This document shows, piece after piece, positions 1-64,000 of a stretch of DNA of 64,000 nt. Location: contig NZ_VTKY01000006.1 of assembly GCF_020514095.1 (NCBI RefSeq), positions 1-64,000 on the forward strand, written 5' to 3'. The notes beneath the pieces were generated by a model, which was not told the DNA's origin, did not search any database, and saw only the letters and a program-made list of their open reading frames with translations. The DNA is from Synechococcus sp. MU1643 (lineage in GTDB: Bacteria > Cyanobacteriota > Cyanobacteriia > PCC-6307 > Cyanobiaceae). A program made the translations under genes and the position numbers. Numbering within the stretch: the first letter of the stretch is position 1; each line of letters starts with the position of its first letter.

Positions 1-57
1 GACCTGGCTGCTGCTGAGTCCACTCCTGTGGCTCTGCAGGCTCCCGCCATCGGTTGA
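1..57 (+). CDS. psbA: Photosystem II D1 protein, C-terminal end only
   Basis: Only the last 18 codons and the stop are inside the window. They read DLA followed by a short extension AAESTPVALQAPAIG, the C-terminus of cyanobacterial D1. In the family, Asp342 and the free carboxylate of Ala344 ligate the Mn4CaO5 cluster after CtpA removes the extension; the DLA here corresponds to residues 342-344. A strong terminator follows 38 bases later. The copy or isoform (D1:1 or D1:2) cannot be told from this fragment. Confidence 0.9.
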   Translation, partial: DLAAAESTPVALQAPAIG

Positions 58-94
58 TCTGGAATCAACAAACGATTCAGATCAACTGAATCGG

Positions 95-122
95 AAAGCC
101 CCCTCCTCGGAGGGGGCTTTTT
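95..122 (+). terminator. Rho-independent terminator of psbA
   Basis: A 12-bp perfect stem (AAAGCCCCCTCC paired with GGAGGGGGCTTT) with a minimal loop is followed by more T residues. It lies 38 bases after the psbA stop codon and points the same way. Confidence 0.9.
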
Positions 123-277
123 GTTGGGCATGCAATTTGTTGAGTCCGATCAACCGCGATCAGGTATCGCCAACACTGCCTGGAACGACTATTCCAATCA
201 CCGCCACACAGGTCCACCCAACCCCTCCGTATCGAGATCAGCATGCAAAGCTCCTCGATCAAGAAAGCCGGCACAGC

Positions 278-959
278 GTGAGCAGCCCAAAGGCGAAGCG
301 GAAACAACGCACCCCCATCCAACGCGTGGTCCGCTGGGGGCCATGGCACTACCGCTTCTGGCGTGAGGTCGCACGCTGGTGCTACGAGCAATCGCTGCAC
401 AACCCTGCTGTCGTTCCAGCGAACGTCGGCTTCCCAGCCCATCGGCAACTGTTGGAGTCGTACCAGCAGATCCGTAAGGAAACTCTGGAAGTAGCCCTCT
501 CGGGACGCTTGCCCGCCGACCACGACATCATGCAGCAACAGCTCACGCTGTATGAATTCGACCGCAAGATCTGGGGGATGCTGCCCTTACGGGGCTATGG
601 CTACAACTACCCCGCCAATCAGGCGCGGAGCCCGTCCCTGCGTAGCTTTCTCAAGCATCACCCTGACGTTGTTTCAGCTGCCGTTGTACGTAGAGGATTT
701 TGGCGACGATCGCAGTTCCTGCGAACTGACGATTGATGGCCAGAGCTATCACCTGCAGGAAGGTGAAGGATTTCTCTGGGAGGACACCTTCATGCACTCC
801 GCCATCAATCGCTCCAGCCAGCCAAGGGTGGTGTTGCTGTTCGACGTCTTTCGCAAAGACCAACCGTTTTGGCTGATGGGCATGAGCTCGATCTTTCTTT
901 GGGTGGCCCAGATCTGGCAACACGTGCAGAACATGCGCGGGCGTGCAGGGCTTCAATGA
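278..959 (+). pseudogene. Aspartyl/asparaginyl beta-hydroxylase family gene, broken by internal deletion and frameshift
   Basis: Two reading frames together resemble a 2-oxoglutarate/Fe-dependent aspartyl/asparaginyl hydroxylase. The first frame (from a GTG at 278, or an ATG at 137) gives the N-terminal part up to HHPDVVSAAVV near 688. A second frame, from about 672 to the stop at 957-959, gives QLPLYVEDFGDD, the region with the second iron-ligand His (WEDTFMHSAIN), and the tail. The family segment between them, with the first iron-ligand His (P-x-H-x-G-P type), is missing. The 16 bases at 672-687 read sensibly in both frames, which suggests deletion between short direct repeats. The stop overlaps the next start (ATGA). 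The protein is almost certainly inactive; the exact 5' end is uncertain. Confidence 0.75.
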
Positions 960-1414
960 ATCAGACGCAAACACTGATCCAGCACCTCGGCTTGATGCCC
1001 CATCCGGAGGGGGGCTGGTACCGGGAGTTACATCGCAGCCCAGACCAAGTTCAACGACAGGACGGTGCCGAGCGATCTGCCCTGACGGCCATTCTGTTTT
1101 TGCTGCCCGGCGATGCCATCAGTTGCTGGCATCGGGTGATCGGTGGAGACGAAGTCTGGACACATATTGATGGGGCAATGCTGGAGCTCTTTCAGTGCCA
1201 GGCCGACGGCACAGGGCTGCAACGTGATGCTTTGCATGCATCCAACCCCGTCAAAGTGGTTCCCGCCAACGCCTGGCAGGCGGCAAGGAGTCTGGGTGAC
1301 TACTCCCTGGTGAGCTGTTGTGTGGGGCCGGGGTTTGACTTCTGTGATTTCGAGATGGCGCGGCAGCAACCCACGACAGAACGCCCGAAATTGCCCCATC
1401 CGGAGTTGATCTGA
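956..1414 (+). CDS. Cupin_5 (DUF985) family protein
   Basis: 152 residues. The start MPHPEGGWYREL-type segment, the central RSALTAILFLLP and the SCWHRVIGGDEVW stretch are characteristic of the DUF985/cupin_5 family, single-domain beta-barrels related to yeast YML079w. The ligand and reaction are not known for the family. The ATG at 956 overlaps the stop of the broken hydroxylase gene (ATGA), which supports this start rather than the longer open frame beginning at 869. It may once have been co-translated with the hydroxylase. Confidence 0.85.
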   Translation: MNQTQTLIQHLGLMPHPEGGWYRELHRSPDQVQRQDGAERSALTAILFLLPGDAISCWHRVIGGDEVWTHIDGAMLELFQCQADGTGLQRDALHASNPVKVVPANAWQAARSLGDYSLVSCCVGPGFDFCDFEMARQQPTTERPKLPHPELI

Positions 1415-1453
1415 ACCAATGGCTTCGTAGCCTCACCACATCGATCAATGGCC

Positions 1454-2548
1454 ATGGGCAGCAGCTTCGGCGACCTCTTCCGGATCAGCACCTTCGGTGA
1501 ATCCCACGGGGGAGGGGTGGGTGTGATTGTTGAGGGCTGTCCACCACGGCTCAACCTCAGCGTCGAGTCGATTCAGGCCGAACTGGATCGACGCAAGCCA
1601 GGCCAAAGCCACATCACCACGCCGCGCAAGGAAGCGGACCAGGTGGAGATTCTCAGTGGCCTGCTGGATGGCGAAACCACACTTGGCACCCCGATCGCCA
1701 TGGTCGTTCGGAACAAGGACCAACGACCAGGGGATTACAAGGACATGGCGGTCGCTTTCCGCCCATCCCATGCCGATGCCACTTACCAGGCGAAGTATGG
1801 GATCCAGGCACGCAGCGGTGGAGGACGTGCGTCAGCGCGGGAAACCATCGGCCGTGTCGCTGCTGGTGCGATTGCCAAGCAGCTGCTGAAACAAGCAGCA
1901 GGAACTGAAATCCTGGCCTGGGTGAGGCGGATCCACACAATCGAAGCCTCAGGCATCGACCCGCAGCAGGTTCAGCTGGGCGATGTGGAGGCCAACATCG
2001 TTCGGTGTCCGGAGCAAGCGATCGCTGAGCGGATGATTGAGCGCATCGAAGCCATTGGCCGCGAGGGTGATTCCTGCGGCGGGGTGATCGAGTGCGTGGT
2101 GCGCCATCCCTCGATTGGTCTGGGCATGCCGGTGTTCGACAAACTCGAAGCCGACCTCGCCAAAGCTGTGATGTCGCTGCCGGCCACCAAGGGATTTGAA
2201 ATTGGTTCCGGTTTCGATGGAACGCTGTTAAGGGGCAGCGAACACAACGATGCCTTTATGCCGAGCGACGATGGCCGGCTGAAGACCGCCACCAACAACT
2301 CCGGTGGCATCCAGGGGGGGATCAGCAATGGTGAGCCGATTGTGATCCGGGTGGCCTTCAAGCCAACGGCCACGATCCGCAAAGAGCAGCAGACCATCGA
2401 TTCCGATGGCAAGGCCACCACACTCGCAGGGAAAGGACGGCACGACCCATGCGTTCTGCCTCGGGCCGTGCCGATGGTTGAAGCGATGGTGGCACTCGTT
2501 CTGGCTGATCACCTGCTGAGGCAGCAGGGGCAATGCAGCCTTTGGTGA
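1454..2548 (+). CDS. aroC: Chorismate synthase
   Basis: Converts 5-enolpyruvylshikimate-3-phosphate to chorismate, the last common step of aromatic amino acid, quinone and folate synthesis; the enzyme needs reduced FMN. The protein (364 residues from this ATG) starts [20 protein letters not shown], the family N-terminal signature, and has [13 protein letters not shown] near residue 120 and [13 protein letters not shown] later. An in-frame ATG two codons upstream (1448) is equally possible; neither has a clear ribosome-binding site. Full length and intact. Confidence 0.97.
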
Positions 2549-2567
2549 GCACCACCCTCAAGTCAGA

Positions 2568-3035
2568 TCAAACGGAACCCACCGCTGTGCTGGCGTTTGA
2601 GCTCATCGCCGCTGCGGCCGCTTTCGTCTTTGCCGCGCTGCGGGTCCGGGTGCGTCGAGCGGGCTTTTTGCTGGCCTGAGCCTTTGCTGAGGCTGGTTTC
2701 TTGGCAGCCATCGTTTTCTTCACCGTCCGGCGAGCACGACCGGTCGCCCCACGGCTGCGATGACTCAACACCAAGGCCCACTCCTCGTCACTGAGGGTGG
2801 ATGGTTTGCTGCCGTGGGCATAGGACAGCTTGGCCGCCTTCTCGATGTCCTTGATCAGATTGGTCCAGGACGTGGCAAAACGCTTGTCGGACTGCGATTT
2901 CGCACCGCTTTCCACCAGAGTCTCCACAACCCCTGCGGCCGAAACCTTCTTGCGCCGGCGATTGAAAATCTCTTTCTGAAGCTGAGCGATCAGGGCATCG
3001 GCCTTGTCGCTGAGCTTGATCGTGAGCTGCGACAT
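2568..3035 (-). CDS. Hypothetical protein: RHH-like N-terminus with histone H1-like basic tail
   Basis: 155 residues, not a named family that I recognise. The N-terminus (LTIKLSDKADALIAQL, then SAAGVVETLVESG) has the strand-helix-helix pattern of ribbon-helix-helix proteins. The middle is soluble and helical. From about residue 92 the chain is almost wholly Lys, Arg, Ala, Ser and Thr with KKPA and RTRTRSAAK repeats, like the tail of eukaryotic H1 or bacterial H1-like proteins. By inference it binds DNA, perhaps as a nucleoid protein. It is transcribed towards aroC. The start at 3035 is the only ATG that keeps the RHH-like strand. Confidence 0.8.
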   Translation of the reverse strand: MSQLTIKLSDKADALIAQLQKEIFNRRRKKVSAAGVVETLVESGAKSQSDKRFATSWTNLIKDIEKAAKLSYAHGSKPSTLSDEEWALVLSHRSRGATGRARRTVKKTMAAKKPASAKAQASKKPARRTRTRSAAKTKAAAAAMSSNASTAVGSV

Positions 3036-3097
3036 GACGCAGTTAGATAGCTATCTCATCTGTAGCATCTTGGACGCACGTCGACCAGTCGTTGGCA

Positions 3098-3799
3098 TCA
3101 ACACTGGCTTGTCGATTGATGCAACCAGTCGAGAAGTGCCTGGAAGGCGGGCGGCGAACCCACCACCCTGCGGCCCAAAGCCACAGCGCCATGCCCAGCC
3201 TCCAGCCATACAGGGAGATCGCCCACCTCAAGACCACCAGCTGCAATCACAAAGGGCAGGGGGCCGAGGGGTGCCTGCAAGCGGCCCCAATACCCCGGCC
3301 CGAGGTTGACGGCAGGAAACAGCTTGACAACACGACAGCCGAACCGCATGGCTTGATGGACCTCCGTGGGGCTGAAGACACCAGGCACCAGCAAGACCCC
3401 AAGCCCTCGGGCCCGCTCAACAAGCTCCGGGCACCAACAAGGCGCCATCGCATAGCTGAGATCAAGCCGCGATAGATCGCTGAGCGCCTTGGCAACCGTC
3501 ACAGAGGCCGCTCCCAGATTCAATTCAGGGCAATGGTCCTGCACCCGTTGCATAAACCCCATCCAGCCTGGCTGGTCAAGCCAGGCCACCTCGAGATGTC
3601 GCAGTCCTGCAGCATGAAGCTGCTGCACTTGCTCCAACAAGCCAGACCCCGAGCCTGAAGCCTCGAGGTCGTCTGGCTCAGGACGAATCACCAACAAAAG
3701 AGGCTGATGCTGCAGGGATGCCACGAAGAGCTCCTGCCGCACCAGCCAAGGGTTGGAAGACGAATCGAAATCAGACGTATTCGGCGACCCGGACGTCAC
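3098..3799 (-). CDS. KDPG/KHG aldolase family protein (Eda-like)
   Basis: 233 residues with the TIM-barrel pattern of 2-keto-3-deoxy-6-phosphogluconate aldolase. The Schiff-base lysine is present in VVKLFPA, the general acid/base Glu in HLEVAW, and PGVFSPTEV matches the family. Family residues that bind substrate carboxylate and phosphate look changed: the Arg after the Glu strand, the Thr of the GAGTV loop (here LGAASV), and the Thr of the PTGG loop (here IAAGGL). The GTG start at 3799 overlaps the end of ftsH by 29 bp; an in-frame GTG near 3742 is an alternative. Role in Entner-Doudoroff metabolism is possible but not shown. Confidence 0.8.
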   Translation of the reverse strand: MTSGSPNTSDFDSSSNPWLVRQELFVASLQHQPLLLVIRPEPDDLEASGSGSGLLEQVQQLHAAGLRHLEVAWLDQPGWMGFMQRVQDHCPELNLGAASVTVAKALSDLSRLDLSYAMAPCWCPELVERARGLGVLLVPGVFSPTEVHQAMRFGCRVVKLFPAVNLGPGYWGRLQAPLGPLPFVIAAGGLEVGDLPVWLEAGHGAVALGRRVVGSPPAFQALLDWLHQSTSQC

Positions 3800-5621
3800 G
3801 TTTGATCAGCAGCTCCTGAAGCTCTTCAGCATCAACAGTCTCTTGCTCAACGAGCATTTCAGCCAATTCATCCAGAACGGCTCGGTTGTCGACAAGAACC
3901 TTGGTGGCGCGCTTGTAGGCAACATCCACCAGCTCAGACACCTCTTTGTCGATCATCGCGGCGGTTTCCTCAGAAAAGTCACGCTCCGCAGCGATGTCGC
4001 GTCCAAGGAACATCCCACCTTGCGCACGCCCAAGGGCAACAGGACCCAGTTCGTCGCTCATTCCGAAGCGGGTGATCATCTGACGCGCCGTTGAAGCAAC
4101 CTGCTGAAGGTCGTTGGAGGCACCTGTGGTGACCTCGTCTTCGCCATAAACAATCTCTTCAGCCACCCGGCCGCCAAGAGCAACGGCCATCTGGTTCTGA
4201 AGGTAGGCCCGTGAATACAGGCCCGATTCCATCCGCTCTTCACTGGGGGTGAAGAAGGTCAGACCGCCAGCGTTACCGCGGGGAATGATGGAGATCTTCT
4301 GAACAGGGTCGTAATCCGGCATCAGAGCTCCCACGAGGGCATGACCAGCCTCGTGAAAAGCAACCAAGCGGGCGCGACGCTCGCTCATCACTCGGTCCTT
4401 CTTCTCAGGACCCGCCATCACCCGTTCAATGGCATCACTGATCTCGTCGTTACTCACTTCGGTGAGTTCGCGACGGGCCGCAAGGATGGCGGCTTCGTTG
4501 AGAAGGTTGGCCAAATCAGCGCCGGTGTAACCCGGTGTCCGACGGGCAACCTTGTCGAGATCGACGTCTTTAGCGAGGGTCTTGCCGCGAGCGTGAACTC
4601 CGAGGATCTGTAGGCGTCCGGAATAGTCAGGGCGATCAACGGTGACCTGACGATCAAAACGACCGGGGCGCATTAGGGCTGCGTCCAGCACGTCCGGGCG
4701 GTTGGTGGCCGCCACGATGATGATTCCAGTGTTGCCCTCGAAACCATCCATCTCCGTCAGGAGCTGGTTCAGCGTTTGCTCGCGCTCGTCGTTGCCACCG
4801 CCAAGGCCTGCACCACGCTGACGACCAACGGCGTCAATCTCATCGATGAAGACGATGCAGGGAGCATTTTTCTTGGCTTGCTCGAACAGGTCGCGAACAC
4901 GGCTGGCACCAACGCCAACAAACATCTCGACGAATTCTGAGCCAGAGATGGAGAAGAAGGGAACACCTGCTTCACCAGCCACGGCCTTAGCGAGCAGGGT
5001 CTTGCCGGTGCCGGGAGGCCCCACAAGCAGAACCCCTTTGGGGATCTTGGCGCCGACGGCCGTGAAGCGATCAGGGTTCTTTAGGAAGTCGACCACCTCG
5101 GTCAGCTCAAGCTTTGCTCCTTCAATGCCGGCCACATCGGTGAAAGTCACCTGAGTGGAAGGCTCCATCTGAACCCGTGCCTTGCTTTTGCCGAACTGCA
5201 TCGCGGGATTACCACCGCCGCCGCCTTGGGCACGCCGGAACAGGAAGAACAGTCCGCCCAACAGAAGGATCGGGAAGATCAGACTTCCAGCGGCCTGCTG
5301 CCAGCCAGGGGTCTGACGGGAGGGCTGCACAGCGATATCGACGCTGTGTTCGGTCAGCAAACCAAGCAGCTCACGATCGGGAGCAAGGTTGACCTGGGCA
5401 CGACGCCCGTCGTTTTCAACCACCTGAGCGGTGCCCTGATCAGGAGAAATCAGCACACGACTGATTTGGTCATCCTTCACCGCCTCAACGAACTCGCTGT
5501 AGCGGATGGTGTTCACCTGGGGCTGGCTACCACCGCCGCCACCAACGAACGCTGGTGCAAGCACGACGATCGCCAAAACCAAAAGGGCCCCGAGCCCGAT
5601 ATTTCGCCAACGCTTGTTCAC
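3771..5621 (-). CDS. ftsH: ATP-dependent zinc metalloprotease FtsH
   Basis: 616-residue thylakoid/plasma membrane protease. Two membrane segments (about residues 8-26 and 113-128) flank a lumenal domain. The AAA module has Walker A GPPGTGKT (201-208), Walker B IVFIDEID (256-263), and the second region of homology with MRPGRFDR near 317-324. The protease zinc motif HEAGH is at 423-427, with the third ligand Asp in TTGASND. The form resembles cyanobacterial FtsH2, which takes part in D1 turnover during photosystem II repair; paralogue assignment is inference. GTG start. Confidence 0.97.
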
Positions 5622-5665
5622 AGGTCGCCTAGCAGATGAAGGAATGTTAAACCGGTTCTCTGCCT

Positions 5666-6838
5666 TCAGGAGGCGCGGAGCACCTCAACCACGCTCTTGA
5701 AGGCGAACCATTCGGGAATTTCCTCACCACCACGAAGCATCTTGCGGAACTGAGTGCCGCTGAGCTTCTTCACGTGCAGGCCGCGGGCTTCGGCATGCTC
5801 CGCCGTCACGTAGCCCTCTTCCTGGGTGTAGACAAGGTTCAAGGAAGGAACCGTTTCCATCGTGAGCTCGGGAGCGCACTCCTTAGCGAAGTTCTGCGCG
5901 TCGTAAGGGCCGTAGAAGTCGTCACCAGTCAGAGACGATTTGCAGCCGGCCATATCGCGTCCGATGATGAAGTGGGTGCATCCGTAGTTGCGGCGGATGA
6001 TCATGTGCTGGAGCGCTTCACGCGGACCAGCCATGTGCATGGCGTAGGGCAGGTAGGCCCAGCGAATGCTGTCGTTGTTCACTTCAGCCGCCAGACGCTC
6101 ATAGGTCTGGAAGCGAACAGCACCAGGAATGTCGTCCTGCTGGGTGGGACCACAGGTGGGATGAACGAGCACCACGGCGTTATCACTCACATTCTGTGCA
6201 TGCAGGGCACGGGTGAACAGTTCGTAGTGAGCACGGTGAATGGGGTTGCGGCACTGGAACGCCACCACGTCCTCGCCTTCGGGCAGGCCTGCACGCACCT
6301 CAGCCGGGGTCTTGCAAGGGAACACCCGCTCGGGCAGAGCAAGACCCTTGAGACTTCCACCCAAGTAGAAGCACTTGCGCTCCATCGTGATCATCCGAAC
6401 CGCAGGGTGCTCGATGGAGGTGGTGCCATAGCAGCCCTTGGCTTCAGCCACTTTGTTGGGTTCCCACTTGTCCTCCACCTCGAGGACCGCCAGATCCTGG
6501 CCCTTGTAAGTCAGCAGCAGCTTGTCACCCACCACCACGTCATCGCGGTCGGTGTCCATCACGATCGGCAGACCGAACAGCTGCCCCGCAGCCAGACGAT
6601 GACCACTGACCACAGCGTCGTAGTCCTCCTGGTGCATGAAGCCACGCAGAGGAGAGAAGCCACCAACGCACAGCAGCTCCACATCACAGGCGTTGCGATC
6701 GGAACACTCGATCGTTTTGGTCGCGGTGGCTTTCACAGCGGCACGATCCGCATCGGCCACCATCAGATCGACCAGCGTTCCGCCATAGGGAGCAATCACA
6801 CCGGATCGCTCGGCGGGAGCGGAAGCACTGGCGGTCAT
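5666..6838 (-). CDS. sat: Sulfate adenylyltransferase (ATP sulfurylase)
   Basis: Catalyses ATP + sulfate to adenosine 5'-phosphosulfate + PPi, the first step of assimilatory sulfate reduction. 390 residues, single-domain monofunctional form without an APS kinase domain. The nucleotide-binding motif QCRNPIHRAH lies at about 195-204 and GRDMAGCKS follows later. The ATG at 6838 (TASASAPAERSG) is chosen because the 20 residues encoded upstream do not resemble the family. It lies 44 bp upstream of ftsH on the same strand. Confidence 0.97.
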   Translation of the reverse strand: MTASASAPAERSGVIAPYGGTLVDLMVADADRAAVKATATKTIECSDRNACDVELLCVGGFSPLRGFMHQEDYDAVVSGHRLAAGQLFGLPIVMDTDRDDVVVGDKLLLTYKGQDLAVLEVEDKWEPNKVAEAKGCYGTTSIEHPAVRMITMERKCFYLGGSLKGLALPERVFPCKTPAEVRAGLPEGEDVVAFQCRNPIHRAHYELFTRALHAQNVSDNAVVLVHPTCGPTQQDDIPGAVRFQTYERLAAEVNNDSIRWAYLPYAMHMAGPREALQHMIIRRNYGCTHFIIGRDMAGCKSSLTGDDFYGPYDAQNFAKECAPELTMETVPSLNLVYTQEEGYVTAEHAEARGLHVKKLSGTQFRKMLRGGEEIPEWFAFKSVVEVLRAS

Positions 6839-6896
6839 GACTTCGGGGAAAGATCGGGAGATTCTCCCAGATCGCCGAAAGATTGCAATGGACCAC

Positions 6897-6921
6897 AAAA
6901 AAGGGGGCCTGAGCCCCCTTT
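6897..6921 (-). terminator. Rho-independent terminator of psbO
   Basis: On the minus strand, an 8-bp stem AAGGGGGC/GCCCCCTT with a four-base loop runs into a T tract. It sits 22 bases past the psbO stop and before the sat start, so it separates the two transcripts. Confidence 0.85.
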
Positions 6922-6943
6922 CAACCTGTTGTGGTGAGCCTGA

Positions 6944-7774
6944 TCAGGCCTCTTCAAGGCGGCCGTAGAGATCACCAGTGATCTTGATGTCGACCACTTC
7001 ACGACCACCCATGTCGGAGTCGGAAGGTTGGATAGCGCTGAACACACCAGCGAATTCACCGGTTTCAGGATCCACCTTGGTGATGGAGAGACTCATGGTT
7101 CCCACGCCATCGATGTAGCGCTTGTTGTTGTCCTTCTCGAGTTGCTCGTCATCACCGCCAAGTGCCACAAGGCCTTGGGCGTACTGAACACCGGTGGTCA
7201 GAGCCCGACCCTTGGGATCGATGAAGTTGCTGGTGCGGTAGCTGGGGGTGCGATAAGTGCCTTCAAAGTCGGTGCTGGTGGTCAACGCCGAGCCATCAGC
7301 AGTTGCATTAAGAGACTTGCTGGAGAAGGTGAAGGGGAACTCCTCGCCACCGGGCACCAAAACGGTGATCGGCTGGAAGTCGATGCCGCCTTTCTCTTGG
7401 AATTGCAGTCCAGATTCCGTCACCTTCAGATCCCCAAAGACTGAATCGAGGCTGGAGGTGTAACGGGTCAGGATCTTGCCCTCAACAAACTCCGCCTGCT
7501 GACGAATGTTCTTGGGCTCTTCCTTCGCATAAACCTGCACAGGGTGCATGCAGATCTCACGCAGCTCGTAGCTGCCACCGGTTGTCAAAGGAATCGAGCC
7601 ACGAGCTGAGTCCCCAATCGTGGGGCAATCGTTGGCTTTGCCGGTGTTGTGGATGTCGTCGTAGGTGACATTGGATCCACCACGCTGAACGGCTTCACTG
7701 TCGCCACTACAGGCCGTGGTGAAGAACGCGAGGCAGAGCGCCAGCACGACGGCCAGCAGAGGACGAATGCGCAT
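6944..7774 (-). CDS. psbO: Photosystem II manganese-stabilizing protein PsbO
   Basis: 276-residue extrinsic 33-kDa subunit that stabilises the oxygen-evolving cluster on the lumen side. The N-terminus has a signal sequence (RIRPLLAVVLALCLAFF) with a lipobox-like TTACSG. The mature part has LTYDDI-like VTYDDIHNTG, CPTI and REICMHP, whose two cysteines form the family disulfide, and the family GGDDEQLEKDN-type loop. The ATG at 7774 places the basic residues directly before the hydrophobic core; an ATG four codons upstream is less likely. Confidence 0.97.
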   Translation of the reverse strand: MRIRPLLAVVLALCLAFFTTACSGDSEAVQRGGSNVTYDDIHNTGKANDCPTIGDSARGSIPLTTGGSYELREICMHPVQVYAKEEPKNIRQQAEFVEGKILTRYTSSLDSVFGDLKVTESGLQFQEKGGIDFQPITVLVPGGEEFPFTFSSKSLNATADGSALTTSTDFEGTYRTPSYRTSNFIDPKGRALTTGVQYAQGLVALGGDDEQLEKDNNKRYIDGVGTMSLSITKVDPETGEFAGVFSAIQPSDSDMGGREVVDIKITGDLYGRLEEA

Positions 7775-7864
7775 GGAAGGAGCCAATCGGCTGAACGCTA
7801 ATGGTGACGGAATGCCGTCAGATTCGGATCCTACAGGGCGAAAAATGACGTCAGGGCTAGCCTT

Positions 7865-8200
7865 TTGCAGCTCTCAACAACTTTTCGAAAGCGCTTGATA
7901 CCCAACGATCCCGATTCGACCCAGGCGCGGATGGCTCCTGCACTGGCCGCCCTGGGCGAGATAGCAGAGGAGTTGAGGGGAAATCCAGAAGCACTCCTAA
8001 CCCTGCTGCGTGAGCTTGAAGCCCTGCATCGGGACGTTCAAGACGGTCCGTTCCGCCAAAGCCTTCCTGAAAACCGCCAGAAATTGTTCACACTTCTGCA
8101 GGGGATGGAGAAAAACGGCGGTTGGCCGTACATCCCCAGGCTTCAGCTGCGCACCTTCATCGACCTGCTCGGTCAGGACTCCATCGACGCCGCGGCCTGA
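7865..8200 (+). CDS. Hypothetical cyanobacterial protein
   Basis: Up to 111 residues (TTG start at 7865; ATG at 7931 would give 89). I do not recognise a named family. It is soluble and helix-rich, with APALAALGEIAEELRGNPEAL and a C-terminal WPYIPRLQLRTFIDLL segment. It is convergent with coaBC and overlaps its end by 28 bp. Codon use looks normal. The function is unknown. Confidence 0.75.
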   Translation: MQLSTTFRKRLIPNDPDSTQARMAPALAALGEIAEELRGNPEALLTLLRELEALHRDVQDGPFRQSLPENRQKLFTLLQGMEKNGGWPYIPRLQLRTFIDLLGQDSIDAAA

Positions 8201-9459
8201 TCCCGAGCCTTCACCAAAGCATCAAGCAACTGATGGGCCAGAGAGAGCTTGGCAGTCACAGGCAGCTCCCGTATCCAGCCGTCTCCCAGTAACCAGCCCC
8301 CATTGGGTTGATCCCCAAAACCCTGACCGTCACGGTCCACGGGATTCACCATCATTAGATCGCAGCCCTTCGCTAGCCGCTTGCTTTCAGCCCGCTCCAG
8401 CAAATCGGCGTCACTACCTGTGAGCGCTGAAAAGCCTAGAACCAACTGTCCAGGACGCCGTTGGCGGGTCAAGTTCGACAGCAGGTCAGGCACCTCGGCC
8501 CAACCGGAGGTCAGTGCCTGCTGAAGCTCCAGCTTGGCCAGTTTGCTTGGAGGAGCAGCATCCCGCCGCAGGTCAGCGACGGCAGCAGCCATCACGAGCA
8601 CATCCGATCGGGGCTGAGCCAACTGCAGAGCTGTACCCAGTTCAGCAGCACTCTCCACCGCAGTGCACTGCAGGCCCTCAAGCCAGGCGTCGGGGAGATC
8701 CAATGGGCCATGCACCAAATGAACGGCGGCACCCCGGAAGCGTGCCGCTTGTGCCAGAAGCACCCCCATTCGACCGCTGCTTCGGTTGCTCAGGAAACGG
8801 GCCGGATCAATGGACTCTTGGGTCGGTCCAGCCGAAACAAGAACAGACATCCCCGACCAATCAAGGGTCACATCGAGAGTGCCCAAGCCGCGGCTGAACA
8901 CGGACGCTGCCGCCAACTCAATCAACAGCGGGTCGGCCATGCGCCCATCGCCGACGCGATCGCAGGCCAACAGACCGGACGCCGGCAACAGGGGGACCAC
9001 CCCAGGGAAGGATTGGATCTGCAGCCAGTTGTGTTGCACCGCAGGGTGGCGCCACATGGCCGTGTTCATCGCCGGAGCCGCAATGACCGGAGCTTCCGTT
9101 GCCAACAGAACGCTGGCGAGCAGCCCGTCCGCTGAACCATGGCTCCAGCGGGACAGGCTGCTGGCACTGAGGGGCGCGACGATGGTCAACTGCGCCCACT
9201 CCGCCAACTCGATGTGCAGCGGCCTCGACGCAACCGGGTTCCACTGGTCTGCTTCGAGGTAACAGCGATGACGACTAAGGCTGGCAAGCGCGACGGAACT
9301 CACCAAGGCAGCACCACTTGTGGTCACAAGACAGCGCACCTCAGCGCCGGCCTTGATCAGCGCACTGACGAGCAAAGGAGTCTTAACAGCAGCAATGCTG
9401 CCGCTGACGGCCACCAGCACACGCCGCCCTCGGAGTGGCGACGCCTGCTCAGTCTTCAT
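8173..9459 (-). CDS. coaBC: Bifunctional phosphopantothenoylcysteine decarboxylase / phosphopantothenate-cysteine ligase
   Basis: Makes 4'-phosphopantetheine from phosphopantothenate and cysteine in two steps of coenzyme A synthesis. 428 residues. The CoaC flavoprotein half starts VLVAVSGSIAAVK and has the conserved APAMNTAMW and the catalytic-Cys lid region (LACDRVGDGRM). The CoaB half has VSAGPTQESIDPARFLSN and SGRMG, with PVDRDGQGFG near the end. ATG at 9459; its end overlaps the hypothetical gene at 7865-8200 and its start overlaps the end of the DUF2555 gene by 11 bp, so the two minus-strand genes are probably co-transcribed. Confidence 0.96.
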   Translation of the reverse strand: MKTEQASPLRGRRVLVAVSGSIAAVKTPLLVSALIKAGAEVRCLVTTSGAALVSSVALASLSRHRCYLEADQWNPVASRPLHIELAEWAQLTIVAPLSASSLSRWSHGSADGLLASVLLATEAPVIAAPAMNTAMWRHPAVQHNWLQIQSFPGVVPLLPASGLLACDRVGDGRMADPLLIELAAASVFSRGLGTLDVTLDWSGMSVLVSAGPTQESIDPARFLSNRSSGRMGVLLAQAARFRGAAVHLVHGPLDLPDAWLEGLQCTAVESAAELGTALQLAQPRSDVLVMAAAVADLRRDAAPPSKLAKLELQQALTSGWAEVPDLLSNLTRQRRPGQLVLGFSALTGSDADLLERAESKRLAKGCDLMMVNPVDRDGQGFGDQPNGGWLLGDGWIRELPVTAKLSLAHQLLDALVKARDQAAASMES

Positions 9460-9670
9460 CAAAAGGTTCTTGGTCCACCAAATGGTGGTACGGAAGGATC
9501 AGTTCGGGTCTGTGGATGGCCAGCGCCCGAAGCAGGTGCCAATCCGAAAGGCTGTCGAAGGGAGAGGGGTAGTCGTCCTCTTCCAGCCGGCGGGCGAGCT
9601 CAGCCGTCGACGCTTCGTCAAAAGCCTCAAGCCGTTCCTGCGTGAGCATCGAGCCGTCCTCAGACGCCAT
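9449..9670 (-). CDS. DUF2555 family protein
   Basis: 73 residues, acidic and soluble, without membrane segments. LTQERLEAFDEASTAELARRLEEDDYPSPF and the WHLLRALAIHRPEL segment match the cyanobacterial DUF2555 family as I know it. No function is assigned. It directly precedes coaBC with an 11-bp overlap. Confidence 0.85.
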   Translation of the reverse strand: MASEDGSMLTQERLEAFDEASTAELARRLEEDDYPSPFDSLSDWHLLRALAIHRPELILPYHHLVDQEPFDED

Positions 9671-9715
9671 TGCTTGCAGTTTGACGCAGGCCGTGCCGGC
9701 TAGCGTTGGCTTCCC

Positions 9716-9788
9716 GGGGAATTAGCTCAGTTGGTAGAGCGCTGCGATCGCACCGCAGAGGTCAGGGGTTCGAATCCCCTATTCTCCA
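9716..9788 (+). tRNA. tRNA-Ala (anticodon CGC)
   Basis: 73 nt cloverleaf: acceptor GGGGAAT/ATTCTCC, D arm GCTC...GAGC, anticodon stem CTGCG/CGCAG with loop ATCGCAC, T arm AGGGG-TTCGAAT-CCCCT, discriminator A. Positions 3 and 70 form the G-U wobble pair recognised by alanyl-tRNA synthetase, which confirms identity. CCA is not encoded. Confidence 0.97.
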
Positions 9789-9796
9789 TTGCGCTT

Positions 9797-9934
9797 TTGC
9801 GTGGTCGCCTGCCACTGATTGGCTTATTTGCCCTTGTGGTGTTCAGCACCGTGGCGCGACCATCAGCCCTGCTCACCTTCACGTTGCTCGCTGCAGCCGG
9901 TGCGATAAGTCGCGCACCATCACGCCGCACCTGA
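9797..9934 (+). CDS. Possible small membrane protein
   Basis: A 45-codon frame from a TTG start, just after tRNA-Ala, reads LRGRLPLIGLFALVVF and later LLTFTLLAAAGAISRA: two short hydrophobic segments with a basic end (SRAPSRRT). There is no ribosome-binding site that I can see and no family match. The frame continues open through the tRNA, so it may be chance. Confidence 0.25.
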   Translation: MRGRLPLIGLFALVVFSTVARPSALLTFTLLAAAGAISRAPSRRT

Positions 9935-9978
9935 CCCACCATGAGGTAAAAGAGGATTATTGAACTCCCCCGTAGCCG

Positions 9979-10179
9979 ATGTCGCAATCGAAGCGCGAGC
10001 AGGTCGTGAGCCACCTGCGCTACATCCGCCAAGAGCTGCGTGAGATGCACCAGGGAGTGATGGAAGACGGCCTGCTTCCCGAGGCAGGCGAAGTTCGAGG
10101 TGTAATGGCACAAATGGAAGCGCTGCTCGAGCTCCTCGAAGGCAAAGCGTCCAGAAAAGCGAAAGCTGAGTCCAAATAA
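9979..10179 (+). CDS. Small hypothetical helical protein
   Basis: 66 residues, highly charged and helical (REQVVSHLRYIRQELREMH, then VMAQMEALLELLEGK) with a lysine-rich end. No named family is recognised. It is followed by a clear terminator 67 bases downstream, which supports a real transcription unit between tRNA-Ala and the Ycf20-like gene. Confidence 0.75.
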   Translation: MSQSKREQVVSHLRYIRQELREMHQGVMEDGLLPEAGEVRGVMAQMEALLELLEGKASRKAKAESK

Positions 10180-10245
10180 CTTTCGGCGCAAGCCGTTGTC
10201 AAAGCCCGCAACTCTGGCTTTGCTGCGCCAATCCCCATCACCTGG

Positions 10246-10268
10246 CCCGGGCTTGCCCCGGGTTTTTT
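10246..10268 (+). terminator. Rho-independent terminator
   Basis: CCCGGG at 10246-10251 pairs with CCCGGG at 10257-10262 over a five-base loop and is followed by TTTTTT. It ends the transcript of the small gene at 9979-10179. Confidence 0.85.
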
Positions 10269-10404
10269 ATTGAAATCTCCTATCCGTAGTGTCTGATGCC
10301 TGCAGATTGTCCAGGGGTGGTGTAAACAGGTGATGGCAGGGGTATGGCCGGGTGATGGGGATCACTGGTTTCGACCCTGCCTCTTCCCCTCTGAAACCTG
10401 TGCC

Positions 10405-10737
10405 GTGCGACGGCTTCAATCAACCCGGCTGCAAACCAACGTTGGTGCAGCACTTGAGAGGCTGGATCACTGGGCGCGCAATCCCTGGCGGCGATTGTCC
10501 TTACTGGCCCTTGCCGGGTTGATTGGCTTTTTGGTCGGCAGCGCCATCACCTCGGTTGCAGGCGTACTCGGGCAGATGGACCCCGTCGCTGCACTGCTGG
10601 TGGTGCTTGGCACTGAATTCACGATTCGGCGACGACGCAGTTCCGAACCATCCCTGAAATTGCCCCAACAACTGTTGGATCTCGGCCGCATCGGCTTTCT
10701 CTACGGCCTCTTTCTCGAAGGGTTCAAGCTGATCTGA
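10405..10737 (+). CDS. DUF565 / Ycf20-like membrane protein
   Basis: 110 residues from a GTG (VRRLQSTRLQTNVGAAL). A hydrophobic helix LALAGLIGFLVGSAITSVAG is followed by DPVAALLVVLGTEFTIRR and ends GRIGFLYGLFLEGFKLI. This matches DUF565, the family of plastid Ycf20, which has two or three membrane helices; in green algae and plants Ycf20 affects energy-dependent quenching. Residues upstream of the GTG do not look like the family, so the longer frame from 10330 is not used. Confidence 0.8.
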   Translation: MRRLQSTRLQTNVGAALERLDHWARNPWRRLSLLALAGLIGFLVGSAITSVAGVLGQMDPVAALLVVLGTEFTIRRRRSSEPSLKLPQQLLDLGRIGFLYGLFLEGFKLI

Positions 10738-10808
10738 AGCAGAACCGTCCAAAACAGACAGCCAAGAATGCCATTCATACCCTTCGGAAAGAATCTGGTG
10801 GGGTGCAG

Positions 10809-11015
10809 ATGGCAAGCCAGCATCTGGCCTTTGATGCTGAGGATGCCAACTTCCCGATGGCCAGCGGCATATGTCCCTCCATCGCCGAACCCGATGCCGC
10901 CCTCAAGGCAGCGATGGATTACTACGCCCATCAACTCAGTGGCCTCCCTCAAACTCAGGAGCTGCTCGACACCAAGGAGGCCTCAGTCGCGGATTCAGAA
11001 GCTGCCATCAAATAG
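10809..11015 (+). CDS. Small hypothetical protein
   Basis: 68 residues (ATG 10809; GTG 10803 is possible), soluble, no recognised family: [19 protein letters not shown] and later [20 protein letters not shown]. It overlaps the 3' end of pyrB tail-to-tail by 61 bp, and the overlapped part of PyrB is a weakly conserved tail, so both can be real. Moderate confidence. Confidence 0.5.
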
Positions 11016-12004
11016 AGCAAAGCCATCCGAGTGGGAACACCATTCCTGACCTGCTCTTCCACCAGGCTGACGCGCGGGTCATCCAAGAGCGACCCACTCA
11101 ATTCGACGCCGCGATTGACCGGGCCGGGATGCAGAACGGGAACCTCCTCACCGCAGAGCTGCATGCGCTCATGGCTTAATCCGAAATCGCGGTGGTAGCG
11201 CTCCAGGCTGGTCAGCAACTGCTGGCCCATCCGTTCCTTCTGAAGCCGCAGGGTCATCACGGCATCGGCGCCCGGCAGTGCATGCTCCAGGCGTCGCACC
11301 ACGCTGACCTTGCCCCGTTGCGGGACCGGGTCCTTCAGCAGACCTGGGGGCGGCGCATCCACGAAGGCCGCAAAATCCTCCGGAACCAGGCTGGGAGGAC
11401 CGCACAACACCACATCCGCTCCACAGGCCGTCAAAGCCCAGAGATTTGAACGGGCCACCCGAGAGTGAAGGATGTCTCCAACAATCACAATCCGGCGTCC
11501 TTGCAGGGCCTCCGGCATGGGGTGCTGAGGAGAGAAAAAGCGGGCAAGGGTGAGCAGATCCAGCAGTCCCTGACTGGGATGGCTATGAAGTCCATCGCCC
11601 CCATTGAGCACTACGGTGCGCTCACCCATCTGCTGCAGATCCAGCGCCAGCTGCTGTGGCACACCGGTGGAACGGTGCCGCACCACCAACACGTCGGCCC
11701 CCATGGCCACGTAAGTGCGCGCCGTGTCTAGAACGCTTTCCCCTTTGCTGAGTGAGCTGCTGGAGGGTGAAAAGCTCATCACGTCTGCCGACAGACGCTT
11801 TGCCGCCAACTCAAAACTGCTGCGGGTTCGGGTGCTGGGCTCAAAGAACAGCGTTGCCACCAAACGTCCCTGCAAGGCGGGAAGTTTCCGGGCACCTGTG
11901 ATCGGAAGCGAGCGGAACCGCTGGGCCAGATCAAGCACCGCCGCAAAGTCTTCTCGCGAAAACGACGCGAGATCAAGAACGTGGCGATGCGGCCAGCCAC
12001 TCAT
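10955..12004 (-). CDS. pyrB: Aspartate carbamoyltransferase, catalytic subunit
   Basis: Condenses carbamoyl phosphate with aspartate in de novo pyrimidine synthesis. 349 residues with the carbamoyl-phosphate motif [13 protein letters not shown] (about 55-67), the [11 protein letters not shown] loop and LHPGPVNRG near the C-terminus. The last 15 or so residues ([14 protein letters not shown]) go beyond the usual end. The ATG at 12004 overlaps the mpg stop by 4 bp (ATGA), which fixes the start. No regulatory pyrI is adjacent. Confidence 0.96.
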
Positions 12005-12666
12005 GACGACGGCTCCTGCGATGGCGTCCAGCACTGTGACTTGGGCGGCATGCGATCACCACAAGCTCGCCTGCTGACACTGCGACTGCTCCGCAGATAC
12101 CAGCGCCATGGGGTTGCAGCGCCCTGGGTGATGCCGATCCGCGTGGTTGTCACAAGATCCTGGCTCGCAAACGTGTCTGACCTTGGGGCCATCCACACCT
12201 CATGTTCGCCCGTCACCGGACGGCTGTCATCAAAGCGATCAAGCCCGAAACGACGAGCCAGCAAGCCGGGCCCTGCCGCAATCCTCTCGGGTTCATCGGG
12301 CAAAGCCACGGCACGCAGCAACACACCATTGGCCCAATCGCCCCGATCGGTGACCACGTTCACGCAGTGGTGGATGCCATAACTCACATACACATAAAAC
12401 CGCCCTGGCTCACCAAACAGGGTTTCGTTCTGGGGTGTCCTGCGCCGATAACCGTGGCAGGCGGGGTCGTCCTGGGAATAGGCCTCGGTTTCCACGATCA
12501 CGCCCCAAAGCAGGCTGCCGTTGTCTTGGCGTTTCACCAACCTGCAACCCACCAGATCAGGACCCACGATCTGAGCCGGACGAGCAAAAAAATTGAGCGG
12601 AAGCGAAACGAACCGATGACAGGCTGCCGACTGGCGGCCACGCTTGTTCCAGCTTGAACTTTGCAG
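12001..12666 (-). CDS. mpg: 3-methyladenine DNA glycosylase (AAG/Mpg family), start unclear
   Basis: Base-excision repair enzyme that removes alkylated purines. The family signature starts at [19 protein letters not shown], with the catalytic [10 protein letters not shown] (Glu base), [17 protein letters not shown] and [16 protein letters not shown]. No ATG, GTG or TTG lies in frame shortly before the signature; the end given is a CTG at 12664-12666. A GTG inside the signature (IVGPDLVG) would remove conserved residues. The longer open frame to 13086 is antisense to the transporter gene. Couples to pyrB by a 4-bp overlap. Confidence 0.85.
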
Positions 12667-13401
12667 GCTGTGGACAGCAACCTCCAGGCACGGCGTGATG
12701 GGGTGTTTCTGGTGCTGGCGGGCCTCTTCCTCGGGACCCTGGGCATGCTCAACATCCTGGGCCTGACGCGCTTCCTTCAATTGGGCAGCATTGGCGGCTG
12801 GCCGATCGTGGTGGCTGTTGGCGCACTGCCCTACCCAATCACATTTCTCTGCACTGACTTGATCAGTGAGATCTGGGGAGAACAGAAAGCCAATCAAGTG
12901 GTGTGGGTCGGGCTGCTGCTCAACGGCTGGGTGCTGCTGATCCTTTGGCTTGGGGGCGTGCTGCCCGCAATGGACGGCAGTGACGACAGCACCTTTCGCA
13001 CGATTCAACAGCTCAGCTTCGGTTCGATTGGCGCCTCGATGGTGGCCTATCTCACAGCGCAATTTGTGGATGTGCGGCTGTTTCATTTCTGGAAACGGCT
13101 CACGAAAGGGAAAGCGCTCTGGCTGCGCAACAACGGCTCCACCCTGGTGAGCCAGCTGGTGGACACCAGTGCAGTGGTGCTAATCAGCCATTACGGCGCC
13201 CATGTGCTTCCTTTACAGCCGGAACGGTCCGTGCTGCCGCAGCTGCTCAGCTTCATCGGCAGCGGCTACCTATTCAAAGTGCTGGCAGCGCTGACCGACA
13301 CACTTCCCTTCATCTGGCTCACAAGATGGCTGAGGGAGTGGCTGGAGATTCCCGGAGAAGGACGCGAACTCACAACAGAACCCACATCACCGATGCATTA
13401 G
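12661..13401 (+). CDS. Queuosine precursor transporter (YhhQ/QPTR, DUF165)
   Basis: 246-residue integral membrane protein with about six helices. [37 protein letters not shown] and [14 protein letters not shown] match the YhhQ family, which imports preQ0/preQ1 for queuosine synthesis in the bacteria studied. The TTG at 12661 or the GTG at 12670 may be the start. It is head-to-head with mpg with no intergenic space. A tgt gene is in the same window (60959), so the cell has the enzyme that would use the imported base. Confidence 0.88.
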
Positions 13402-13442
13402 CGGTGCATAGACGCCAAGCTATGTCCAGTTCAGGCCAGGTG

Positions 13443-13586
13443 ATGGACGCAACCACCTCCAGCTTCAACCTCGGCACGGTGCTTCTCGCCAGCGTTGTGC
13501 TGTTCCCCTTGGCCTGCCTATTCTTCGGAACCCGCGGCGGCTACTACAACACCGATCAGTACGACGGCAACGGCACCGCCCACTGA
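13443..13586 (+). CDS. Small single-helix membrane protein
   Basis: 47 residues (ATG 13443 after CCAGGTG; an ATG at 13422 is also in frame). One hydrophobic helix, TVLLASVVLFPLACLFFG, is followed by an unusual polar tail GGYYNTDQYDGNGTAH. The size and layout resemble small photosystem or NDH-1 subunits, but I cannot assign it to any. Located 41 bp after the queuosine precursor transporter and 43 bp before the creatininase-family gene. Confidence 0.7.
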   Translation: MDATTSSFNLGTVLLASVVLFPLACLFFGTRGGYYNTDQYDGNGTAH

Positions 13587-13629
13587 TCGGCTGAAGTTGA
13601 GCGATCATCAGGGCATTGGTTCAGCCTGA

Positions 13630-14418
13630 ATGACCGCTGCAACGCCCGGCCCTGTCGACAGCACGGACGCCATTCGCCTCGCCCTGCGCAGTTGGCCTGA
13701 GGTGGAGAGCTACCTCCAAGGGTGCAAGGGAGTGATCATTCCCTTGGGATCCACCGAGCAGCATGGCCCCACTGGCGCCATCGGCACCGACGCCCTCACC
13801 GCCGAAGCGGTGGCCCTTGAGGTGGGACGTCGCACCGGCGTTTTGGTCACCCCAGCCCAGGCCTTCGGCATGGCGGAACACCACCTTGGTTTCGCGGGAA
13901 CGATGAGCCTGCAGCCGGCAACTCTTTTGGCCGTTCTGCACGACCTGGTGTTGTCCCTGGGCCGGCATGGCTTCGAACGGGTGTTCGTGATCAATGGCCA
14001 CGGCGGCAACATTGCGACGGCCAAAGCCGCCTTTGCCCAGGCCCACGGCACCGCCACCACCCGCAATCTCCCGGTTGCTCCGCAGCTGCGTTGTCGGCTG
14101 GCCAACTGGTTCATGGCCGGCCCCGTGATGCGCCAGGCGCGCGATCTGTATGGCGACAAAGAAGGTCATCACGCTACGCCTAGCGAAATCGCTGTGACTC
14201 TCGCAGTGGAGCCGAGCCTGCAGAGCAAGCAACGACCGCTGCCCGACCCCGCACCGGCAGGTCCCATTCATGGACCGGACGACTTCCGTCGTCGTCATCC
14301 CGATGGACGCATGGGGTCCCACCCCTCCTTGGCCACCGCCCAGCATGGTGACGCCTTGCTGGAGACAGCCGCCACCGCGTTGAGCGAGGATCTGCGCACG
14401 TTCCTCGGCGAGTCATGA
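13630..14418 (+). CDS. Creatininase family protein
   Basis: 262 residues with the metal-site motifs of the creatininase superfamily: [10 protein letters not shown] near 40-49, the following [10 protein letters not shown] Asp, NGHGGN near 123-128, and [12 protein letters not shown] with the last Glu ligand. Family members hydrolyse cyclic amides such as creatinine or formamide intermediates (ArfB, MftE); the substrate here is unknown. The stop overlaps the gatC start by 4 bp (ATGA), so they are co-translated, a partnership without obvious metabolic reason. Confidence 0.88.
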
Positions 14419-14708
14419 GCCAGATTTCCAGCGACGACGTCCGCAAAGTGGCCCATCTCGCCCGTCTCGATCTGCCCGATGACAAGATCGCGACCTACAC
14501 CGGTCAGCTCGAGTCCATCCTCGAATACGTGGGTCAGCTCCAGGAGGTGGACACCGAAGGCGTTCCGGAAACCACCCGAGCCGTTGAGGTGACCAACGTC
14601 ACCCGGGCCGATGGAGTGCAACCGACCCCCGTTCGGGAGGACATCCTCAATCAGGCACCGCAAAGGGAGGGTGACTTCTTCCGGGTTCCGAAAATCCTGG
14701 CTGACTAA
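14415..14708 (+). CDS. gatC: Aspartyl/glutamyl-tRNA amidotransferase subunit C
   Basis: 97 residues. Small subunit of GatCAB, which converts Glu-tRNA(Gln) (and sometimes Asp-tRNA(Asn)) to the amide. The start [19 protein letters not shown] and the repeat [16 protein letters not shown] with the C-terminal [23 protein letters not shown] are typical. gatA and gatB are not in this window, as is usual in cyanobacteria. Confidence 0.96.
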
Positions 14709-14715
14709 ACGCGAC

Positions 14716-15747
14716 TCAACGGGACACCCAACGCTTGGGCTCGGTTTTAATCGCGATGCGGTCAACAAAACCGAGCCAGTGGCGGCGCAGCCCCCGTCCT
14801 GGCACGAAACGGGCTGCTCGCCTCATCTTTCCGCTGCGGCGCTTGTGGCTGCGCACACCAACAAGGATGTCGTAGAGGAAGTTGTACCCATCCCGGCGGG
14901 TCTCAAAAATGCCCAACCGCTGGGGAGATCCCTTGGAATCAAGCAGAGGCTTGGTGGCCTCGTAGGCCGGTTTGTATTCGAACCAAGGAATGGATGGCCA
15001 GAGGTGATGAACTAGGTGGTAGTTCTGACCCATGATCAGCCAGTTCATCAACCTGCCGGGGTAGATCCGGGCATTCGTCCAGCGATTGCGGGAGGTGAAC
15101 GGCCGATGCGGGAGGTAGTCGAAGAACAAACCCAGCGTCACGCCGACCATCAGGGCAGGTGCAAACCAGCAATTGAAAATGAACGGCAGGAAGTCAAAGC
15201 GTGCCGCCGCCAGAACGATCACCACAAAAATGCTGCGCTCCAGCCCCCACTGCATCAACTCCCAGCGGCGCCAGAGACGACGCTGAAAGAAAAACCACTC
15301 GTGATAAAAAAATCTCGGAGCGATCAGCCAGAGCGGCCCGAACGTGCTGACGATGTGATCCGGGTCGTTCTTCGGGTCATTCACATGGGCGTGATGCTCA
15401 AGATGCACCCGCGTGAAGACGGGAAAGCTAAACCCAAGCAACAGCGCAGAGCCATGGCCCATGGCCTGATTGATCCATCGATTGGGATGGGCCGCGTTGT
15501 GGCAGGCGTCATGAATCACCGTCCCTTCCAAGTGCAGCGCCAAAAAGCCTGTGCACAGCAGCACAGGCAGGGGCAAAGCCGCCACAAACCAGCCCCAGAT
15601 GGTCAGAGCCGCCAGGGCATAACCCCCAAGAAAGAGCCCAACAGTGGGGTTCCAGACGGCCGGTGGATCAACGAATTCGCGCGGAACCGATCGGTAGCCC
15701 ACTCCAACCGGACGAGGCTGCTGTTGTTGAGCAGTGCTCTGGTGCAT
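14716..15747 (-). CDS. crtR: Beta-carotene hydroxylase
   Basis: Membrane di-iron hydroxylase that adds 3-OH to beta-ionone rings and so makes zeaxanthin, the main photoprotective carotenoid of marine Synechococcus. 343 residues. The three histidine boxes are HDACHNAAH, HLEHHAH and NYHLVHHLWP, separated by hydrophobic segments. The ATG at 15747 (HQSTAQQQQ) is chosen because the frame further upstream runs towards tRNA-Leu and lacks family resemblance. Convergent with gatC at a 7-bp gap. Confidence 0.95.
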   Translation of the reverse strand: MHQSTAQQQQPRPVGVGYRSVPREFVDPPAVWNPTVGLFLGGYALAALTIWGWFVAALPLPVLLCTGFLALHLEGTVIHDACHNAAHPNRWINQAMGHGSALLLGFSFPVFTRVHLEHHAHVNDPKNDPDHIVSTFGPLWLIAPRFFYHEWFFFQRRLWRRWELMQWGLERSIFVVIVLAAARFDFLPFIFNCWFAPALMVGVTLGLFFDYLPHRPFTSRNRWTNARIYPGRLMNWLIMGQNYHLVHHLWPSIPWFEYKPAYEATKPLLDSKGSPQRLGIFETRRDGYNFLYDILVGVRSHKRRSGKMRRAARFVPGRGLRRHWLGFVDRIAIKTEPKRWVSR

Positions 15748-15801
15748 CCGGAGGTCAGGCAACAAGTCTGTAAGGATCCCGAACCACGGTAGAGAAATGA
15801 A

Positions 15802-15883
15802 TGCCCACCGGGGGACTTGAACCCCCACGACCAAAGCCACTGGTACCTAAAACCAGCGCGTCTACCAATTCCGCCAGGTGGGC
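15802..15883 (-). tRNA. tRNA-Leu (anticodon TAG)
   Basis: 82 nt class II tRNA: acceptor GCCCACC/GGTGGGC, anticodon stem CTGGT/ACCAG with loop TTTAGGT, a variable arm (TGGCTTTGGTCGT), T arm GGGGG-TTCAAGT-CCCCC, discriminator A. CCA is not encoded. It lies upstream of crtR on the same strand. Confidence 0.96.
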
Positions 15884-15937
15884 AACACACCGACTTTATA
15901 GATCGCACCAGAATGGAAGCAGACCGCCACACCACGG

Positions 15938-16432
15938 ATGCTTGCAACCCTCAGCGGCGATCTGTGCCTCCTGCTCGGCCTGGCACTCCTGCTGCTTCCC
16001 CTTCTAGCCGTTGAACTCAGCCGCCCCCGCGATGGCGTCTGGGGCGCGGTGGTGTTGCTGCTGGGCCTCGTTCTGGTCACCAGCACGGACCGGCTGCGGG
16101 GAGCGCCGATGCTTGCTGTTCTCTGCGCCGGTCTGTTGATTGCACGCTTGGGCTCCGAGGTCGGACAGGCCCGCTGGAACAGCCTCAGCGAAACCGAGCA
16201 GCAGCGGTTCACCTCACTCGATCATTGGCGCACAAGCCTTCAACAACTTTTGATCACCACAGGCCGGGTAGGCGAGGGCATTGGCGGCATCGCCAAACAA
16301 CTCAAACCGGCTGGGAAATCAGGGGTTACGGGCAAAAAATGGGTGCGTCCCGAGTCCCCTGAAACCACTGACGCAAGCGACACCGCATCAGCCAAAGCAG
16401 ATGAGGTCACATCTCCAGAGGGCGAAGACTGA
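15938..16432 (+). CDS. Hypothetical two-helix membrane protein upstream of ileS
   Basis: 164 residues. Two or three hydrophobic helices fill residues 7-70 (LLLGLALLLLPLLAVEL, VWGAVVLLLGLVLV, APMLAVLCAGLLIA), followed by a soluble tail with an acidic, Ser/Thr-rich end. The layout recalls Ycf66-like cyanobacterial proteins, but I cannot confirm that family. It ends 27 bp before ileS on the same strand. Confidence 0.75.
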   Translation: MLATLSGDLCLLLGLALLLLPLLAVELSRPRDGVWGAVVLLLGLVLVTSTDRLRGAPMLAVLCAGLLIARLGSEVGQARWNSLSETEQQRFTSLDHWRTSLQQLLITTGRVGEGIGGIAKQLKPAGKSGVTGKKWVRPESPETTDASDTASAKADEVTSPEGED

Positions 16433-16459
16433 TAATCCCGAGGCCAGAGAAGGGACCCC

Positions 16460-19384
16460 GTGAGCAAGGAGACGCGCGACGCCGCCGCTGAGGAACGTCC
16501 CTCCTACAAACCCACGCTCAACCTGCTGCAGACGGGATTCGGCATGCGCGCCAATGCCGTCCAACGGGAACCTGAATTGCAGGCCTTCTGGAAGAACCAT
16601 GGCATCGACGGCGAGCTGGGCCTGAACAACAGCGGACCAACCTTCACCCTCCATGACGGCCCGCCTTATGCCAACGGCGCTCTTCACATGGGGCACGCCC
16701 TCAACAAGGTGTTGAAGGACGTCATCAACAAATATCAGGTATTGAACGGGCGGCGGGTGCACTACGTGCCGGGCTGGGACTGCCACGGCCTGCCGATCGA
16801 GCTCAAGGTGCTGCAGTCGATGGATCAGGAGCAGCGCAAGGCGCTGACACCAATCAAGCTGCGTAAAAAAGCTGCCGCCTACGCCCGCAAACAGATGGAT
16901 GGCCAGATGAAAGGCTTTCAGCGCTGGGGCATCTGGGCGGACTGGGAGCAGCCCTATCTGACCCTGCAAAAGGAGTACGAATCGGCTCAGATTCGGGTGT
17001 TTGGCCAGATGGTGCTCAAGGGGCACATCTACCGGGGTCTGAAACCGGTGCACTGGAGCCCGAGCTCACGCACAGCTTTGGCCGAAGCCGAACTGGAGTA
17101 CCCCGACGGCCACACCAGTCCCAGCGTCTACGCCGCCTTCCCAGCCGTGAAGCTGCCGGCAGCACTGCAGGATGCACTCAAGGCAGAAGGCCTGGACCTA
17201 CCCACCGAGACGGACGCCCTGGGGCAGGCCCTGCAGGTGGCGATCTGGACAACCACCCCCTGGACGTTGCCAGCCAACCTGGCGGTGTCGGTCAATGAAC
17301 GGCTCGACTACTCCCTGGTCGACGACGGCGAAGGCCGACTGCTGCTTGTTGCTGCCGATCTGATCGAGACGCTGAGCGGCACCCTGGAGCTCCCGCTGAG
17401 CCGTCGCGCCACGGTGAAAGGCGCCCTGCTCGCCGGTCTGACGTACCGCCACCCGCTCCTGGACCGCACCAGTCCGATGGTGATCGGTGGCGATTACATC
17501 ACCACCGAATCGGGCACAGGCCTTGTGCACACCGCGCCTGGTCACGGTGTCGACGACTTCCACACCGGCCAGAAGAACGGGCTGCCGGTGCTCTGCCCTG
17601 TGGACGAAGCCGGCAACCTCACCAACGAAGCCGGGCCGTTCGCGGGCCTGAATGTGCTCAAGGATGCCAACCCCAAGATCATCGAGGCGCTGGAGTCCGC
17701 CGGGGCCCTGCTCAAGCAAGAAACCTACGGCCACCGCTACCCCTACGACTGGCGCACCAAGAAACCCACCATCTTCCGGGCCACTGAACAGTGGTTCGCC
17801 TCCGTGGAAGGGTTCCGTCAACAGGCCCTTGATGCGATCGCCGCAGTGGAGTGGACCCCTGCCTCCGGTCGTAACAGGATCGAATCGATGGTCAAGGAGC
17901 GGGGCGACTGGTGCATCTCCCGTCAGCGCACCTGGGGGGTGCCGATCCCCGTCTTTTATCACCGCAGCAACGGCGAGGTGCTGCTGAACGCCGACACCCT
18001 CGATCACATCCAAGCGTTGATCACCGAGCACGGTGCCGACGTCTGGTGGGAGAAAGACGAAGCGGATCTACTGCCGCCCGCATACGCCGACCAGGCCGAC
18101 CAGTGGCGCAAGGGCACCGACACCATGGATGTGTGGTTCGACTCCGGCTCAAGCTGGGCTGCCGTCGCCAGTCAGCGGGACAACCTGAGCTATCCCGCCG
18201 ACCTGTACTTGGAAGGGTCTGACCAACACCGCGGCTGGTTCCAGAGTTCACTGCTCACCTCGGTCGCCGTGAATGGCCAAGCCCCCTATAAGCGGGTGCT
18301 CACCCATGGCTTCGCCTTGGATGAGAAGGGCCGAAAGATGAGCAAATCCCTCGGCAATGTGGTCGACCCGATGGTGATTATCGAGGGGGGCAAGAACCAG
18401 AAACAGGAACCGCCCTACGGCGCCGATGTGCTGCGGCTCTGGGTGAGCTCGGTGGATTACTCCGCCGATGTGCCGATCGGAGCCGGGATTCTGCGCCAGC
18501 TGGCTGATGTGTACCGCAAGGTGCGCAACACCAGCCGCTATCTGCTGGGCAACCTGCACGACTTCAATCCGGCAACCGACGCGATCCCCGTTGCGGAACT
18601 GCCATTGCTGGACCGCTGGATGCTGCAGCGCACTGCCGAGGTGATGGACGACATCACAGAAGCCTTCGAAAGCTTCGAGTTCTTCCGCTTCTTCCAGCTG
18701 CTGCAAAACTTCTGCGTCACAGATCTGTCGAACTTCTACCTCGACATAGCCAAGGACAGGCTCTACGTGAGCGCCCCCCAGGACCAGCGCCGGCGCAGCT
18801 GCCAGACCGTGATGGCCCTGATCATCCAACGCCTGGCCGGACTGATCGCTCCGGTGTTGTGCCACATGGCCGAAGACATCTGGCAGAACCTCCCCTACCC
18901 CGTGGAGGAGACCTCTGTCTTCCAACGCGGCTGGCCGACGGTTCCAGCCGAGTGGCGTGATGCTGCTCTCAGCGCTCCGGTTCAAGAGCTGCGGGAGCTC
19001 CGCGCCGCCGTCAACAAAGTGCTGGAAGACTGCCGCGGCCGTCAGGAACTTGGCGCATCGCTGGAGGCAGCCGTGCGAATTGACGCCCGCCGTCCGGAAC
19101 TCCAGACCGCTCTCTCTTTCCTGAGTGAGAGGGGGAATGTCGAGGTGGACGGTCTGCGGGACTGGCTGCTGGTCTCACAACTGCAGATTGGCGGCGAGCC
19201 CTGGGCCGAAGTGCTGGCCAGCCAGGACGACGAACTCGCATCGATCGAGGTGAGCCGAGCGCGGGGAACTAAATGCGAGCGCTGCTGGCACTACGAGGGG
19301 GATGTGGGTCAGCACCCGGAGCATCCCCACATCTGCGGACGCTGTGTTGGCGTTCTGGAACGCCGGACTCACCAGTTGGCCTGA
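16460..19384 (+). CDS. ileS: Isoleucyl-tRNA synthetase
   Basis: 974-residue class Ia synthetase. The HIGH motif is GALHMGH (about 73-79), the KMSKS motif is at about 626-630, and [11 protein letters not shown] in the editing domain is intact. The C-terminal zinc ribbon has CERCW...HICGRCVG, so this is the bacterial type with a C-terminal Zn site. GTG start at 16460. Its last 16 bp overlap the end of the convergent small gene. Confidence 0.98.
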
Positions 19385-19662
19385 GCCAGGAGGTCGTTCG
19401 GTGGCATCGGTCCAGCCAGCACAACCTCCTGGGCGGGCAACAAGGGCCCCTGCAGCAGCTCAGCCTGATACAGAGTCGTTCCCTCCGGGAGAACAGAGGC
19501 ATCGGGGTCAAACGCGGTTGGATGGGTGGTACTGCTGCTGAACCCGCGGAAGATCAGCAGTTCAAACGGCACATCACCCACCTGTCCCCGCAGACGAACA
19601 ACCCGCTGAGGCTGAACACGCGTTCGCTCCTCCAGTGCCTGAACCACCGCCTGATCGTTCAT
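19369..19662 (-). CDS. Small conserved hypothetical protein (DUF7734-like)
   Basis: 97 residues, soluble. [43 protein letters not shown] and [13 protein letters not shown] resemble a cyanobacterial/plastid family I recall as DUF7734; that name is tentative. The ATG at 19662 shares its A with the TGA of the DUF3177 gene (TGATG), so translation is coupled. Function unknown. Confidence 0.8.
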
Positions 19663-20273
19663 CAGAAATCGCCGGCCACGCGTCCATAACGGGGCAGACG
19701 CACCAACAGCCACTGCAACAGGCCGGCCAGATAAGCCACCAGGACGACATAGCCCACAAAGGCGGCAACGGCTTCGGTCCACAGACCACCGAAGAGAAAA
19801 TTGAACACCGTTGCCGCCAGACCATGAATGCCCTGAGGGGCCTCCAGCCAGGTGAGGCAGGCCGGGGACTCCAGCTGTTGCATGCAGCCCAAACCACTAA
19901 CGCTCATGCCAAGGCTGAGGAGACCAAAACCACTAAACGCCCAACGCCAAACCTTCACCGCTAGGGGCAGCGGACGCCAAGATGGCTGGTCGGCCAGCTC
20001 TTCATTGATGTCGACCCAGAACCACAGGCTGATCACCATCAACACCGGTGCGACAAACGCCATGGCATAGCCCAGGGGGCGCTGGTCCATCAGCAGCAGG
20101 AGGCTGATCGCCATCAGGCTGGCCACCTTCCAGTAGATGCCGAGGAGCCGCAGCACCAACGGCTCGCGACGCCAGGCCGACCAGATCAATAGGACCAAAG
20201 GCACACCAACGGCAAAGGTGGCGGCCAAGCGATAGGTCAGCCACACCAGAGCGCGGTACGTGAGCTCGTTCAC
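19662..20273 (-). CDS. DUF3177 family membrane protein
   Basis: 203 residues from a GTG start with five or so hydrophobic helices. RALVWLTYRLAATFAVGVPL, the LIWSAWRREPLVLRLLGIYWK segment and LMISLWFWVDINEEL-like motif place it in DUF3177, a cyanobacteria-specific membrane family with no known role. It is translationally coupled to the small downstream gene. Confidence 0.85.
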   Translation of the reverse strand: MNELTYRALVWLTYRLAATFAVGVPLVLLIWSAWRREPLVLRLLGIYWKVASLMAISLLLLMDQRPLGYAMAFVAPVLMVISLWFWVDINEELADQPSWRPLPLAVKVWRWAFSGFGLLSLGMSVSGLGCMQQLESPACLTWLEAPQGIHGLAATVFNFLFGGLWTEAVAAFVGYVVLVAYLAGLLQWLLVRLPRYGRVAGDF

Positions 20274-20342
20274 TGGGGACTGTCACAGTGCAGCCATTAT
20301 CAACGTCCCGAGCTGACCTCCAGGGTTGATAGGGTCCGCATC

Positions 20343-21638
20343 ATGGCATCGTTCTCACCGTTCAGCTGGTTCCGTTCCGGGGGCGCTGAGGCCAGGTGCC
20401 GTACAGGACTATCCACGAAAGCGTCCCTGGACGAAGCCGTTCGGGATGTGGTCGAGCAACTATCCCGATCTAGGGGCGAAGCCGATCTCGCCCTCGTCTT
20501 CACCTCAACGGGTTACGCCACCGACCTACCACGGCTGCTGCCGATGCTGCGCGCCCAGATCAACGCGCAGCATTGGATCGGATGCACCGGGGGAGGTGTG
20601 GTGGGCACCCGCGGCGACGGCACCGCCTCGGAACTTGAGCAGACGCCTGCATTGAGCGTGACGGTGCTCTCCCTGCCGGGAGCCTCGATCGCCACCCAAC
20701 ACCTGAGCACAGAGGAGCTGCCTGATCTGGATGGAGCCGCCCAGCAATGGCAAGATTGGGTTGGCATCACCCCCGAGACTGCCCGCAGCCAAATCCTGCT
20801 GATCGACCCCACCAGCAGTGGAATCAATGACCTCATTAGCGGGCTGGACTACGCCTATCCGGGTGCAGAAAAAATTGGGGGCATCGCAGCACCCCATAAC
20901 AGTCCGCACGGATCGCTGCTGCTGGATGACCACGTCGTCACCGGCGCGGTGATCTGTTCCATCGGGGGAAGCTGGCGACTCGAAACGGTGGTGGCACAGG
21001 GCTGTCGCCCCATCGGCCCGGTCTTCTCGATCGAGCAGGTGCAGCGCAACGTGCTGCTGGAACTGAGTGATGGCAGCAGCAAGGCCAATCCCATCAATTG
21101 CCTGCAACGGGTTCTGGCCGACCTCAGCGAACGGGAGCGAAAGCTGGTGCGTCACTCGTTGTTCCTCGGCGTCGAACGCAGCAGTCTGCGGCTGAACGCC
21201 AACGGAGCAGCATCAGAAGCGAGTGCCTTCCTGATCCGCAACCTGATCGGAGTCGATCCCAACAATGGCGCTGTGGCCGTAGCTGAGCGGGTGCGTGCCG
21301 GCCAAAACGTGCAATTTCACCTGCGCGAAGCCGCCGCCTCCCAGGACGAAGCCTCTGCCCTGCTCAAAGCAGCGACGGCTGATTCAGGAGAGATGGTCCA
21401 TTTCGGCCTGCTAATGGCCTGCCTGGGACGGGGCCAGGGGCTTTTCGGTCGTGCCGATGGTGACATCAGCCTGGCGCGCCAACTGATGCCTGACCTGCCT
21501 GTAGCGGGAGCGTTCTGCAACGGTGAGATCGGACCCGTCGGCGGGACGACGCATCTGCATGGCTACACCGCCTGCTGGGGCTTGCTGCGCCAGGACCCCA
21601 ACAGCTCCTCTGACAGTGGCTCTGACAATCTCGGTTGA
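20343..21638 (+). CDS. FIST domain protein
   Basis: 431 residues. FIST N domain (GEADLALVFTSTGYATDLPRLL; WIGCTGGGVVGTRGDG; GAEKIGGIAAPH) followed by a FIST C domain ending in LPVAGAFCNGEIGPVGGTTHLHGYTA. FIST domains are thought to sense small ligands such as amino acids and are often fused to signalling modules; here they stand alone. Cytoplasmic, no membrane helices. 24 bp upstream of trmB. Confidence 0.9.
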   Translation: MASFSPFSWFRSGGAEARCRTGLSTKASLDEAVRDVVEQLSRSRGEADLALVFTSTGYATDLPRLLPMLRAQINAQHWIGCTGGGVVGTRGDGTASELEQTPALSVTVLSLPGASIATQHLSTEELPDLDGAAQQWQDWVGITPETARSQILLIDPTSSGINDLISGLDYAYPGAEKIGGIAAPHNSPHGSLLLDDHVVTGAVICSIGGSWRLETVVAQGCRPIGPVFSIEQVQRNVLLELSDGSSKANPINCLQRVLADLSERERKLVRHSLFLGVERSSLRLNANGAASEASAFLIRNLIGVDPNNGAVAVAERVRAGQNVQFHLREAAASQDEASALLKAATADSGEMVHFGLLMACLGRGQGLFGRADGDISLARQLMPDLPVAGAFCNGEIGPVGGTTHLHGYTACWGLLRQDPNSSSDSGSDNLG

Positions 21639-21662
21639 ACCGCATCTCACTGCCTCGGAACC

Positions 21663-22367
21663 TTGCGTCAGCACGTCAATCCCCTCAGCAGCTTCTTCCA
21701 GTTGCCGCTGGAACTCCCTCCACCCAAGGAGCTGTTTCGCGTTCCTGATCATCCGATCCACTTGGATATCGGCTGTGCCCGTGGACGTTGCCTGCTGGGC
21801 CTGGCCGAGCGTGATCCCTACTGGAACCATCTCGGCGTAGAAATCCGCCGGCCCTTGGTGACCTCCGCCGATCGAGAGGCGCTCGGCTCGGAGTACGGCA
21901 ATGTTCGGATCCTGTTCTGCAACGCCAATATCAGCCTGGAAGGCTGGATGAAGGCCCTAGAGCAAGACCGGCTGCAACGGGTCTCCATCCAGTTTCCCGA
22001 TCCCTGGTTCAAACGAAGGCACCGCAAGCGCAGGGTCCTGCAACCCGCGTTGCTCTTGGCCATCGCAACGGCCCTCCAGCCCGGCCGCGAGCTGTTTCTG
22101 CAGAGCGATGTTCTCGACGTGATTGAGCCGATGGTGGCTCTCACCGAACTCAGCGCCTGTTTTGACCGCCCCGCAGAGGATCAACGGCCCTGGCGCGCCA
22201 GCAACCCGCTTTCAGTTCCCACGGAACGGGAGCGCTACGTGCTCGAGCAAAACCTCCCCGTCTACCGGGTGCTCTACCGCCGGAACCAGAATCCACTTCC
22301 TTCCGTGTCAGATCTGGAACAGCGCTTGCAGGAGATCGATAATCCGGCGGAAGCACTTACCACCTGA
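21663..22367 (+). CDS. trmB: tRNA (guanine-N7-)-methyltransferase
   Basis: Makes m7G46 in tRNA with SAM. 234 residues, TTG start ([12 protein letters not shown]). The SAM-binding motif is [15 protein letters not shown] (about 34-48), followed by GVEIRRPLV and the active-site [22 protein letters not shown]-terminal [18 protein letters not shown] is typical of cyanobacterial TrmB. Confidence 0.96.
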
Positions 22368-22376
22368 AGCCCCAAG

Positions 22377-23693
22377 ATGGCCTCTGCGGATGCAACCCAG
22401 ACGGCACGCGGTGGTCCACTATTGGCACGCTGGCAGGGGCTGATAGCTCCGGATCAGGCAGTGCTGAAACGCCTTGAAAGGCTGGCGGGACTGCTCCTAC
22501 TGGTCTTGCTCACGGGGCTTCCCCTGTTCACACGCACAGGCCTGGCTCTGGTGATTGCAGCCTGCGGGGCCCTTTGGCTGCTTTGGTGCCTCTGCAGTCC
22601 ACCACCACAGCGCATCGGAAGCGTCTCGCGCTGGCTGATGCTTTTTCTGGCCATCTCGATTGTGGCCACGGGATGTTCTCCAGTTCCAATCTCCGCCAGC
22701 AAAGGCCTCATCAAACTGCTCAGCTACCTGGGCGTTTATGCCTTGCTCTGCAAGCTGCTGCTGAGCAACGAACGATGGTGGGACCGGCTGGTCGCCGGAC
22801 TGCTGAGTGGCGGCCTGCTCAGCAGTGTTCTGGCTTTGCGACAGCTCTATGCCTCCGGCGAGGAACTGGCCGGCTGGGCTGATCCGAATTCCATCAGCGC
22901 CGGCACCATTCGGATCTATGGCCCTCTGGGGAACCCCAACCTTCTGGCGGGTTACTTGCTGCCGCTGATTCCCATTGCAGCTATTGCACTGGTGCGCTGG
23001 AGAGGCGTGGGAGCCCAGCTGTTTGCCGGCACCACACTGGTGTTGGCTGGAACAGCCACGCTGTTCACCTACAGCCGTGGCGGCTGGCTGGGGATGGTTG
23101 CTGCCGGCGCCGTACTCCTGCTGTTGCTACTGCTGCGCTGGACACGCAGCTGGCCCCCGCTCTGGAGACGTCTGGTACCCCTCGCCGTGCTGCTGTTTGG
23201 AGCCGCTTGCCTGGTGGTGGCGGCCACCCAGATCGATCCCATCCGCACGCGCATCACCAGCCTGCTGGCGGGACGGGGGGATAGTTCCAACAATTTCCGC
23301 ATCAACGTCTGGATAGCGGCCATTCAGATGGTGCAAGACCGTCCCTGGCTGGGCATCGGCCCAGGCAATGCGGCGTTCAACAGCATCTATCCCCTGTATC
23401 AGCAACCGAAGTTCAACGCCCTCAGTTCCTACTCCGTTCCCTTGGAAATCCTGGTGGAAACCGGCATTCCTGGGCTACTGGCCTGCCTGGGATTACTGGC
23501 CAGCAGCCTGAGGCAGGGCCTGTCGCAGCTCCATGCCGATGGTCCAAGCGCCTTACCAGCCATCGCCAGCCTTGCTGCCATCGCTGGCCTGCTGATGCAG
23601 GGCAGCACCGACACGATCTTCTTCCGCCCCGAAGTTCAACTGATCGGCTGGTTTGCCCTGGCCAGCCTGGTGAGTCGACCCAGGCAATCATGA
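22377..23693 (+). CDS. ictB: IctB / O-antigen ligase family protein
   Basis: 438-residue polytopic membrane protein with about 11 helices. The O-antigen-ligase (Wzy_C) core includes YGPLGNPNLLAGYLLPL, TYSRGGWLG and the loop GDSSNNFRINVWIAAIQMVQDRPWLGIGPGN. The cyanobacterial IctB was first described as a carbon-uptake protein, but its family and this loop suggest a glycan ligase or polymerase. It is coupled to the next gene by an ATGA overlap. Confidence 0.9.
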   Translation: MASADATQTARGGPLLARWQGLIAPDQAVLKRLERLAGLLLLVLLTGLPLFTRTGLALVIAACGALWLLWCLCSPPPQRIGSVSRWLMLFLAISIVATGCSPVPISASKGLIKLLSYLGVYALLCKLLLSNERWWDRLVAGLLSGGLLSSVLALRQLYASGEELAGWADPNSISAGTIRIYGPLGNPNLLAGYLLPLIPIAAIALVRWRGVGAQLFAGTTLVLAGTATLFTYSRGGWLGMVAAGAVLLLLLLLRWTRSWPPLWRRLVPLAVLLFGAACLVVAATQIDPIRTRITSLLAGRGDSSNNFRINVWIAAIQMVQDRPWLGIGPGNAAFNSIYPLYQQPKFNALSSYSVPLEILVETGIPGLLACLGLLASSLRQGLSQLHADGPSALPAIASLAAIAGLLMQGSTDTIFFRPEVQLIGWFALASLVSRPRQS

Positions 23694-24643
23694 GGCTGCT
23701 CGCTGGATTCGATGCTGGACAGACGCACACCCGCTGCCGCCTCAGCGTGGTCCAAAAGGGCTTGCACCAGACTGTTGGCGAAGGTGAGGGACCCGGCGTC
23801 AGTCACCTGGATGCCCCCCAGGGTGAACGAAGTTTCATCGAGGCGATCCGCACCAGTGCACAGCACGCCCTCAAAGATCACCCCGCTGGCGTGCTCCAGG
23901 CAGTCGTTGTCGGAGCCAGCGGCATCGAACACGGGACAGCGTTGCAAGAGCGTGCTGAACGTTTGGTGGGTCAAGCCCTGGCCATCGGTGATGACACAAA
24001 GTTGACCAAGGTGATGGTCACCGGAGACGAACGCACGGCCTTGCGAGGTGCGATCCCTGAAGGTGCAGGAATCCTGGCAATCAGCGGTACAGGAATGATC
24101 GTGCTGGGCCGAGACGAGAACGGCCATGAACACCGCTGTGGCGGCTGGGGATGGCTGCTCGATGGAGCCGGCTCGGCCTTTGACCTCGGCCACCAGGGAT
24201 TGCAAATGACCCTGCGCATGGCCGATGGGCGCATGGCCGACCATCCTCTGCGCCTGCAGATCTGGCATCAGATGGGATGCGACAGCTACGCAGCGGTGAA
24301 AGCCCGGGTGGTGCAGCACAACTTCGGCACGGCAAACTTCGCAGCCTTGGCTCCGCTGGTGGTGGAGGCAGCAGCCCAGGGCTGCTCGGGCGCAGAGGAA
24401 ATCGTTCAGCGATCAGCAGCAGCCCTCTCCAACTGCATCAGCACCGTGGCCCAGCAGCTATCAATGCTTTCCCCCGTAGTGGTCTGCCATGGGGGAACTG
24501 TTACCCATCTCCCGGGGTTCCGAACAGCCGTGCAACAGGCCATCCGTCAGTCGATACCTGAGGCCCGATGGGGCAAGGCCAAGGGAGATGCCTGTGATGG
24601 AGCGCTCCTGATGGCCGAGGCCTTAACCGTCAGGCCACGTTGA
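23690..24643 (+). CDS. BadF/BadG/BcrA/BcrD ATPase family (N-acetylglucosamine kinase-like)
   Basis: 317 residues with the ASKHA sugar-kinase/Hsp70 fold: phosphate-1 LLAGFDAGQTHTRCRL, connect-1/phosphate-2 GAGILAISGTGMIVLG, GGWGWLLDGAGSAFDLG and adenosine VVVCHGGTVTHLPGF. GlcNAc kinase activity is plausible given the family and the adjacent glmM, but not proven. Start overlaps ictB by 4 bp; end overlaps glmM (opposite strand) by 14 bp. Confidence 0.85.
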   Translation: MRLLAGFDAGQTHTRCRLSVVQKGLHQTVGEGEGPGVSHLDAPQGERSFIEAIRTSAQHALKDHPAGVLQAVVVGASGIEHGTALQERAERLVGQALAIGDDTKLTKVMVTGDERTALRGAIPEGAGILAISGTGMIVLGRDENGHEHRCGGWGWLLDGAGSAFDLGHQGLQMTLRMADGRMADHPLRLQIWHQMGCDSYAAVKARVVQHNFGTANFAALAPLVVEAAAQGCSGAEEIVQRSAAALSNCISTVAQQLSMLSPVVVCHGGTVTHLPGFRTAVQQAIRQSIPEARWGKAKGDACDGALLMAEALTVRPR

Positions 24644-26024
24644 GATGTTCCTTGGCAACGGCAGCTAAGTGCCCCGTCCAATGCTCCACAGCTGCCGACT
24701 GCTCTGCTTCCACCATCACCCGCAGCACGGGCTCCGTACCACTGGCTCGCACCAAAATGCGACCGGTCTCGCCCATCAACTGCTCTGCTGAAGCAATGGC
24801 GTCGGTGAGAGCAGTGCACGCGGTCCAGTTCTTGCGACGCGAACGGTCCATCACCCGAACATTGACCAATTTCTGCGGGTAAGCCTGAAAACTGCGGTCC
24901 AACCAATCGCTGAGGCTGATGCCTTGGGCATGGCACAAGGTGGCCAACTGGAGGGCGGTCAGAACACCATCGCCGCATAGCCCATGGGAGGCCGCAAGGA
25001 TGTGGCCGGATTGTTCTCCACCGAGGGCCGCGCCACTGGCCACCATCGCGGCATGAACATGCTGATCTCCCACCGGGGTGCGATCAAGGATGCCGTCCCT
25101 CTGCTGCCAAGCCCGCTCAAAGCCGAGATTCGACATCACGGTGGCCACGAGACGCTGCTCGGGGAGGGCCTGCTGCTCCTGCAGCACGGATCCCCACAGG
25201 AAAAGCACATGGTCCCCATCGATGATGCGACCGCGGCCATCCACCGCCAGCATCCGGTCAGCATCACCGTCAAAGGCAAAGCCCATCGCCGCGCCGCGCT
25301 CGATCACAGCCCGCTGCAGCGGTTCCAGATGGGTTGACCCGCAAGCCACGTTGATGCGGGAGCCATCGGGTTCCCCATGGAGCACGATGAGATCAGCCCC
25401 CAAGGCACGGAAGGCATCCGCACCACAGGCTGTCGCTGATCCCCAGCAGAGGTCCAAAACGATGGGGACGCCATCCAGTCGCCGTTCAGCCACCGACTGC
25501 TGCAACACCTCCCTGTAGCCATCAAGAAGATCGGCGCTGGAGCGCGCCACACCGCAGCGGAAGGCTCCTTGCTCAACCATGGACGTCTGCCCCTTCAGAC
25601 CGGCTTCCACTTGGGCCTGACGTGGGGCGCTGAGTTTGGCTCCGTCGGCCCCAAAGACTTTGATGCCGTTGTCGGCAGGAGGGTTGTGGCTCGCAGACAC
25701 CATCAGGCCACCAGCAGCCCCCAGCTGACGGATCAACAACGGAACCGCGGGTGTCGGACAAAGACCAAGGGTCCACACATCGCGACCGGCCGCCGTCAAA
25801 CCGGCCGTCAGGGCAGACACCGCCATGCTGCCACTGGTCCGGGAGTCCATCCCGATCAGAACAGGGCCATCCGCCTGCAGAACCCGGCCAACCCAATAGC
25901 CCACCTGAAGACACAAGGCAGGGGTGAGAACGGTGCCGGCGAGCCCACGGATCCCATCGGTTCCAAAACCTGGCGCAGCGTCACCGAGAGCGGGGCCGAT
26001 CGGAGAACACGCCTTTTGAATCAT
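24630..26024 (-). CDS. glmM: Phosphoglucosamine mutase
   Basis: Converts glucosamine-6-P to glucosamine-1-P for UDP-GlcNAc, the precursor of peptidoglycan and LPS. 464 residues. N-terminal GFGTDGIRGLAG, phosphoserine loop VSASHNPPADNGIK, metal loop FDGDADRM, sugar-binding GGEQSGH and phosphate-binding RASGTEPVLRVM are all present. ATG 26024 chosen over an ATG three codons upstream. Confidence 0.95.
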   Translation of the reverse strand: MIQKACSPIGPALGDAAPGFGTDGIRGLAGTVLTPALCLQVGYWVGRVLQADGPVLIGMDSRTSGSMAVSALTAGLTAAGRDVWTLGLCPTPAVPLLIRQLGAAGGLMVSASHNPPADNGIKVFGADGAKLSAPRQAQVEAGLKGQTSMVEQGAFRCGVARSSADLLDGYREVLQQSVAERRLDGVPIVLDLCWGSATACGADAFRALGADLIVLHGEPDGSRINVACGSTHLEPLQRAVIERGAAMGFAFDGDADRMLAVDGRGRIIDGDHVLFLWGSVLQEQQALPEQRLVATVMSNLGFERAWQQRDGILDRTPVGDQHVHAAMVASGAALGGEQSGHILAASHGLCGDGVLTALQLATLCHAQGISLSDWLDRSFQAYPQKLVNVRVMDRSRRKNWTACTALTDAIASAEQLMGETGRILVRASGTEPVLRVMVEAEQSAAVEHWTGHLAAVAKEHLNVA

Positions 26025-26171
26025 GGGTCTCAATCGTGGACAGCACCATAGGAAGCACCTCTGACGCTGATTCCCAGGGACGTGACAGGTGCAACTCTGC
26101 CCTCCACGGCCCTCAGCTGATCAAAGGCTCGCCAACTGTCTTTAGAGCATCAGAATGCGACCAGCTCCAGG

Positions 26172-28307
26172 TTGGGTGTGCAGGCAGGGCCGCGAATCGG
26201 AACGCTGCTTCTGCTGTCGGTTGCTGGCCTGAGTGGCTTGGCTGCATGGGGCGGGCAGCAACTGCTGAAGGGGCAGCAGCAGCGCCTCACACCTGAGCTC
26301 TCACAGACAAAGCTGTGGCAGCACTACCGCTGGGCCATCGATCCTCAGACCCGTCGCGAAGCCGCCTTGTTGATGGTGGCCAGGGATGGGGCACAGGAAC
26401 TGCTCCATGGCCAGGGCTGGGGGCGCGATCCGATGGCAGCCGTGGTGCTCGAACGGGCAGCCCTCACCGCAGACGCCCAGGGGAAGACATCGGAAGCCAC
26501 CCAGACCTGGCAGCTCCTGTTGGATCGCTTTCCCAAAGCACCCGGCTCCGCCTGGGCTCGTTTGGCGCTTGGCAACAACAACCCAGTGCTTCATCAGCAG
26601 CTGCTCCAGCAGCAACCCGCCCACCCAGCAGCCCTGACCTTGGCGGCTCGGGATGGCTCCGAAGCGCTGGCAAGCCATCAAGGCGCCCTGCACCTGGCCC
26701 GTTGGAATCCACGCCGAGCCGGCGCACTTGAGCTGATGCTTGACGCCTGCCAAGCGAAAGGGTCGCAGGCACCGCAGCCCGAACAACGCCAAACCTTGGC
26801 GCAGGCACTGGCAAAACGAGGCCATGCCGAAATTGCACTGACCTGCCTTCAAGAGCTCAATGCTGCCCCCGAGACCCAGTTGGCCATCGGTCGTTCACGG
26901 CTGCTGAATGGCGACCCTGACGCGGGCACTGCTCAACTGCTGACGCTGGCGCAGACCCATCCAAACCACCCCGCCAGCCTTGAAGCGGCTCGGATCTTGA
27001 GCGAACCGCTCGATCCCGACCCTGGTGTTATCGATCGTCTACCGGCTGCCCTTGAGGAGCGCTCAGCCGCTGTTGCCGCGGCCCGCGTAAGACTCGCCGG
27101 CGGCGATGGGGCGGATACCGCCCTGAGACGCTGGCCCAACGACCCCGACATCTGGCAACTCCAATGGGACCTAGCCCGTGAGGCGTTTCTCGCTGGGGAT
27201 TGGAATCGTGCCCGCGACCTGCTGGAACGCCGCCACGAGGTTGGGCCTCTGCCTCCTCCGATGGAGGCGCGGCGGCTGTTCTGGCTGGGGCGCAGCCATA
27301 AGGAACTCGGTGATGTGGCAGAGGCGGGACGCACCTGGCGCCGCCTTATCAGGGCCTTCCCAGGGGGCTACTACCGATGGCGCGCCATGGAGCAGCTGGG
27401 CATAGCCAAACCCCTGGATTTGCGATCCCCAGACCCGCAACAAGAGTCACCAACCTGGCAACCGCTCAACAGCCATCACAGCCTGGTGAACGAGCTCTGG
27501 CGACTGAGCCAAGTGCACGCCGCCTGGGAGGCCTGGCAGGCCCTTGGAGATCCTGCAATCCCGCCGCCACCCGAGGAACGTCTCGTCGAGGGCAGGCTGC
27601 GCCTGGCCGTCGGGGACACCTGGATGGGACTGAATCAGCTCTGGTGGCTCAGCCTCCGCTGGCGTGATCCGAGCTGCCACCAACGCAGTCTTCTCCATCG
27701 CAGCCAATTCCCTCGCCTCTTCGAAGCCGAGATACAGACAGCGGCCAAGCAAGAAAACCTTCAAGCCAATCTGCTGCGAGCGATCGCCAAACAGGAGTCT
27801 CGCTTCGCACCCGGAGTCGTCTCCCCTGCCGGGGCCGTTGGCGTGATGCAATTGCTGCCTTCCACGGCCACAGAGATGGCTGGCGCACCCACCAGCCCGC
27901 CGATGCTGAAGGATCCCGCCAACAACTTCAAACTGGGCGCGCGCTACGTCAACCAATTGCTGAAGCAATGGGAGAACGACCCCTTTCGCAGCATTGCCAG
28001 CTACAACGCCGGGCCAGGTGCTGTGGCGGCTTGGACGCAACCCACGGATGCGAACGACGCCGCGCTTTGGGTGGAACGTATCCCCTACCCGGAAACGCGC
28101 TTTTACGCCAAGAAAGTGCTCGATAATCTGCTTGGTTACCTAGGCGGCAATCAATCCTTCTGCGGAGATGCTGACGCTGGGGTGCGGCAGCAGCGTGCCG
28201 GCGACGATGCCAGCCATCACGATCAAACTCATCAAAACCAGGCAGAGTCCAGCAGCGGGAAGAACCCCGATGCGAATGAGATCAAGCCGGGCCAACAACA
28301 AGGCTGA
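26172..28307 (+). CDS. Soluble lytic murein transglycosylase, with unusual C-terminal tail
   Basis: 711 residues from TTG 26172 (or GTG 26178). N-terminal hydrophobic anchor, long alpha-helical solenoid with TPR-like repeats, then an SLT domain near 540-650: AIAKQESRFAPGVVSPAGAVGVMQLLP (split here at the catalytic Glu of KQESRF) and ASYNAGPGAV. It cleaves the glycan strand of peptidoglycan in the periplasm. After DNLLGYLGG the last 50 or so residues are polar and low-complexity and are antisense to the next gene over 168 bp, which suggests a lost stop codon. Confidence 0.93.
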   Translation: MGVQAGPRIGTLLLLSVAGLSGLAAWGGQQLLKGQQQRLTPELSQTKLWQHYRWAIDPQTRREAALLMVARDGAQELLHGQGWGRDPMAAVVLERAALTADAQGKTSEATQTWQLLLDRFPKAPGSAWARLALGNNNPVLHQQLLQQQPAHPAALTLAARDGSEALASHQGALHLARWNPRRAGALELMLDACQAKGSQAPQPEQRQTLAQALAKRGHAEIALTCLQELNAAPETQLAIGRSRLLNGDPDAGTAQLLTLAQTHPNHPASLEAARILSEPLDPDPGVIDRLPAALEERSAAVAAARVRLAGGDGADTALRRWPNDPDIWQLQWDLAREAFLAGDWNRARDLLERRHEVGPLPPPMEARRLFWLGRSHKELGDVAEAGRTWRRLIRAFPGGYYRWRAMEQLGIAKPLDLRSPDPQQESPTWQPLNSHHSLVNELWRLSQVHAAWEAWQALGDPAIPPPPEERLVEGRLRLAVGDTWMGLNQLWWLSLRWRDPSCHQRSLLHRSQFPRLFEAEIQTAAKQENLQANLLRAIAKQESRFAPGVVSPAGAVGVMQLLPSTATEMAGAPTSPPMLKDPANNFKLGARYVNQLLKQWENDPFRSIASYNAGPGAVAAWTQPTDANDAALWVERIPYPETRFYAKKVLDNLLGYLGGNQSFCGDADAGVRQQRAGDDASHHDQTHQNQAESSSGKNPDANEIKPGQQQG

Positions 28308-28643
28308 AGCCAGGATGAGCACGTCGGTGAGCACATTGAGCTTTAACAGGTAGATGCCACCGGTGATCACCACTAGCAGCGTCACCACCAACGTCATCAC
28401 CCGGCTTGATGCCATGAGCAACGACACCTGTCGCAACAGCAGATTCGGCATCGTGCAGAAAACGACAACCACCTGGGTCTGCAGCAGCACGAAACACCAG
28501 AACCAGACCGCACTCACGCCGTAGAGAGACGTGAAGGTGGGCTGAACAATCTGCCAATGGTTGCCGAGCAAAACCGCAACGAAAAACAGCACCGTCAGCA
28601 ACGGCGCCCGAACCGGAAGGCTCAGCAGTCGCAGAATTGGCAT
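28140..28643 (-). CDS. Hypothetical polytopic membrane protein
   Basis: 167 residues, four or five hydrophobic helices (LLTVLFFVAVLLGNHW, SAVWFWCFVLLQTQVVVVFC, VMTLVVTLLVVITGGIYLL, VLILASALLLARLDLIRIGV, AGLCLVLMSLIVMAGIVAG). No named family is recognised; the pattern is typical of cyanobacterial membrane proteins of unknown role. Its last 168 bp overlap the transglycosylase gene on the other strand. Divergent from the thioredoxin gene with a 63-bp gap. Confidence 0.8.
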   Translation of the reverse strand: MPILRLLSLPVRAPLLTVLFFVAVLLGNHWQIVQPTFTSLYGVSAVWFWCFVLLQTQVVVVFCTMPNLLLRQVSLLMASSRVMTLVVTLLVVITGGIYLLKLNVLTDVLILASALLLARLDLIRIGVLPAAGLCLVLMSLIVMAGIVAGTLLPHPSVSISAEGLIAA

Positions 28644-28706
28644 GAATTCAAGTTAGCGGCGGCCTTTCGAAGGAGCTGCCAGAGTGATCGCAGCGGTTGA
28701 AGTGCG

Positions 28707-29282
28707 ATGACAGGCACCCCGGAGTCTTCGCCCCTTGGCACGGCACAGCGATGGGTGCTGGTGCTGATCGCGGTGGCTCTGGCATTTGGCTTGGTCATTC
28801 TGCGCGGCGGCATTCAGAGCGAAAGCCCGATGGAGCAGCTGGCGAGACGGTCCCTCGACCCGCAAACGGCGTTAACCAATGGACGCCCAACGCTGATCGA
28901 GTTCTACGCCGATTGGTGCCAGGTCTGCAGGGAGATGGCTCCCTCGATGCTGGAGTTGGAGAAGAAATCGCGGGATCGACTTGATGTTGTTCTGGTGAAC
29001 GTCGACAACCCACGTTGGCAAGATCTCGTTGATCGCTACAACGTCAACGGCATCCCTCAGCTGAATCTATTTAACGCTGAAGGAGAGCCGAAGGGGCGAT
29101 CCCTTGGTTTGCGCAGCCCTGAGGAACTCCAGCTGATCACCACAGCACTGCTTGAGGATCAGCCGCTTCCGGCTCTGCCAGGCGTCGGCAACGTCAGTCA
29201 GCTGCAAACCTCCAGCTCCGCTGACAACACATTGGCTGGAGCGTCGAGCCAATCCACGGCCGGCCCCCGCAGCCATGGTTGA
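28707..29282 (+). CDS. txlA: Membrane-anchored thioredoxin-like protein (TxlA/HCF164 type)
   Basis: 191 residues: one N-terminal membrane helix (about 17-34), then a thioredoxin fold with active site ADWCQVCRE (Cys near 71 and 74), the cis-Pro loop NGIPQLNLF, and a Ser-rich tail. TxlA/HCF164 faces the thylakoid lumen and passes reductant for cytochrome b6f and c-type cytochrome assembly. Its stop overlaps the longest possible thyX frame. Confidence 0.9.
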   Translation: MTGTPESSPLGTAQRWVLVLIAVALAFGLVILRGGIQSESPMEQLARRSLDPQTALTNGRPTLIEFYADWCQVCREMAPSMLELEKKSRDRLDVVLVNVDNPRWQDLVDRYNVNGIPQLNLFNAEGEPKGRSLGLRSPEELQLITTALLEDQPLPALPGVGNVSQLQTSSSADNTLAGASSQSTAGPRSHG

Positions 29283-29293
29283 CACGCCTCGCC

Positions 29294-30049
29294 ATGATCA
29301 CCACAACTCGTCACTCTGACGCTCCCATGGACCGCTTTCGGGTCGATCTGATCGCAGCTACGCCGAACCCGCAGCAATGCGTGTACGCCGCCATGCATCA
29401 GGACTACAGCGAAGGGTTCGTGGCAGGAGATCGTGCCAACTGGCCCGATGAGCAGCGGGCTGGAGAGATCTGTGTGAAACGTCTGCTGTCTGGAGAGCGC
29501 GGCCACTACGGCCCGATGGAGCATGCGCAGATCGTGCTGAACGTGGGCTGGTTCCCGCACTCGGTGATGCAGCAGGCCCGCACCCATCGGGTTGGGGTGA
29601 GCTTCGATGTGCAATCGATGCGTTACACCGGTGAACGCATCTGCCGTGCAGCGGATGGAGTCCTAGACTTAGAAGAAGTGTTTTATCTGCGGCCTGCCGG
29701 CGAGTACAGCGATCGGCAGGGCAAGAAATACGCCTACACCAAAGCGCTACGTCAACAGGACCTCGATCTGTGCCGAAGCGCTGCCGTTCGCTACAGGGAT
29801 CTGCTCAAGGCGGGCTTCTCCGAAGAGCATGCCCGCGGCATCCTTCCCTTCGACTACCGCCAGCACTTTGTGGTGAGCTTCAGCCTGCGGGCGTTCCTGC
29901 ACTTCATGGATCTGCGGGCCAAGCTTGATGCCCAGTTGGAGATCCGCCAGCTTTGCGATCTGATGTGGCCCCACATGGTGGAGTGGGCCCCTGAATTCGC
30001 AGCCTGGTACGAAAAAAGCAGGCTGCACCGGGCGCGTTTAGCTCCTTAA
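29294..30049 (+). CDS. thyX: Flavin-dependent thymidylate synthase
   Basis: Methylates dUMP to dTMP with methylene-THF and FAD. 251 residues from this ATG; an ATG at 29327 (DRFRVDLIAATPNP) may be the true start and a TTG at 29279 is open too. The ThyX motif appears as RTHRVGVSFDVQSMRYTG near residue 96, a variant of RHRxxSxNExSxRY in which Phe-Asp-Val replace the usual residues. HMVEWAPEFAAWYE is at the end. It faces dcd across an 11-bp gap. Confidence 0.95.
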   Translation: MITTTRHSDAPMDRFRVDLIAATPNPQQCVYAAMHQDYSEGFVAGDRANWPDEQRAGEICVKRLLSGERGHYGPMEHAQIVLNVGWFPHSVMQQARTHRVGVSFDVQSMRYTGERICRAADGVLDLEEVFYLRPAGEYSDRQGKKYAYTKALRQQDLDLCRSAAVRYRDLLKAGFSEEHARGILPFDYRQHFVVSFSLRAFLHFMDLRAKLDAQLEIRQLCDLMWPHMVEWAPEFAAWYEKSRLHRARLAP

Positions 30050-30060
30050 CCAAGAGAGAT

Positions 30061-30654
30061 CTAGACCTTGGCTAGCGTCACTCTCTCGGGCTGATACTGG
30101 TACTTGCCTTGTCGATCGCTGTAGGTGGTCGAGCAGGGATCACCCTCGAAAAACAGCAGCTGACAGATACCTTCATCGGCATAGATCCGGCAGTCAGCGC
30201 CGGAACTGTTGCTGAATTCAAGGGTGAGGTGACCCTCCCAGCTCGCTTCAGCTGGGGTGGTGTTCACGATGATTCCAAGGCGGGCATAGGTGCTCTTGCC
30301 CAAACAGATCACGGTGATGTTGGGAGGAACACGCAGCTTCTCCAACGCCACACCGAGGCCGTAAGAATGTGCCGGAAGGATGAAGTAGCGCCCGTCTTCA
30401 TCCTCATGAAGAGGGGTGGGCTCGAGGTTGGCAGGGTTGAACCGCTTGGGGTTCATCACCGTGCCAGGAACATGCCGGAAGATCAGAAATTCCTGAGGAG
30501 ACAGGCGCAGGTCGTAGCCGTAGGACGAGCAACCGAAACTGAGTACCGGTCGCAGCTTCTGCTCCGGCTCAAGGTGACGGACCAAACCACTCTGGAATGG
30601 CTCGATCATTCCCTGCCCGGCCTGTTCAGTGATCCAGCGATCGCACTTGAGCAT
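30061..30654 (-). CDS. dcd: dCTP deaminase
   Basis: 197 residues. Deaminates dCTP to dUTP, the source of dUMP for ThyX. SYGYDLRLSPQEF, LGKSTYARLGIIVNTTPAEASWEGHLTLEFSN (quoted in part: the catalytic Glu lies in the WEGHLTLE strand) and GICQLLFFEGD match the family. The ATG at 30654 shares its A with the TGA of the CobO-like gene, so the two are coupled. Confidence 0.96.
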   Translation of the reverse strand: MLKCDRWITEQAGQGMIEPFQSGLVRHLEPEQKLRPVLSFGCSSYGYDLRLSPQEFLIFRHVPGTVMNPKRFNPANLEPTPLHEDEDGRYFILPAHSYGLGVALEKLRVPPNITVICLGKSTYARLGIIVNTTPAEASWEGHLTLEFSNSSGADCRIYADEGICQLLFFEGDPCSTTYSDRQGKYQYQPERVTLAKV

Positions 30655-31253
30655 CAGAAACCTCGGCGCAACTCCGTGACTTGATCTGCCATCTCCACCA
30701 CAGCGGAGGGGATTGCAGGTCCAGTGATGATCACATCCATCGAAGCGGGCCGCTGCTCAAGGGCTGAAATGACGTCCGCTTCATCAAGGTATCCGAAGGC
30801 CACTGCAAGGCCAATTTCATCCAAGACCAGCTGGTCGAGATCTCCCTGGATCAGATGCTGGCGGCAGATGCACCAAACGTTAGCCACAGCCTCCGCGCCA
30901 CCGGGATAGCCAGGCGAGGAAAGGCAGAGAGGCACTTCAGGCCGCAGCCAGACAAGCCTTCCACAGAGCTTAACTCGTCCGGCCGGTCCCTGATGAACGC
31001 CCCCTTTGAGGAACTGACTGATCAGAACACGACTACCCAAGCCGGCAGCTCGCATGGCTTGACTCAGAACATTGGCGAAGCTGCCTCGGTAGGGCGCTGT
31101 ATGCACTTGCAGCTGCCCTTCTGGAGCCACCAGATGTAGGGGTGGCGGATCAGAGAGAGGAGGCAAGGGCCTTAGGCCCGCCCGCTGCAAAGCCTGCTGA
31201 TCCCGCTCCAGGGAGTTCTGGAAGGCTTGGGGGTCAGCGAGGCTTGTGGTCAT
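30654..31253 (-). CDS. CobO/BtuR-like corrinoid adenosyltransferase homologue with altered P-loop
   Basis: 199 residues. RVLISQFLKGG, LDQLVLDEIGLAVAFGYLD and MDVIITGPAIPSAVVEMAD match CobO/BtuR ATP:corrinoid adenosyltransferase. The nucleotide-binding P-loop, GNGKGKTT in studied enzymes, is here APYRGSFA, so the Lys and Thr that hold ATP phosphates are absent. The Walker B-like LVLDEI is kept. Either ATP is bound differently or the protein has another role. ATG 31253 (a GTG one codon upstream is possible). Coupled to dcd. Confidence 0.85.
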   Translation of the reverse strand: MTTSLADPQAFQNSLERDQQALQRAGLRPLPPLSDPPPLHLVAPEGQLQVHTAPYRGSFANVLSQAMRAAGLGSRVLISQFLKGGVHQGPAGRVKLCGRLVWLRPEVPLCLSSPGYPGGAEAVANVWCICRQHLIQGDLDQLVLDEIGLAVAFGYLDEADVISALEQRPASMDVIITGPAIPSAVVEMADQVTELRRGF

Positions 31254-31398
31254 CACGTCAGCATCTGTCCGGGCGACCCCGGCGAGACCTTGAATCTAGC
31301 GGCGAGATCACATTCAACAAGAGGATTAACACCACCCATGGTGTTTGGACAGGACGAGAACCAACCGCCTGCGAGGCTTGACGAACTGCACACCACCG

Positions 31399-32142
31399 AT
31401 GAGCCACTCCCCTGAACACCGCGCTGATGGCCGTCGCCCGCAGCAGTTGCGACCGTTCTCGGTGACCTGGAATCCCATGGGGTTTGCCTTGAGCTCCCTT
31501 GTGGTTCACACCGGCCGAACCGCTGTGCTCTGCAGCGTCTGCTTGGAGGACAAGGTTCCCCGCTGGCGCAAGGGAGAAGGGTTGGGATGGCTCAGCGCCG
31601 AATACCGGCTGCTGCCCGGATCCACCCCACAACGGCAATCACGGGAGCTGATGAAACTCTCGGGTCGCACCCAGGAGATTCAGCGATTGATCGGCCGGAG
31701 CCTGCGCGCCGTGATCGATATGGAGCGCCTTGGTGAACGCACCTTGCTGATCGACTGCGACGTAATCCAAGCGGACGCCGGCACCCGGACGGCCTCGATC
31801 ACCGGGGCTTGGCTCGCCCTGGAGCAGGCCTGCCGATCACTGGTGGAACAAGGAGTCCTGGAGCAATCACCCCTGGTCGACCAGGTGGCGGCCGTGTCCG
31901 TCGGCTTGGTGGGTGGCCAGTCCTTACTGGATCTGGACTACAGCGAAGACAGCCGAGCTGAGGTGGACCTGAATGTTGTGCAGGCCGGCGATGGACGTCT
32001 GTTGGAAATCCAAGGAACTGCTGAGGGAGCGCCCTTCAGCCGCAGCCAACTCAATGAGCTGCTGGATTTAGCCGAGCCGGGATTATCGTCCCTGATGCAG
32101 GCGCAACGTCAGGCCTTCAACGATCACAGCAGCGTTACGTAA
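31399..32142 (+). CDS. rph: Ribonuclease PH
   Basis: 247-residue phosphorolytic 3'-5' exoribonuclease that trims tRNA 3' ends. [76 protein letters not shown] (key part [17 protein letters not shown]) and [18 protein letters not shown] are family hallmarks. Start set at ATG 31399. Its stop codon lies inside the NtcA box of the ntcA promoter. Confidence 0.95.
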
Positions 32143-32180
32143 TAACCGCTACATGGCGGCCACCGCCAGCTTCGTAGCTT
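32139..32180 (+). promoter_or_regulatory. NtcA-activated promoter of ntcA
   Basis: The perfect NtcA palindrome GTA-N8-TAC occupies 32139-32152. Exactly 22 bases later comes TAGCTT (32175-32180), matching the TA-N3-T -10 box. This is the canonical class II NtcA-activated promoter layout and implies positive autoregulation. The expected transcription start is near 32187, 14 bases before the ntcA ATG. The box begins in the last codons of rph and includes its stop. Confidence 0.88.
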
Positions 32181-32200
32181 CGCTTCATCAGGTGGTTGTC

Positions 32201-32917
32201 ATGACAGGTAGCCGAGGTTTCAGCCGATACGCCCCACAGATGGTGGCTCCAACTACCAGGGCAGAACCTGCCAACCGTTCTCTCCTGGAGATCATCCGGG
32301 ATCTCGATGGCGCCAGCAGTGAACTAGTGGACCGCAACAAGACTATCTTCTTCCCCGGAGATCCCGCAGAACGGGTGTATCTGATCCGCCGGGGAGCCGT
32401 GCGTCTATCCCGCGTCTACGAATCGGGGGAAGAAATCACCGTGGCCTTGCTTCGCGAAAACAGCCTATTCGGAGTGCTGTCGCTGCTGACCGGACAAAGA
32501 TCCGATCGTTTTTACCATGCTGTGGCCTTCACTCGGGTTGAAATGGTGACGGCGCCGGCGACCTCCGTGAAGGCCGCCATTGAAGCCGACACCAGCGTTG
32601 GGCTGCGCTTGCTGCAGGGTCTTTCCAGCCGAATTCTGCAGACCGAAACGATGATTGAAACCCTGACCCACAGGGACATGTCGTCCCGGCTGGTGAGCTT
32701 CTTGCTTGTGCTATGCAGGGATTTCGGAGTAGCGGATGAGCTGGGCATCACCATCGACCTGCGTCTATCTCATCAAGCCATTGCCGAAGCAATTGGCTCA
32801 ACACGCGTCACAATCACACGTCTGCTGGGAGACTTGCGTCAATCCGGTCTGGTTCAGATTGACCGCAAGAAAATCACCGTTCTGGATCCAATCGCACTGG
32901 CAAAACGTTTCAGCTAG
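32201..32917 (+). CDS. ntcA: Global nitrogen regulator NtcA
   Basis: 238-residue CRP/FNR-family activator, driven by 2-oxoglutarate and PipX. N-terminal cyclic-nucleotide-like barrel ([36 protein letters not shown]), dimer helix near 115-140, and a C-terminal helix-turn-helix near 188-210 ([21 protein letters not shown]). The ATG at 32201 is chosen because the promoter -10 element lies downstream of the longer frame's start at 32153. Confidence 0.97.
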
Positions 32918-32944
32918 TCCGGCCATCGCCCGACGGTTGCAGCC

Positions 32945-34096
32945 ATGAGCGGTTGGGCACTGATCCTGGTTCTGCTTGTGCTCGGGGGCGTGCTGTCGAC
33001 ACTGGGCGACCGGTTGGGCAGCCGCGTCGGCAGAGCGCGACTGAGTTTGTTCAAGATGCGCCCAAGGCGCACCGCAGTTTTAATTACGGTGCTGACTGGC
33101 AGCCTGATCAGCGCACTCTCGCTTGGCCTGATGCTGCTGGTGAGCCGGCAGTTGCGGGTGGGCCTTTTTGAACTGGATGCCCTGCAGGAGAAACTCCAGG
33201 ACAGCCGGCAACAGCTGGAGGCAGCCGAGCGGGAACGGGACAAGACCCAAACGGAAACCAAGCGAATCGCCGCAGAACTCAAGCAAGCGCAGCAACGGGC
33301 CAACACCCTGCGCCTTGAACTGGCTCCTCTCCAGAAAGAGCGGGCCCAACTCGAAGCTGAACGTGAACGCCTCAGCCAAGACATCGCCACCCGCGATGCG
33401 GACATCCAGCGCACAGAAGCCGAACTCAACAGCGTTCGCAGCCGCATCCGTGCCGGTGAGCAGGAACTCAAGGAACTGGAACGCAATCTGGTCGCCCTGA
33501 GGCGTGGATCGGTGGTGATCAGCAGCGGACAGACCTTGGCGAGAGCAACGGTTCGACTCGATGCCCCGGACCAGGCAAAACAGGCTGTAGACAGGCTTTT
33601 GCAGGAGGCCAATCTCAACGCCTACGGGAAAGTGCGACCTGGCGAAGCCCCCGAACGCCAGTTGATCCGCGTTCCGCGCAGCGATGTGGAACGCCTACAA
33701 AGCATCATCCGCAAACCGGAAACCTGGGTGATCTCGCTGCGCTCCGCCACCAATGTGCTGCGGGGTGAAACAGCGGTTTACGCCTTCCCCGAGGTGCGTC
33801 CCAACCGGCCAGTGGCCCAACGCGGAGACGTGCTGGCCACCACCACACTGCAACCGAATGAACGCACACCAGAGGTCATTCGCACACGGCTGAACCTTCT
33901 CTTGGCCTCGGCCTATGCCGAGGTGCAGCGACGGGGATCGCTGAGCGAGGGCCTTCGGTTCGATGGATCAGCCCTCTCCCGACTGGCCCAGAACCTTATG
34001 GAAGGACCCAGCCAATCCATGGGCTTGGAAGTGATTTCTGCAGGGGTCAGCAACAGCGCCGATCCTGTCGTCGTCACAATTCAGGCATCCCCATGA
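32945..34096 (+). CDS. DUF3084 membrane coiled-coil protein
   Basis: 383 residues: one helix at 4-20, a basic segment (SRVGRARLSLFKMRPRRT), a second helix at about 43-67, then a long coiled coil (about 75-185, rich in Leu, Glu, Gln, Arg) and a C-terminal globular domain starting at RRGSVVISSGQTLARA. This is the cyanobacterial DUF3084 family, function unknown. The shape recalls membrane-anchored partners of chromosome or envelope machinery. Its stop overlaps the next start (ATGA). Confidence 0.9.
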   Translation: MSGWALILVLLVLGGVLSTLGDRLGSRVGRARLSLFKMRPRRTAVLITVLTGSLISALSLGLMLLVSRQLRVGLFELDALQEKLQDSRQQLEAAERERDKTQTETKRIAAELKQAQQRANTLRLELAPLQKERAQLEAERERLSQDIATRDADIQRTEAELNSVRSRIRAGEQELKELERNLVALRRGSVVISSGQTLARATVRLDAPDQAKQAVDRLLQEANLNAYGKVRPGEAPERQLIRVPRSDVERLQSIIRKPETWVISLRSATNVLRGETAVYAFPEVRPNRPVAQRGDVLATTTLQPNERTPEVIRTRLNLLLASAYAEVQRRGSLSEGLRFDGSALSRLAQNLMEGPSQSMGLEVISAGVSNSADPVVVTIQASP

Positions 34097-34533
34097 AACG
34101 GGTGGCCGTTCTCGATCCAGGCCGCTGCAAATGTGGTCTCGTGCTGGCTGATCTTCAGCTCGGCCTTGTACGCGAAGGGCATGTGCTGGCCCCGGACGCT
34201 GTGGAACCCTGGCTGGAGCAGTGGAATCACGACCAAGCTCTCGACCGCATCCTGATCGGTGACGGCACAGGCAGCCGAGCCTGGATCAAGCGACTGGAAC
34301 GGCTGGGCCATCTCACCGTGATTTCTGAACATGGAACAACGCTGAGGGCAAGACAGCGTTACTGGACCTTATGGCCGGCTCGAGGTTGGCGACGGATGCT
34401 GCCGGGAGGGCTGCGCATTCCGCCGGTGGATCTGGATGCTGTGGCCGCTTTGGTCATGCTCGAGGAGCACCTGCAGTGCCGCCTGAAATGGCCGGAGCCT
34501 GCTCCCACTTTCTCACTCAGAACCTGGCCCTAA
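34093..34533 (+). CDS. RuvC/YqgF-fold (RNase H-like) protein
   Basis: 146 residues. First strand VAVLDPGRCKCGLVLAD carries the catalytic-type Asp, ILIGDGTGSRAWI the nucleotide-facing strand, VISEHGTTLRARQRYW a Glu, and PPVDLDAVAALVMLEEHL the last acidic helix. That set is the RuvC/RuvX resolvase fold, so a metal-dependent nuclease on branched nucleic acid is likely by inference. Coupled to the DUF3084 gene. Overlaps the convergent DUF3146 gene by 17 bp. Confidence 0.8.
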   Translation: MKRVAVLDPGRCKCGLVLADLQLGLVREGHVLAPDAVEPWLEQWNHDQALDRILIGDGTGSRAWIKRLERLGHLTVISEHGTTLRARQRYWTLWPARGWRRMLPGGLRIPPVDLDAVAALVMLEEHLQCRLKWPEPAPTFSLRTWP

Positions 34534-34774
34534 CCATGAAGGTGTAGTCACCCCCCGGTTCCAGCCTGTAATCAGAACGCACCAAAAAGCGCCGAAGGGC
34601 ATCCTCGATAAGGGCTCGTCCCAAGGACGGCTCCACCATCAATTCGCCGCGGTCAAAGGCCCAGGAGAACTGCCACTCGAAGCCTCCAGCTGAGACTTCA
34701 CCCTCCACGCACTTGGCCTGAAAACACTGGCGGAGCACCCGCAAATGGGCCGTTGTCGCCGGGAGAGCCGGCAT
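34517..34774 (-). CDS. DUF3146 family protein
   Basis: 85 residues, soluble alpha/beta. TAHLRVLRQCFQAKCVEGEVSAGGFEWQF, FDRGELMVEPSLGRALIEDALRRFL and YRLEPGGDYTFMVRA fit the cyanobacterial DUF3146 family. No role is known. The ATG at 34774 shares its A with the pth stop (TGATG), so it is co-translated with pth. Confidence 0.87.
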   Translation of the reverse strand: MPALPATTAHLRVLRQCFQAKCVEGEVSAGGFEWQFSWAFDRGELMVEPSLGRALIEDALRRFLVRSDYRLEPGGDYTFMVRARF

Positions 34775-35391
34775 CAGTCGACCGGCTCCAGGTCATAGCG
34801 AAAGCCGTTGATCCAGGTTCCAGCACAATCAAAGCTCTGGCGCTGAAGACGTTGAATCCCTTCCAGAACAGCATCAAGAACAGCGCCTACACAAGGTTGT
34901 TCCACCTTGCTAAACGGTCCTAGAACATGGGACACCGTTCGAGCGCGACGCTCAGCAGGATTCTCAGCCGGCGCACCAATACCGATCCGCAGCCTGGGAA
35001 ACGCCTGAGTCCCTAGATGCTGAATGGTGCTGCGCAAGCCGTTGTGGCCACCGGCGCTGCCCTGGGCCCGCAATCGCAAACGACCGAGCGGAAGATCCAT
35101 GTCGTCCACCAGCACCAGCAGTTGGTGGGGTTCCAGGCCGAGCCAATCAAGGGCAGCACGAATTGCACGACCGCTGTCATTCATGTAGGTCTGAGGCATC
35201 AGCAAGCGCAGCCTCTGCTCACCGACCCCTGTATCTGCTGCAAGACCATGCAACTTGGCTTGCTGACGAAAACTGAATCCAGAGCGCTCACCCAAAAGCT
35301 CTAAGGCCATGAAGCCGATGTTGTGGCGAGTGCCTGCATATTTCGCCCCCGGATTGCCCAGTCCCACCACCAGCTTTAAATCAGTGGTCAT
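34774..35391 (-). CDS. pth: Peptidyl-tRNA hydrolase
   Basis: 205 residues. Releases peptides from stalled peptidyl-tRNA. LVVGLGNPGAKYAGTRHNIGF contains the catalytic His, and PQTYMNDSG, VDDMDLPLGRLRLRAQGSAGGHNGL are family motifs. Lies 14 bp after tatA in the psbH-tatA-pth-DUF3146 string. Confidence 0.97.
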   Translation of the reverse strand: MTTDLKLVVGLGNPGAKYAGTRHNIGFMALELLGERSGFSFRQQAKLHGLAADTGVGEQRLRLLMPQTYMNDSGRAIRAALDWLGLEPHQLLVLVDDMDLPLGRLRLRAQGSAGGHNGLRSTIQHLGTQAFPRLRIGIGAPAENPAERRARTVSHVLGPFSKVEQPCVGAVLDAVLEGIQRLQRQSFDCAGTWINGFRYDLEPVD

Positions 35392-35405
35392 ACCGCTGGA
35401 ACAAC

Positions 35406-35636
35406 TCAGTCGCTGGGGGGAAGTTCTTCGGCCGGCTTCGCAACGTCACCGGACACCTCAGGTTCAGCCATGGCTTTGTTGATCTCGCGCTCGAATTCTT
35501 TGGACGCAGATTGGAAGCCCTTCAGGGTTTTTCCGAGGGTCCGGCCAAGTTCTGGCAAGCGTTTCGGCCCGAAGACCAAAAGAGCAACGGCGCCGATAAC
35601 CGCCATTTCGGGGAGACCGACGCCAAAGATGTTCAT
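35406..35636 (-). CDS. tatA: Twin-arginine translocase subunit TatA
   Basis: 76 residues: short membrane helix (GLPEMAVIGAVALLVFGPKRLPELGRTLGK, of which PEMAVIGAVALLVFGP is the helix and FGPKRLPELG the hinge), then an amphipathic helix and acidic tail. Forms the Tat pore in thylakoid and plasma membrane. Starts 9 bp after psbH, so they are likely one transcript. Confidence 0.95.
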   Translation of the reverse strand: MNIFGVGLPEMAVIGAVALLVFGPKRLPELGRTLGKTLKGFQSASKEFEREINKAMAEPEVSGDVAKPAEELPPSD

Positions 35637-35645
35637 GGGTGCTGA

Positions 35646-35846
35646 TCAGCCGAGGCCGTTCCAGTTCACGTTGATGCCGTCGAGGATGAGGGACTTGTTG
35701 TACAGCTGAAGAATTACGAGCAGAAACACCAGGAACAGCACCATGAAGATGCCCATCACCGGAGTGGTGCCCCAACCGGGAACCACCTTGCCGTACTCAG
35801 AGTTCAGGGGGCGGAGAAGGTCTCCCAGACGGGTGCGTTGTGCCAT
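35646..35846 (-). CDS. psbH: Photosystem II phosphoprotein PsbH
   Basis: 66 residues: an N-terminal stromal part ([26 protein letters not shown]), one membrane helix ([20 protein letters not shown]) and the typical end [12 protein letters not shown]. It helps bind CP47 and the QB region. Divergent from psbN, an order kept in cyanobacteria and plastids. Confidence 0.97.
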
Positions 35847-35930
35847 GGGGACGCCGGGTCTCGGGTGGTTTGAAGTCTCGATACTGTAGGGGCCGACTCC
35901 GGTTCGGGGTTGATCCTGTCGAGAGATGTG

Positions 35931-36071
35931 ATGGAAACGTCGTCCCCAGCCCTGTCCGTCGCCATTGGCGTACTCGCTGTTTTGTTCGGACTCACCGGAT
36001 TTGGTGTGTACCAGGCCTTTGGACCTCCATCAAAAGCACTCGACGACCCGTTCGACGATCACGAGGACTGA
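35931..36071 (+). CDS. psbN: PsbN protein
   Basis: 46 residues: [20 protein letters not shown], one membrane helix, then [20 protein letters not shown] and an acidic end. PsbN is needed for assembly of the PSII reaction centre but is not a stable subunit. Transcribed divergently from psbH. Its end overlaps the GH38 gene by 13 bp. Confidence 0.96.
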
Positions 36072-38998
36072 TCAACCACCAGGGAGACGAGTTCCCCCGG
36101 GGCGATCACCACTGCATCAGAAGCATCGGAATCTGCTTGCCTGCGGACACTCCACCCCGCACCGGGGGTCCAACAGCAGCGTGCTGACCCCGCATTGAGC
36201 AGCTTCAGCAGGCAAGCGTCGACATAGCGCTCCAAGGCCACCGGCACGAGTTGAAGCGGCATCGATGGGAACCACTGACGCAGCTCCGCAGGCAAAGCCG
36301 CACACCACCCGGGCTCGCGAAACGCAATGGCCGCCTGCGGCACACCGGCATCACTCCAGGAGCCGGAGAACGGCATAAGGGCCAAACGCTGGCGATGCCA
36401 TCCCTGATCGGCGCTTGGGTCAGGCCAGGTCGGACCGCGCAGCAGCGAAATGCCGAGTCGGTCTGAAGACCAATCAACACCCTGGGGGCCGTCCATCAAC
36501 ACAGCCATCCCGCCTCCGGGAGCTGGCGACTGCGAAGCGAGCCATGAGATCACAGGGACTTCCCAGCGGGCTTGTTCCCGAGCCGTCATCGGTTCAGAGG
36601 GCCGTTCGATCACCCCTCCGCTGGTGTCGGCAGCGATACGGACAGCAGGGGTCGCCAATGGCAGGTCCAGGCGCAGCAGCTCATGGGTCTGACACCAGTC
36701 GACACTGCAGATCAGCTCCAACCAGGGCGTGTCGGCCTTCAGCCGCAGGTCCAGACGCATACAACTGGCGCCGAGCTGGCGCCGCAGCACCAGATGAGAC
36801 ACCAGGGGGCCCTGGTCGAGCCATTCCACGACATCTAATGAAAGGACACCCAAGGGCTGGGATCGGTAGTCCGCCGCCAGATCCCAGGCATCCCAGAATT
36901 CGCCCCGGTCCCGATATCGCTCCAACTGCAGGGGGGAAGACAACTGACTTCGTCCATCGCGATCCCGCAGAGCCAGCAGTCCTGCCGCGGAGACATCAAT
37001 GTCGATCAGACCATTGCCCACGCGCCAAACTCCCGCCCCAAGCGACGCGATGACCACAGGCTGACGGGGTTGAGCAGCGCCGAACGCCAAGCCTGGTTCA
37101 CGCCGGAGCGGCACAGAACAAATCCCGTGCTGACGCGGTAACTGCACCCAGGTGCCACCACCGGCAGCCGCTTGCTGCGGCAGTGAAACTGCGTTGGCTG
37201 ACCACGACCCCACCGGAAGACGAACCAGAGGAGACCAGGAGGCCAAGGGCTGCAGACCCCACCAACTCCATTCCGCCGCTGTGCCCTTCAGCCGAGGCAG
37301 CCTTGCCAGCCGCCGGTCGCGCTCGCAGCGGGCCTGGCGCCGGGCCGAGCGCCAAACCGGTTCCGCCTGTTCAAAAACCTCCGGGATCGAAGTTCCTGGA
37401 AGAATGTCGTGAAACTGCTGAAACAACAGCGGGCGCCAATCGCTGACACCGCCTTCGCGGCCGGCCATGGCCAACAGGGCCGAAGCAGTGTCGGCTTCCC
37501 GCAAAAGCCGCTCAAGTGTTCGGTTGTGGCGCTTCTGATCGGGACGGCTGGTGGCGCAACCGCGGTGCAACTCCAGGAAGAGCTCATCGCGCCACACCGG
37601 CCAGGCCTGATCGTCCTGCTGCAGGTTTGTCAGGAACTCCCGCACAGTGCCGGCACGGGTGGGCAAGGCGGCCGCTTGGCCCTCCCAGAGCTCGATCTCC
37701 TCCAGCAACTCCTCGGTGGGACCACCACCGTGATCACCAACACCAGGAATCCAGAGCGCCGCCTCCAGCCCCGTGGCCTGATGCCATGCCCGCTGCTCTC
37801 CCAGCATCACCACAGGATCGGCTCGACGCCCGATCGGCGGCAGCATCAGGCTGCGCAATTCAGACCGTCCCCGTCCGCGCCAGCGGAACAAACGATGGGG
37901 GAAAGGGTTCTCAGCATTCCAGGCCAGCTTGTGGGTGCAGAACCAGCGCACACCAGTGGCTGCCGCCACCGCAGGCAGGCCAGCAGCGAAGCCAAAGCTG
38001 TCCGGCAACCAGGCCAGCTCATGGGTCCATTCCGGGAAGCGGCGCCGGCTGTCGTCCTGACCGAGCACAAACTGATTCCACAACGACGCCGTGCTGACCA
38101 GCACACAGTCCGTCTCCACCCAAGGGCCATTGATCGGTTCCCAGCGGCCGGCGCGGCTGGCCACCTGGATCTCCGCAAACAGAGCCGGGCGATGTTGCTC
38201 CATCCAGGCGTAGAGAGCCGGCGTGGAATGGGCAAAGCGCAGCTCAGGCCAGCGACGCATCAGAGCCAACGCTGATCGGAAGGTGCGTTCAGCGGCCTGC
38301 CAGGTGTCGGCGACCGGCCAGAGCCAAGCCAGATCGAGATGGGCATGACCCAGCCAATGCAACGACCCTCGTGGAGGGTCCACCTGATCCAGGTGCGTTG
38401 CAACAGCGGCCTGCGCCTCAACACCGCTGGGATTCAGATCCGCCCAATGCGATGGCAGGTCTCCATCCGCCGCCAAATACAGTTCCAAGGCAGCAGGCAA
38501 CAAGGTGCCCTCGGGATCAGGGCCAGCGGCCTGCGGCTCCAGGTCGAGATGACTGCTAATCAGAGCTCCGTCGTCATGCAAAGGGCTGCAGAGCTCCAGG
38601 ACAAGATCCAGCGCCGCCCCCTCACGACAACCCTCAGGCAACGGCCAACGACAGGCGGTATCGAACAGATCTCCCTCATGAACCAGCACACCATCCACCC
38701 AGAGCCGCATCTGCTCGGCCCACCAGCTCAGCACCAGCCGGGCACGGCAGGAATCACTGGCACACCATCCATCAGGCCAGCTCAACCGCTGCTCAAGCCG
38801 CAGCCACTGTCGCCCCCTTGGCCAGATCAGCAGACCACGTTTGGCCCAGTCAGGACGGTGCGTTGATCCCCAGCTGTCATCGAGGAAAAACCCAGCCTGG
38901 GTGGCGCCTGAGCGGCGCCACCCGGCGCGCAAATCACGACGCGAGCGACTGCGAAACGTTTCAATCCACTCCGATCGACCGACCTGATCAGGGTTCAT
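36059..38998 (-). CDS. GH38 alpha-mannosidase
   Basis: 979 residues from ATG 38998, which follows AAGGGG. Catalytic GH38 (beta/alpha) barrel with zinc motif HAHLDLAWLWP (about 218-228), the nucleophile Asp in LAWLPDSFGF (about 328-337) and HDILPGTSIPEVFEQ in the three-helix bundle; C-terminal beta domains follow. The closest named activity is class II alpha-mannosidase. No signal peptide, so likely cytoplasmic, trimming or recycling mannose-containing glycans. Role in this phototroph is unknown. No neighbouring sugar operon. Confidence 0.92.
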   Translation of the reverse strand: MNPDQVGRSEWIETFRSRSRRDLRAGWRRSGATQAGFFLDDSWGSTHRPDWAKRGLLIWPRGRQWLRLEQRLSWPDGWCASDSCRARLVLSWWAEQMRLWVDGVLVHEGDLFDTACRWPLPEGCREGAALDLVLELCSPLHDDGALISSHLDLEPQAAGPDPEGTLLPAALELYLAADGDLPSHWADLNPSGVEAQAAVATHLDQVDPPRGSLHWLGHAHLDLAWLWPVADTWQAAERTFRSALALMRRWPELRFAHSTPALYAWMEQHRPALFAEIQVASRAGRWEPINGPWVETDCVLVSTASLWNQFVLGQDDSRRRFPEWTHELAWLPDSFGFAAGLPAVAAATGVRWFCTHKLAWNAENPFPHRLFRWRGRGRSELRSLMLPPIGRRADPVVMLGEQRAWHQATGLEAALWIPGVGDHGGGPTEELLEEIELWEGQAAALPTRAGTVREFLTNLQQDDQAWPVWRDELFLELHRGCATSRPDQKRHNRTLERLLREADTASALLAMAGREGGVSDWRPLLFQQFHDILPGTSIPEVFEQAEPVWRSARRQARCERDRRLARLPRLKGTAAEWSWWGLQPLASWSPLVRLPVGSWSANAVSLPQQAAAGGGTWVQLPRQHGICSVPLRREPGLAFGAAQPRQPVVIASLGAGVWRVGNGLIDIDVSAAGLLALRDRDGRSQLSSPLQLERYRDRGEFWDAWDLAADYRSQPLGVLSLDVVEWLDQGPLVSHLVLRRQLGASCMRLDLRLKADTPWLELICSVDWCQTHELLRLDLPLATPAVRIAADTSGGVIERPSEPMTAREQARWEVPVISWLASQSPAPGGGMAVLMDGPQGVDWSSDRLGISLLRGPTWPDPSADQGWHRQRLALMPFSGSWSDAGVPQAAIAFREPGWCAALPAELRQWFPSMPLQLVPVALERYVDACLLKLLNAGSARCCWTPGAGWSVRRQADSDASDAVVIAPGELVSLVVDQSS

Positions 38999-39062
38999 TC
39001 CCCTTCTGACGCTGTCATGCCCCATAAGATGATGCCCTTGTCACAGACGCCGGTCGGTCTCC

Positions 39063-39182
39063 ATGCTCGCCCTCAAGATCTCCGTCTACTCGGTTGTCTT
39101 CTTCTTCCTCGGCATCTTTGTGTTCGGGTTTCTTGCGAGCGATCCAAGCCGCACCCCCAGCCGCAAAGACCTGGAAGATTGA
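39063..39182 (+). CDS. psbI: Photosystem II reaction centre protein PsbI
   Basis: 39 residues: [20 protein letters not shown] (one helix) then [18 protein letters not shown], typical PsbI. It is next to D1 in the reaction centre. Divergent from the mannosidase gene, 64 bp between starts. Confidence 0.96.
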
Positions 39183-39277
39183 TTCACTCTTCCAATCAGG
39201 CCGCGCCACACACTGGTCTGATCAGACCGTGATTTCCCAAATGAGCTGGCAAGCTCAAGGGCTCCAGCAGGATTGCC

Positions 39278-42178
39278 TTGGCGGCGCACCGCCTTCTTTT
39301 TGTATTGACCGGAACCCTGATCACAGGGCTAGCTTCCGCCTTGCCAGCAACGGCCCGTTCCGCTGAATCACGGTCCGAGACAATTTTTCAAGCTCCTGCG
39401 AACCTTAAAGTTCGCGCTGACCGCCAATATTCCGACACCAAGTCGAAAGTCAACGTCGCTGAAGGCGACGTTTCTGTTTTCCTCGGGAACGCTGAACTGC
39501 ACGCCGATCGCATCGAATTTGATGCGGCCTATCGCACGCTCTACGCTCGCGGCGCTGTCCGCTTCAGGCGCGGCAGTCAATACTTTCAAGCGTCAAGCTT
39601 CCGTTACAACCTCGTTCAACAGGAAGGTCTGCTCAATGATGTTTATGGGGTCATCGACCTCGAGGAGCCCCTCTCCAATCCCCTAAACAACCTCCAAACG
39701 AACACAGCGGTTGCTGAGTCAGCCACGCCAGCAAGTCGAGCAGACTTGCCTCCCGTGGCCTGTCCACCACTGCTCGCTCCGGTTCCTGACTGGCATCCTC
39801 AGCCCTGGGCAGTAACGGCATGGGGCGGTCAGATGATTGATGCAGATTTCGGCCCCGCTTTCCTTTTCGACGGTCGAATGCGTCCAGAAGTCCTGCTGGG
39901 CATCGGCTTACAGAAACGAATCAAGAAAGCAGGCCCATTTGCCATTGAACTTGAGGCTGACTTTTTCCACCACATTGCCAATCAGCAGCAGGCTGGTGAA
40001 TTCAACCAAAGCCAGCCCTACGCCGAACTCACTTCCCAAAGCTTTAACGAAGTGATTCTGGGAATCGGAGCACGTTTATGGGTTCAGCCCTGGCTGAGTT
40101 TCAGCGTCATTGAAGGCGTCAGCTACAACACCGATGTCAGCCTGTACGAAAAAACCTTCCGCGAGAACAACAGCCAACTCCTGAACTATTTGGGCTTCGA
40201 AGTTGAAGCTGCACTATCCCCCGACTTATCACTAGTCGGCAGGATTCACCACCGCTCCGGAGTTTTTGGTCTTTACAACGGAGTCTCGGGGGGCAGCAAT
40301 GGTTACTTGCTTGGCCTCCGCTACCGCTGGGGAAGGGACATGCCCAAACGTGAGAGCGCTGTCATGCCCCCGCTACCGGCATGTGAAGGACCCGATCGCG
40401 CCCAACGCATCAAACCCTCGTCCCTCTCTGACCGCCTCGACTCGATTGCTTTCGGCGATGGAGGTCTTCCGCAGCGCCACGTCTCGATCAACAAGACCAC
40501 CAAGCAACAATCGATTCCCCCGGCAAAGCAGCAGTCCATGCGCAATGAGGCGATCGCCCAGATCGACCAGCGGATTTCGAACATTGCTTCAAAGGGCAGC
40601 TTCAGCATCGAGCAACGCGGAGGAATCAGAACCAAGCGCTCAAATTCTTCAATTCAGGATGAAAACCGCTTTGGAGCAATCCGACCTACTCAACTGAAGA
40701 TTCGCGGAAAAACTCAGCTTCTTACCGGAACGATTAGTCGCTGGAGAGTTCAAGCCTCAAAGGTCTTAATCACAAAGGATGGCTGGAAAGCTGATCGAAT
40801 GGGTTTCAGCAACGACCCCTTCACACCGGCGCAAACAAGGATTGATGCAGAGGGTGTTGTCGCCAGGGAACAAGCCAATGGCGACGTGCTGATTTCGGCG
40901 CGGCGCAACCGCCTGATCTTCGAAGAGCGATTGCCCATCCCAGTTACGCGTCGACAACGCATAAAAGGAGAGGAAGATGTGGAAAACCGTTGGGTCTTTG
41001 GGTTCGACGACAGGGATCGTGACGGCTTCTACGTTGGACGCAATCTCAAGCCGATTCAGCTAAATCGCGATTTCACACTGACTCTAGAGCCCCAGTTCAT
41101 GGTGCAACGAGCCAACAATGGCGAAACCAGTAGCTATCCAGCACCGGGCAAATCAGCCGACAGTGAACATGTCGACCAGCCCACCACGACTGCTGACCTG
41201 TTCGGCCTTGAAGCCAAACTCAGGGGACAGCTCTGGGATTGGGACATCAACCTGAAGAGCGACATAAGCAGTTTCAAACCGCAGAATTTTGCCAACGGCA
41301 CCCGCTACTGGGGCACTATCGAAAACGATTTCGAGCTGCCCTGGGTCGGGGACGTCACCGCCCGTTTGTTTGGCGCTTATCGCTACCGGACCTGGAATGG
41401 CTCCTTGGGAGAAACCAATGTGTACTCAGCACTGGGTGGTTTCATCGAGCAGAGACAGGCCTTCGAATTGGGCAAGTTGAGCAACTCCTATATATGGCGA
41501 ATCGGTGCAGGTAACTACCAGGCGGACAGCTTCACCAGCACCAATCTCACTGAAACCCTGCGTTCCAACTTCTATGGCTCCCTCACCAGCAGCTATCCGA
41601 TCTGGCGCGGAGAGACTGCTCCTCTAACCCCGGAGAAGGCATACCGCTACTCACCGGTAGCGATCGTTCCAGGCCTCAGTCTCAACACCAATGTCAACAC
41701 CCTCCTTTCGGCCTACGGCAATGGCACCAGTCAAAGCACAATCAGCTTGTCGGGGGGCTCTTCTCTCACTCTGGGAACCTTCAGCAAACCCTTTCTTGAC
41801 TACACCAAGCTTTCGATCAGCGGCGGTATCACCATCAAACAGGGCAGCAGCCCCTTTGATTTCGACCAGGCCATCGACTTGGGCACTCTTGGCATCGGCG
41901 TCACCCAACAGATCGCTGGTCCCTTAATCCTTAATGCAGGCTTCGGAGTCAATGTAGATCCAGCTTCCGAGTACTACGGCGACGTAATTCACTCCAACAT
42001 CGAACTGAGCTGGCAACGACGTAGCTACGACATCGGGCTCTACCTCAATCCCTACGAAGGTATCGCCGGTTTCCGATTCAGACTCCACGACTTTGACTTC
42101 AAGGGCACAGGCGTGCCGTTTGTGCCTTACACCCCAACGAACTGGATGGAAACCACCAACACTGATCGACCCTTCTGA
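39278..42178 (+). CDS. DUF3769/LptD-like outer-membrane protein with embedded barrel domain
   Basis: 966 residues from a TTG, with a signal peptide (LLFVLTGTLITGLASALPATA). Residues about 45-130 are OstA/LptA-like (ADRIEFDAAYRTLYARGAVRF). Residues about 172-352 form a separate beta-barrel-like domain (HPQPWAVTAWGGQM...LLNYLGFEVEAALS...GRIHHRSGVFGLYNG...LGLRYRWG) that resembles PagL/acyloxyacyl-hydrolase-like cyanobacterial proteins. After a linker, a second OstA-like part (about 470-575) leads into the long DUF3769 barrel ending FRLHDFDFKGTGVPFVPYTP. By inference it inserts LPS into the outer membrane. Base composition looks a little more A+T-rich than neighbours. Confidence 0.88.
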   Translation: MAAHRLLFVLTGTLITGLASALPATARSAESRSETIFQAPANLKVRADRQYSDTKSKVNVAEGDVSVFLGNAELHADRIEFDAAYRTLYARGAVRFRRGSQYFQASSFRYNLVQQEGLLNDVYGVIDLEEPLSNPLNNLQTNTAVAESATPASRADLPPVACPPLLAPVPDWHPQPWAVTAWGGQMIDADFGPAFLFDGRMRPEVLLGIGLQKRIKKAGPFAIELEADFFHHIANQQQAGEFNQSQPYAELTSQSFNEVILGIGARLWVQPWLSFSVIEGVSYNTDVSLYEKTFRENNSQLLNYLGFEVEAALSPDLSLVGRIHHRSGVFGLYNGVSGGSNGYLLGLRYRWGRDMPKRESAVMPPLPACEGPDRAQRIKPSSLSDRLDSIAFGDGGLPQRHVSINKTTKQQSIPPAKQQSMRNEAIAQIDQRISNIASKGSFSIEQRGGIRTKRSNSSIQDENRFGAIRPTQLKIRGKTQLLTGTISRWRVQASKVLITKDGWKADRMGFSNDPFTPAQTRIDAEGVVAREQANGDVLISARRNRLIFEERLPIPVTRRQRIKGEEDVENRWVFGFDDRDRDGFYVGRNLKPIQLNRDFTLTLEPQFMVQRANNGETSSYPAPGKSADSEHVDQPTTTADLFGLEAKLRGQLWDWDINLKSDISSFKPQNFANGTRYWGTIENDFELPWVGDVTARLFGAYRYRTWNGSLGETNVYSALGGFIEQRQAFELGKLSNSYIWRIGAGNYQADSFTSTNLTETLRSNFYGSLTSSYPIWRGETAPLTPEKAYRYSPVAIVPGLSLNTNVNTLLSAYGNGTSQSTISLSGGSSLTLGTFSKPFLDYTKLSISGGITIKQGSSPFDFDQAIDLGTLGIGVTQQIAGPLILNAGFGVNVDPASEYYGDVIHSNIELSWQRRSYDIGLYLNPYEGIAGFRFRLHDFDFKGTGVPFVPYTPTNWMETTNTDRPF

Positions 42179-42622
42179 TCAATCAGCACCCCCGATGATC
42201 AGATCGCTGCCAAACAGTGAAGCTCCGGCGTAGCGCATGCCGGAGGTCCGCACGTTCGGTGCATAGGCATTGATCACCTGAGCCTCCCGCAGATCGGCAT
42301 TGCGCAGGTCCACGCCAGACAGCTCAGCATTGGTGAGGTTGGCTCCCCGCAGGTCAGCACCTTCCAGCAACGCTCCCGTTAGGTCAGCACCTTCCAGATT
42401 CGCCTCCCTCAGATCGGCGCCTCGCAGATCACTGCCGCGAAAATCTGCACCGATGAGATGGGCCTGACGGAAATCCGCCTGGCGGAGATCACAGCCAGGA
42501 CAGCTGCGATCCAACGGATCATGGGGCTGCACCTGAAGCGGAACGGCCCCAGCAGGAACCACACCGGCAACAACAAAAAGCGGCAACAGGGGCAATAACA
42601 ACCGCGACAGCGAATGGGCCAT
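42179..42622 (-). CDS. Pentapeptide repeat protein, secreted
   Basis: 147 residues with a signal peptide (LLLPLLPLFVVAGVVPAGA) and about 14 pentapeptide repeats of A(D/N)LxX type (CDLRQADFRQAHLIGADFRG and on). Repeats form a right-handed quadrilateral helix. Two Cys (CPGC) lie just before the repeats. Exported to lumen or periplasm; function unknown. Stop codons of this and the DUF3769 gene abut with no gap. Confidence 0.9.
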   Translation of the reverse strand: MAHSLSRLLLPLLPLFVVAGVVPAGAVPLQVQPHDPLDRSCPGCDLRQADFRQAHLIGADFRGSDLRGADLREANLEGADLTGALLEGADLRGANLTNAELSGVDLRNADLREAQVINAYAPNVRTSGMRYAGASLFGSDLIIGGAD

Positions 42623-42686
42623 TGAGATCCAACCTCCGAATGCAACCTCCTATCTCTTTCATAGACACAGGAGTCGCACTTGGCTG

Positions 42687-43301
42687 TTACTTGGAGGCGA
42701 ACTGGTTGATGTAGGGCAGTGTTTGCATCAATTCCGCAACCTGGGGGCCATGCTCCAAAAGCTGGGACGTCGCATCCCAACGACCGCTGCGCAGCATGTC
42801 GAGAGGACCGGGATCGATCGACACAGGCCAGCTGGACTCCGCTGAGGTCAGTTGCAAACCAGCGAGGTCCAGGCTCCAGGAGCGTTCCGGCTCACGATCC
42901 ACCTGCGCCTGAATCGCCTTGATCTGCTCCGGGCTTGCCGTTGCACAGGGGATGCCAAGGGCGAGGCAATTGCCGTAAAAGATCTCGGCAAAACTGACCC
43001 CAACCACCGCGCGAATTCCCCAGCGCATCAACGCCTGAGGTGCATGCTCACGACTGGAACCGCAGCCGAAATTGCCGTTCACCACCAGGACCGAGGCCCC
43101 CTGATAACGGGCCTGATCAAAGGGATGCTCACCGGAGAGTTCGAGACGGTCATCGGCAAACACCTGGTCGCCCAACGCCTCGAAACTGACGCATTTAAGG
43201 AATCGTGCCGGAATGATCCGATCCGTGTCGATGTCTTCACCGGGGACAGCAATGGCCGTTCCACTCACCTGTTGAACCGGACCAGTCGGGAAGAGAGCCA
43301 T
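42687..43301 (-). CDS. leuD: 3-isopropylmalate dehydratase, small subunit
   Basis: 204 residues; with LeuC interconverts 2- and 3-isopropylmalate in leucine synthesis. GEDIDTDRIIPARFLK, NFGCGSSREHAPQAL and VVGVSFAEIFYGNCLALGIP are the family signatures. The ATG at 43301 shares its A with the leuC stop (TGATG); a GTG one codon upstream is also open. Confidence 0.96.
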   Translation of the reverse strand: MALFPTGPVQQVSGTAIAVPGEDIDTDRIIPARFLKCVSFEALGDQVFADDRLELSGEHPFDQARYQGASVLVVNGNFGCGSSREHAPQALMRWGIRAVVGVSFAEIFYGNCLALGIPCATASPEQIKAIQAQVDREPERSWSLDLAGLQLTSAESSWPVSIDPGPLDMLRSGRWDATSQLLEHGPQVAELMQTLPYINQFASK

Positions 43302-44719
43302 CACGATGCGGACGGAGAAATCAAAGTACGGACATCGGTCACACGACCGTTAATGGCAGCTGCGGCCACCATTGCTGGACTCATCAACAACGTCCGGCCA
43401 CTGGCCGATCCCTGCCGACCCTTGAAATTGCGGTTGCTGGAGCTGGCGCTGATCTGACGACCCTCCAGCCGATCCGGATTCATGGCCAGACACATCGAGC
43501 AGCCCGGCTCCCGCCACTCAAAGCCTGCGGCACGGAACACCGCATCCAGCCCTTCAGCTTCAGCAGCCTTCGCCACCTGCTCCGAGCCGGGAACCACAAA
43601 CGCCTTGATGCCTTCAGCCACCTGGCGCCCACGGGCCACGTCGGCAGCCGCACGCAGATCGCTGAGACGGCCATTGGTGCAGCTGCCGATGAAACAAACA
43701 TCCACAGGCACCCCAGCGATGGCCGTTCCCGGCTGGAGATCCATGTAGCGGTAGGCCTCCTCCGCAATCGGACGCTCGCCTGGATCCAGTTGATCAAGGC
43801 TGGGCACCGTTTCATCGATCCCCAGTCCCTGCCCGGGGGTAATGCCCCAAGTCACCGTGGGTGGAATCGCAGCGGCATCAAATACCACCTCGTCGTCGAC
43901 CGTTGCGTCGGGATCAGTCGCCAGGGAGCTCCACCAGGCGACAGCGCGGCTCCAGGCGTCACCCTCTGGAGCATGGGGGCGACCTTTCAGATACTCAAAG
44001 GTGACCTGATCGGGATTGACGTAACCGCATCGGGCTCCCCCCTCGATCGCCATGTTGCAGAGGGTCATCCGCTCTTCCATCGACAACGCCTCGATGGCAG
44101 AGCCGGCGAACTCGTAGGCGTAGCCAACGCCGCCTTTCACACCAAGGTGGCGAATCACATGCAGGATTAGATCCTTCGCCGACACGCCCTCTGCAAGAAG
44201 GCCATTCACCTGAATCCGGCGCACCTTGAGCTTGTTCATGGCCAGGCTCTGGCTGGCCAACACATCACGCACCTGACTCGTGCCGATGCCAAAGGCGATC
44301 GCCCCGAAAGCGCCATGGGTGGAGGTATGGGAATCACCGCAAGCCACCGTCATGCCCGGCTGGGTTAGGCCCAGCTCCGGGGCAATCACGTGAACGATGC
44401 CCTGCCGGCCGCTGCCGATGTTGTTCAGAGGGATGCTGTGCTCCTGGCAGTTCCTTTCCAAGGTGCTGAGCATCTCCTCCGCCAACGGATCGGCGAACGG
44501 CCGTTGCTGCGAGGTGGTCGGCACAATGTGGTCCACCGTGGCCACCGTGCGCTCAGGACAGCGCACCGTCAGGCCTTTGTCCTTCAAAGCCGAGAAGGCC
44601 TGAGGACTGGTGACCTCATGGATCAGATGCAGACCGACAAACAGTTGGGTGGATCCGCCGGGGAGGTCCGCCACCCGATGCAGGTCCCACACCTTGTCGT
44701 AGAGGGTGCCGGAACTCAA
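43301..44719 (-). CDS. leuC: 3-isopropylmalate dehydratase, large subunit
   Basis: 472 residues, aconitase superfamily. The three [4Fe-4S] ligands are in [10 protein letters not shown] and in [11 protein letters not shown] (two Cys). [21 protein letters not shown] and [11 protein letters not shown] bind substrate. Operon leuC-leuD; upstream gap to cinA 26 bp. Confidence 0.97.
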
Positions 44720-44745
44720 CAGTTCAGCCGCAAGAACCGTCGACC

Positions 44746-46005
44746 CTAAACCTGAGCGAGCAAGCGAAGACGCAGACGGTCCAAGCCACGGATCACGCTC
44801 ATCCTCTGAATGGCCTCCCGACCCCGCCGCTCACCGAAATGCTGCACCCAGGCCTCACAGCCATCGGGACCAGCCAAGGCAAGATGCACCAAGCCCACGG
44901 GCTTCTCGGCACTGCCACCGCCAGGGCCGGCGATACCACTGACCGCGATCGCCCAGTCGCAATTCAGGCGCTCCCGGGCTGCCCGAGCCATCGCCTCAAC
45001 CACAGGCTGGGAAACAGCACCATGGGCAGTAAGCAGATCCTGCGACACCCCAAGCAAAGCCTGCTTCACCGCATTGCTGTAGGCGACGACGCCACCCTGG
45101 AACACCGACGAGGAGCCTGGAACAGCCGTGAGAGCTGCCGCCAATCCACCACCGGTGCACGACTCCGCCACCGCTATCGTCTGTTGCCGATGCTTGAGCA
45201 GGTCGATCACCACCGACGCCAGGCTGTCCTGATCGACGCCGTAGCAGTTGTTCCCCGTGCGACGGCGCAGCTCAGCTTCCAACGGCACCAACATCTGAGC
45301 GGCGGCATCGGCAGTAGGCGCACAGGCCGTGAGGCGCAATTTCACATCTCCGAGGGAGGCATAGGGAGCCACCGTTGGGTTGGCGGACGCCAACAAATCG
45401 TCAACGCGCTCAGCCAAATCGGATTCACCAATGCCGCTGAAGCGGAGCTGACGGCTCACATACACACCGGAAGTCCCACCATTGGCTTGAAGCCAGGGGG
45501 CGGCCGTTTCCGTCCACATCGCCCGCATTTCCGCAGGCACCCCCGGGAAGGTGAGGATCGTGAAATCAGGTCGGGGCGACCAGATCATTCCCGGTGCCGA
45601 CCCCTTTGAATTGGGTAGAACCTCCGCTCCACGGGGCAGATAAGCCTGGCTGCGGTTGCTTGGAGCAACCGGCCGGCCACCTGCCGATAACTTCCGCTGA
45701 ATCTCCAGCCAGAGTTCGGGCCGCTCTTCCAAGGGAGTCTCGAAAGCAGCGGCAAGGGCCTCTGTCGTGAGGTCATCGGGGGTCGGGCCCAAACCTCCGG
45801 TCGTCACCAGAACCCTGCAGCGCTGCGATGCCTCGCGCACAGCGGAGATCAAGCGGTCTTTGTTATCGCCAACAACGGTTTGGCGGTAATGCGGCAGCCC
45901 CAGACCTGCCAACTGTTCTGCAATCCATCGGGCATTGCCGTTGAGGATGTCACCCAACAACAGCTCTGTGCCCACGCACAGGATTTCAACACCCGATTCA
46001 GCCAC
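44746..46005 (-). CDS. cinA: CinA family protein (nicotinamide-nucleotide amidase/ADP-ribose pyrophosphatase type)
   Basis: 419 residues from GTG 46005 (TTG 46032 is an alternative). N-terminal MoaB-like domain ([39 protein letters not shown]) and a C-terminal CinA/PncC amidase domain ([29 protein letters not shown]-type, here split; [22 protein letters not shown]). It recycles NMN to NaMN and can remove damaged pyridine nucleotides. Starts within the end of the WecA-like gene. Confidence 0.95.
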
Positions 46006-47140
46006 GCGATTCGCCAAGGGCAGCGGGATCAACAGGGGTGGAGCAAGGGTTGGTATTCATCAGCGCTCGCTCGTGCTGCAACTGGCGACGGCTGATCACC
46101 ACCGTGGCCACGAGGATGGCCGTAGCCAAAGCCAGCCAGAGGAAGCGCATCTCAGCATTCGCCACCACCAGGGCCAGGGCAGCAAGCCACTGGGTGAAGA
46201 CGTAGATCAACAGAACCGTGCGCCGATGGCTGAAGCCAGCGCGCAACAGTCGGTGATGGAGGTGACGGCGATCGGGATAGAAGGGAGAACGGCCTTCCCG
46301 CAGACGGCCCATGATCACAGCCGACATGTCGGCCAGAGGCAGCGAAAGAATCAGCAGCGGCAGCAGCAGGCTCACCGTCGTGAGCCCCTTGGCAGGTCCA
46401 ACGATGCTCACGGCAGCGAGGGTGAATCCCAGGAAGTAGGAGCCCCCATCCCCCATGAAGATGCGGGCGGGGTTGAAGTTGTGCCGCAGGAAGCCGAGGC
46501 AGCAGCCCGCCAGCGCGGCCGCGAGGAATCCAGCGGCCACCTGATGCAGCGAAAAGCTGACGGACACCAGCCCGACAGCGGCAATGCCAGCCACTCCAGC
46601 AGCAAGGCCATCGAGGCCATCCAGCCAGTTGATGGCGTTGGTGATTCCCACCAGCCAAACAACAGTGGCCAGCAGGCTGAAGGTGTCGGGCAGAGCAATC
46701 GGACCGGCTGAAGCGGTGAGCCAGGGAAGATCGATCGCTCCAATCCGAACGCCCTGGCTCCACACCGCACAAGCCACGGCGACCTGTCCAGCCAACCGCG
46801 GCCAGGGGGAGAGCGCGAAGAGGTCGTCCGCCAGGCCGATCAGAAAAAAGCAGAGCGAACCGGCCAGGGTGCTCCAGATCAGTTGATCCCTGGCCGGGGC
46901 CAGCAAGCCAAACCCCCCCACGGACCACACTGCCGCCAAAGCCAGGGCAAAACCCAAGACCATGGCAATGCCCCCCAGCCTCACCATTGGGGTGATGTGC
47001 TGCTTGCGCTCATCCGGTTGATCGGTCAACCCGAAGCGCAAACCCAGCCGGCGCACTTGGGGCACCAGCACCATGGTGGTCACCGCGGCCAAGAGAAAGC
47101 TGACCGAGGCGAGCGCAATAGGGCTGGCCAAGAGATTCAC
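45998..47140 (-). CDS. Undecaprenyl-phosphate GlcNAc-1-phosphate transferase (WecA/MraY family)
   Basis: 380-residue polytopic protein that starts lipid-linked glycan synthesis at the plasma membrane. [21 protein letters not shown] (Asp-Asp), [26 protein letters not shown] and [11 protein letters not shown] are the family motifs in order. The His-rich last motif points to WecA/RgpG rather than MraY. Its usual partner type, a WecG/TagA glycosyltransferase, is at 62257-62991. Confidence 0.93.
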
Positions 47141-47255
47141 GCAGGCTCCAGAAAAGAGACGATCCCCCGGTCAGAAGGGGTAGTTTCAATCCTAAGTAGC
47201 CTGCAACCGTTCAACCAGGCACCAACAAGGCCCGTTCGAGAGCCAAGGCCGAACC

Positions 47256-48545
47256 TCAGGCCAGAACCGGCTGCTTTCTATCGGCATAGAGAGGGAAGCG
47301 CTCACAGAGTGCGGCCACCCGGTCGAGGCAACGCTGGCGAATCGCATCATCCTCAGGATTAAGAAGACGATCGGCGATCGCATCAGCAACCTCCCGGAAG
47401 GCCTGTGCATCAAAACCACGGGTGGTGAGTGCGGCTGTTCCCAGCCGCAGGCCACTGGTGACGAAGGGCGATTCGGGGTCGAAGGGGACGGTGTTCTTAT
47501 TCGCAGTGATGTGCACATCACTCACCAACAGATCAGCCACTTTCCCCGTCATGCCGATGCCACGCAGATCCAACAGCACCACGTGGTTGTCGGTGCCGCC
47601 GCTGACAACATCGATGCCGCGGGTGATCAGCTGTTCGGCGAGGGCTGCCGCATTGGCAACCACCTGTTGGCTGTAGGCCTTGAACGAAGGCTGTAACGCT
47701 TCACCGAAGGCCACGGCCTTGGCAGCAATCACGTGCTCCAAGGGGCCACCCTGACTGCCAGGGAACACCGCCTTGTCGAATTTCTTGGCGAACTCAGCAT
47801 CGCGGCAGAGAATCAGGCCACCGCGGGGGCCGCGCAGGGTCTTGTGGGTGGTGGTGGTCACCACATCGCAATGGGGCACCGGGCTGGGGTGCACACCAGC
47901 GGCAACGAGGCCGGCGATGTGGGCCATATCGGCCAGCAGATAGGCACCCACTTCATCAGCGATGGCGCGGAAGGCTGCGAAGTCGATGGTGCGTGGATAT
48001 GCGGAATAGCCACAAACAATCAGCTTCGGCTTGTGCTCCAAAGCCAGCTGGCGGATCGCCTCCATGTCCAAGCGTTGGGTCTCCTTGTCGACGCCGTACT
48101 GGACGACGTTGAACCACTTTCCGCTGACGTTGACTGGAGAACCATGAGTTAGATGCCCGCCATGGGACAGATCGAGCCCCATGATCGTGTCGCCGGGCTG
48201 CAGCAGAGCCAGGAAAACGGCGAAGTTGGCCTGGGCACCGCTGTGGGGCTGCACATTGGCCCAAGCGGCACCGAACAACTGCTTGGCCCGCTCGATGGCC
48301 AACTCCTCAATGGCGTCAACGTGCTCACAACCGCCGTAATACCGCTTGCTGGGCAGACCCTCGGCGTACTTGTTGGTGAGTACGGAACCCTGGGCCTGCA
48401 TCACCGCACGGGAGGCAAAGTTCTCCGATGCGATGAGTTCCAGGTGGGTTTCCTGACGCTGCCGTTCTTGATTGATGAACGCGGAAATATCCGGATCCGA
48501 CTGAGCCAGATCAGCGTCGATGGCGCGTCCAGAGGCCTGGCCCAT
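47256..48545 (-). CDS. glyA: Serine hydroxymethyltransferase
   Basis: 429-residue PLP enzyme interconverting serine and glycine with THF; supplies one-carbon units and works in photorespiration. [27 protein letters not shown] (key part ENFASRAV), the PLP-lysine motif [15 protein letters not shown] and [13 protein letters not shown] are present. Preceded by tRNA-Arg and its terminator on the same strand. Confidence 0.97.
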
Positions 48546-48608
48546 GAAATGTCAGTAAAGCTTTGTCCAATCGTAAGAAATCGCAGCGATCAGCCCGGCC
48601 GATCACCC

Positions 48609-48635
48609 AAAAAAAAACTGCCCTTGGGGGCAGTT
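48609..48635 (-). terminator. Rho-independent terminator of tRNA-Arg
   Basis: On the minus strand AACTGCCC pairs with GGGCAGTT over a short loop and runs into nine T residues. It starts five bases past the mature tRNA-Arg end. Confidence 0.9.
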
Positions 48636-48639
48636 GAAA

Positions 48640-48713
48640 CGCGCCTGGAGAGATTCGAACTCCCGACCCTCTGATCCGTAGTCAGATGCTCTAATCCGCT
48701 GAGCTACAAGCGC
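48640..48713 (-). tRNA. tRNA-Arg (anticodon ACG)
   Basis: 74 nt: acceptor GCGCTTG/CAGGCGC, D arm GCTC-AGCGGATTA-GAGC, anticodon stem TCTGA/TCAGA with loop CTACGGA, T arm GGGAG-TTCGAAT-CTCTC, discriminator G. A34 is expected to be edited to inosine by TadA. CCA not encoded. Confidence 0.97.
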
Positions 48714-48801
48714 TTACGCTGAACTATCAGACCCCATAGAGGGTCCGCTCGTCAACTGGGGGCGGGCCGCGTCAGGATTCAGGTGTTTCTGAGCCCGAGC
48801 A

Positions 48802-49047
48802 ATGCCGATCCGCTGGTATGGCCCCGCTAACCCTGAGGATCCGACTTATCGGCATTTCGAGCGCATCGTGAACCTATGCCTGCACGGCGGCGTGTTCGCC
48901 GCCGTGAACAGCGGCAGCTGGTTTCTGCAAGAGATGCGCCACCCCTTCCCCGGCGGGAGCCTGACCTGGATCACCAGCCTCTGGGCAACCCTTTGGCTGG
49001 GCCAATTGATTTGGGTGATTCTTCAACGCCCCAAGCCGGAGGAATAA
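48802..49047 (+). CDS. Small cyanobacterial membrane protein
   Basis: 81 residues. Two likely helices: FERIVNLCLHGGVFAAVNSGSW and LTWITSLWATLWLGQLIWVIL. A conserved-looking PIRWYGPANPEDPTYRHFE N-terminus. Not a named family that I know. Starts a small plus-strand group of three short genes. Confidence 0.82.
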   Translation: MPIRWYGPANPEDPTYRHFERIVNLCLHGGVFAAVNSGSWFLQEMRHPFPGGSLTWITSLWATLWLGQLIWVILQRPKPEE

Positions 49048-49089
49048 AGCCAGCATGGATGCAATCCTTTCAGCGATCCTCCTGGGCTG

Positions 49090-49380
49090 ATGTCCCTCTC
49101 CGCCAGCGACCTACAGGACCTTCAGAGTGCTTTGGCTGACCGCCTTTACGTTCAGATCAGCGGCTGGCATCTGTACCTCGGCGATGCTGACCTGGCTTCA
49201 GCCTTGGCGATCGAATGCAGTGCCCGCATCAATCAAGGCGCTGATGTGGCAGCTCGACAGGCCCTCGACGCCGTCAAGGTGCCGCTTGCAGGAGGCGCCA
49301 GTCAGCTCCCCCTCTCCAAGCTGATTCCCCCAGCCCAGCTGAGGGATCTTGAAGAGATCCTCGAGCAGTACTGCGGATAA
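49090..49380 (+). CDS. DUF3181 family protein
   Basis: 96 residues, soluble, helical. DLQDLQSALADRLYVQISGWHLYLGDADLA matches DUF3181 in its length and Trp/Tyr-rich core (ISGWHLYLGDA). Unknown role. 42 bp after the small membrane protein gene. Confidence 0.85.
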   Translation: MSLSASDLQDLQSALADRLYVQISGWHLYLGDADLASALAIECSARINQGADVAARQALDAVKVPLAGGASQLPLSKLIPPAQLRDLEEILEQYCG

Positions 49381-49407
49381 AGTTGCAATCCATCCGCCGG
49401 GGTTGGT

Positions 49408-49671
49408 GTGCTGATCATTGAAGTCACCAACTCGAGAGATGTGGTGCGCCAACGCATCGGCCGACTGGGTGAACGGCTAATCGGACGGGTTGTGGATGCA
49501 GAGGCTCAAGTTGAAAAAGCCCTGATTCAGGAACTGGAAACCGCTTTTAAAGAGTTCGGCATCGAGGCCCGGATTGTGTCTGTTCAAGGCCCGCAACTCG
49601 TCGGTCGCGAGCAGCTTGAACTGCCCATCCAGGTTCGTGAAGAGCGCGATGTTCGTCTCAGCGAGCCCTGA
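49408..49671 (+). CDS. Hypothetical cyanobacterial protein
   Basis: 87 residues from a GTG. Soluble alpha/beta: IIEVTNSRDVVRQRIGRLGERLIGRVVDAEAQVEKALI then IEARIVSVQGPQLVGREQLELPIQVREER. Not assigned to a family. Overlaps the convergent murJ end by 14 bp. Confidence 0.78.
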   Translation: MLIIEVTNSRDVVRQRIGRLGERLIGRVVDAEAQVEKALIQELETAFKEFGIEARIVSVQGPQLVGREQLELPIQVREERDVRLSEP

Positions 49672-51265
49672 ATCGACCCAAAACCAACTGCGTGATCTCA
49701 CGCACCTCAGGCACCTGGAGTTGTGCACCGATCAAGGCGAACAGCGCCAAACCCAGCAGACCAGGGGCAGACACCTGAAGCAGCAGCCCCCCCAGCCCCT
49801 CGGACCAGGGCACGACGGTTACCAGAATTCCCGCGCCTCCCGCTGCCAGCACACCGGCGATGGCCAGCCGCAACAGGTCCATCCCCCAGCGCCGCAGTGG
49901 CAGCGCTGAAATCCGTTGCTGCAGTGCCAACAACAAGGCAAGGCAGGTAAACAGGTTGATCGCAACCGTCGCGAGCACCAGCCCAGGTGCACCGAAATTG
50001 AATGGCGACTGATTCCCCCAAGGGGTCGGGCCACCCACCAGCAGCCAATCAAAAAAAACGTTCAGACCAATCCCCGCCAACGAGAGACGAAATGGCGTCG
50101 TCCCATCACCGAGGGCATAGAAGACACGCACCAGCACATCCCGTCCGAGGTAGGCCGGCATGCCCAGGCCGTAGGCCATCAATAGGCCCGTCACCAGCTG
50201 GGCGGCGGACGCATCGAAGGCACCACGCTCGTACACAAGGGCCACGATGGGACCGCCCAATGCAACGAACAGTCCCCCCAGAGGAATCATTGATGCGGCA
50301 GAGAGCATCAACCCCTGCCGAATCCTTTCGATCAGCTGCGCACGATCCGACGGCGCCGTGAGCCTGGCGAAGGTGGGCAGCAAGGGCACCAGCAATGCAT
50401 TCGAGATCAAGCCCAGGGGCGTTTGCACCAGCAAATTGGCGTACCCCAAACCTGCCGCCGCACCAATGATGCCGGAGGCGAAAAACAGATCCGTGAACAC
50501 ATTGACCTGCAGCATCCCGGACGACAGCGTCGCCGGGCCCATCACACGCCAGACCTCGCGCACCCCCGGGTGCCGCCAATCCCAGACCAGTTGAAAACGG
50601 GCCAACCCCTGACGGATCAACGCTGGCAGCTGGATCAACCACTGGAGCATGGCCCCAACCAACGTGGCCAAGGCCAGCACCACACCCCCGCTCATGGCCG
50701 TGGACGGCAAGGCGATGTCAGCGCCGAGCTGCCACCAGAGCAGTCCCACCCCAACGATCAAGGCACCGCTGGACATCAGCGGGGAAATCGCCGGAATCCA
50801 GAATTCGTCTGCAGCATTGAGGGAGCCAAAGCCCAGCCCAATCAGCCCGGCCAGCAGGGCCATCGGTGCCATCACCTGCAGCTGGACCCGAGCGATGGCG
50901 TGAAGCTCGGGGGCAAGGCCAGGACCCACCAAGGTGATGAGGGGATCCGCCGCCAGCACCAAAACGATGGTGACCACCAGCAACAGTGCGCTGACGCTGG
51001 TGTTGAGCGCCGCAAGGATACGAGCTCCTTCGGCCCGTGGGCGACGACTCAGCACACTGACCATGGCGCTGTGGAAGGGGCCATTAATGCCCCCGAGCAG
51101 GATCAGCAGAAATCCAGGCAGCACATAGGCGTAGTTGTAGGCGTCATAGGCCGCGCCAACCCCGAAGGCCGCCGCAATCACCAGCTGCCGAATCAGGCCA
51201 CCCACCTTGCTCAGCAGGGTTCCGAGGGTCACCACCAGTGCGATCCCCTTCAGTGAACGCGCCAT
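49658..51265 (-). CDS. murJ: Lipid II flippase MurJ
   Basis: 535-residue MOP-family transporter with about 14 helices. GIALVVTLGTLLSKVGGLIRQ (helix 1 with the Arg of the cavity), AFGVGAAYDAYNYAYVLPGFL, and VLVRVFYALGDGTTPFRLSL are typical. Flips lipid II for peptidoglycan synthesis. ATG 51265 chosen; residues upstream do not fit. Confidence 0.94.
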   Translation of the reverse strand: MARSLKGIALVVTLGTLLSKVGGLIRQLVIAAAFGVGAAYDAYNYAYVLPGFLLILLGGINGPFHSAMVSVLSRRPRAEGARILAALNTSVSALLLVVTIVLVLAADPLITLVGPGLAPELHAIARVQLQVMAPMALLAGLIGLGFGSLNAADEFWIPAISPLMSSGALIVGVGLLWWQLGADIALPSTAMSGGVVLALATLVGAMLQWLIQLPALIRQGLARFQLVWDWRHPGVREVWRVMGPATLSSGMLQVNVFTDLFFASGIIGAAAGLGYANLLVQTPLGLISNALLVPLLPTFARLTAPSDRAQLIERIRQGLMLSAASMIPLGGLFVALGGPIVALVYERGAFDASAAQLVTGLLMAYGLGMPAYLGRDVLVRVFYALGDGTTPFRLSLAGIGLNVFFDWLLVGGPTPWGNQSPFNFGAPGLVLATVAINLFTCLALLLALQQRISALPLRRWGMDLLRLAIAGVLAAGGAGILVTVVPWSEGLGGLLLQVSAPGLLGLALFALIGAQLQVPEVREITQLVLGRFRAR

Positions 51266-51333
51266 TCGCCCCACAGCATTGGGCGCATTGTGGAGGCACC
51301 ACGCGAGACCATGGGCCAATCTCGGCTGATGCC

Positions 51334-52098
51334 ATGACTGGCCTTCCCTCTCCGGGCGATGCCCTGCTGCGCTTTGAACCTTTAACGGAGGGCGTGCTGC
51401 TGAAGCGCTACAAACGCTTCCTGGCCGATGTGGAGCTGAGCAGCGGCGAGAACGTCACCGCCCACTGCGCCAACACCGGACCGATGACCGGGGTCTTGAT
51501 CCCTGGCCAACGGGTGCGTCTGCGTCACGCACCCTCCCCCAAACGCAAGCTGGCCTGGACCTGGGAGCAAGCCGAAGTGCCAGGCGCCGATGGCAAGCCT
51601 TGCTGGGTTGGCATCAACACGGCCCTACCCAACCTCCTGATTCGCGCAACGATTGAAGCGGGGTGCCTGGAGGCCCAACTCGGCGCCATTGCGGGGATCC
51701 GCGCTGAGGTGGCCTACGGCACCAACAAACGCAGCCGGATCGATCTCCTGCTGACGCCAGCAGAGCAGAACCCCGATCAACGACCGATCTATCTGGAGGT
51801 GAAGAACACCACCTGGACCGACGGCAAAACGGCCCTGTTCCCCGACACGGTGACCGAACGGGGGCAAAAGCATTTGATTGAGATGATGGGCGTGGTTCCG
51901 GAGGCGCGGGCGTTGCTCGTGCCATGCCTCAGCCGCTCGGATGTGAATGCTTTTGCACCGGGCGATAGCGCCGATCCGCGCTACGGGGAGCTGTTTCGCC
52001 AGGCGACCAAGAGCGGGGTGGAAGTTCTGCCTTGCTGTTTCAGCTTCAGCGCCGATGCGGTGCACTGGCAGGGGACGCGCCTAGTCAACCTAGATTGA
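51334..52098 (+). CDS. sfsA: SfsA family protein
   Basis: 254 residues. FEPLTEGVLLKRYKRFLADVEL, AHCANTGPMTGVL and YLEVKNTTW, FPDTVTERGQKHLIEM match SfsA. The family was named for sugar fermentation stimulation in E. coli and has a nuclease-like PD-(E/D)XK core; its role in cyanobacteria is unknown. ATG 51334. Confidence 0.93.
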   Translation: MTGLPSPGDALLRFEPLTEGVLLKRYKRFLADVELSSGENVTAHCANTGPMTGVLIPGQRVRLRHAPSPKRKLAWTWEQAEVPGADGKPCWVGINTALPNLLIRATIEAGCLEAQLGAIAGIRAEVAYGTNKRSRIDLLLTPAEQNPDQRPIYLEVKNTTWTDGKTALFPDTVTERGQKHLIEMMGVVPEARALLVPCLSRSDVNAFAPGDSADPRYGELFRQATKSGVEVLPCCFSFSADAVHWQGTRLVNLD

Positions 52099-52103
52099 TT
52101 TTC

Positions 52104-52119
52104 TGTAGCAGATCGAACA
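52104..52119 (+). promoter_or_regulatory. Possible NtcA-binding site upstream of amt
   Basis: TGTA-N8-AACA (TGT at 52104, ACA ending 52119) differs from TGTA-N8-TACA by one base and lies 82 bases before the amt ATG. No good TA-N3-T box lies 22 bases downstream, but a TTGACA at 52133-52138 could be part of another promoter. Confidence 0.4.
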
Positions 52120-52201
52120 TAGAAAGTTGAGATTGACATGCAGCGTGGACTTGTTCGCCTAGTTACAACTGGGCGTGTCACGCAGCTCTGCACCCTCGTT
52201 C

Positions 52202-53674
52202 ATGACAACTGCATTCCACGCGCCACCGCAAAAGCGGCGCAAAACCCTTCAGGAGGCCAGCCTCCTGGAAGGCCCGATGCTTCTTCTAAAGAGCATCCGG
52301 GGCTTCAGTTCCAACCGCGCCATGACCTGGCTTGCCTGTGCGCCCCTGGCGCTTATGGGCCTTGGCATCTTCACGCTGTCGGCCAAAGCCGAAGAGCTGC
52401 CTGAGCTCTCCGCAGCTTTCCTGGCCAACAACCTCTGGCTTCTGGTCGCCACCATCCTGGTGATCTTCATGAATGCCGGCTTCGCCATGGTCGAAGCCGG
52501 CATGTGCCGGCAAAAGAATGCCGTCAATATCCTCTCCAAGAACCTGTTTGTGTTCGCCCTTGCGGTGACCGCCTACTGGTTCGTGGGCTACTCCTTCATG
52601 TACGGCGATTCCGTCATCGACGGTTGGCTGTATTTCGCAGGCTTCTTCTTCGATCCAACCGTCACCGCTGAGACCATCAGCGATGCTGGCCTGGTTCCCA
52701 CCGTTGATTTCCTGTTCCAGGCGGCCTTCGCCGGAACCGCCGCCACGATCGTTTCTGGTCTTGTGGCTGAGCGGATCAAGTTCGGCGAATTCGTGATCTT
52801 CGCCCTGGTCCTCACCGCCTTCATCTACCCAGTTGCTGGCAGCTGGGAATGGAACGGTGGCTGGCTCAACAGTGTTGGCAGCGTCGAATTCATCGACTTC
52901 GCTGGTTCCTCGATCGTGCACTCCGTCGGCGCTTGGGCCGGCCTCGTCGGGGCCATGCTGCTCGGACCCCGCATCGGCAAGTACGTCGATGGCAAGGTTC
53001 AGGCCATTCCTGGACACAACATGTCCATCGCCACCCTTGGCGCTCTGATCCTCTGGATCGGCTGGTACGGCTTCAACCCGGGCTCCCAGCTGGCCATGGA
53101 CCAGTGGGTTCCCTACGTGGCCGTCACCACCACCCTCGGCGCAGCCGGCGGTGCCATCGGCGCCACGGTGATCTCCACGATCACATCCAAGAAGCCTGAT
53201 CTCACCATGATCATCAACGGCATCCTGGCCGGCCTGGTGAGCGTGACTGCCGGTTGCGGCAACCTCACCCTGACGGGTTCCTGGGTGGCTGGCCTGGTGG
53301 GCGGCATCATCGTCGTCTTCTCCGTTGCCGCTCTCGATGCCGCAGGCATTGACGACCCCGTCGGCGCCTTCTCCGTGCACGGTGTGTGCGGCGTGTGGGG
53401 CACGATCGTGATAGGTCTCTGGGGCTACGACGTCCAGGGCGATGGCTCCGGCCTCGGCCTTCTGGTCGGCGGTGGCGTTGAGCAGCTCGGCATCCAAGCC
53501 CTGGGTGCAGCTGCCTACGCCATCTGGACCGTTGTCACCTGCTTCATCGCCTGGCAGATCATCGGCTCCCTCTTCGGTGGCATCCGCGTCACCGAACAGG
53601 AAGAGTCCGAAGGTCTGGACATTGGCGAACACGGCATGGAGGCCTACGCCGGTTTCTCCACCACCAACAACTGA
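52202..53674 (+). CDS. amt1: Ammonium transporter Amt
   Basis: 490 residues. N-terminal leader with a hydrophobic segment (LACAPLALMGLGIFTLSAKAEE) and then 11 helices. NAGFAMVEAG, VGYSFMYGD, AGTAATIVSGLVAER, DFAGSSIVHSVGAWAGLVGA (conserved pore His), WYGFNPGS and DDPVGAFSVHGVCGVWG are Amt/MEP motifs. Probable main ammonium uptake system, normally under NtcA; leader cleavage near AKA-EE is inference. Confidence 0.96.
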   Translation: MTTAFHAPPQKRRKTLQEASLLEGPMLLLKSIRGFSSNRAMTWLACAPLALMGLGIFTLSAKAEELPELSAAFLANNLWLLVATILVIFMNAGFAMVEAGMCRQKNAVNILSKNLFVFALAVTAYWFVGYSFMYGDSVIDGWLYFAGFFFDPTVTAETISDAGLVPTVDFLFQAAFAGTAATIVSGLVAERIKFGEFVIFALVLTAFIYPVAGSWEWNGGWLNSVGSVEFIDFAGSSIVHSVGAWAGLVGAMLLGPRIGKYVDGKVQAIPGHNMSIATLGALILWIGWYGFNPGSQLAMDQWVPYVAVTTTLGAAGGAIGATVISTITSKKPDLTMIINGILAGLVSVTAGCGNLTLTGSWVAGLVGGIIVVFSVAALDAAGIDDPVGAFSVHGVCGVWGTIVIGLWGYDVQGDGSGLGLLVGGGVEQLGIQALGAAAYAIWTVVTCFIAWQIIGSLFGGIRVTEQEESEGLDIGEHGMEAYAGFSTTNN

Positions 53675-53701
53675 TTCCTCTTCGGCTCAGTTGCTGATCT
53701 C

Positions 53702-53729
53702 AAGCCCGGCCAGGTGGCCGGGCTTTTTT
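53702..53729 (+). terminator. Rho-independent terminator of amt
   Basis: AAGCCCGGCCA pairs with TGGCCGGGCTT across two bases and continues into TTTTTT. It begins 28 bases after the amt stop. Confidence 0.93.
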
Positions 53730-53784
53730 GCTGCCTGAAGAAGCGCTTCAGGCCACATAGAGTTGCCCCACTCCAGCGCCCTCC

Positions 53785-54984
53785 ATGGACACCCACGCCT
53801 TCAAGCGCTCCCTCCATCATTCCGAGCGTTACAACCGGCGAGGCTTCGGGCGTGCCGAGGAAGTGGCGGAAAGCCTTGAGCAGGCTTACCAAAGCGGCCT
53901 GATCGGCACGATCAGGGACAACGGCTACCGACTGGAACACGGCAGGCTCGACGTGCGCCTGGCGGAAGCCTTCGGGTTCTGCTGGGGTGTTGAACGGGCC
54001 GTGGCGATGGCCTACGAAACCCGCAAGCACTACCCAAGCGAGCGCCTCTGGATCACGAACGAGATCATCCACAACCCCTCAGTGAACGATCACCTCAGGG
54101 GAATGGATGTGCAGTTCATCCCTGTCGAACAGGGGGTGAAGGACTTCTCAGGTGTCACCTCCGGCGATGTGGTGATCCTGCCGGCCTTTGGTGCCACCGT
54201 TCAGGAAATGCAGCTGCTGAATGAACGGGGCTGCCACATCGTTGATACGACCTGTCCCTGGGTCTCCAAGGTGTGGAACACCGTGGAGAAACACAAAAAG
54301 CACACCTTCAGCTCGATCATTCACGGCAAGGTGAAGCACGAGGAAACACTGGCCACCAGCTCATTTGCCGGCACATATCTGGTGGTGCTCGATCTGGAGG
54401 AAGCCCAGTACGTCGCCGATTACATCCTCGGCAAAGGTGACCGTGATGAGTTCATCAAACGCTTTGCCAAAGCTTGCTCTCCAGGGTTCGATCCCGATCG
54501 GGACCTCGAACGTCTGGGCGTGGCCAACCAGACCACAATGCTGAAGAGCGAAACGGAAGAAATCGGACGCTTGTTCGAACGCACGATGTTGAGCAAATAC
54601 GGTCCAACTCAGCTCAACGACCACTTCCTGGCCTTCAACACCATTTGCGACGCCACTCAGGAGCGTCAGGACGCCATGTTCTCCCTAGTGGATGAACCGC
54701 TGGACCTCATGGTGGTGATCGGTGGTTTCAACTCGTCCAACACCACCCACCTGCAGGAAATTGCCGTCAGCCGCGGCATTCGCTCCTTCCACATCGACAC
54801 GCCCGAGCGCATTGACGTGGGCAGCAATTCGATCGAGCACAAACCACTGGCAGCAGAACTCTGTCGTGAAGGTGATTTCCTGCCTGAGGGGCCCGTTCGG
54901 GTGGGCATCACCTCCGGTGCCTCAACGCCGGATCGGGCGGTGGAAGAGGTGATCGAAAAACTGATGCAATTGAGCGAAAACTGA
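53785..54984 (+). CDS. ispH: 4-hydroxy-3-methylbut-2-enyl diphosphate reductase
   Basis: Last step of the MEP isoprenoid pathway, making IPP and DMAPP. 399 residues, the longer cyanobacterial/plant form. The three Fe-S Cys are in [23 protein letters not shown] and [11 protein letters not shown]; the active [18 protein letters not shown] and [11 protein letters not shown] motifs are present. Confidence 0.97.
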
Positions 54985-55045
54985 ACCGCAGAGAGCTTTA
55001 CATTAGTACATCTTTAATCCGCCCTTCGCCGGCAGCTCCCCATCC

Positions 55046-55654
55046 GTGACGGTCTTGTCGCCCACTGAAACCGACAATCAGCTTCACGGTGCAGACCCGC
55101 AGGTGCGCTGCTACAGCAGCCACTTCGAGGATTCAATGCAGATGCTGGCGCCCCAAGAGGTGGTAACGCGCTACCTAGATAACCATCAGAGCTGGTTTGA
55201 ACGTTGCGCCAGCCCGATGCAGGTCGAGGCCATCGATCGGCAGTCCTACAGCTTGACCCTGGGGCGGTTCGGCAACTTTGGCTTCGAAGTGGAGCCCACG
55301 ATCGCTCTACGACTGCTGCCGCAGCAGGAAGGGATTTACCGGATCGAAACCATGCGGACCGTGCCACAGTCGCTCGCCCAGCGCCATCACTACGACGTCG
55401 ACTTCCGCGCGGGGATGCGCCTAATCCCCGAACAGGAGCACACCTCCGTCCAATGGGACCTGGATCTCAAGGTCTGGATCCGTCTGCCCAAGGTGATCAC
55501 CATGCTCCCGGATCAATTGGTCCAAAGCAGTGGTGATCATTTGCTCAAGCAGATTGTCCGCCAGATTTCGCGAAGGCTGACCTGGAAGGTCCAGGAAGAT
55601 TTCCATGCCGCCCATGGCTTGAGCTGCCCACCCCGTAAGCGAGCAGCCTTCTGA
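55046..55654 (+). CDS. DUF1997 family protein
   Basis: 202 residues, GTG start. Soluble beta-rich protein resembling the DUF1997 family of cyanobacteria and plastids: DNHQSWFERCASPMQVEAID, SYSLTLGRFGNFGFEVEPTI and VIRLPKVITMLPDQL-like segment. Unknown role. Followed after 7 bp by the end of the convergent DUF4079 gene. Confidence 0.85.
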   Translation: MTVLSPTETDNQLHGADPQVRCYSSHFEDSMQMLAPQEVVTRYLDNHQSWFERCASPMQVEAIDRQSYSLTLGRFGNFGFEVEPTIALRLLPQQEGIYRIETMRTVPQSLAQRHHYDVDFRAGMRLIPEQEHTSVQWDLDLKVWIRLPKVITMLPDQLVQSSGDHLLKQIVRQISRRLTWKVQEDFHAAHGLSCPPRKRAAF

Positions 55655-55661
55655 AGGATCT

Positions 55662-56120
55662 TCAGCGGTTGGTCCAGATCTTGTTGACGATCTCCATGCC
55701 GCTGAAGGCCTGCCAGAGGAACAGCGTGAGCATGCCCATGTTCAGGCCCACATGAGCCTTGCGCGCGATCACATTGCCCCGCTGCATCAAGGGTGAGAGC
55801 GACGCGGCAACAGCAATCATTCCGGTCATCGCCAGACCCACCAAAAGGTGCGGACCGACGAACAACTTGCCATTGTTCAGATAGGTGACCGCCATGCCAC
55901 CCAGCGTGCCGAGGGTCATCACAGCCAGCAGGATGCTGCCCCAGAGGTAATGGCGCTGGGCGAACTTCTTCGGCACCAGCTCTTTGCGCTGTTCTGCGGT
56001 GCCGGTGCGGGTTTTCTTGACCTTGATCCCCAGGTACAGAGCCCAACCACCAACGGCGAGCAGGCCCCACTCCGATAGGGGGTGAGCGAAATTGAGGCTG
56101 AAGGGGAGGGTGGCGAGCAT
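55662..56120 (-). CDS. DUF4079 membrane protein
   Basis: 152 residues with four hydrophobic segments. FAHPLSEWGLLAVGGWALYLGIK, FAQRHYLWGSILLAVMTLGTLGG, GPHLLVGLAMTGMIAVAASLSPL and ARKAHVGLNMGMLTLFLWQAFSG, each with His that could bind haem, match DUF4079. Function unknown. Confidence 0.85.
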   Translation of the reverse strand: MLATLPFSLNFAHPLSEWGLLAVGGWALYLGIKVKKTRTGTAEQRKELVPKKFAQRHYLWGSILLAVMTLGTLGGMAVTYLNNGKLFVGPHLLVGLAMTGMIAVAASLSPLMQRGNVIARKAHVGLNMGMLTLFLWQAFSGMEIVNKIWTNR

Positions 56121-56174
56121 TGAAGGCGACTCTTCAGTGTCGCGAGGCTAGGGGGCCGGCGGCCCCCACCAGCG

Positions 56175-57737
56175 TCAGTGAAGAAAATGGCGGCGCCCCG
56201 TGAGCTGCATCGCCAGGCCAAGCTCATCGCAGGCCTTGATCGAATCGCCATCGCGCATGCTCCCTCCGGGATGAATCACGGCGGTGATGCCGTGGCTGGC
56301 AGCCAGACGCACCGTGTCGTCAAACGGGAAGAAGCCATCACTGGCCAGAACGGCTCCCTGGGCTTTCTCACCTGCCGCCTCCAGTGCAATCCGGGCTGAG
56401 CCCACGCGATTCATCTGCCCGGCACCCACGCCAAGGCTCTGCCCATCCCTGGCCACAACGATGGCGTTGGAACGAACATGACGCACCAGACACCAGGCAA
56501 ATTCGAGGTCCAGCTTTTCCTGCGGTGTTGGCGGCCGCTGGCTGGCCACGGTCCAGTCGGCCGGCGTGATCACCTGATCATCAAGATCTTGAACCAGGAG
56601 ACCGCCAAGGATGCTCCGCACGTGATCGGGGCCTGCCGCATCAATGGCCTGGGGAGCCAGCTCCAACAGGCGCAGATTGGCTTTGGCCACCAGCACCTCC
56701 CGCGCCTCGGGCGTGAAGCCCGGTGCGACGACACATTCCAGGAACAGGCTGGTGAGCTCACGGGCCGCCGTGGCTTCCACCACACCATTCATGGCAATGA
56801 TTCCACCGAAGGCACTCACCCGATCGGCATCCAGGGCCCGCGTCAGTGCTGCAGGAATCGAAGCTCCGATCGCCACACCGCAGGGATTGGTGTGCTTGAC
56901 GACCACAGCAGCAGGTTGCAACGCCGGTGCGGAGCCGTCGACTCCATAGCCGAACTCCCGCACCGTGGCGAGGGCAGCCTCGAGATCCAAAAGGTTGTTG
57001 GTGCTCAGCTCCTTGCCCTGCAGCTGAATGGCGCCACCCCAACCCTGTTTGGGATGGCTGAACCAGCGCGCTTTTTGGTGGGGATTTTCGCCATACCGCA
57101 GGGTCTGCCGCAATGGCACCGCCTCCAACCAAGGGCTGTCTTCCGCGGCGTTTTGCTCGATCATCCAGCGGCTGATCACGGTGTCGTACGACGCGGTGTG
57201 CTGGAACGCTTCAAGGGCGAGTTGACGCCGCAGTTCTGAAGGCACGCTCCCGCCCGTCTCCGCCAGAGCGGTCAACAGACGTTCGTATTGGTCAGGGCTG
57301 GTAAGAACAGCCACATCGGCATGGTTTTTGGCGGCCGCCCGCACCATGGCGGGGCCACCGATGTCGATGTTCTCGATCGCCTGATCCCAGGTGACGTCAG
57401 GCCGAGCAATCGTTTCGCGGAAGGGATAAAGGTTGACCACCACCACATCGATGGGGGCAATGTTCTGCTGCTTAAGATCGGCTTGGTGGGATGCCTCACC
57501 CCGCTTGGCCAAAATTCCGCCATGCACCCTTGGATGGAGCGTTTTCACACGACCGCCAAGAATTTCTGGGGCCCCGGTGTGCTCCGACACACGGGTCACT
57601 GGGAGACCGGCCTGCTCGAGCACCTTGGCCGTGCCCCCACTGGAGAGCAGCTGATAGCCATGGGTCCGATGTAGGGCCTCCGCCAGGGGCACCAGCCCGG
57701 ACTTATCGGAAACACTCAGCAGAGCGACAGGAGCCAT
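56175..57737 (-). CDS. purH: Bifunctional AICAR formyltransferase / IMP cyclohydrolase
   Basis: 520 residues; the last two steps of IMP synthesis. IMP cyclohydrolase domain at the N-terminus ([48 protein letters not shown]). AICAR transformylase domain: [25 protein letters not shown] and [25 protein letters not shown] (quoted key: [10 protein letters not shown]). ATG 57737; a TTG one codon upstream is open. Confidence 0.97.
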
Positions 57738-57793
57738 CAAAGGGTCGTGACTGGGTCGTGAGCCAACCTACGCAGCAGTGATGTTGATGCCGT

Positions 57794-58366
57794 ATGGATG
57801 GCCGGCTTGTACTGCTCCACGGCTGGGGAGCCAATGGAGAGGATCTCAAGCCCCTGGGCGATCGCGTAGCGCGCGAGTGCTCAAAAAACCTTGATGTGGT
57901 GTGCCTTGAGGCCCCTGAACTCCATCCCGACCAACCTGGAGGACGCCAGTGGTATGGCCTGTTCCCGGCCCAGTGGGACGCCGTACCCGCGGCCGTTGAG
58001 CGCCTCAAGGCTCAACTTCAGAGCCTGAACAGTGAAGGCCTTGGACTCGAACGGACGGTGGTGTTCGGCTTTTCGCAGGGAGGTGCAATGGCTTTGGAAA
58101 GCGGCTGCGTCCTACCCATCGCAGGGCTGATCAGCTGCAGCGGCTATCCACACCCGAACTGGGCTCCACCCCAGCAACACCCGCCTGTGTTGCTGATGCA
58201 TGGTTCAGACGATCCGATAGTGCCGTTCCAGGCAATGCCAGCGATCGCTTCGCAGTTGCAGCCCGATCGCTGTCAGACACTTCCATTCAAAAACGGCCAC
58301 ACAATCCCGGATGAGACGGTGCAGCCGATCCTGTTGTTTATCGAACGTGTTCTGGAGAACGCATAA
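57794..58366 (+). CDS. Alpha/beta hydrolase, carboxylesterase/phospholipase family
   Basis: 190 residues of Abhydrolase_2 type. LVLLHGWGANGEDL forms the oxyanion hole, VVFGFSQGGAMAL carries the Ser nucleophile, LMHGSDDPIVPF the Asp, and FKNGHTIPDE the His. Similar to small bacterial carboxylesterases and acyl-protein thioesterases. Ends one base before the convergent DUF3155 gene ends. Confidence 0.9.
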   Translation: MDGRLVLLHGWGANGEDLKPLGDRVARECSKNLDVVCLEAPELHPDQPGGRQWYGLFPAQWDAVPAAVERLKAQLQSLNSEGLGLERTVVFGFSQGGAMALESGCVLPIAGLISCSGYPHPNWAPPQQHPPVLLMHGSDDPIVPFQAMPAIASQLQPDRCQTLPFKNGHTIPDETVQPILLFIERVLENA

Positions 58367-58735
58367 TCAAACGAAGGCGTATTCGTACTCCTCCATTTCC
58401 TCCCAATCATCAGCTCCAAGCTCGAGGCCTTCAAAGAGCTTGTCTTCACCGATGGAATCAACAATCGTGCGCAATGAGGGGAAGAGAAAGTGATTCTCTT
58501 CGGCGTATTGGGCGCTGAACAGACCCTTCTCACCCCAGAAGAAACGGTCGGTGGTGTGCTCGTTGCGGCGCACGTTCAGCAGAGCTGGAGGCACCATGGC
58601 CGCTTCTGCGATGTAGCGGCGAGCAGCCGTAACAGGCTTGTACTCACCGGTCTCAAGGTGATGGGTTGGCACATGGGCCAGGACCCGCTGACCTGCCAGA
58701 CGACGACGGCTAATACGCTTGCGCTTCTTGGACAT
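58367..58735 (-). CDS. DUF3155 family protein
   Basis: 122 residues. Basic start SKKRKRISRRRLAGQRVLAHVPTHH, central KPVTAARRYIAEAAM and acidic end (GADDWEEMEEYEYAFV). Matches DUF3155 of cyanobacteria. The basic start may bind nucleic acid, an inference. ATG 58735. Its promoter is in the long divergent gap to the histidine kinase. Confidence 0.88.
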   Translation of the reverse strand: MSKKRKRISRRRLAGQRVLAHVPTHHLETGEYKPVTAARRYIAEAAMVPPALLNVRRNEHTTDRFFWGEKGLFSAQYAEENHFLFPSLRTIVDSIGEDKLFEGLELGADDWEEMEEYEYAFV

Positions 58736-59077
58736 GGAAGGGCTCCGGTACGAAAGGAAGAACGGGGTGGAGATCGTCAGAACGAATAGGTGCCGTCGGC
58801 GCGAAAACGCCAGACGCAAGGGGAGCGTCAAGGCAATTGCAGACACACCACAATCACCGGCAGGACACCAACACCCAAGCGGGAACCAGCGAAGGACACT
58901 GCAACCTCTGCTGTAGCTTTGGTTGCCAAGCAATTGCAACCTTTGTGAGAGCTGGCGGACGCCTGTTCATGTTGAACAGCGTCTCGGTCGATAAGAGGAT
59001 CTTAAGACTTTTCCCAGATTTTTCAAGTCCCCCTTGCGCAGGCTTGCCCAAGCACCTGAATTGATCGTCTGGAACTG
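58736..59077. other. Long divergent intergenic region between DUF3155 and kinase genes
   Basis: 342 bp without a gene, the longest gap here. It holds two copies of the palindrome GCAATTGC (58833-58840 and 58930-58937); the second is inside a hairpin, GGTTGC...GCAACC (58921-58941). Two promoters must lie here. I see no tRNA or known small RNA motif. Confidence 0.6.
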
Positions 59078-60199
59078 ATGCAGCTCACCGATCGATTCTT
59101 AGATTTCACCGATCAACAGCTGGCTGATCTGACCGCCGAAGAAGGCATTCAGCATCTGGGGCTGTACGTCAGTGCGCCTCCCAATCAGCAAGGCCCGCCC
59201 TTGCTGCTGATCCGGCAATGGTCTGCCAATAAACGATCTCTTCCCCCTGCCGACGCAGACCCGAACCTGCGCCTGCCGCACGAGAGTCGGCGTTGGTATC
59301 CCCTCCAGGATGCAGGCCTGATCCTGGGAGCGCTGCGCGCCGATCTGGATCCGCGACGGAGTTGGACGATGACCCTGGACCAACGGATGCGACGCAGTGC
59401 TGCCGCCATCAGCCACGCCCTAGGGCGAGACCTGGAATGCCTGCAACTGCACCAGGAACTCAGCCAACAAAACGATCAACTGCGCACCCTCGTGCATCAG
59501 TTGCGCAATCCACTGGCGGCCCTACGCACCTATGCCCAACTGCTGCTGCGGCGGCTTGAAGCAGACAGCTCCCACCGTGCACTTGTCGAGGGAATGCTCT
59601 CTGAGCAACGCCAACTCGGCCAGTACATCGACGTGCTCGATGGCCTCGGGCAGCAACGTCTCCCGCAACAAGAGCCCCTTGGCCCCACCTTGTTGCCCCC
59701 CGGCCCTGCCGAAGGTGAGGCAACCATGCAAACCCTGCTGATGCCTCTGCTGGAGCGGGCGGAAGCGACAGCAAGCCTGCAGGGCCGCCCCTGGCAGGGT
59801 CCGGACCTGTGGCCCCAGTGGATTCATCAACCATCCCAGGATGGAACGATCGCAGAGATCGTCGCCAACCTCCTTGAAAATGCCTTCCGCTACAGCCCAG
59901 CGGGATGCATCGTGGGCCTGTGCCTATTGCCCGATGGGCTCTGCGTCTGGGACGACGGGCCGCCGATCCCCCTGGAGGAGCGCGACCTGATTTTCGAGCG
60001 GGGAGCGCGGGGGTCCACCGGACAGGAGCGAGCGGGCACCGGCCTTGGGCTCGCCCTTGCACGCTCCCTGGCAGAGCAGCAGGGCCGCAACCTCACGCTC
60101 TGCGTGGAGCCTTCCACGATCGATCCTGATCTGCCCACTCAGGGCAACGCGTTCGTCCTCAACTGGCCGGCAGAAGCAAGGCCAAACCCAACAACGTGA
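59078..60199 (+). CDS. Soluble sensor histidine kinase
   Basis: 373 residues, no membrane helix. N-terminal domain (about 1-120) of a GAF-like size without clear motifs, then a short coiled coil. The HisKA phospho-acceptor is in LVHQLRNPLAALRTYAQLL (His about 140). HATPase: N box NLLENAFRYSP (about 265), G1 VWDDGPPI, G2 RAGTGLGLALAR. No partner response regulator adjoins, so an orphan. The end overlaps cobS by 41 bp. Confidence 0.9.
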   Translation: MQLTDRFLDFTDQQLADLTAEEGIQHLGLYVSAPPNQQGPPLLLIRQWSANKRSLPPADADPNLRLPHESRRWYPLQDAGLILGALRADLDPRRSWTMTLDQRMRRSAAAISHALGRDLECLQLHQELSQQNDQLRTLVHQLRNPLAALRTYAQLLLRRLEADSSHRALVEGMLSEQRQLGQYIDVLDGLGQQRLPQQEPLGPTLLPPGPAEGEATMQTLLMPLLERAEATASLQGRPWQGPDLWPQWIHQPSQDGTIAEIVANLLENAFRYSPAGCIVGLCLLPDGLCVWDDGPPIPLEERDLIFERGARGSTGQERAGTGLGLALARSLAEQQGRNLTLCVEPSTIDPDLPTQGNAFVLNWPAEARPNPTT

Positions 60200-60929
60200 T
60201 CATCTCGGTGAGCACAAGCACCGCTCCATAACTGTCACCGGTGTGCCCCCCCAGGCGTCGCCCGAGGCTCTGGGCGACCAGGATCGCCACAACCCCACCC
60301 AGGACAAGGGGTATGGGCCCCACCCAACCAGCCAACACAACCACCACCAACAACGAGGGCAAGGCGTCCCAGAGCGGTCTGCCGTGATCGCGATGAAACG
60401 CAGCCGTTCCATCAGCGCGTAGGTAGTCGAAACGTGCCATGGCCCAGAGCGGTGCCACCCGGGCCCAGAACGCAGCCAGGCAGAGCCCGAGGGGGGCCTG
60501 CCCCCCCAGCTGGATTAAGGCCCCAACCTGCAACAGCAGCACCATCACAAGAGCCAGCACGCCACTGGCGCCCACCCGGCTGTCCTCCATCGCCTCGAGC
60601 CGCCGCTCCGCTGGAGCCCCGAGGCCATCTGCCGTGTCGATTAAGCCGTCGTGGTGCAACCCACCACTGAGTTGGATGCCAAGAGCCACCACGCAGGGGG
60701 CACAGGCAGCCAGAGGCCAACCAAGCCTGGACAAACCGATCCAGAGCAGCCCCTGCAGCGCACCGATTAGTAGCCCCATCCATGGGGCGAAGCGGGCAAT
60801 GCGCCGAAACGAGGGCTGCGGCCAGGGCCATGCGGGCAGCACTGTGTAGAAGATCCAGGCTCCCGCCAGATCAGAAAGCCAGGGCGGAACGATCCTGGGA
60901 ATGGCGCGATGGATGCAATCGGCCCTCAC
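60159..60929 (-). CDS. cobS: Adenosylcobinamide-GDP ribazoletransferase (cobalamin synthase)
   Basis: 256-residue membrane enzyme that joins the nucleotide loop to adenosylcobinamide-GDP, the last assembly step of (pseudo)cobalamin. Motifs GGLHHDGLIDTADGLGAPAERRLEAMEDSRVG (quoted in part: HDGLIDTADGLGA), YLRADGT and GGHTGDSYGA are present. GTG start at 60929. A CobO-like protein is at 30654-31253. Confidence 0.95.
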   Translation of the reverse strand: MRADCIHRAIPRIVPPWLSDLAGAWIFYTVLPAWPWPQPSFRRIARFAPWMGLLIGALQGLLWIGLSRLGWPLAACAPCVVALGIQLSGGLHHDGLIDTADGLGAPAERRLEAMEDSRVGASGVLALVMVLLLQVGALIQLGGQAPLGLCLAAFWARVAPLWAMARFDYLRADGTAAFHRDHGRPLWDALPSLLVVVVLAGWVGPIPLVLGGVVAILVAQSLGRRLGGHTGDSYGAVLVLTEMITLLGLALLLPAS

Positions 60930-60958
60930 CGTAGGGTCATTGCAGGGGGAGATCAGTC

Positions 60959-62077
60959 GTGTTCGGCTTCGAGATCAACGCGCATTGCGCCAACACATCA
61001 GCACGGTGCGGCACCTTTGAGACACCGCATGGGCCGGTGCACACACCACGCTTCATGCCGGTAGGAACCCTGGCCACCATCAAGGGCATCAGCACCGAGC
61101 AACTGGGACGCACGGGAGCCCAGATGGTGCTCTCGAACACCTACCACCTGCACTTGCAGCCGGGCGAGGAGATCGTGGCAGCAGCCGGAGGCCTTCACCG
61201 GTTCATGGGCTGGGACGGCCCGATGCTCACCGACTCCGGAGGCTTTCAGGTGTTCAGCCTGGGTGACCTTAACAAGATCGATGACCGTGGCGTGGTGTTC
61301 CGAAACCCCCGCGATGGACGCACCATCGACATGACCCCGGAACATGCCACCCAAATCCAGATGGCCCTTGGGGCGGATGTGGCCATGGCCTTCGACCAAT
61401 GCCCGCCCTATCCGGCGACGGAGAACGACGTCAACGATGCCTGTCGCCGCACCCATGCCTGGCTCGAGCGCTGCGTCACCGCCCACACCAGTGAGGATCA
61501 GGCGCTGTTCGGCATCGTTCAGGGCGGTTGTTTCCCGCATCTGCGACGGGAGAGTGCCATGGCCGTCTCCTCCTTTGATCTGCCGGGCATCGCCGTCGGT
61601 GGAGTCAGCGTCGGTGAGCCCGTGGAAGAGATGCATCGCATCGTGCGGGATGTCACACCCCTGCTCCCCACACAAAAACCGCGGTACCTGATGGGCATCG
61701 GCACCTTGCGCGAGATGGCGATCGCCGTAGCCAACGGCATTGATCTGTTCGACTGCGTCTTGCCCACCCGACTCGGCCGTCACGGCACCGCCCTGGTGGG
61801 CGGCGAACGCTGGAACCTGCGCAATGCCCGCTTCCGCCACGACCACACCCCCCTGGATCCGAGCTGCTCCTGTGTGGCCTGCACCGGTCACACCCGGGCC
61901 TACCTGCATCACCTGATTCGCAGCGAAGAGCTTCTGGGCCTCACCTTGTTGAGCATTCACAACATCACCCATCTGGTGCGTTTCACCTCGGCCATGGCAA
62001 AGGCCATTCGCGACGGCTGTTTTTCAGAGGATTTCGCTCCCTGGGAACCAGACTCACAAGCCCATCACACGTGGTAG
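60959..62077 (+). CDS. tgt: Queuine/preQ1 tRNA-guanine transglycosylase
   Basis: 372 residues, GTG start. Exchanges G34 for preQ1 in tRNAs with GUN anticodons. [12 protein letters not shown] (about 90-100) has the catalytic-base Asp, [13 protein letters not shown] (about 264-276) the nucleophile Asp, and [17 protein letters not shown] the zinc site (three Cys, one His). Divergent from cobS by 29 bp; psbK follows 31 bp downstream, and its usual position beside tgt is common in this group as I recall. Confidence 0.97.
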
Positions 62078-62108
62078 CGTCCAGCCCAACGCCTTTTTGA
62101 TGCAAGGG

Positions 62109-62252
62109 ATGGCCGCCTTCACCCTCGACCTGCTGGCACAGCTGCCCGAGGCCTATCAGGCCTTCTCTCCGCTGATCGACATTCTTCCGTTGATCCCGGT
62201 CTTCTTCCTGCTGCTGGCCTTCGTTTGGCAGGCCTCGGTGGGCTTCCGCTGA
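62109..62252 (+). CDS. psbK: Photosystem II protein PsbK
   Basis: 47 residues (ATG 62109; an ATG at 62100 adds three). Short leader [10 protein letters not shown], then [20 protein letters not shown] and [16 protein letters not shown]: the mature PsbK starts near LPEAY. One membrane helix; it binds beside CP43. Follows tgt on the same strand and ends 4 bp before the convergent glycosyltransferase gene. Confidence 0.96.
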
Positions 62253-62256
62253 ACCT

Positions 62257-62991
62257 TCAGCCCAACCGGATCACCTTCAGAGCAAACGCTGGCAAAGACA
62301 GCATGCGTCGCCAGCGTGACGGCTCCTGAATTAGCCGATACAGCCACTCAACTTGCATCCGGCACATCCATCCGGGGGCACGTTTTTTGACGCCGGCCCA
62401 AACGTCAAAACTGCCGCCGACACCCATCCAGAGTCCTGGCTGCCCGGATGCCACGCGTTCCAACCAGGTTTCCTGGCGCGGAACCCCCAGGGCCACCAAA
62501 ACGAGATCCGGCTTCAAAGCCTTGAGCTGATCCTCAATGCCCGGCCAAGCCTCAGGAGCTTGATAACCATCCACCGCGAGCGCCAGGGTGAGGCCATGGA
62601 TGCGTTGCGGCAACGCCGCACGCAGCGTTGCCATCACCTCAGGTGATGCGCCCACTAACGCCACATGCCATCGATGGACTGCGGCGTACTCAAGCAAGGT
62701 CCAGGCCAGCTCAATTCCCGCCGTTTTAACGACCCGGATCTTCTGACGGCCCAGGGCCCAAACCACTCCCGCTCCATCGGGGATCACCAGATCAGCCGTT
62801 CTGATCGCCTTCCCCAGAGCGGCATCGGCCCGAGCCGACATCGTCATCTCAGCGTTCAGGGTGACGATGCGTCCGCCACCCCGCGCATGCAGACCGAGAG
62901 CTGCAGCACAAACATCACGGCAGGCATCGACCGGCACGCCTAGCACCTGGCAGCGGCGACGGTCATCGGGAGCGGTGCTGACAGAGTCCAT
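62257..62991 (-). CDS. WecG/TagA/CpsF family glycosyltransferase
   Basis: 244 residues. IVTLNAEMTMSARAD, DLVIPDGAGVVWA, WHVALVGASPEVM, PDLVLVALGVPRQETWL and GVGGSFDVWAGVKKRAPGWM are the family motifs (GT26). Adds ManNAc(A) to an undecaprenyl-PP-GlcNAc made by a WecA-type enzyme; such an enzyme is at 45998-47140. Peripheral membrane protein. Confidence 0.93.
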   Translation of the reverse strand: MDSVSTAPDDRRRCQVLGVPVDACRDVCAAALGLHARGGGRIVTLNAEMTMSARADAALGKAIRTADLVIPDGAGVVWALGRQKIRVVKTAGIELAWTLLEYAAVHRWHVALVGASPEVMATLRAALPQRIHGLTLALAVDGYQAPEAWPGIEDQLKALKPDLVLVALGVPRQETWLERVASGQPGLWMGVGGSFDVWAGVKKRAPGWMCRMQVEWLYRLIQEPSRWRRMLSLPAFALKVIRLG

Positions 62992-63044
62992 GGCCGTGGG
63001 GCTGCGGTGGAGAATTTAGGGGTAGTGATGCATGAGGGCATGGT

Positions 63045-64000
63045 GTGACGACGACGGAAACCCTTCTGCAGAACCACGCCACAACCCTTCAGCGTCTGGA
63101 TCAATCCATCCAACGGGTGGTTCTCGATCGGCAGGACCCAATCAGCGGCCTGCTCCCCGCTAGCACCGCCCACACCATCCATGGCAACTATGGCGATGCC
63201 TGGGTGCGGGACTGCGTCTATTCGGTGCAATGCGTTTGGGGACTGGCCCTGGCCCACCGTCGTCATCAGGGGCAGAACAGCCTGCGCTCCTGGGAATTGC
63301 AGCAGCGGGTGGTGGCCCTCATGCGCGGTCTGATGCGCTCGATGATGCGGCAGGCCGCGAAGGTGGAGCGTTTCAAGGAGAGCCTCAACCCCCTCGACGC
63401 CCTTCACGCCAAGTACGACAGCTGCACAGGCGAACCGGTGGTGGCTGACGATGCCTGGGGGCATCTCCAACTCGATGCCACCTCACTGTTCCTGCTGCAG
63501 CTGGCGCAGTTAACCAAGGGCGGCTGCGCTGTGGTGCAAAGCCGTGACGAAGTGGATTTCCTCCAAAACCTGGTGCACTACATCGCCAGGGCATACCGCA
63601 CTCCCGACTACGGGATCTGGGAACGGGGCGACAAAGGTAACCATGGCCTGCCGGAGCGCAATGCCAGCTCAATCGGCATGGCCAAAGCCGCCCTGGAGGC
63701 ACTCGATGGGCTCGACCTCTACGGCCCCCATGGCGACGGCAGCTGCATCCTGCTGATTCCCCAGGGAGCCATCGTGCGCCTCCGTCGCGCCCTGCAAGGG
63801 CTCCTGCCACGGGAATCCGCCAGCAAGGAAGCCGACAGTGCGTGCCTCTCAGTGATTGGTTATCCCGCCTGGGCCGTGGAGGATGCCGCCCTGGTGGAGC
63901 GCACCGGTCGGCGGATTCGACGGGAACTCGGTGGGGCCTACGGCTACAAACGCTTCCTCCGGGATGGTCACCAGACGGCGGTGGAAGACGTCAACCGCCT
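63045..64000 (+). CDS. GH15-like / phosphorylase-kinase-alpha-like protein, 5' part
   Basis: GTG start; 318 codons to the window edge, no stop inside. IHGNYGDAWVRDCVYSVQCVWGLAL (split here: GNYGDAWVRDCVYS), ALHAKYDSCTGEPV and DDAWGHLQLDATSLFLLQLAQL are the signature of the GH15-like domain seen in eukaryotic phosphorylase kinase alpha/beta and its bacterial relatives. Alpha/alpha barrel; a glucoamylase-like or regulatory glycan-binding role is possible. The upstream ATG at 63040 is closed by a stop at once. Confidence 0.85.
   Translation, partial: MTTTETLLQNHATTLQRLDQSIQRVVLDRQDPISGLLPASTAHTIHGNYGDAWVRDCVYSVQCVWGLALAHRRHQGQNSLRSWELQQRVVALMRGLMRSMMRQAAKVERFKESLNPLDALHAKYDSCTGEPVVADDAWGHLQLDATSLFLLQLAQLTKGGCAVVQSRDEVDFLQNLVHYIARAYRTPDYGIWERGDKGNHGLPERNASSIGMAKAALEALDGLDLYGPHGDGSCILLIPQGAIVRLRRALQGLLPRESASKEADSACLSVIGYPAWAVEDAALVERTGRRIRRELGGAYGYKRFLRDGHQTAVEDVNR

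Follow-up and report, generated by a model that had tools for sequence, protein, structure and literature searches.

LptD is among the few outer-membrane proteins that are conserved across cyanobacteria, and the marine Synechococcus-type hosts considered here, which rank among the most abundant phototrophs on Earth, possess an unusually simple LPS. The catalytic residues of PagL are His126, Ser128, and Glu140, while OMPLA (PldA) is a larger barrel that is active as a calcium-dependent dimer. The His and Ser of PagL are essential for activity (PMC4958258), and the OMPLA triad, His142-Ser144-Asn156, is located on the barrel exterior (PMC5043575). The cyanobacterial LptD has been described (Haarmann et al., 2010, as cited in PMC4365693) and corresponds to DUF3769 (PMC4365693). 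Outer-membrane proteins with multiple barrels, such as GfcD, are also known (Solan et al., 2021, as cited in PMC11494523). The protein described here resembles the latter in that one chain is predicted to contain two complete barrels, but one of the barrels is the conserved LPS translocon and the second is inserted in its periplasmic part. What is described here from sequences is an LptD with a PagL-like barrel fused into it, together with the geometry of the resulting cassette and the HRSG family to which the barrel belongs.

The gene lies in a window of 64,000 nucleotides from Synechococcus sp. MU1643 (contig NZ_VTKY01000006.1), and its features are collected in Table 1. The open reading frame is intact and without interruption. 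Residues 484-940 match PF12600 (DUF3769) at 453.8 bits, far above the curated cut-off of 20.5, and the model places an OstA-like periplasmic domain beside a large barrel. The best structural match of the whole chain is LptD (Z 18.0; Foldseek and VIA). Thus, the protein is a cyanobacterial LptD, the LPS translocon. At the N-terminus, the match to the LptD_N profile is weak (residues 44-92, 17.5 against a Pfam cut-off of 20.4), as is an LptA match over the same region (residues ~44-92) in the NCBIfam scan. DUF3769 occurs in a single copy in the source genome and throughout the class Cyanobacteriia in the genomes sampled. Directly upstream of lptD is psbI (39 aa, PF02532) at 39063-39182 (+), and a complete alpha-mannosidase of 988 aa (glycoside hydrolase family 38) at 36059-39025 (-) adjoins the psbI-lptD pair.

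Table 1. Features of the lptD gene and its predicted protein (nucleotide positions in the window)
Feature	Residues	Positions	Strand	Basis or remark
lptD (DUF3769) with inserted barrel	966 aa	39278..42178	+	TTG start; signal peptide ~residues 1-27
First OstA/LptA-like beta-jellyroll part	44-127	39407..39658	+	weak LptD_N and LptA profile matches; whole-chain model; LptA 2r1a alignment
Cys162	162	39761..39763	+	invariant in 40/40 fused LptDs
Inserted eight-stranded PagL-like beta-barrel (predicted)	177-351	39806..40330	+	AlphaFold2 (domain, whole chain); structural matches
Extracellular loop, strands 3-4 (predicted)	235-253	39980..40036	+	enlarged in fused copies
Glu308	308	40199..40201	+	invariant; strand 6, inward-facing; not the catalytic acid
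H325-R326-S327, proposed catalytic pair H325/S327	325-327	40250..40258	+	invariant; lipid face, outer end of strand 7
Asn341, proposed third residue	341	40298..40300	+	N in 21/25 and T in 4/25 diverse homologues
Cys369	369	40382..40384	+	invariant; presumed disulfide partner of Cys162
DUF3769 match: second OstA-like part (488-588) and main LptD barrel (~599-942)	484-940	40727..42097	+	Pfam; model; structural matches

The segment of residues 172-353, which reads WHPQPWAVTAWGG...GRIHHRSGVFGLYNGVSGGSNGYLLGLRYRWGR in agreement with the earlier description, had been viewed in the initial annotation as a complete barrel inserted in LptD between two OstA-like parts. Two outcomes were named as being at odds with that view, namely that the segment belongs to the main barrel or that it lacks any likeness to PagL-type folds. 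Structure prediction returned neither, as the segment is separate and PagL-like. The AlphaFold2 model of residues 159-357, built with an alignment of 49 homologues, has a pLDDT of 90.5, a pTM of 0.84, and eight strands (177-188, 200-218, 221-234, 254-270, 273-284, 301-312, 317-327, and 339-351). The whole-chain AlphaFold2 model (pLDDT 78.3, pTM 0.70) contains the identical eight strands at 177-351. There, the small barrel is flanked by OstA-like strands at 44-127 and 488-588, with a separate main barrel at ~599-942 and low-confidence linkers at 131-156 and in parts of 352-480. One chain is thus predicted to form two complete barrels, and the insertion of a barrel in LptD is well supported by the models. 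It is barely conceivable that the segment instead belongs to the main LptD barrel or arose as an artefact of assembly. The first option is ruled out by the separate barrel in both predictions, the reading frames are unbroken across dozens of independent genomes, and homologues of the small barrel exist as stand-alone proteins.

The flanking OstA-like parts also appear to belong together. The whole chain matches LptA at a Z of 14.2, and because the alignment with LptA 2r1a runs across residues 36..514, the two parts seem to form a single slide that is interrupted by the small barrel, as judged from the alignment ranges.

The fold of the small barrel is close to that of PagL (PF09411), as the initial annotation had suspected. 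In VIA comparisons of the domain model, PagL (2erv) ranked first with a Z of 16.9 and 1.9 A over 135/146 residues, and the small barrel taken from the whole-chain model gave similar values (Z 16.7, 2.1 A, 139/150). This eight-stranded fold is, however, common to other small barrels. The designed barrel 6x9z and OprF (4rlc) fall within 1 Z of the PagL match to the domain model, and the fold alone therefore cannot show function. In Foldseek's own ranking, OmpA and Ail headed the list for the domain, and PagL came first only after realignment with VIA. A sequence relationship to PagL did not hold up. The insert (172-353) matched no Pfam family at E up to 1 and no NCBIfam family, the stand-alone homologues likewise matched none, with PF09411 absent even at E up to 10, and searches of PDB sequences returned chance matches only. 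Profile-profile comparison with PF09411 members scored 16.5, within the range of controls that reached 19.2 when reversed and up to 22.2 when shuffled. Since the score is no better than the controls, common ancestry with PagL is not supported by sequence, and neither is membership in the PagL family. No PF09411 PagL was found in the source genome. PagL is also free-standing, whereas the barrel described here lies inside LptD.

The scan of genome contigs used the motif as bait, so the conservation claims are taken from a set collected without a motif filter and from a diverse family set. In the 25 diverse homologues and 29 unfiltered fused copies, H325, R326, and S327 are 100% conserved. Two distant relatives (L229 and L232) have E or Q instead of the neighboring H324, a difference that sets the proposed catalytic His325 apart from it. 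The odd-numbered residues form the more hydrophobic face in 8/8 strands, and for this reason H325, S327, and N341 would face the lipid while R322, H324, R326, and E308 would point inward. Among the last strands, polar conservation on the lipid face is seen at H325, S327, N341, and N303. In the proposed topology, both ends of the small barrel would lie on the periplasmic side, so that strand 7 runs outward and H325/S327 sit at its outer-leaflet end. Based on this strand assignment, the invariant His-x-Ser pointed out in the initial annotation occupies the catalytic position of PagL, that is, lipid-facing at the outer end of strand 7. The surrounding motif differs, however, being HRSG here and HxSN in PagL.

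The third catalytic residue, which the initial annotation regarded as not evident, is most likely N341, in place of PagL Glu140. N341 precedes the end of strand 8 by 10 residues, E140 precedes the end of the printed 2erv sequence by 10 residues, and VIA pairs the end of the small barrel with the end of PagL. Asn, or Thr in some alphaproteobacterial relatives, thus stands where PagL has an acidic residue, although the third position also varies among the PF09411 members collected (E17 D4 T3 N2 S1 G1 I1). E308 was considered as the catalytic acid and rejected because the hydrophobicity pattern turns it inward and its place on strand 6 is too low by about four residues.

The combination of His-x-Ser with Asn recalls OMPLA, which gives a precedent for Asn as the third residue of a lipid hydrolase, and H325, S327, and N341 are present in the sequence. 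This likeness could also argue for a different substrate, in which case the small barrel would hydrolyze other outer-membrane lipids (phospholipid, sulfolipid, or galactolipid) and clear mislocalized lipids at the LPS exit. Such a role appears unlikely. OMPLA is a 12-stranded barrel and a calcium-dependent dimer, whereas the small barrel matches the eight-stranded PagL in fold. Moreover, the location in LptD makes LPS the nearest substrate. The two barrels also differ in the motif (HRSG here but HxSNG in OMPLA) and in the spacing from Ser to Asn (14 here but 12 in OMPLA), and the PldA profile had no match in Pfam scans of the insert and the stand-alone homologues.

Conservation further bears on whether the small barrel binds rather than hydrolyzes. 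As a sensor or binder of surface ligands, or as a site of adhesion or phage interaction, it would use the conserved His/Ser as a binding site and could draw on an extracellular loop that is specific to the fused form. The interval 233-253 comprises 12-26 residues in the fused copies but 3 in most stand-alone relatives and 10 in that of Cyanobium sp. CH-040. This enlarged loop is partly conserved, in fused copies only, and could be in contact with the main barrel or with the sugar part of LPS. A cyanophage-like contig also has its own copy of the barrel. However, conservation is strongest where strands 7 and 8 meet the lipid and not in the loops, and the phage copy is known from one contig, which makes this interpretation highly improbable.

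The barrel is embedded in LptD with an exact spacing. C162 and C369, the only cysteines of the LptD in the window, presumably form a disulfide. Residues near both are modeled with modest confidence in the whole chain. Among 40 fused homologues, the distance from Cys162 to the barrel block is invariably 10 residues, the block is 171-185 residues long (180 in most), and its end lies 16-21 residues (mostly 17) from Cys369, while the linker ahead of Cys162 varies from 21 to 129 residues. The fixed block length and Cys162 spacing, set against the variable upstream linker, show that the insertion is not a matter of chance. By this comparison of sequences, the small barrel is a conserved and precise cassette between two invariant cysteines. 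Ordinary cyanobacterial LptDs, which share the DUF3769 region, the N-terminal OstA-like part, and the structural match to LptD, differ in that they possess neither the inserted barrel nor the flanking pair. Most of those examined are cysteine-free or have a few cysteines near the N-terminus. The LptDs of Cyanobium CH-040 and genus g10 are without the barrel and have two cysteines about 31 residues apart at the same place (ACPxL...LPAPAGCPG).

So rigid a cassette could also be maintained for structural reasons. The small barrel may no longer be an enzyme but a structural module. It could fix the OstA slide to the membrane, stabilize the main barrel or gate, or stand in for an accessory subunit, which would fit the invariant cysteines, and the enlarged, partly conserved loop could form an interface. 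The LptDs of streamlined Prochlorococcus, which have lost the barrel and the Cys pair together, fit this role as well, and that these organisms manage without the barrel counts against a hydrolase. Nevertheless, no structural reason is evident for the conserved polar H325, S327, and N341 on the lipid face, and free-standing relatives with no LptD in the chain conserve H325 and S327 equally well. On balance, a purely structural role is considered unlikely.

A hydrolase within the translocon is thus the preferred reading. At about an even chance, the small barrel is a putative outer-membrane lipid hydrolase, probably a lipid A deacylase, for which we infer enzyme activity. In the proposed sequence of events, a free-standing outer-membrane barrel gene would once have inserted between two cysteines of the periplasmic part of LptD. 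The small barrel would then be tethered to the OstA slide, clasped at its base by the C162-C369 disulfide, and held beside the exit of the LptD barrel, where it could act on LPS during delivery. H325 and S327 would lie in the outer leaflet facing the lipid, with N341 alongside on strand 8, and this His-Ser-Asn hydrolase would release an ester-bound acyl chain, either from lipid A or from another outer-membrane lipid. LPS that leaves the LptD gate would meet the lipid-facing site and have one acyl chain hydrolyzed. More tentatively, and at somewhat less than even chance, the putative lipid A hydrolase, tethered to the slide by its disulfide, deacylates each LPS on its entry into the outer leaflet in most members of the Synechococcus-Cyanobium-Prochlorococcus family and was given up, along with the cysteines, during the streamlining of Prochlorococcus. 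The lipid A of Synechococcus WH8102 and CC9311 is reported to have four acyl chains (PMC4113827) and to be phosphate-free (PMC4113827; PMC4515613). Four acyl chains are compatible with deacylation but do not require it, because fewer chains could be added initially. If the second barrel is indeed a lipid A hydrolase, the delivery and editing of LPS would be carried out by one machine.

The initial annotation correctly recognized an LptD with an additional barrel and called the pairing of LPS placement with lipid A modification or sensing unusual in marine Synechococcus. The arrangement is not peculiar to this strain. LptDs of the family normally have it, the exceptions being streamlined Prochlorococcus and one basal lineage. 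Without a motif filter, the barrel block was found in 33/386 genomes of the phylum, and in the survey of domain order that the initial annotation had suggested, the inserted block is common to the 40 fused homologues and absent from ordinary cyanobacterial LptDs. Stand-alone copies are present in Halomicronema, two further non-picocyanobacterial genomes, Cyanobium CH-040, one gammaproteobacterial MAG, and one Rhodovibrio MAG, and in 12/240 genomes of the Rhodovibrio class. The C-terminal residue of most of them is aromatic and closes the last strand, as is typical of free outer-membrane proteins. These sequences define an HRSG-barrel family that also extends to Proteobacteria and is so far without a Pfam or NCBIfam model. 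A possible second copy in the source genome (C8, E 0.02) was dismissed as a chance match that overlaps other genes and contains stops.

In Cyanobium sp. CH-040, a separate barrel gene (L033 4134-5099 (-), equal to L116 3707-4675 (+)) accompanies an LptD with the Cys pair only. In this basal relative, the two parts of the fusion thus occur naturally as separate genes. The LptD tree places the CH-040/g10 lineage as sister to all other family members. A single gain accounts for the barrel-bearing proteins, and the barrel-free Prochlorococcus group (100/99) is nested within them, which indicates one loss. Support for the ingroup fork is moderate (82/92). A tree of the barrels alone unites the free-standing gene of CH-040 with the fused copies (100/98), and a branch (99/84) splits the cyanobacterial from the proteobacterial barrels. 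The LptD phylogeny suggests that the barrel was inserted once, close to the base of the Synechococcus-Cyanobium-Prochlorococcus family, and that streamlined Prochlorococcus lost it once. The most parsimonious account is that a barrel gene, free-standing at first, entered lptD between pre-existing cysteines and later disappeared together with them. An essential translocon would thus have captured a free barrel gene and subsequently lost it, a clear example from nature in which a sister lineage without the inserted barrel still preserves the empty insertion site.

Several copies occur in other settings. The cyanophage-like contig mentioned above (L233 2986-3498; IMGVR_UViG_3300038961_000079) encodes a 170-aa stand-alone copy (GRIHHRSG...GGSNGYLLG) that is packed tightly among neighboring genes and has no evident signal peptide. 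The contig also bears purC and a T4-type clamp-loader gene. No further phage copies were found in named phage genomes or in IMG/VR. In L229, a 296-aa ORF, an alphaproteobacterial barrel follows an N-terminal stretch that resembles a phage or virion protein, possibly as another fusion or as a frame artefact. Lastly, a record titled as a Bifidobacterium breve MAG (L128) contains a cyanobacterial lptD with the barrel inside and seems to be misnamed or contaminated.
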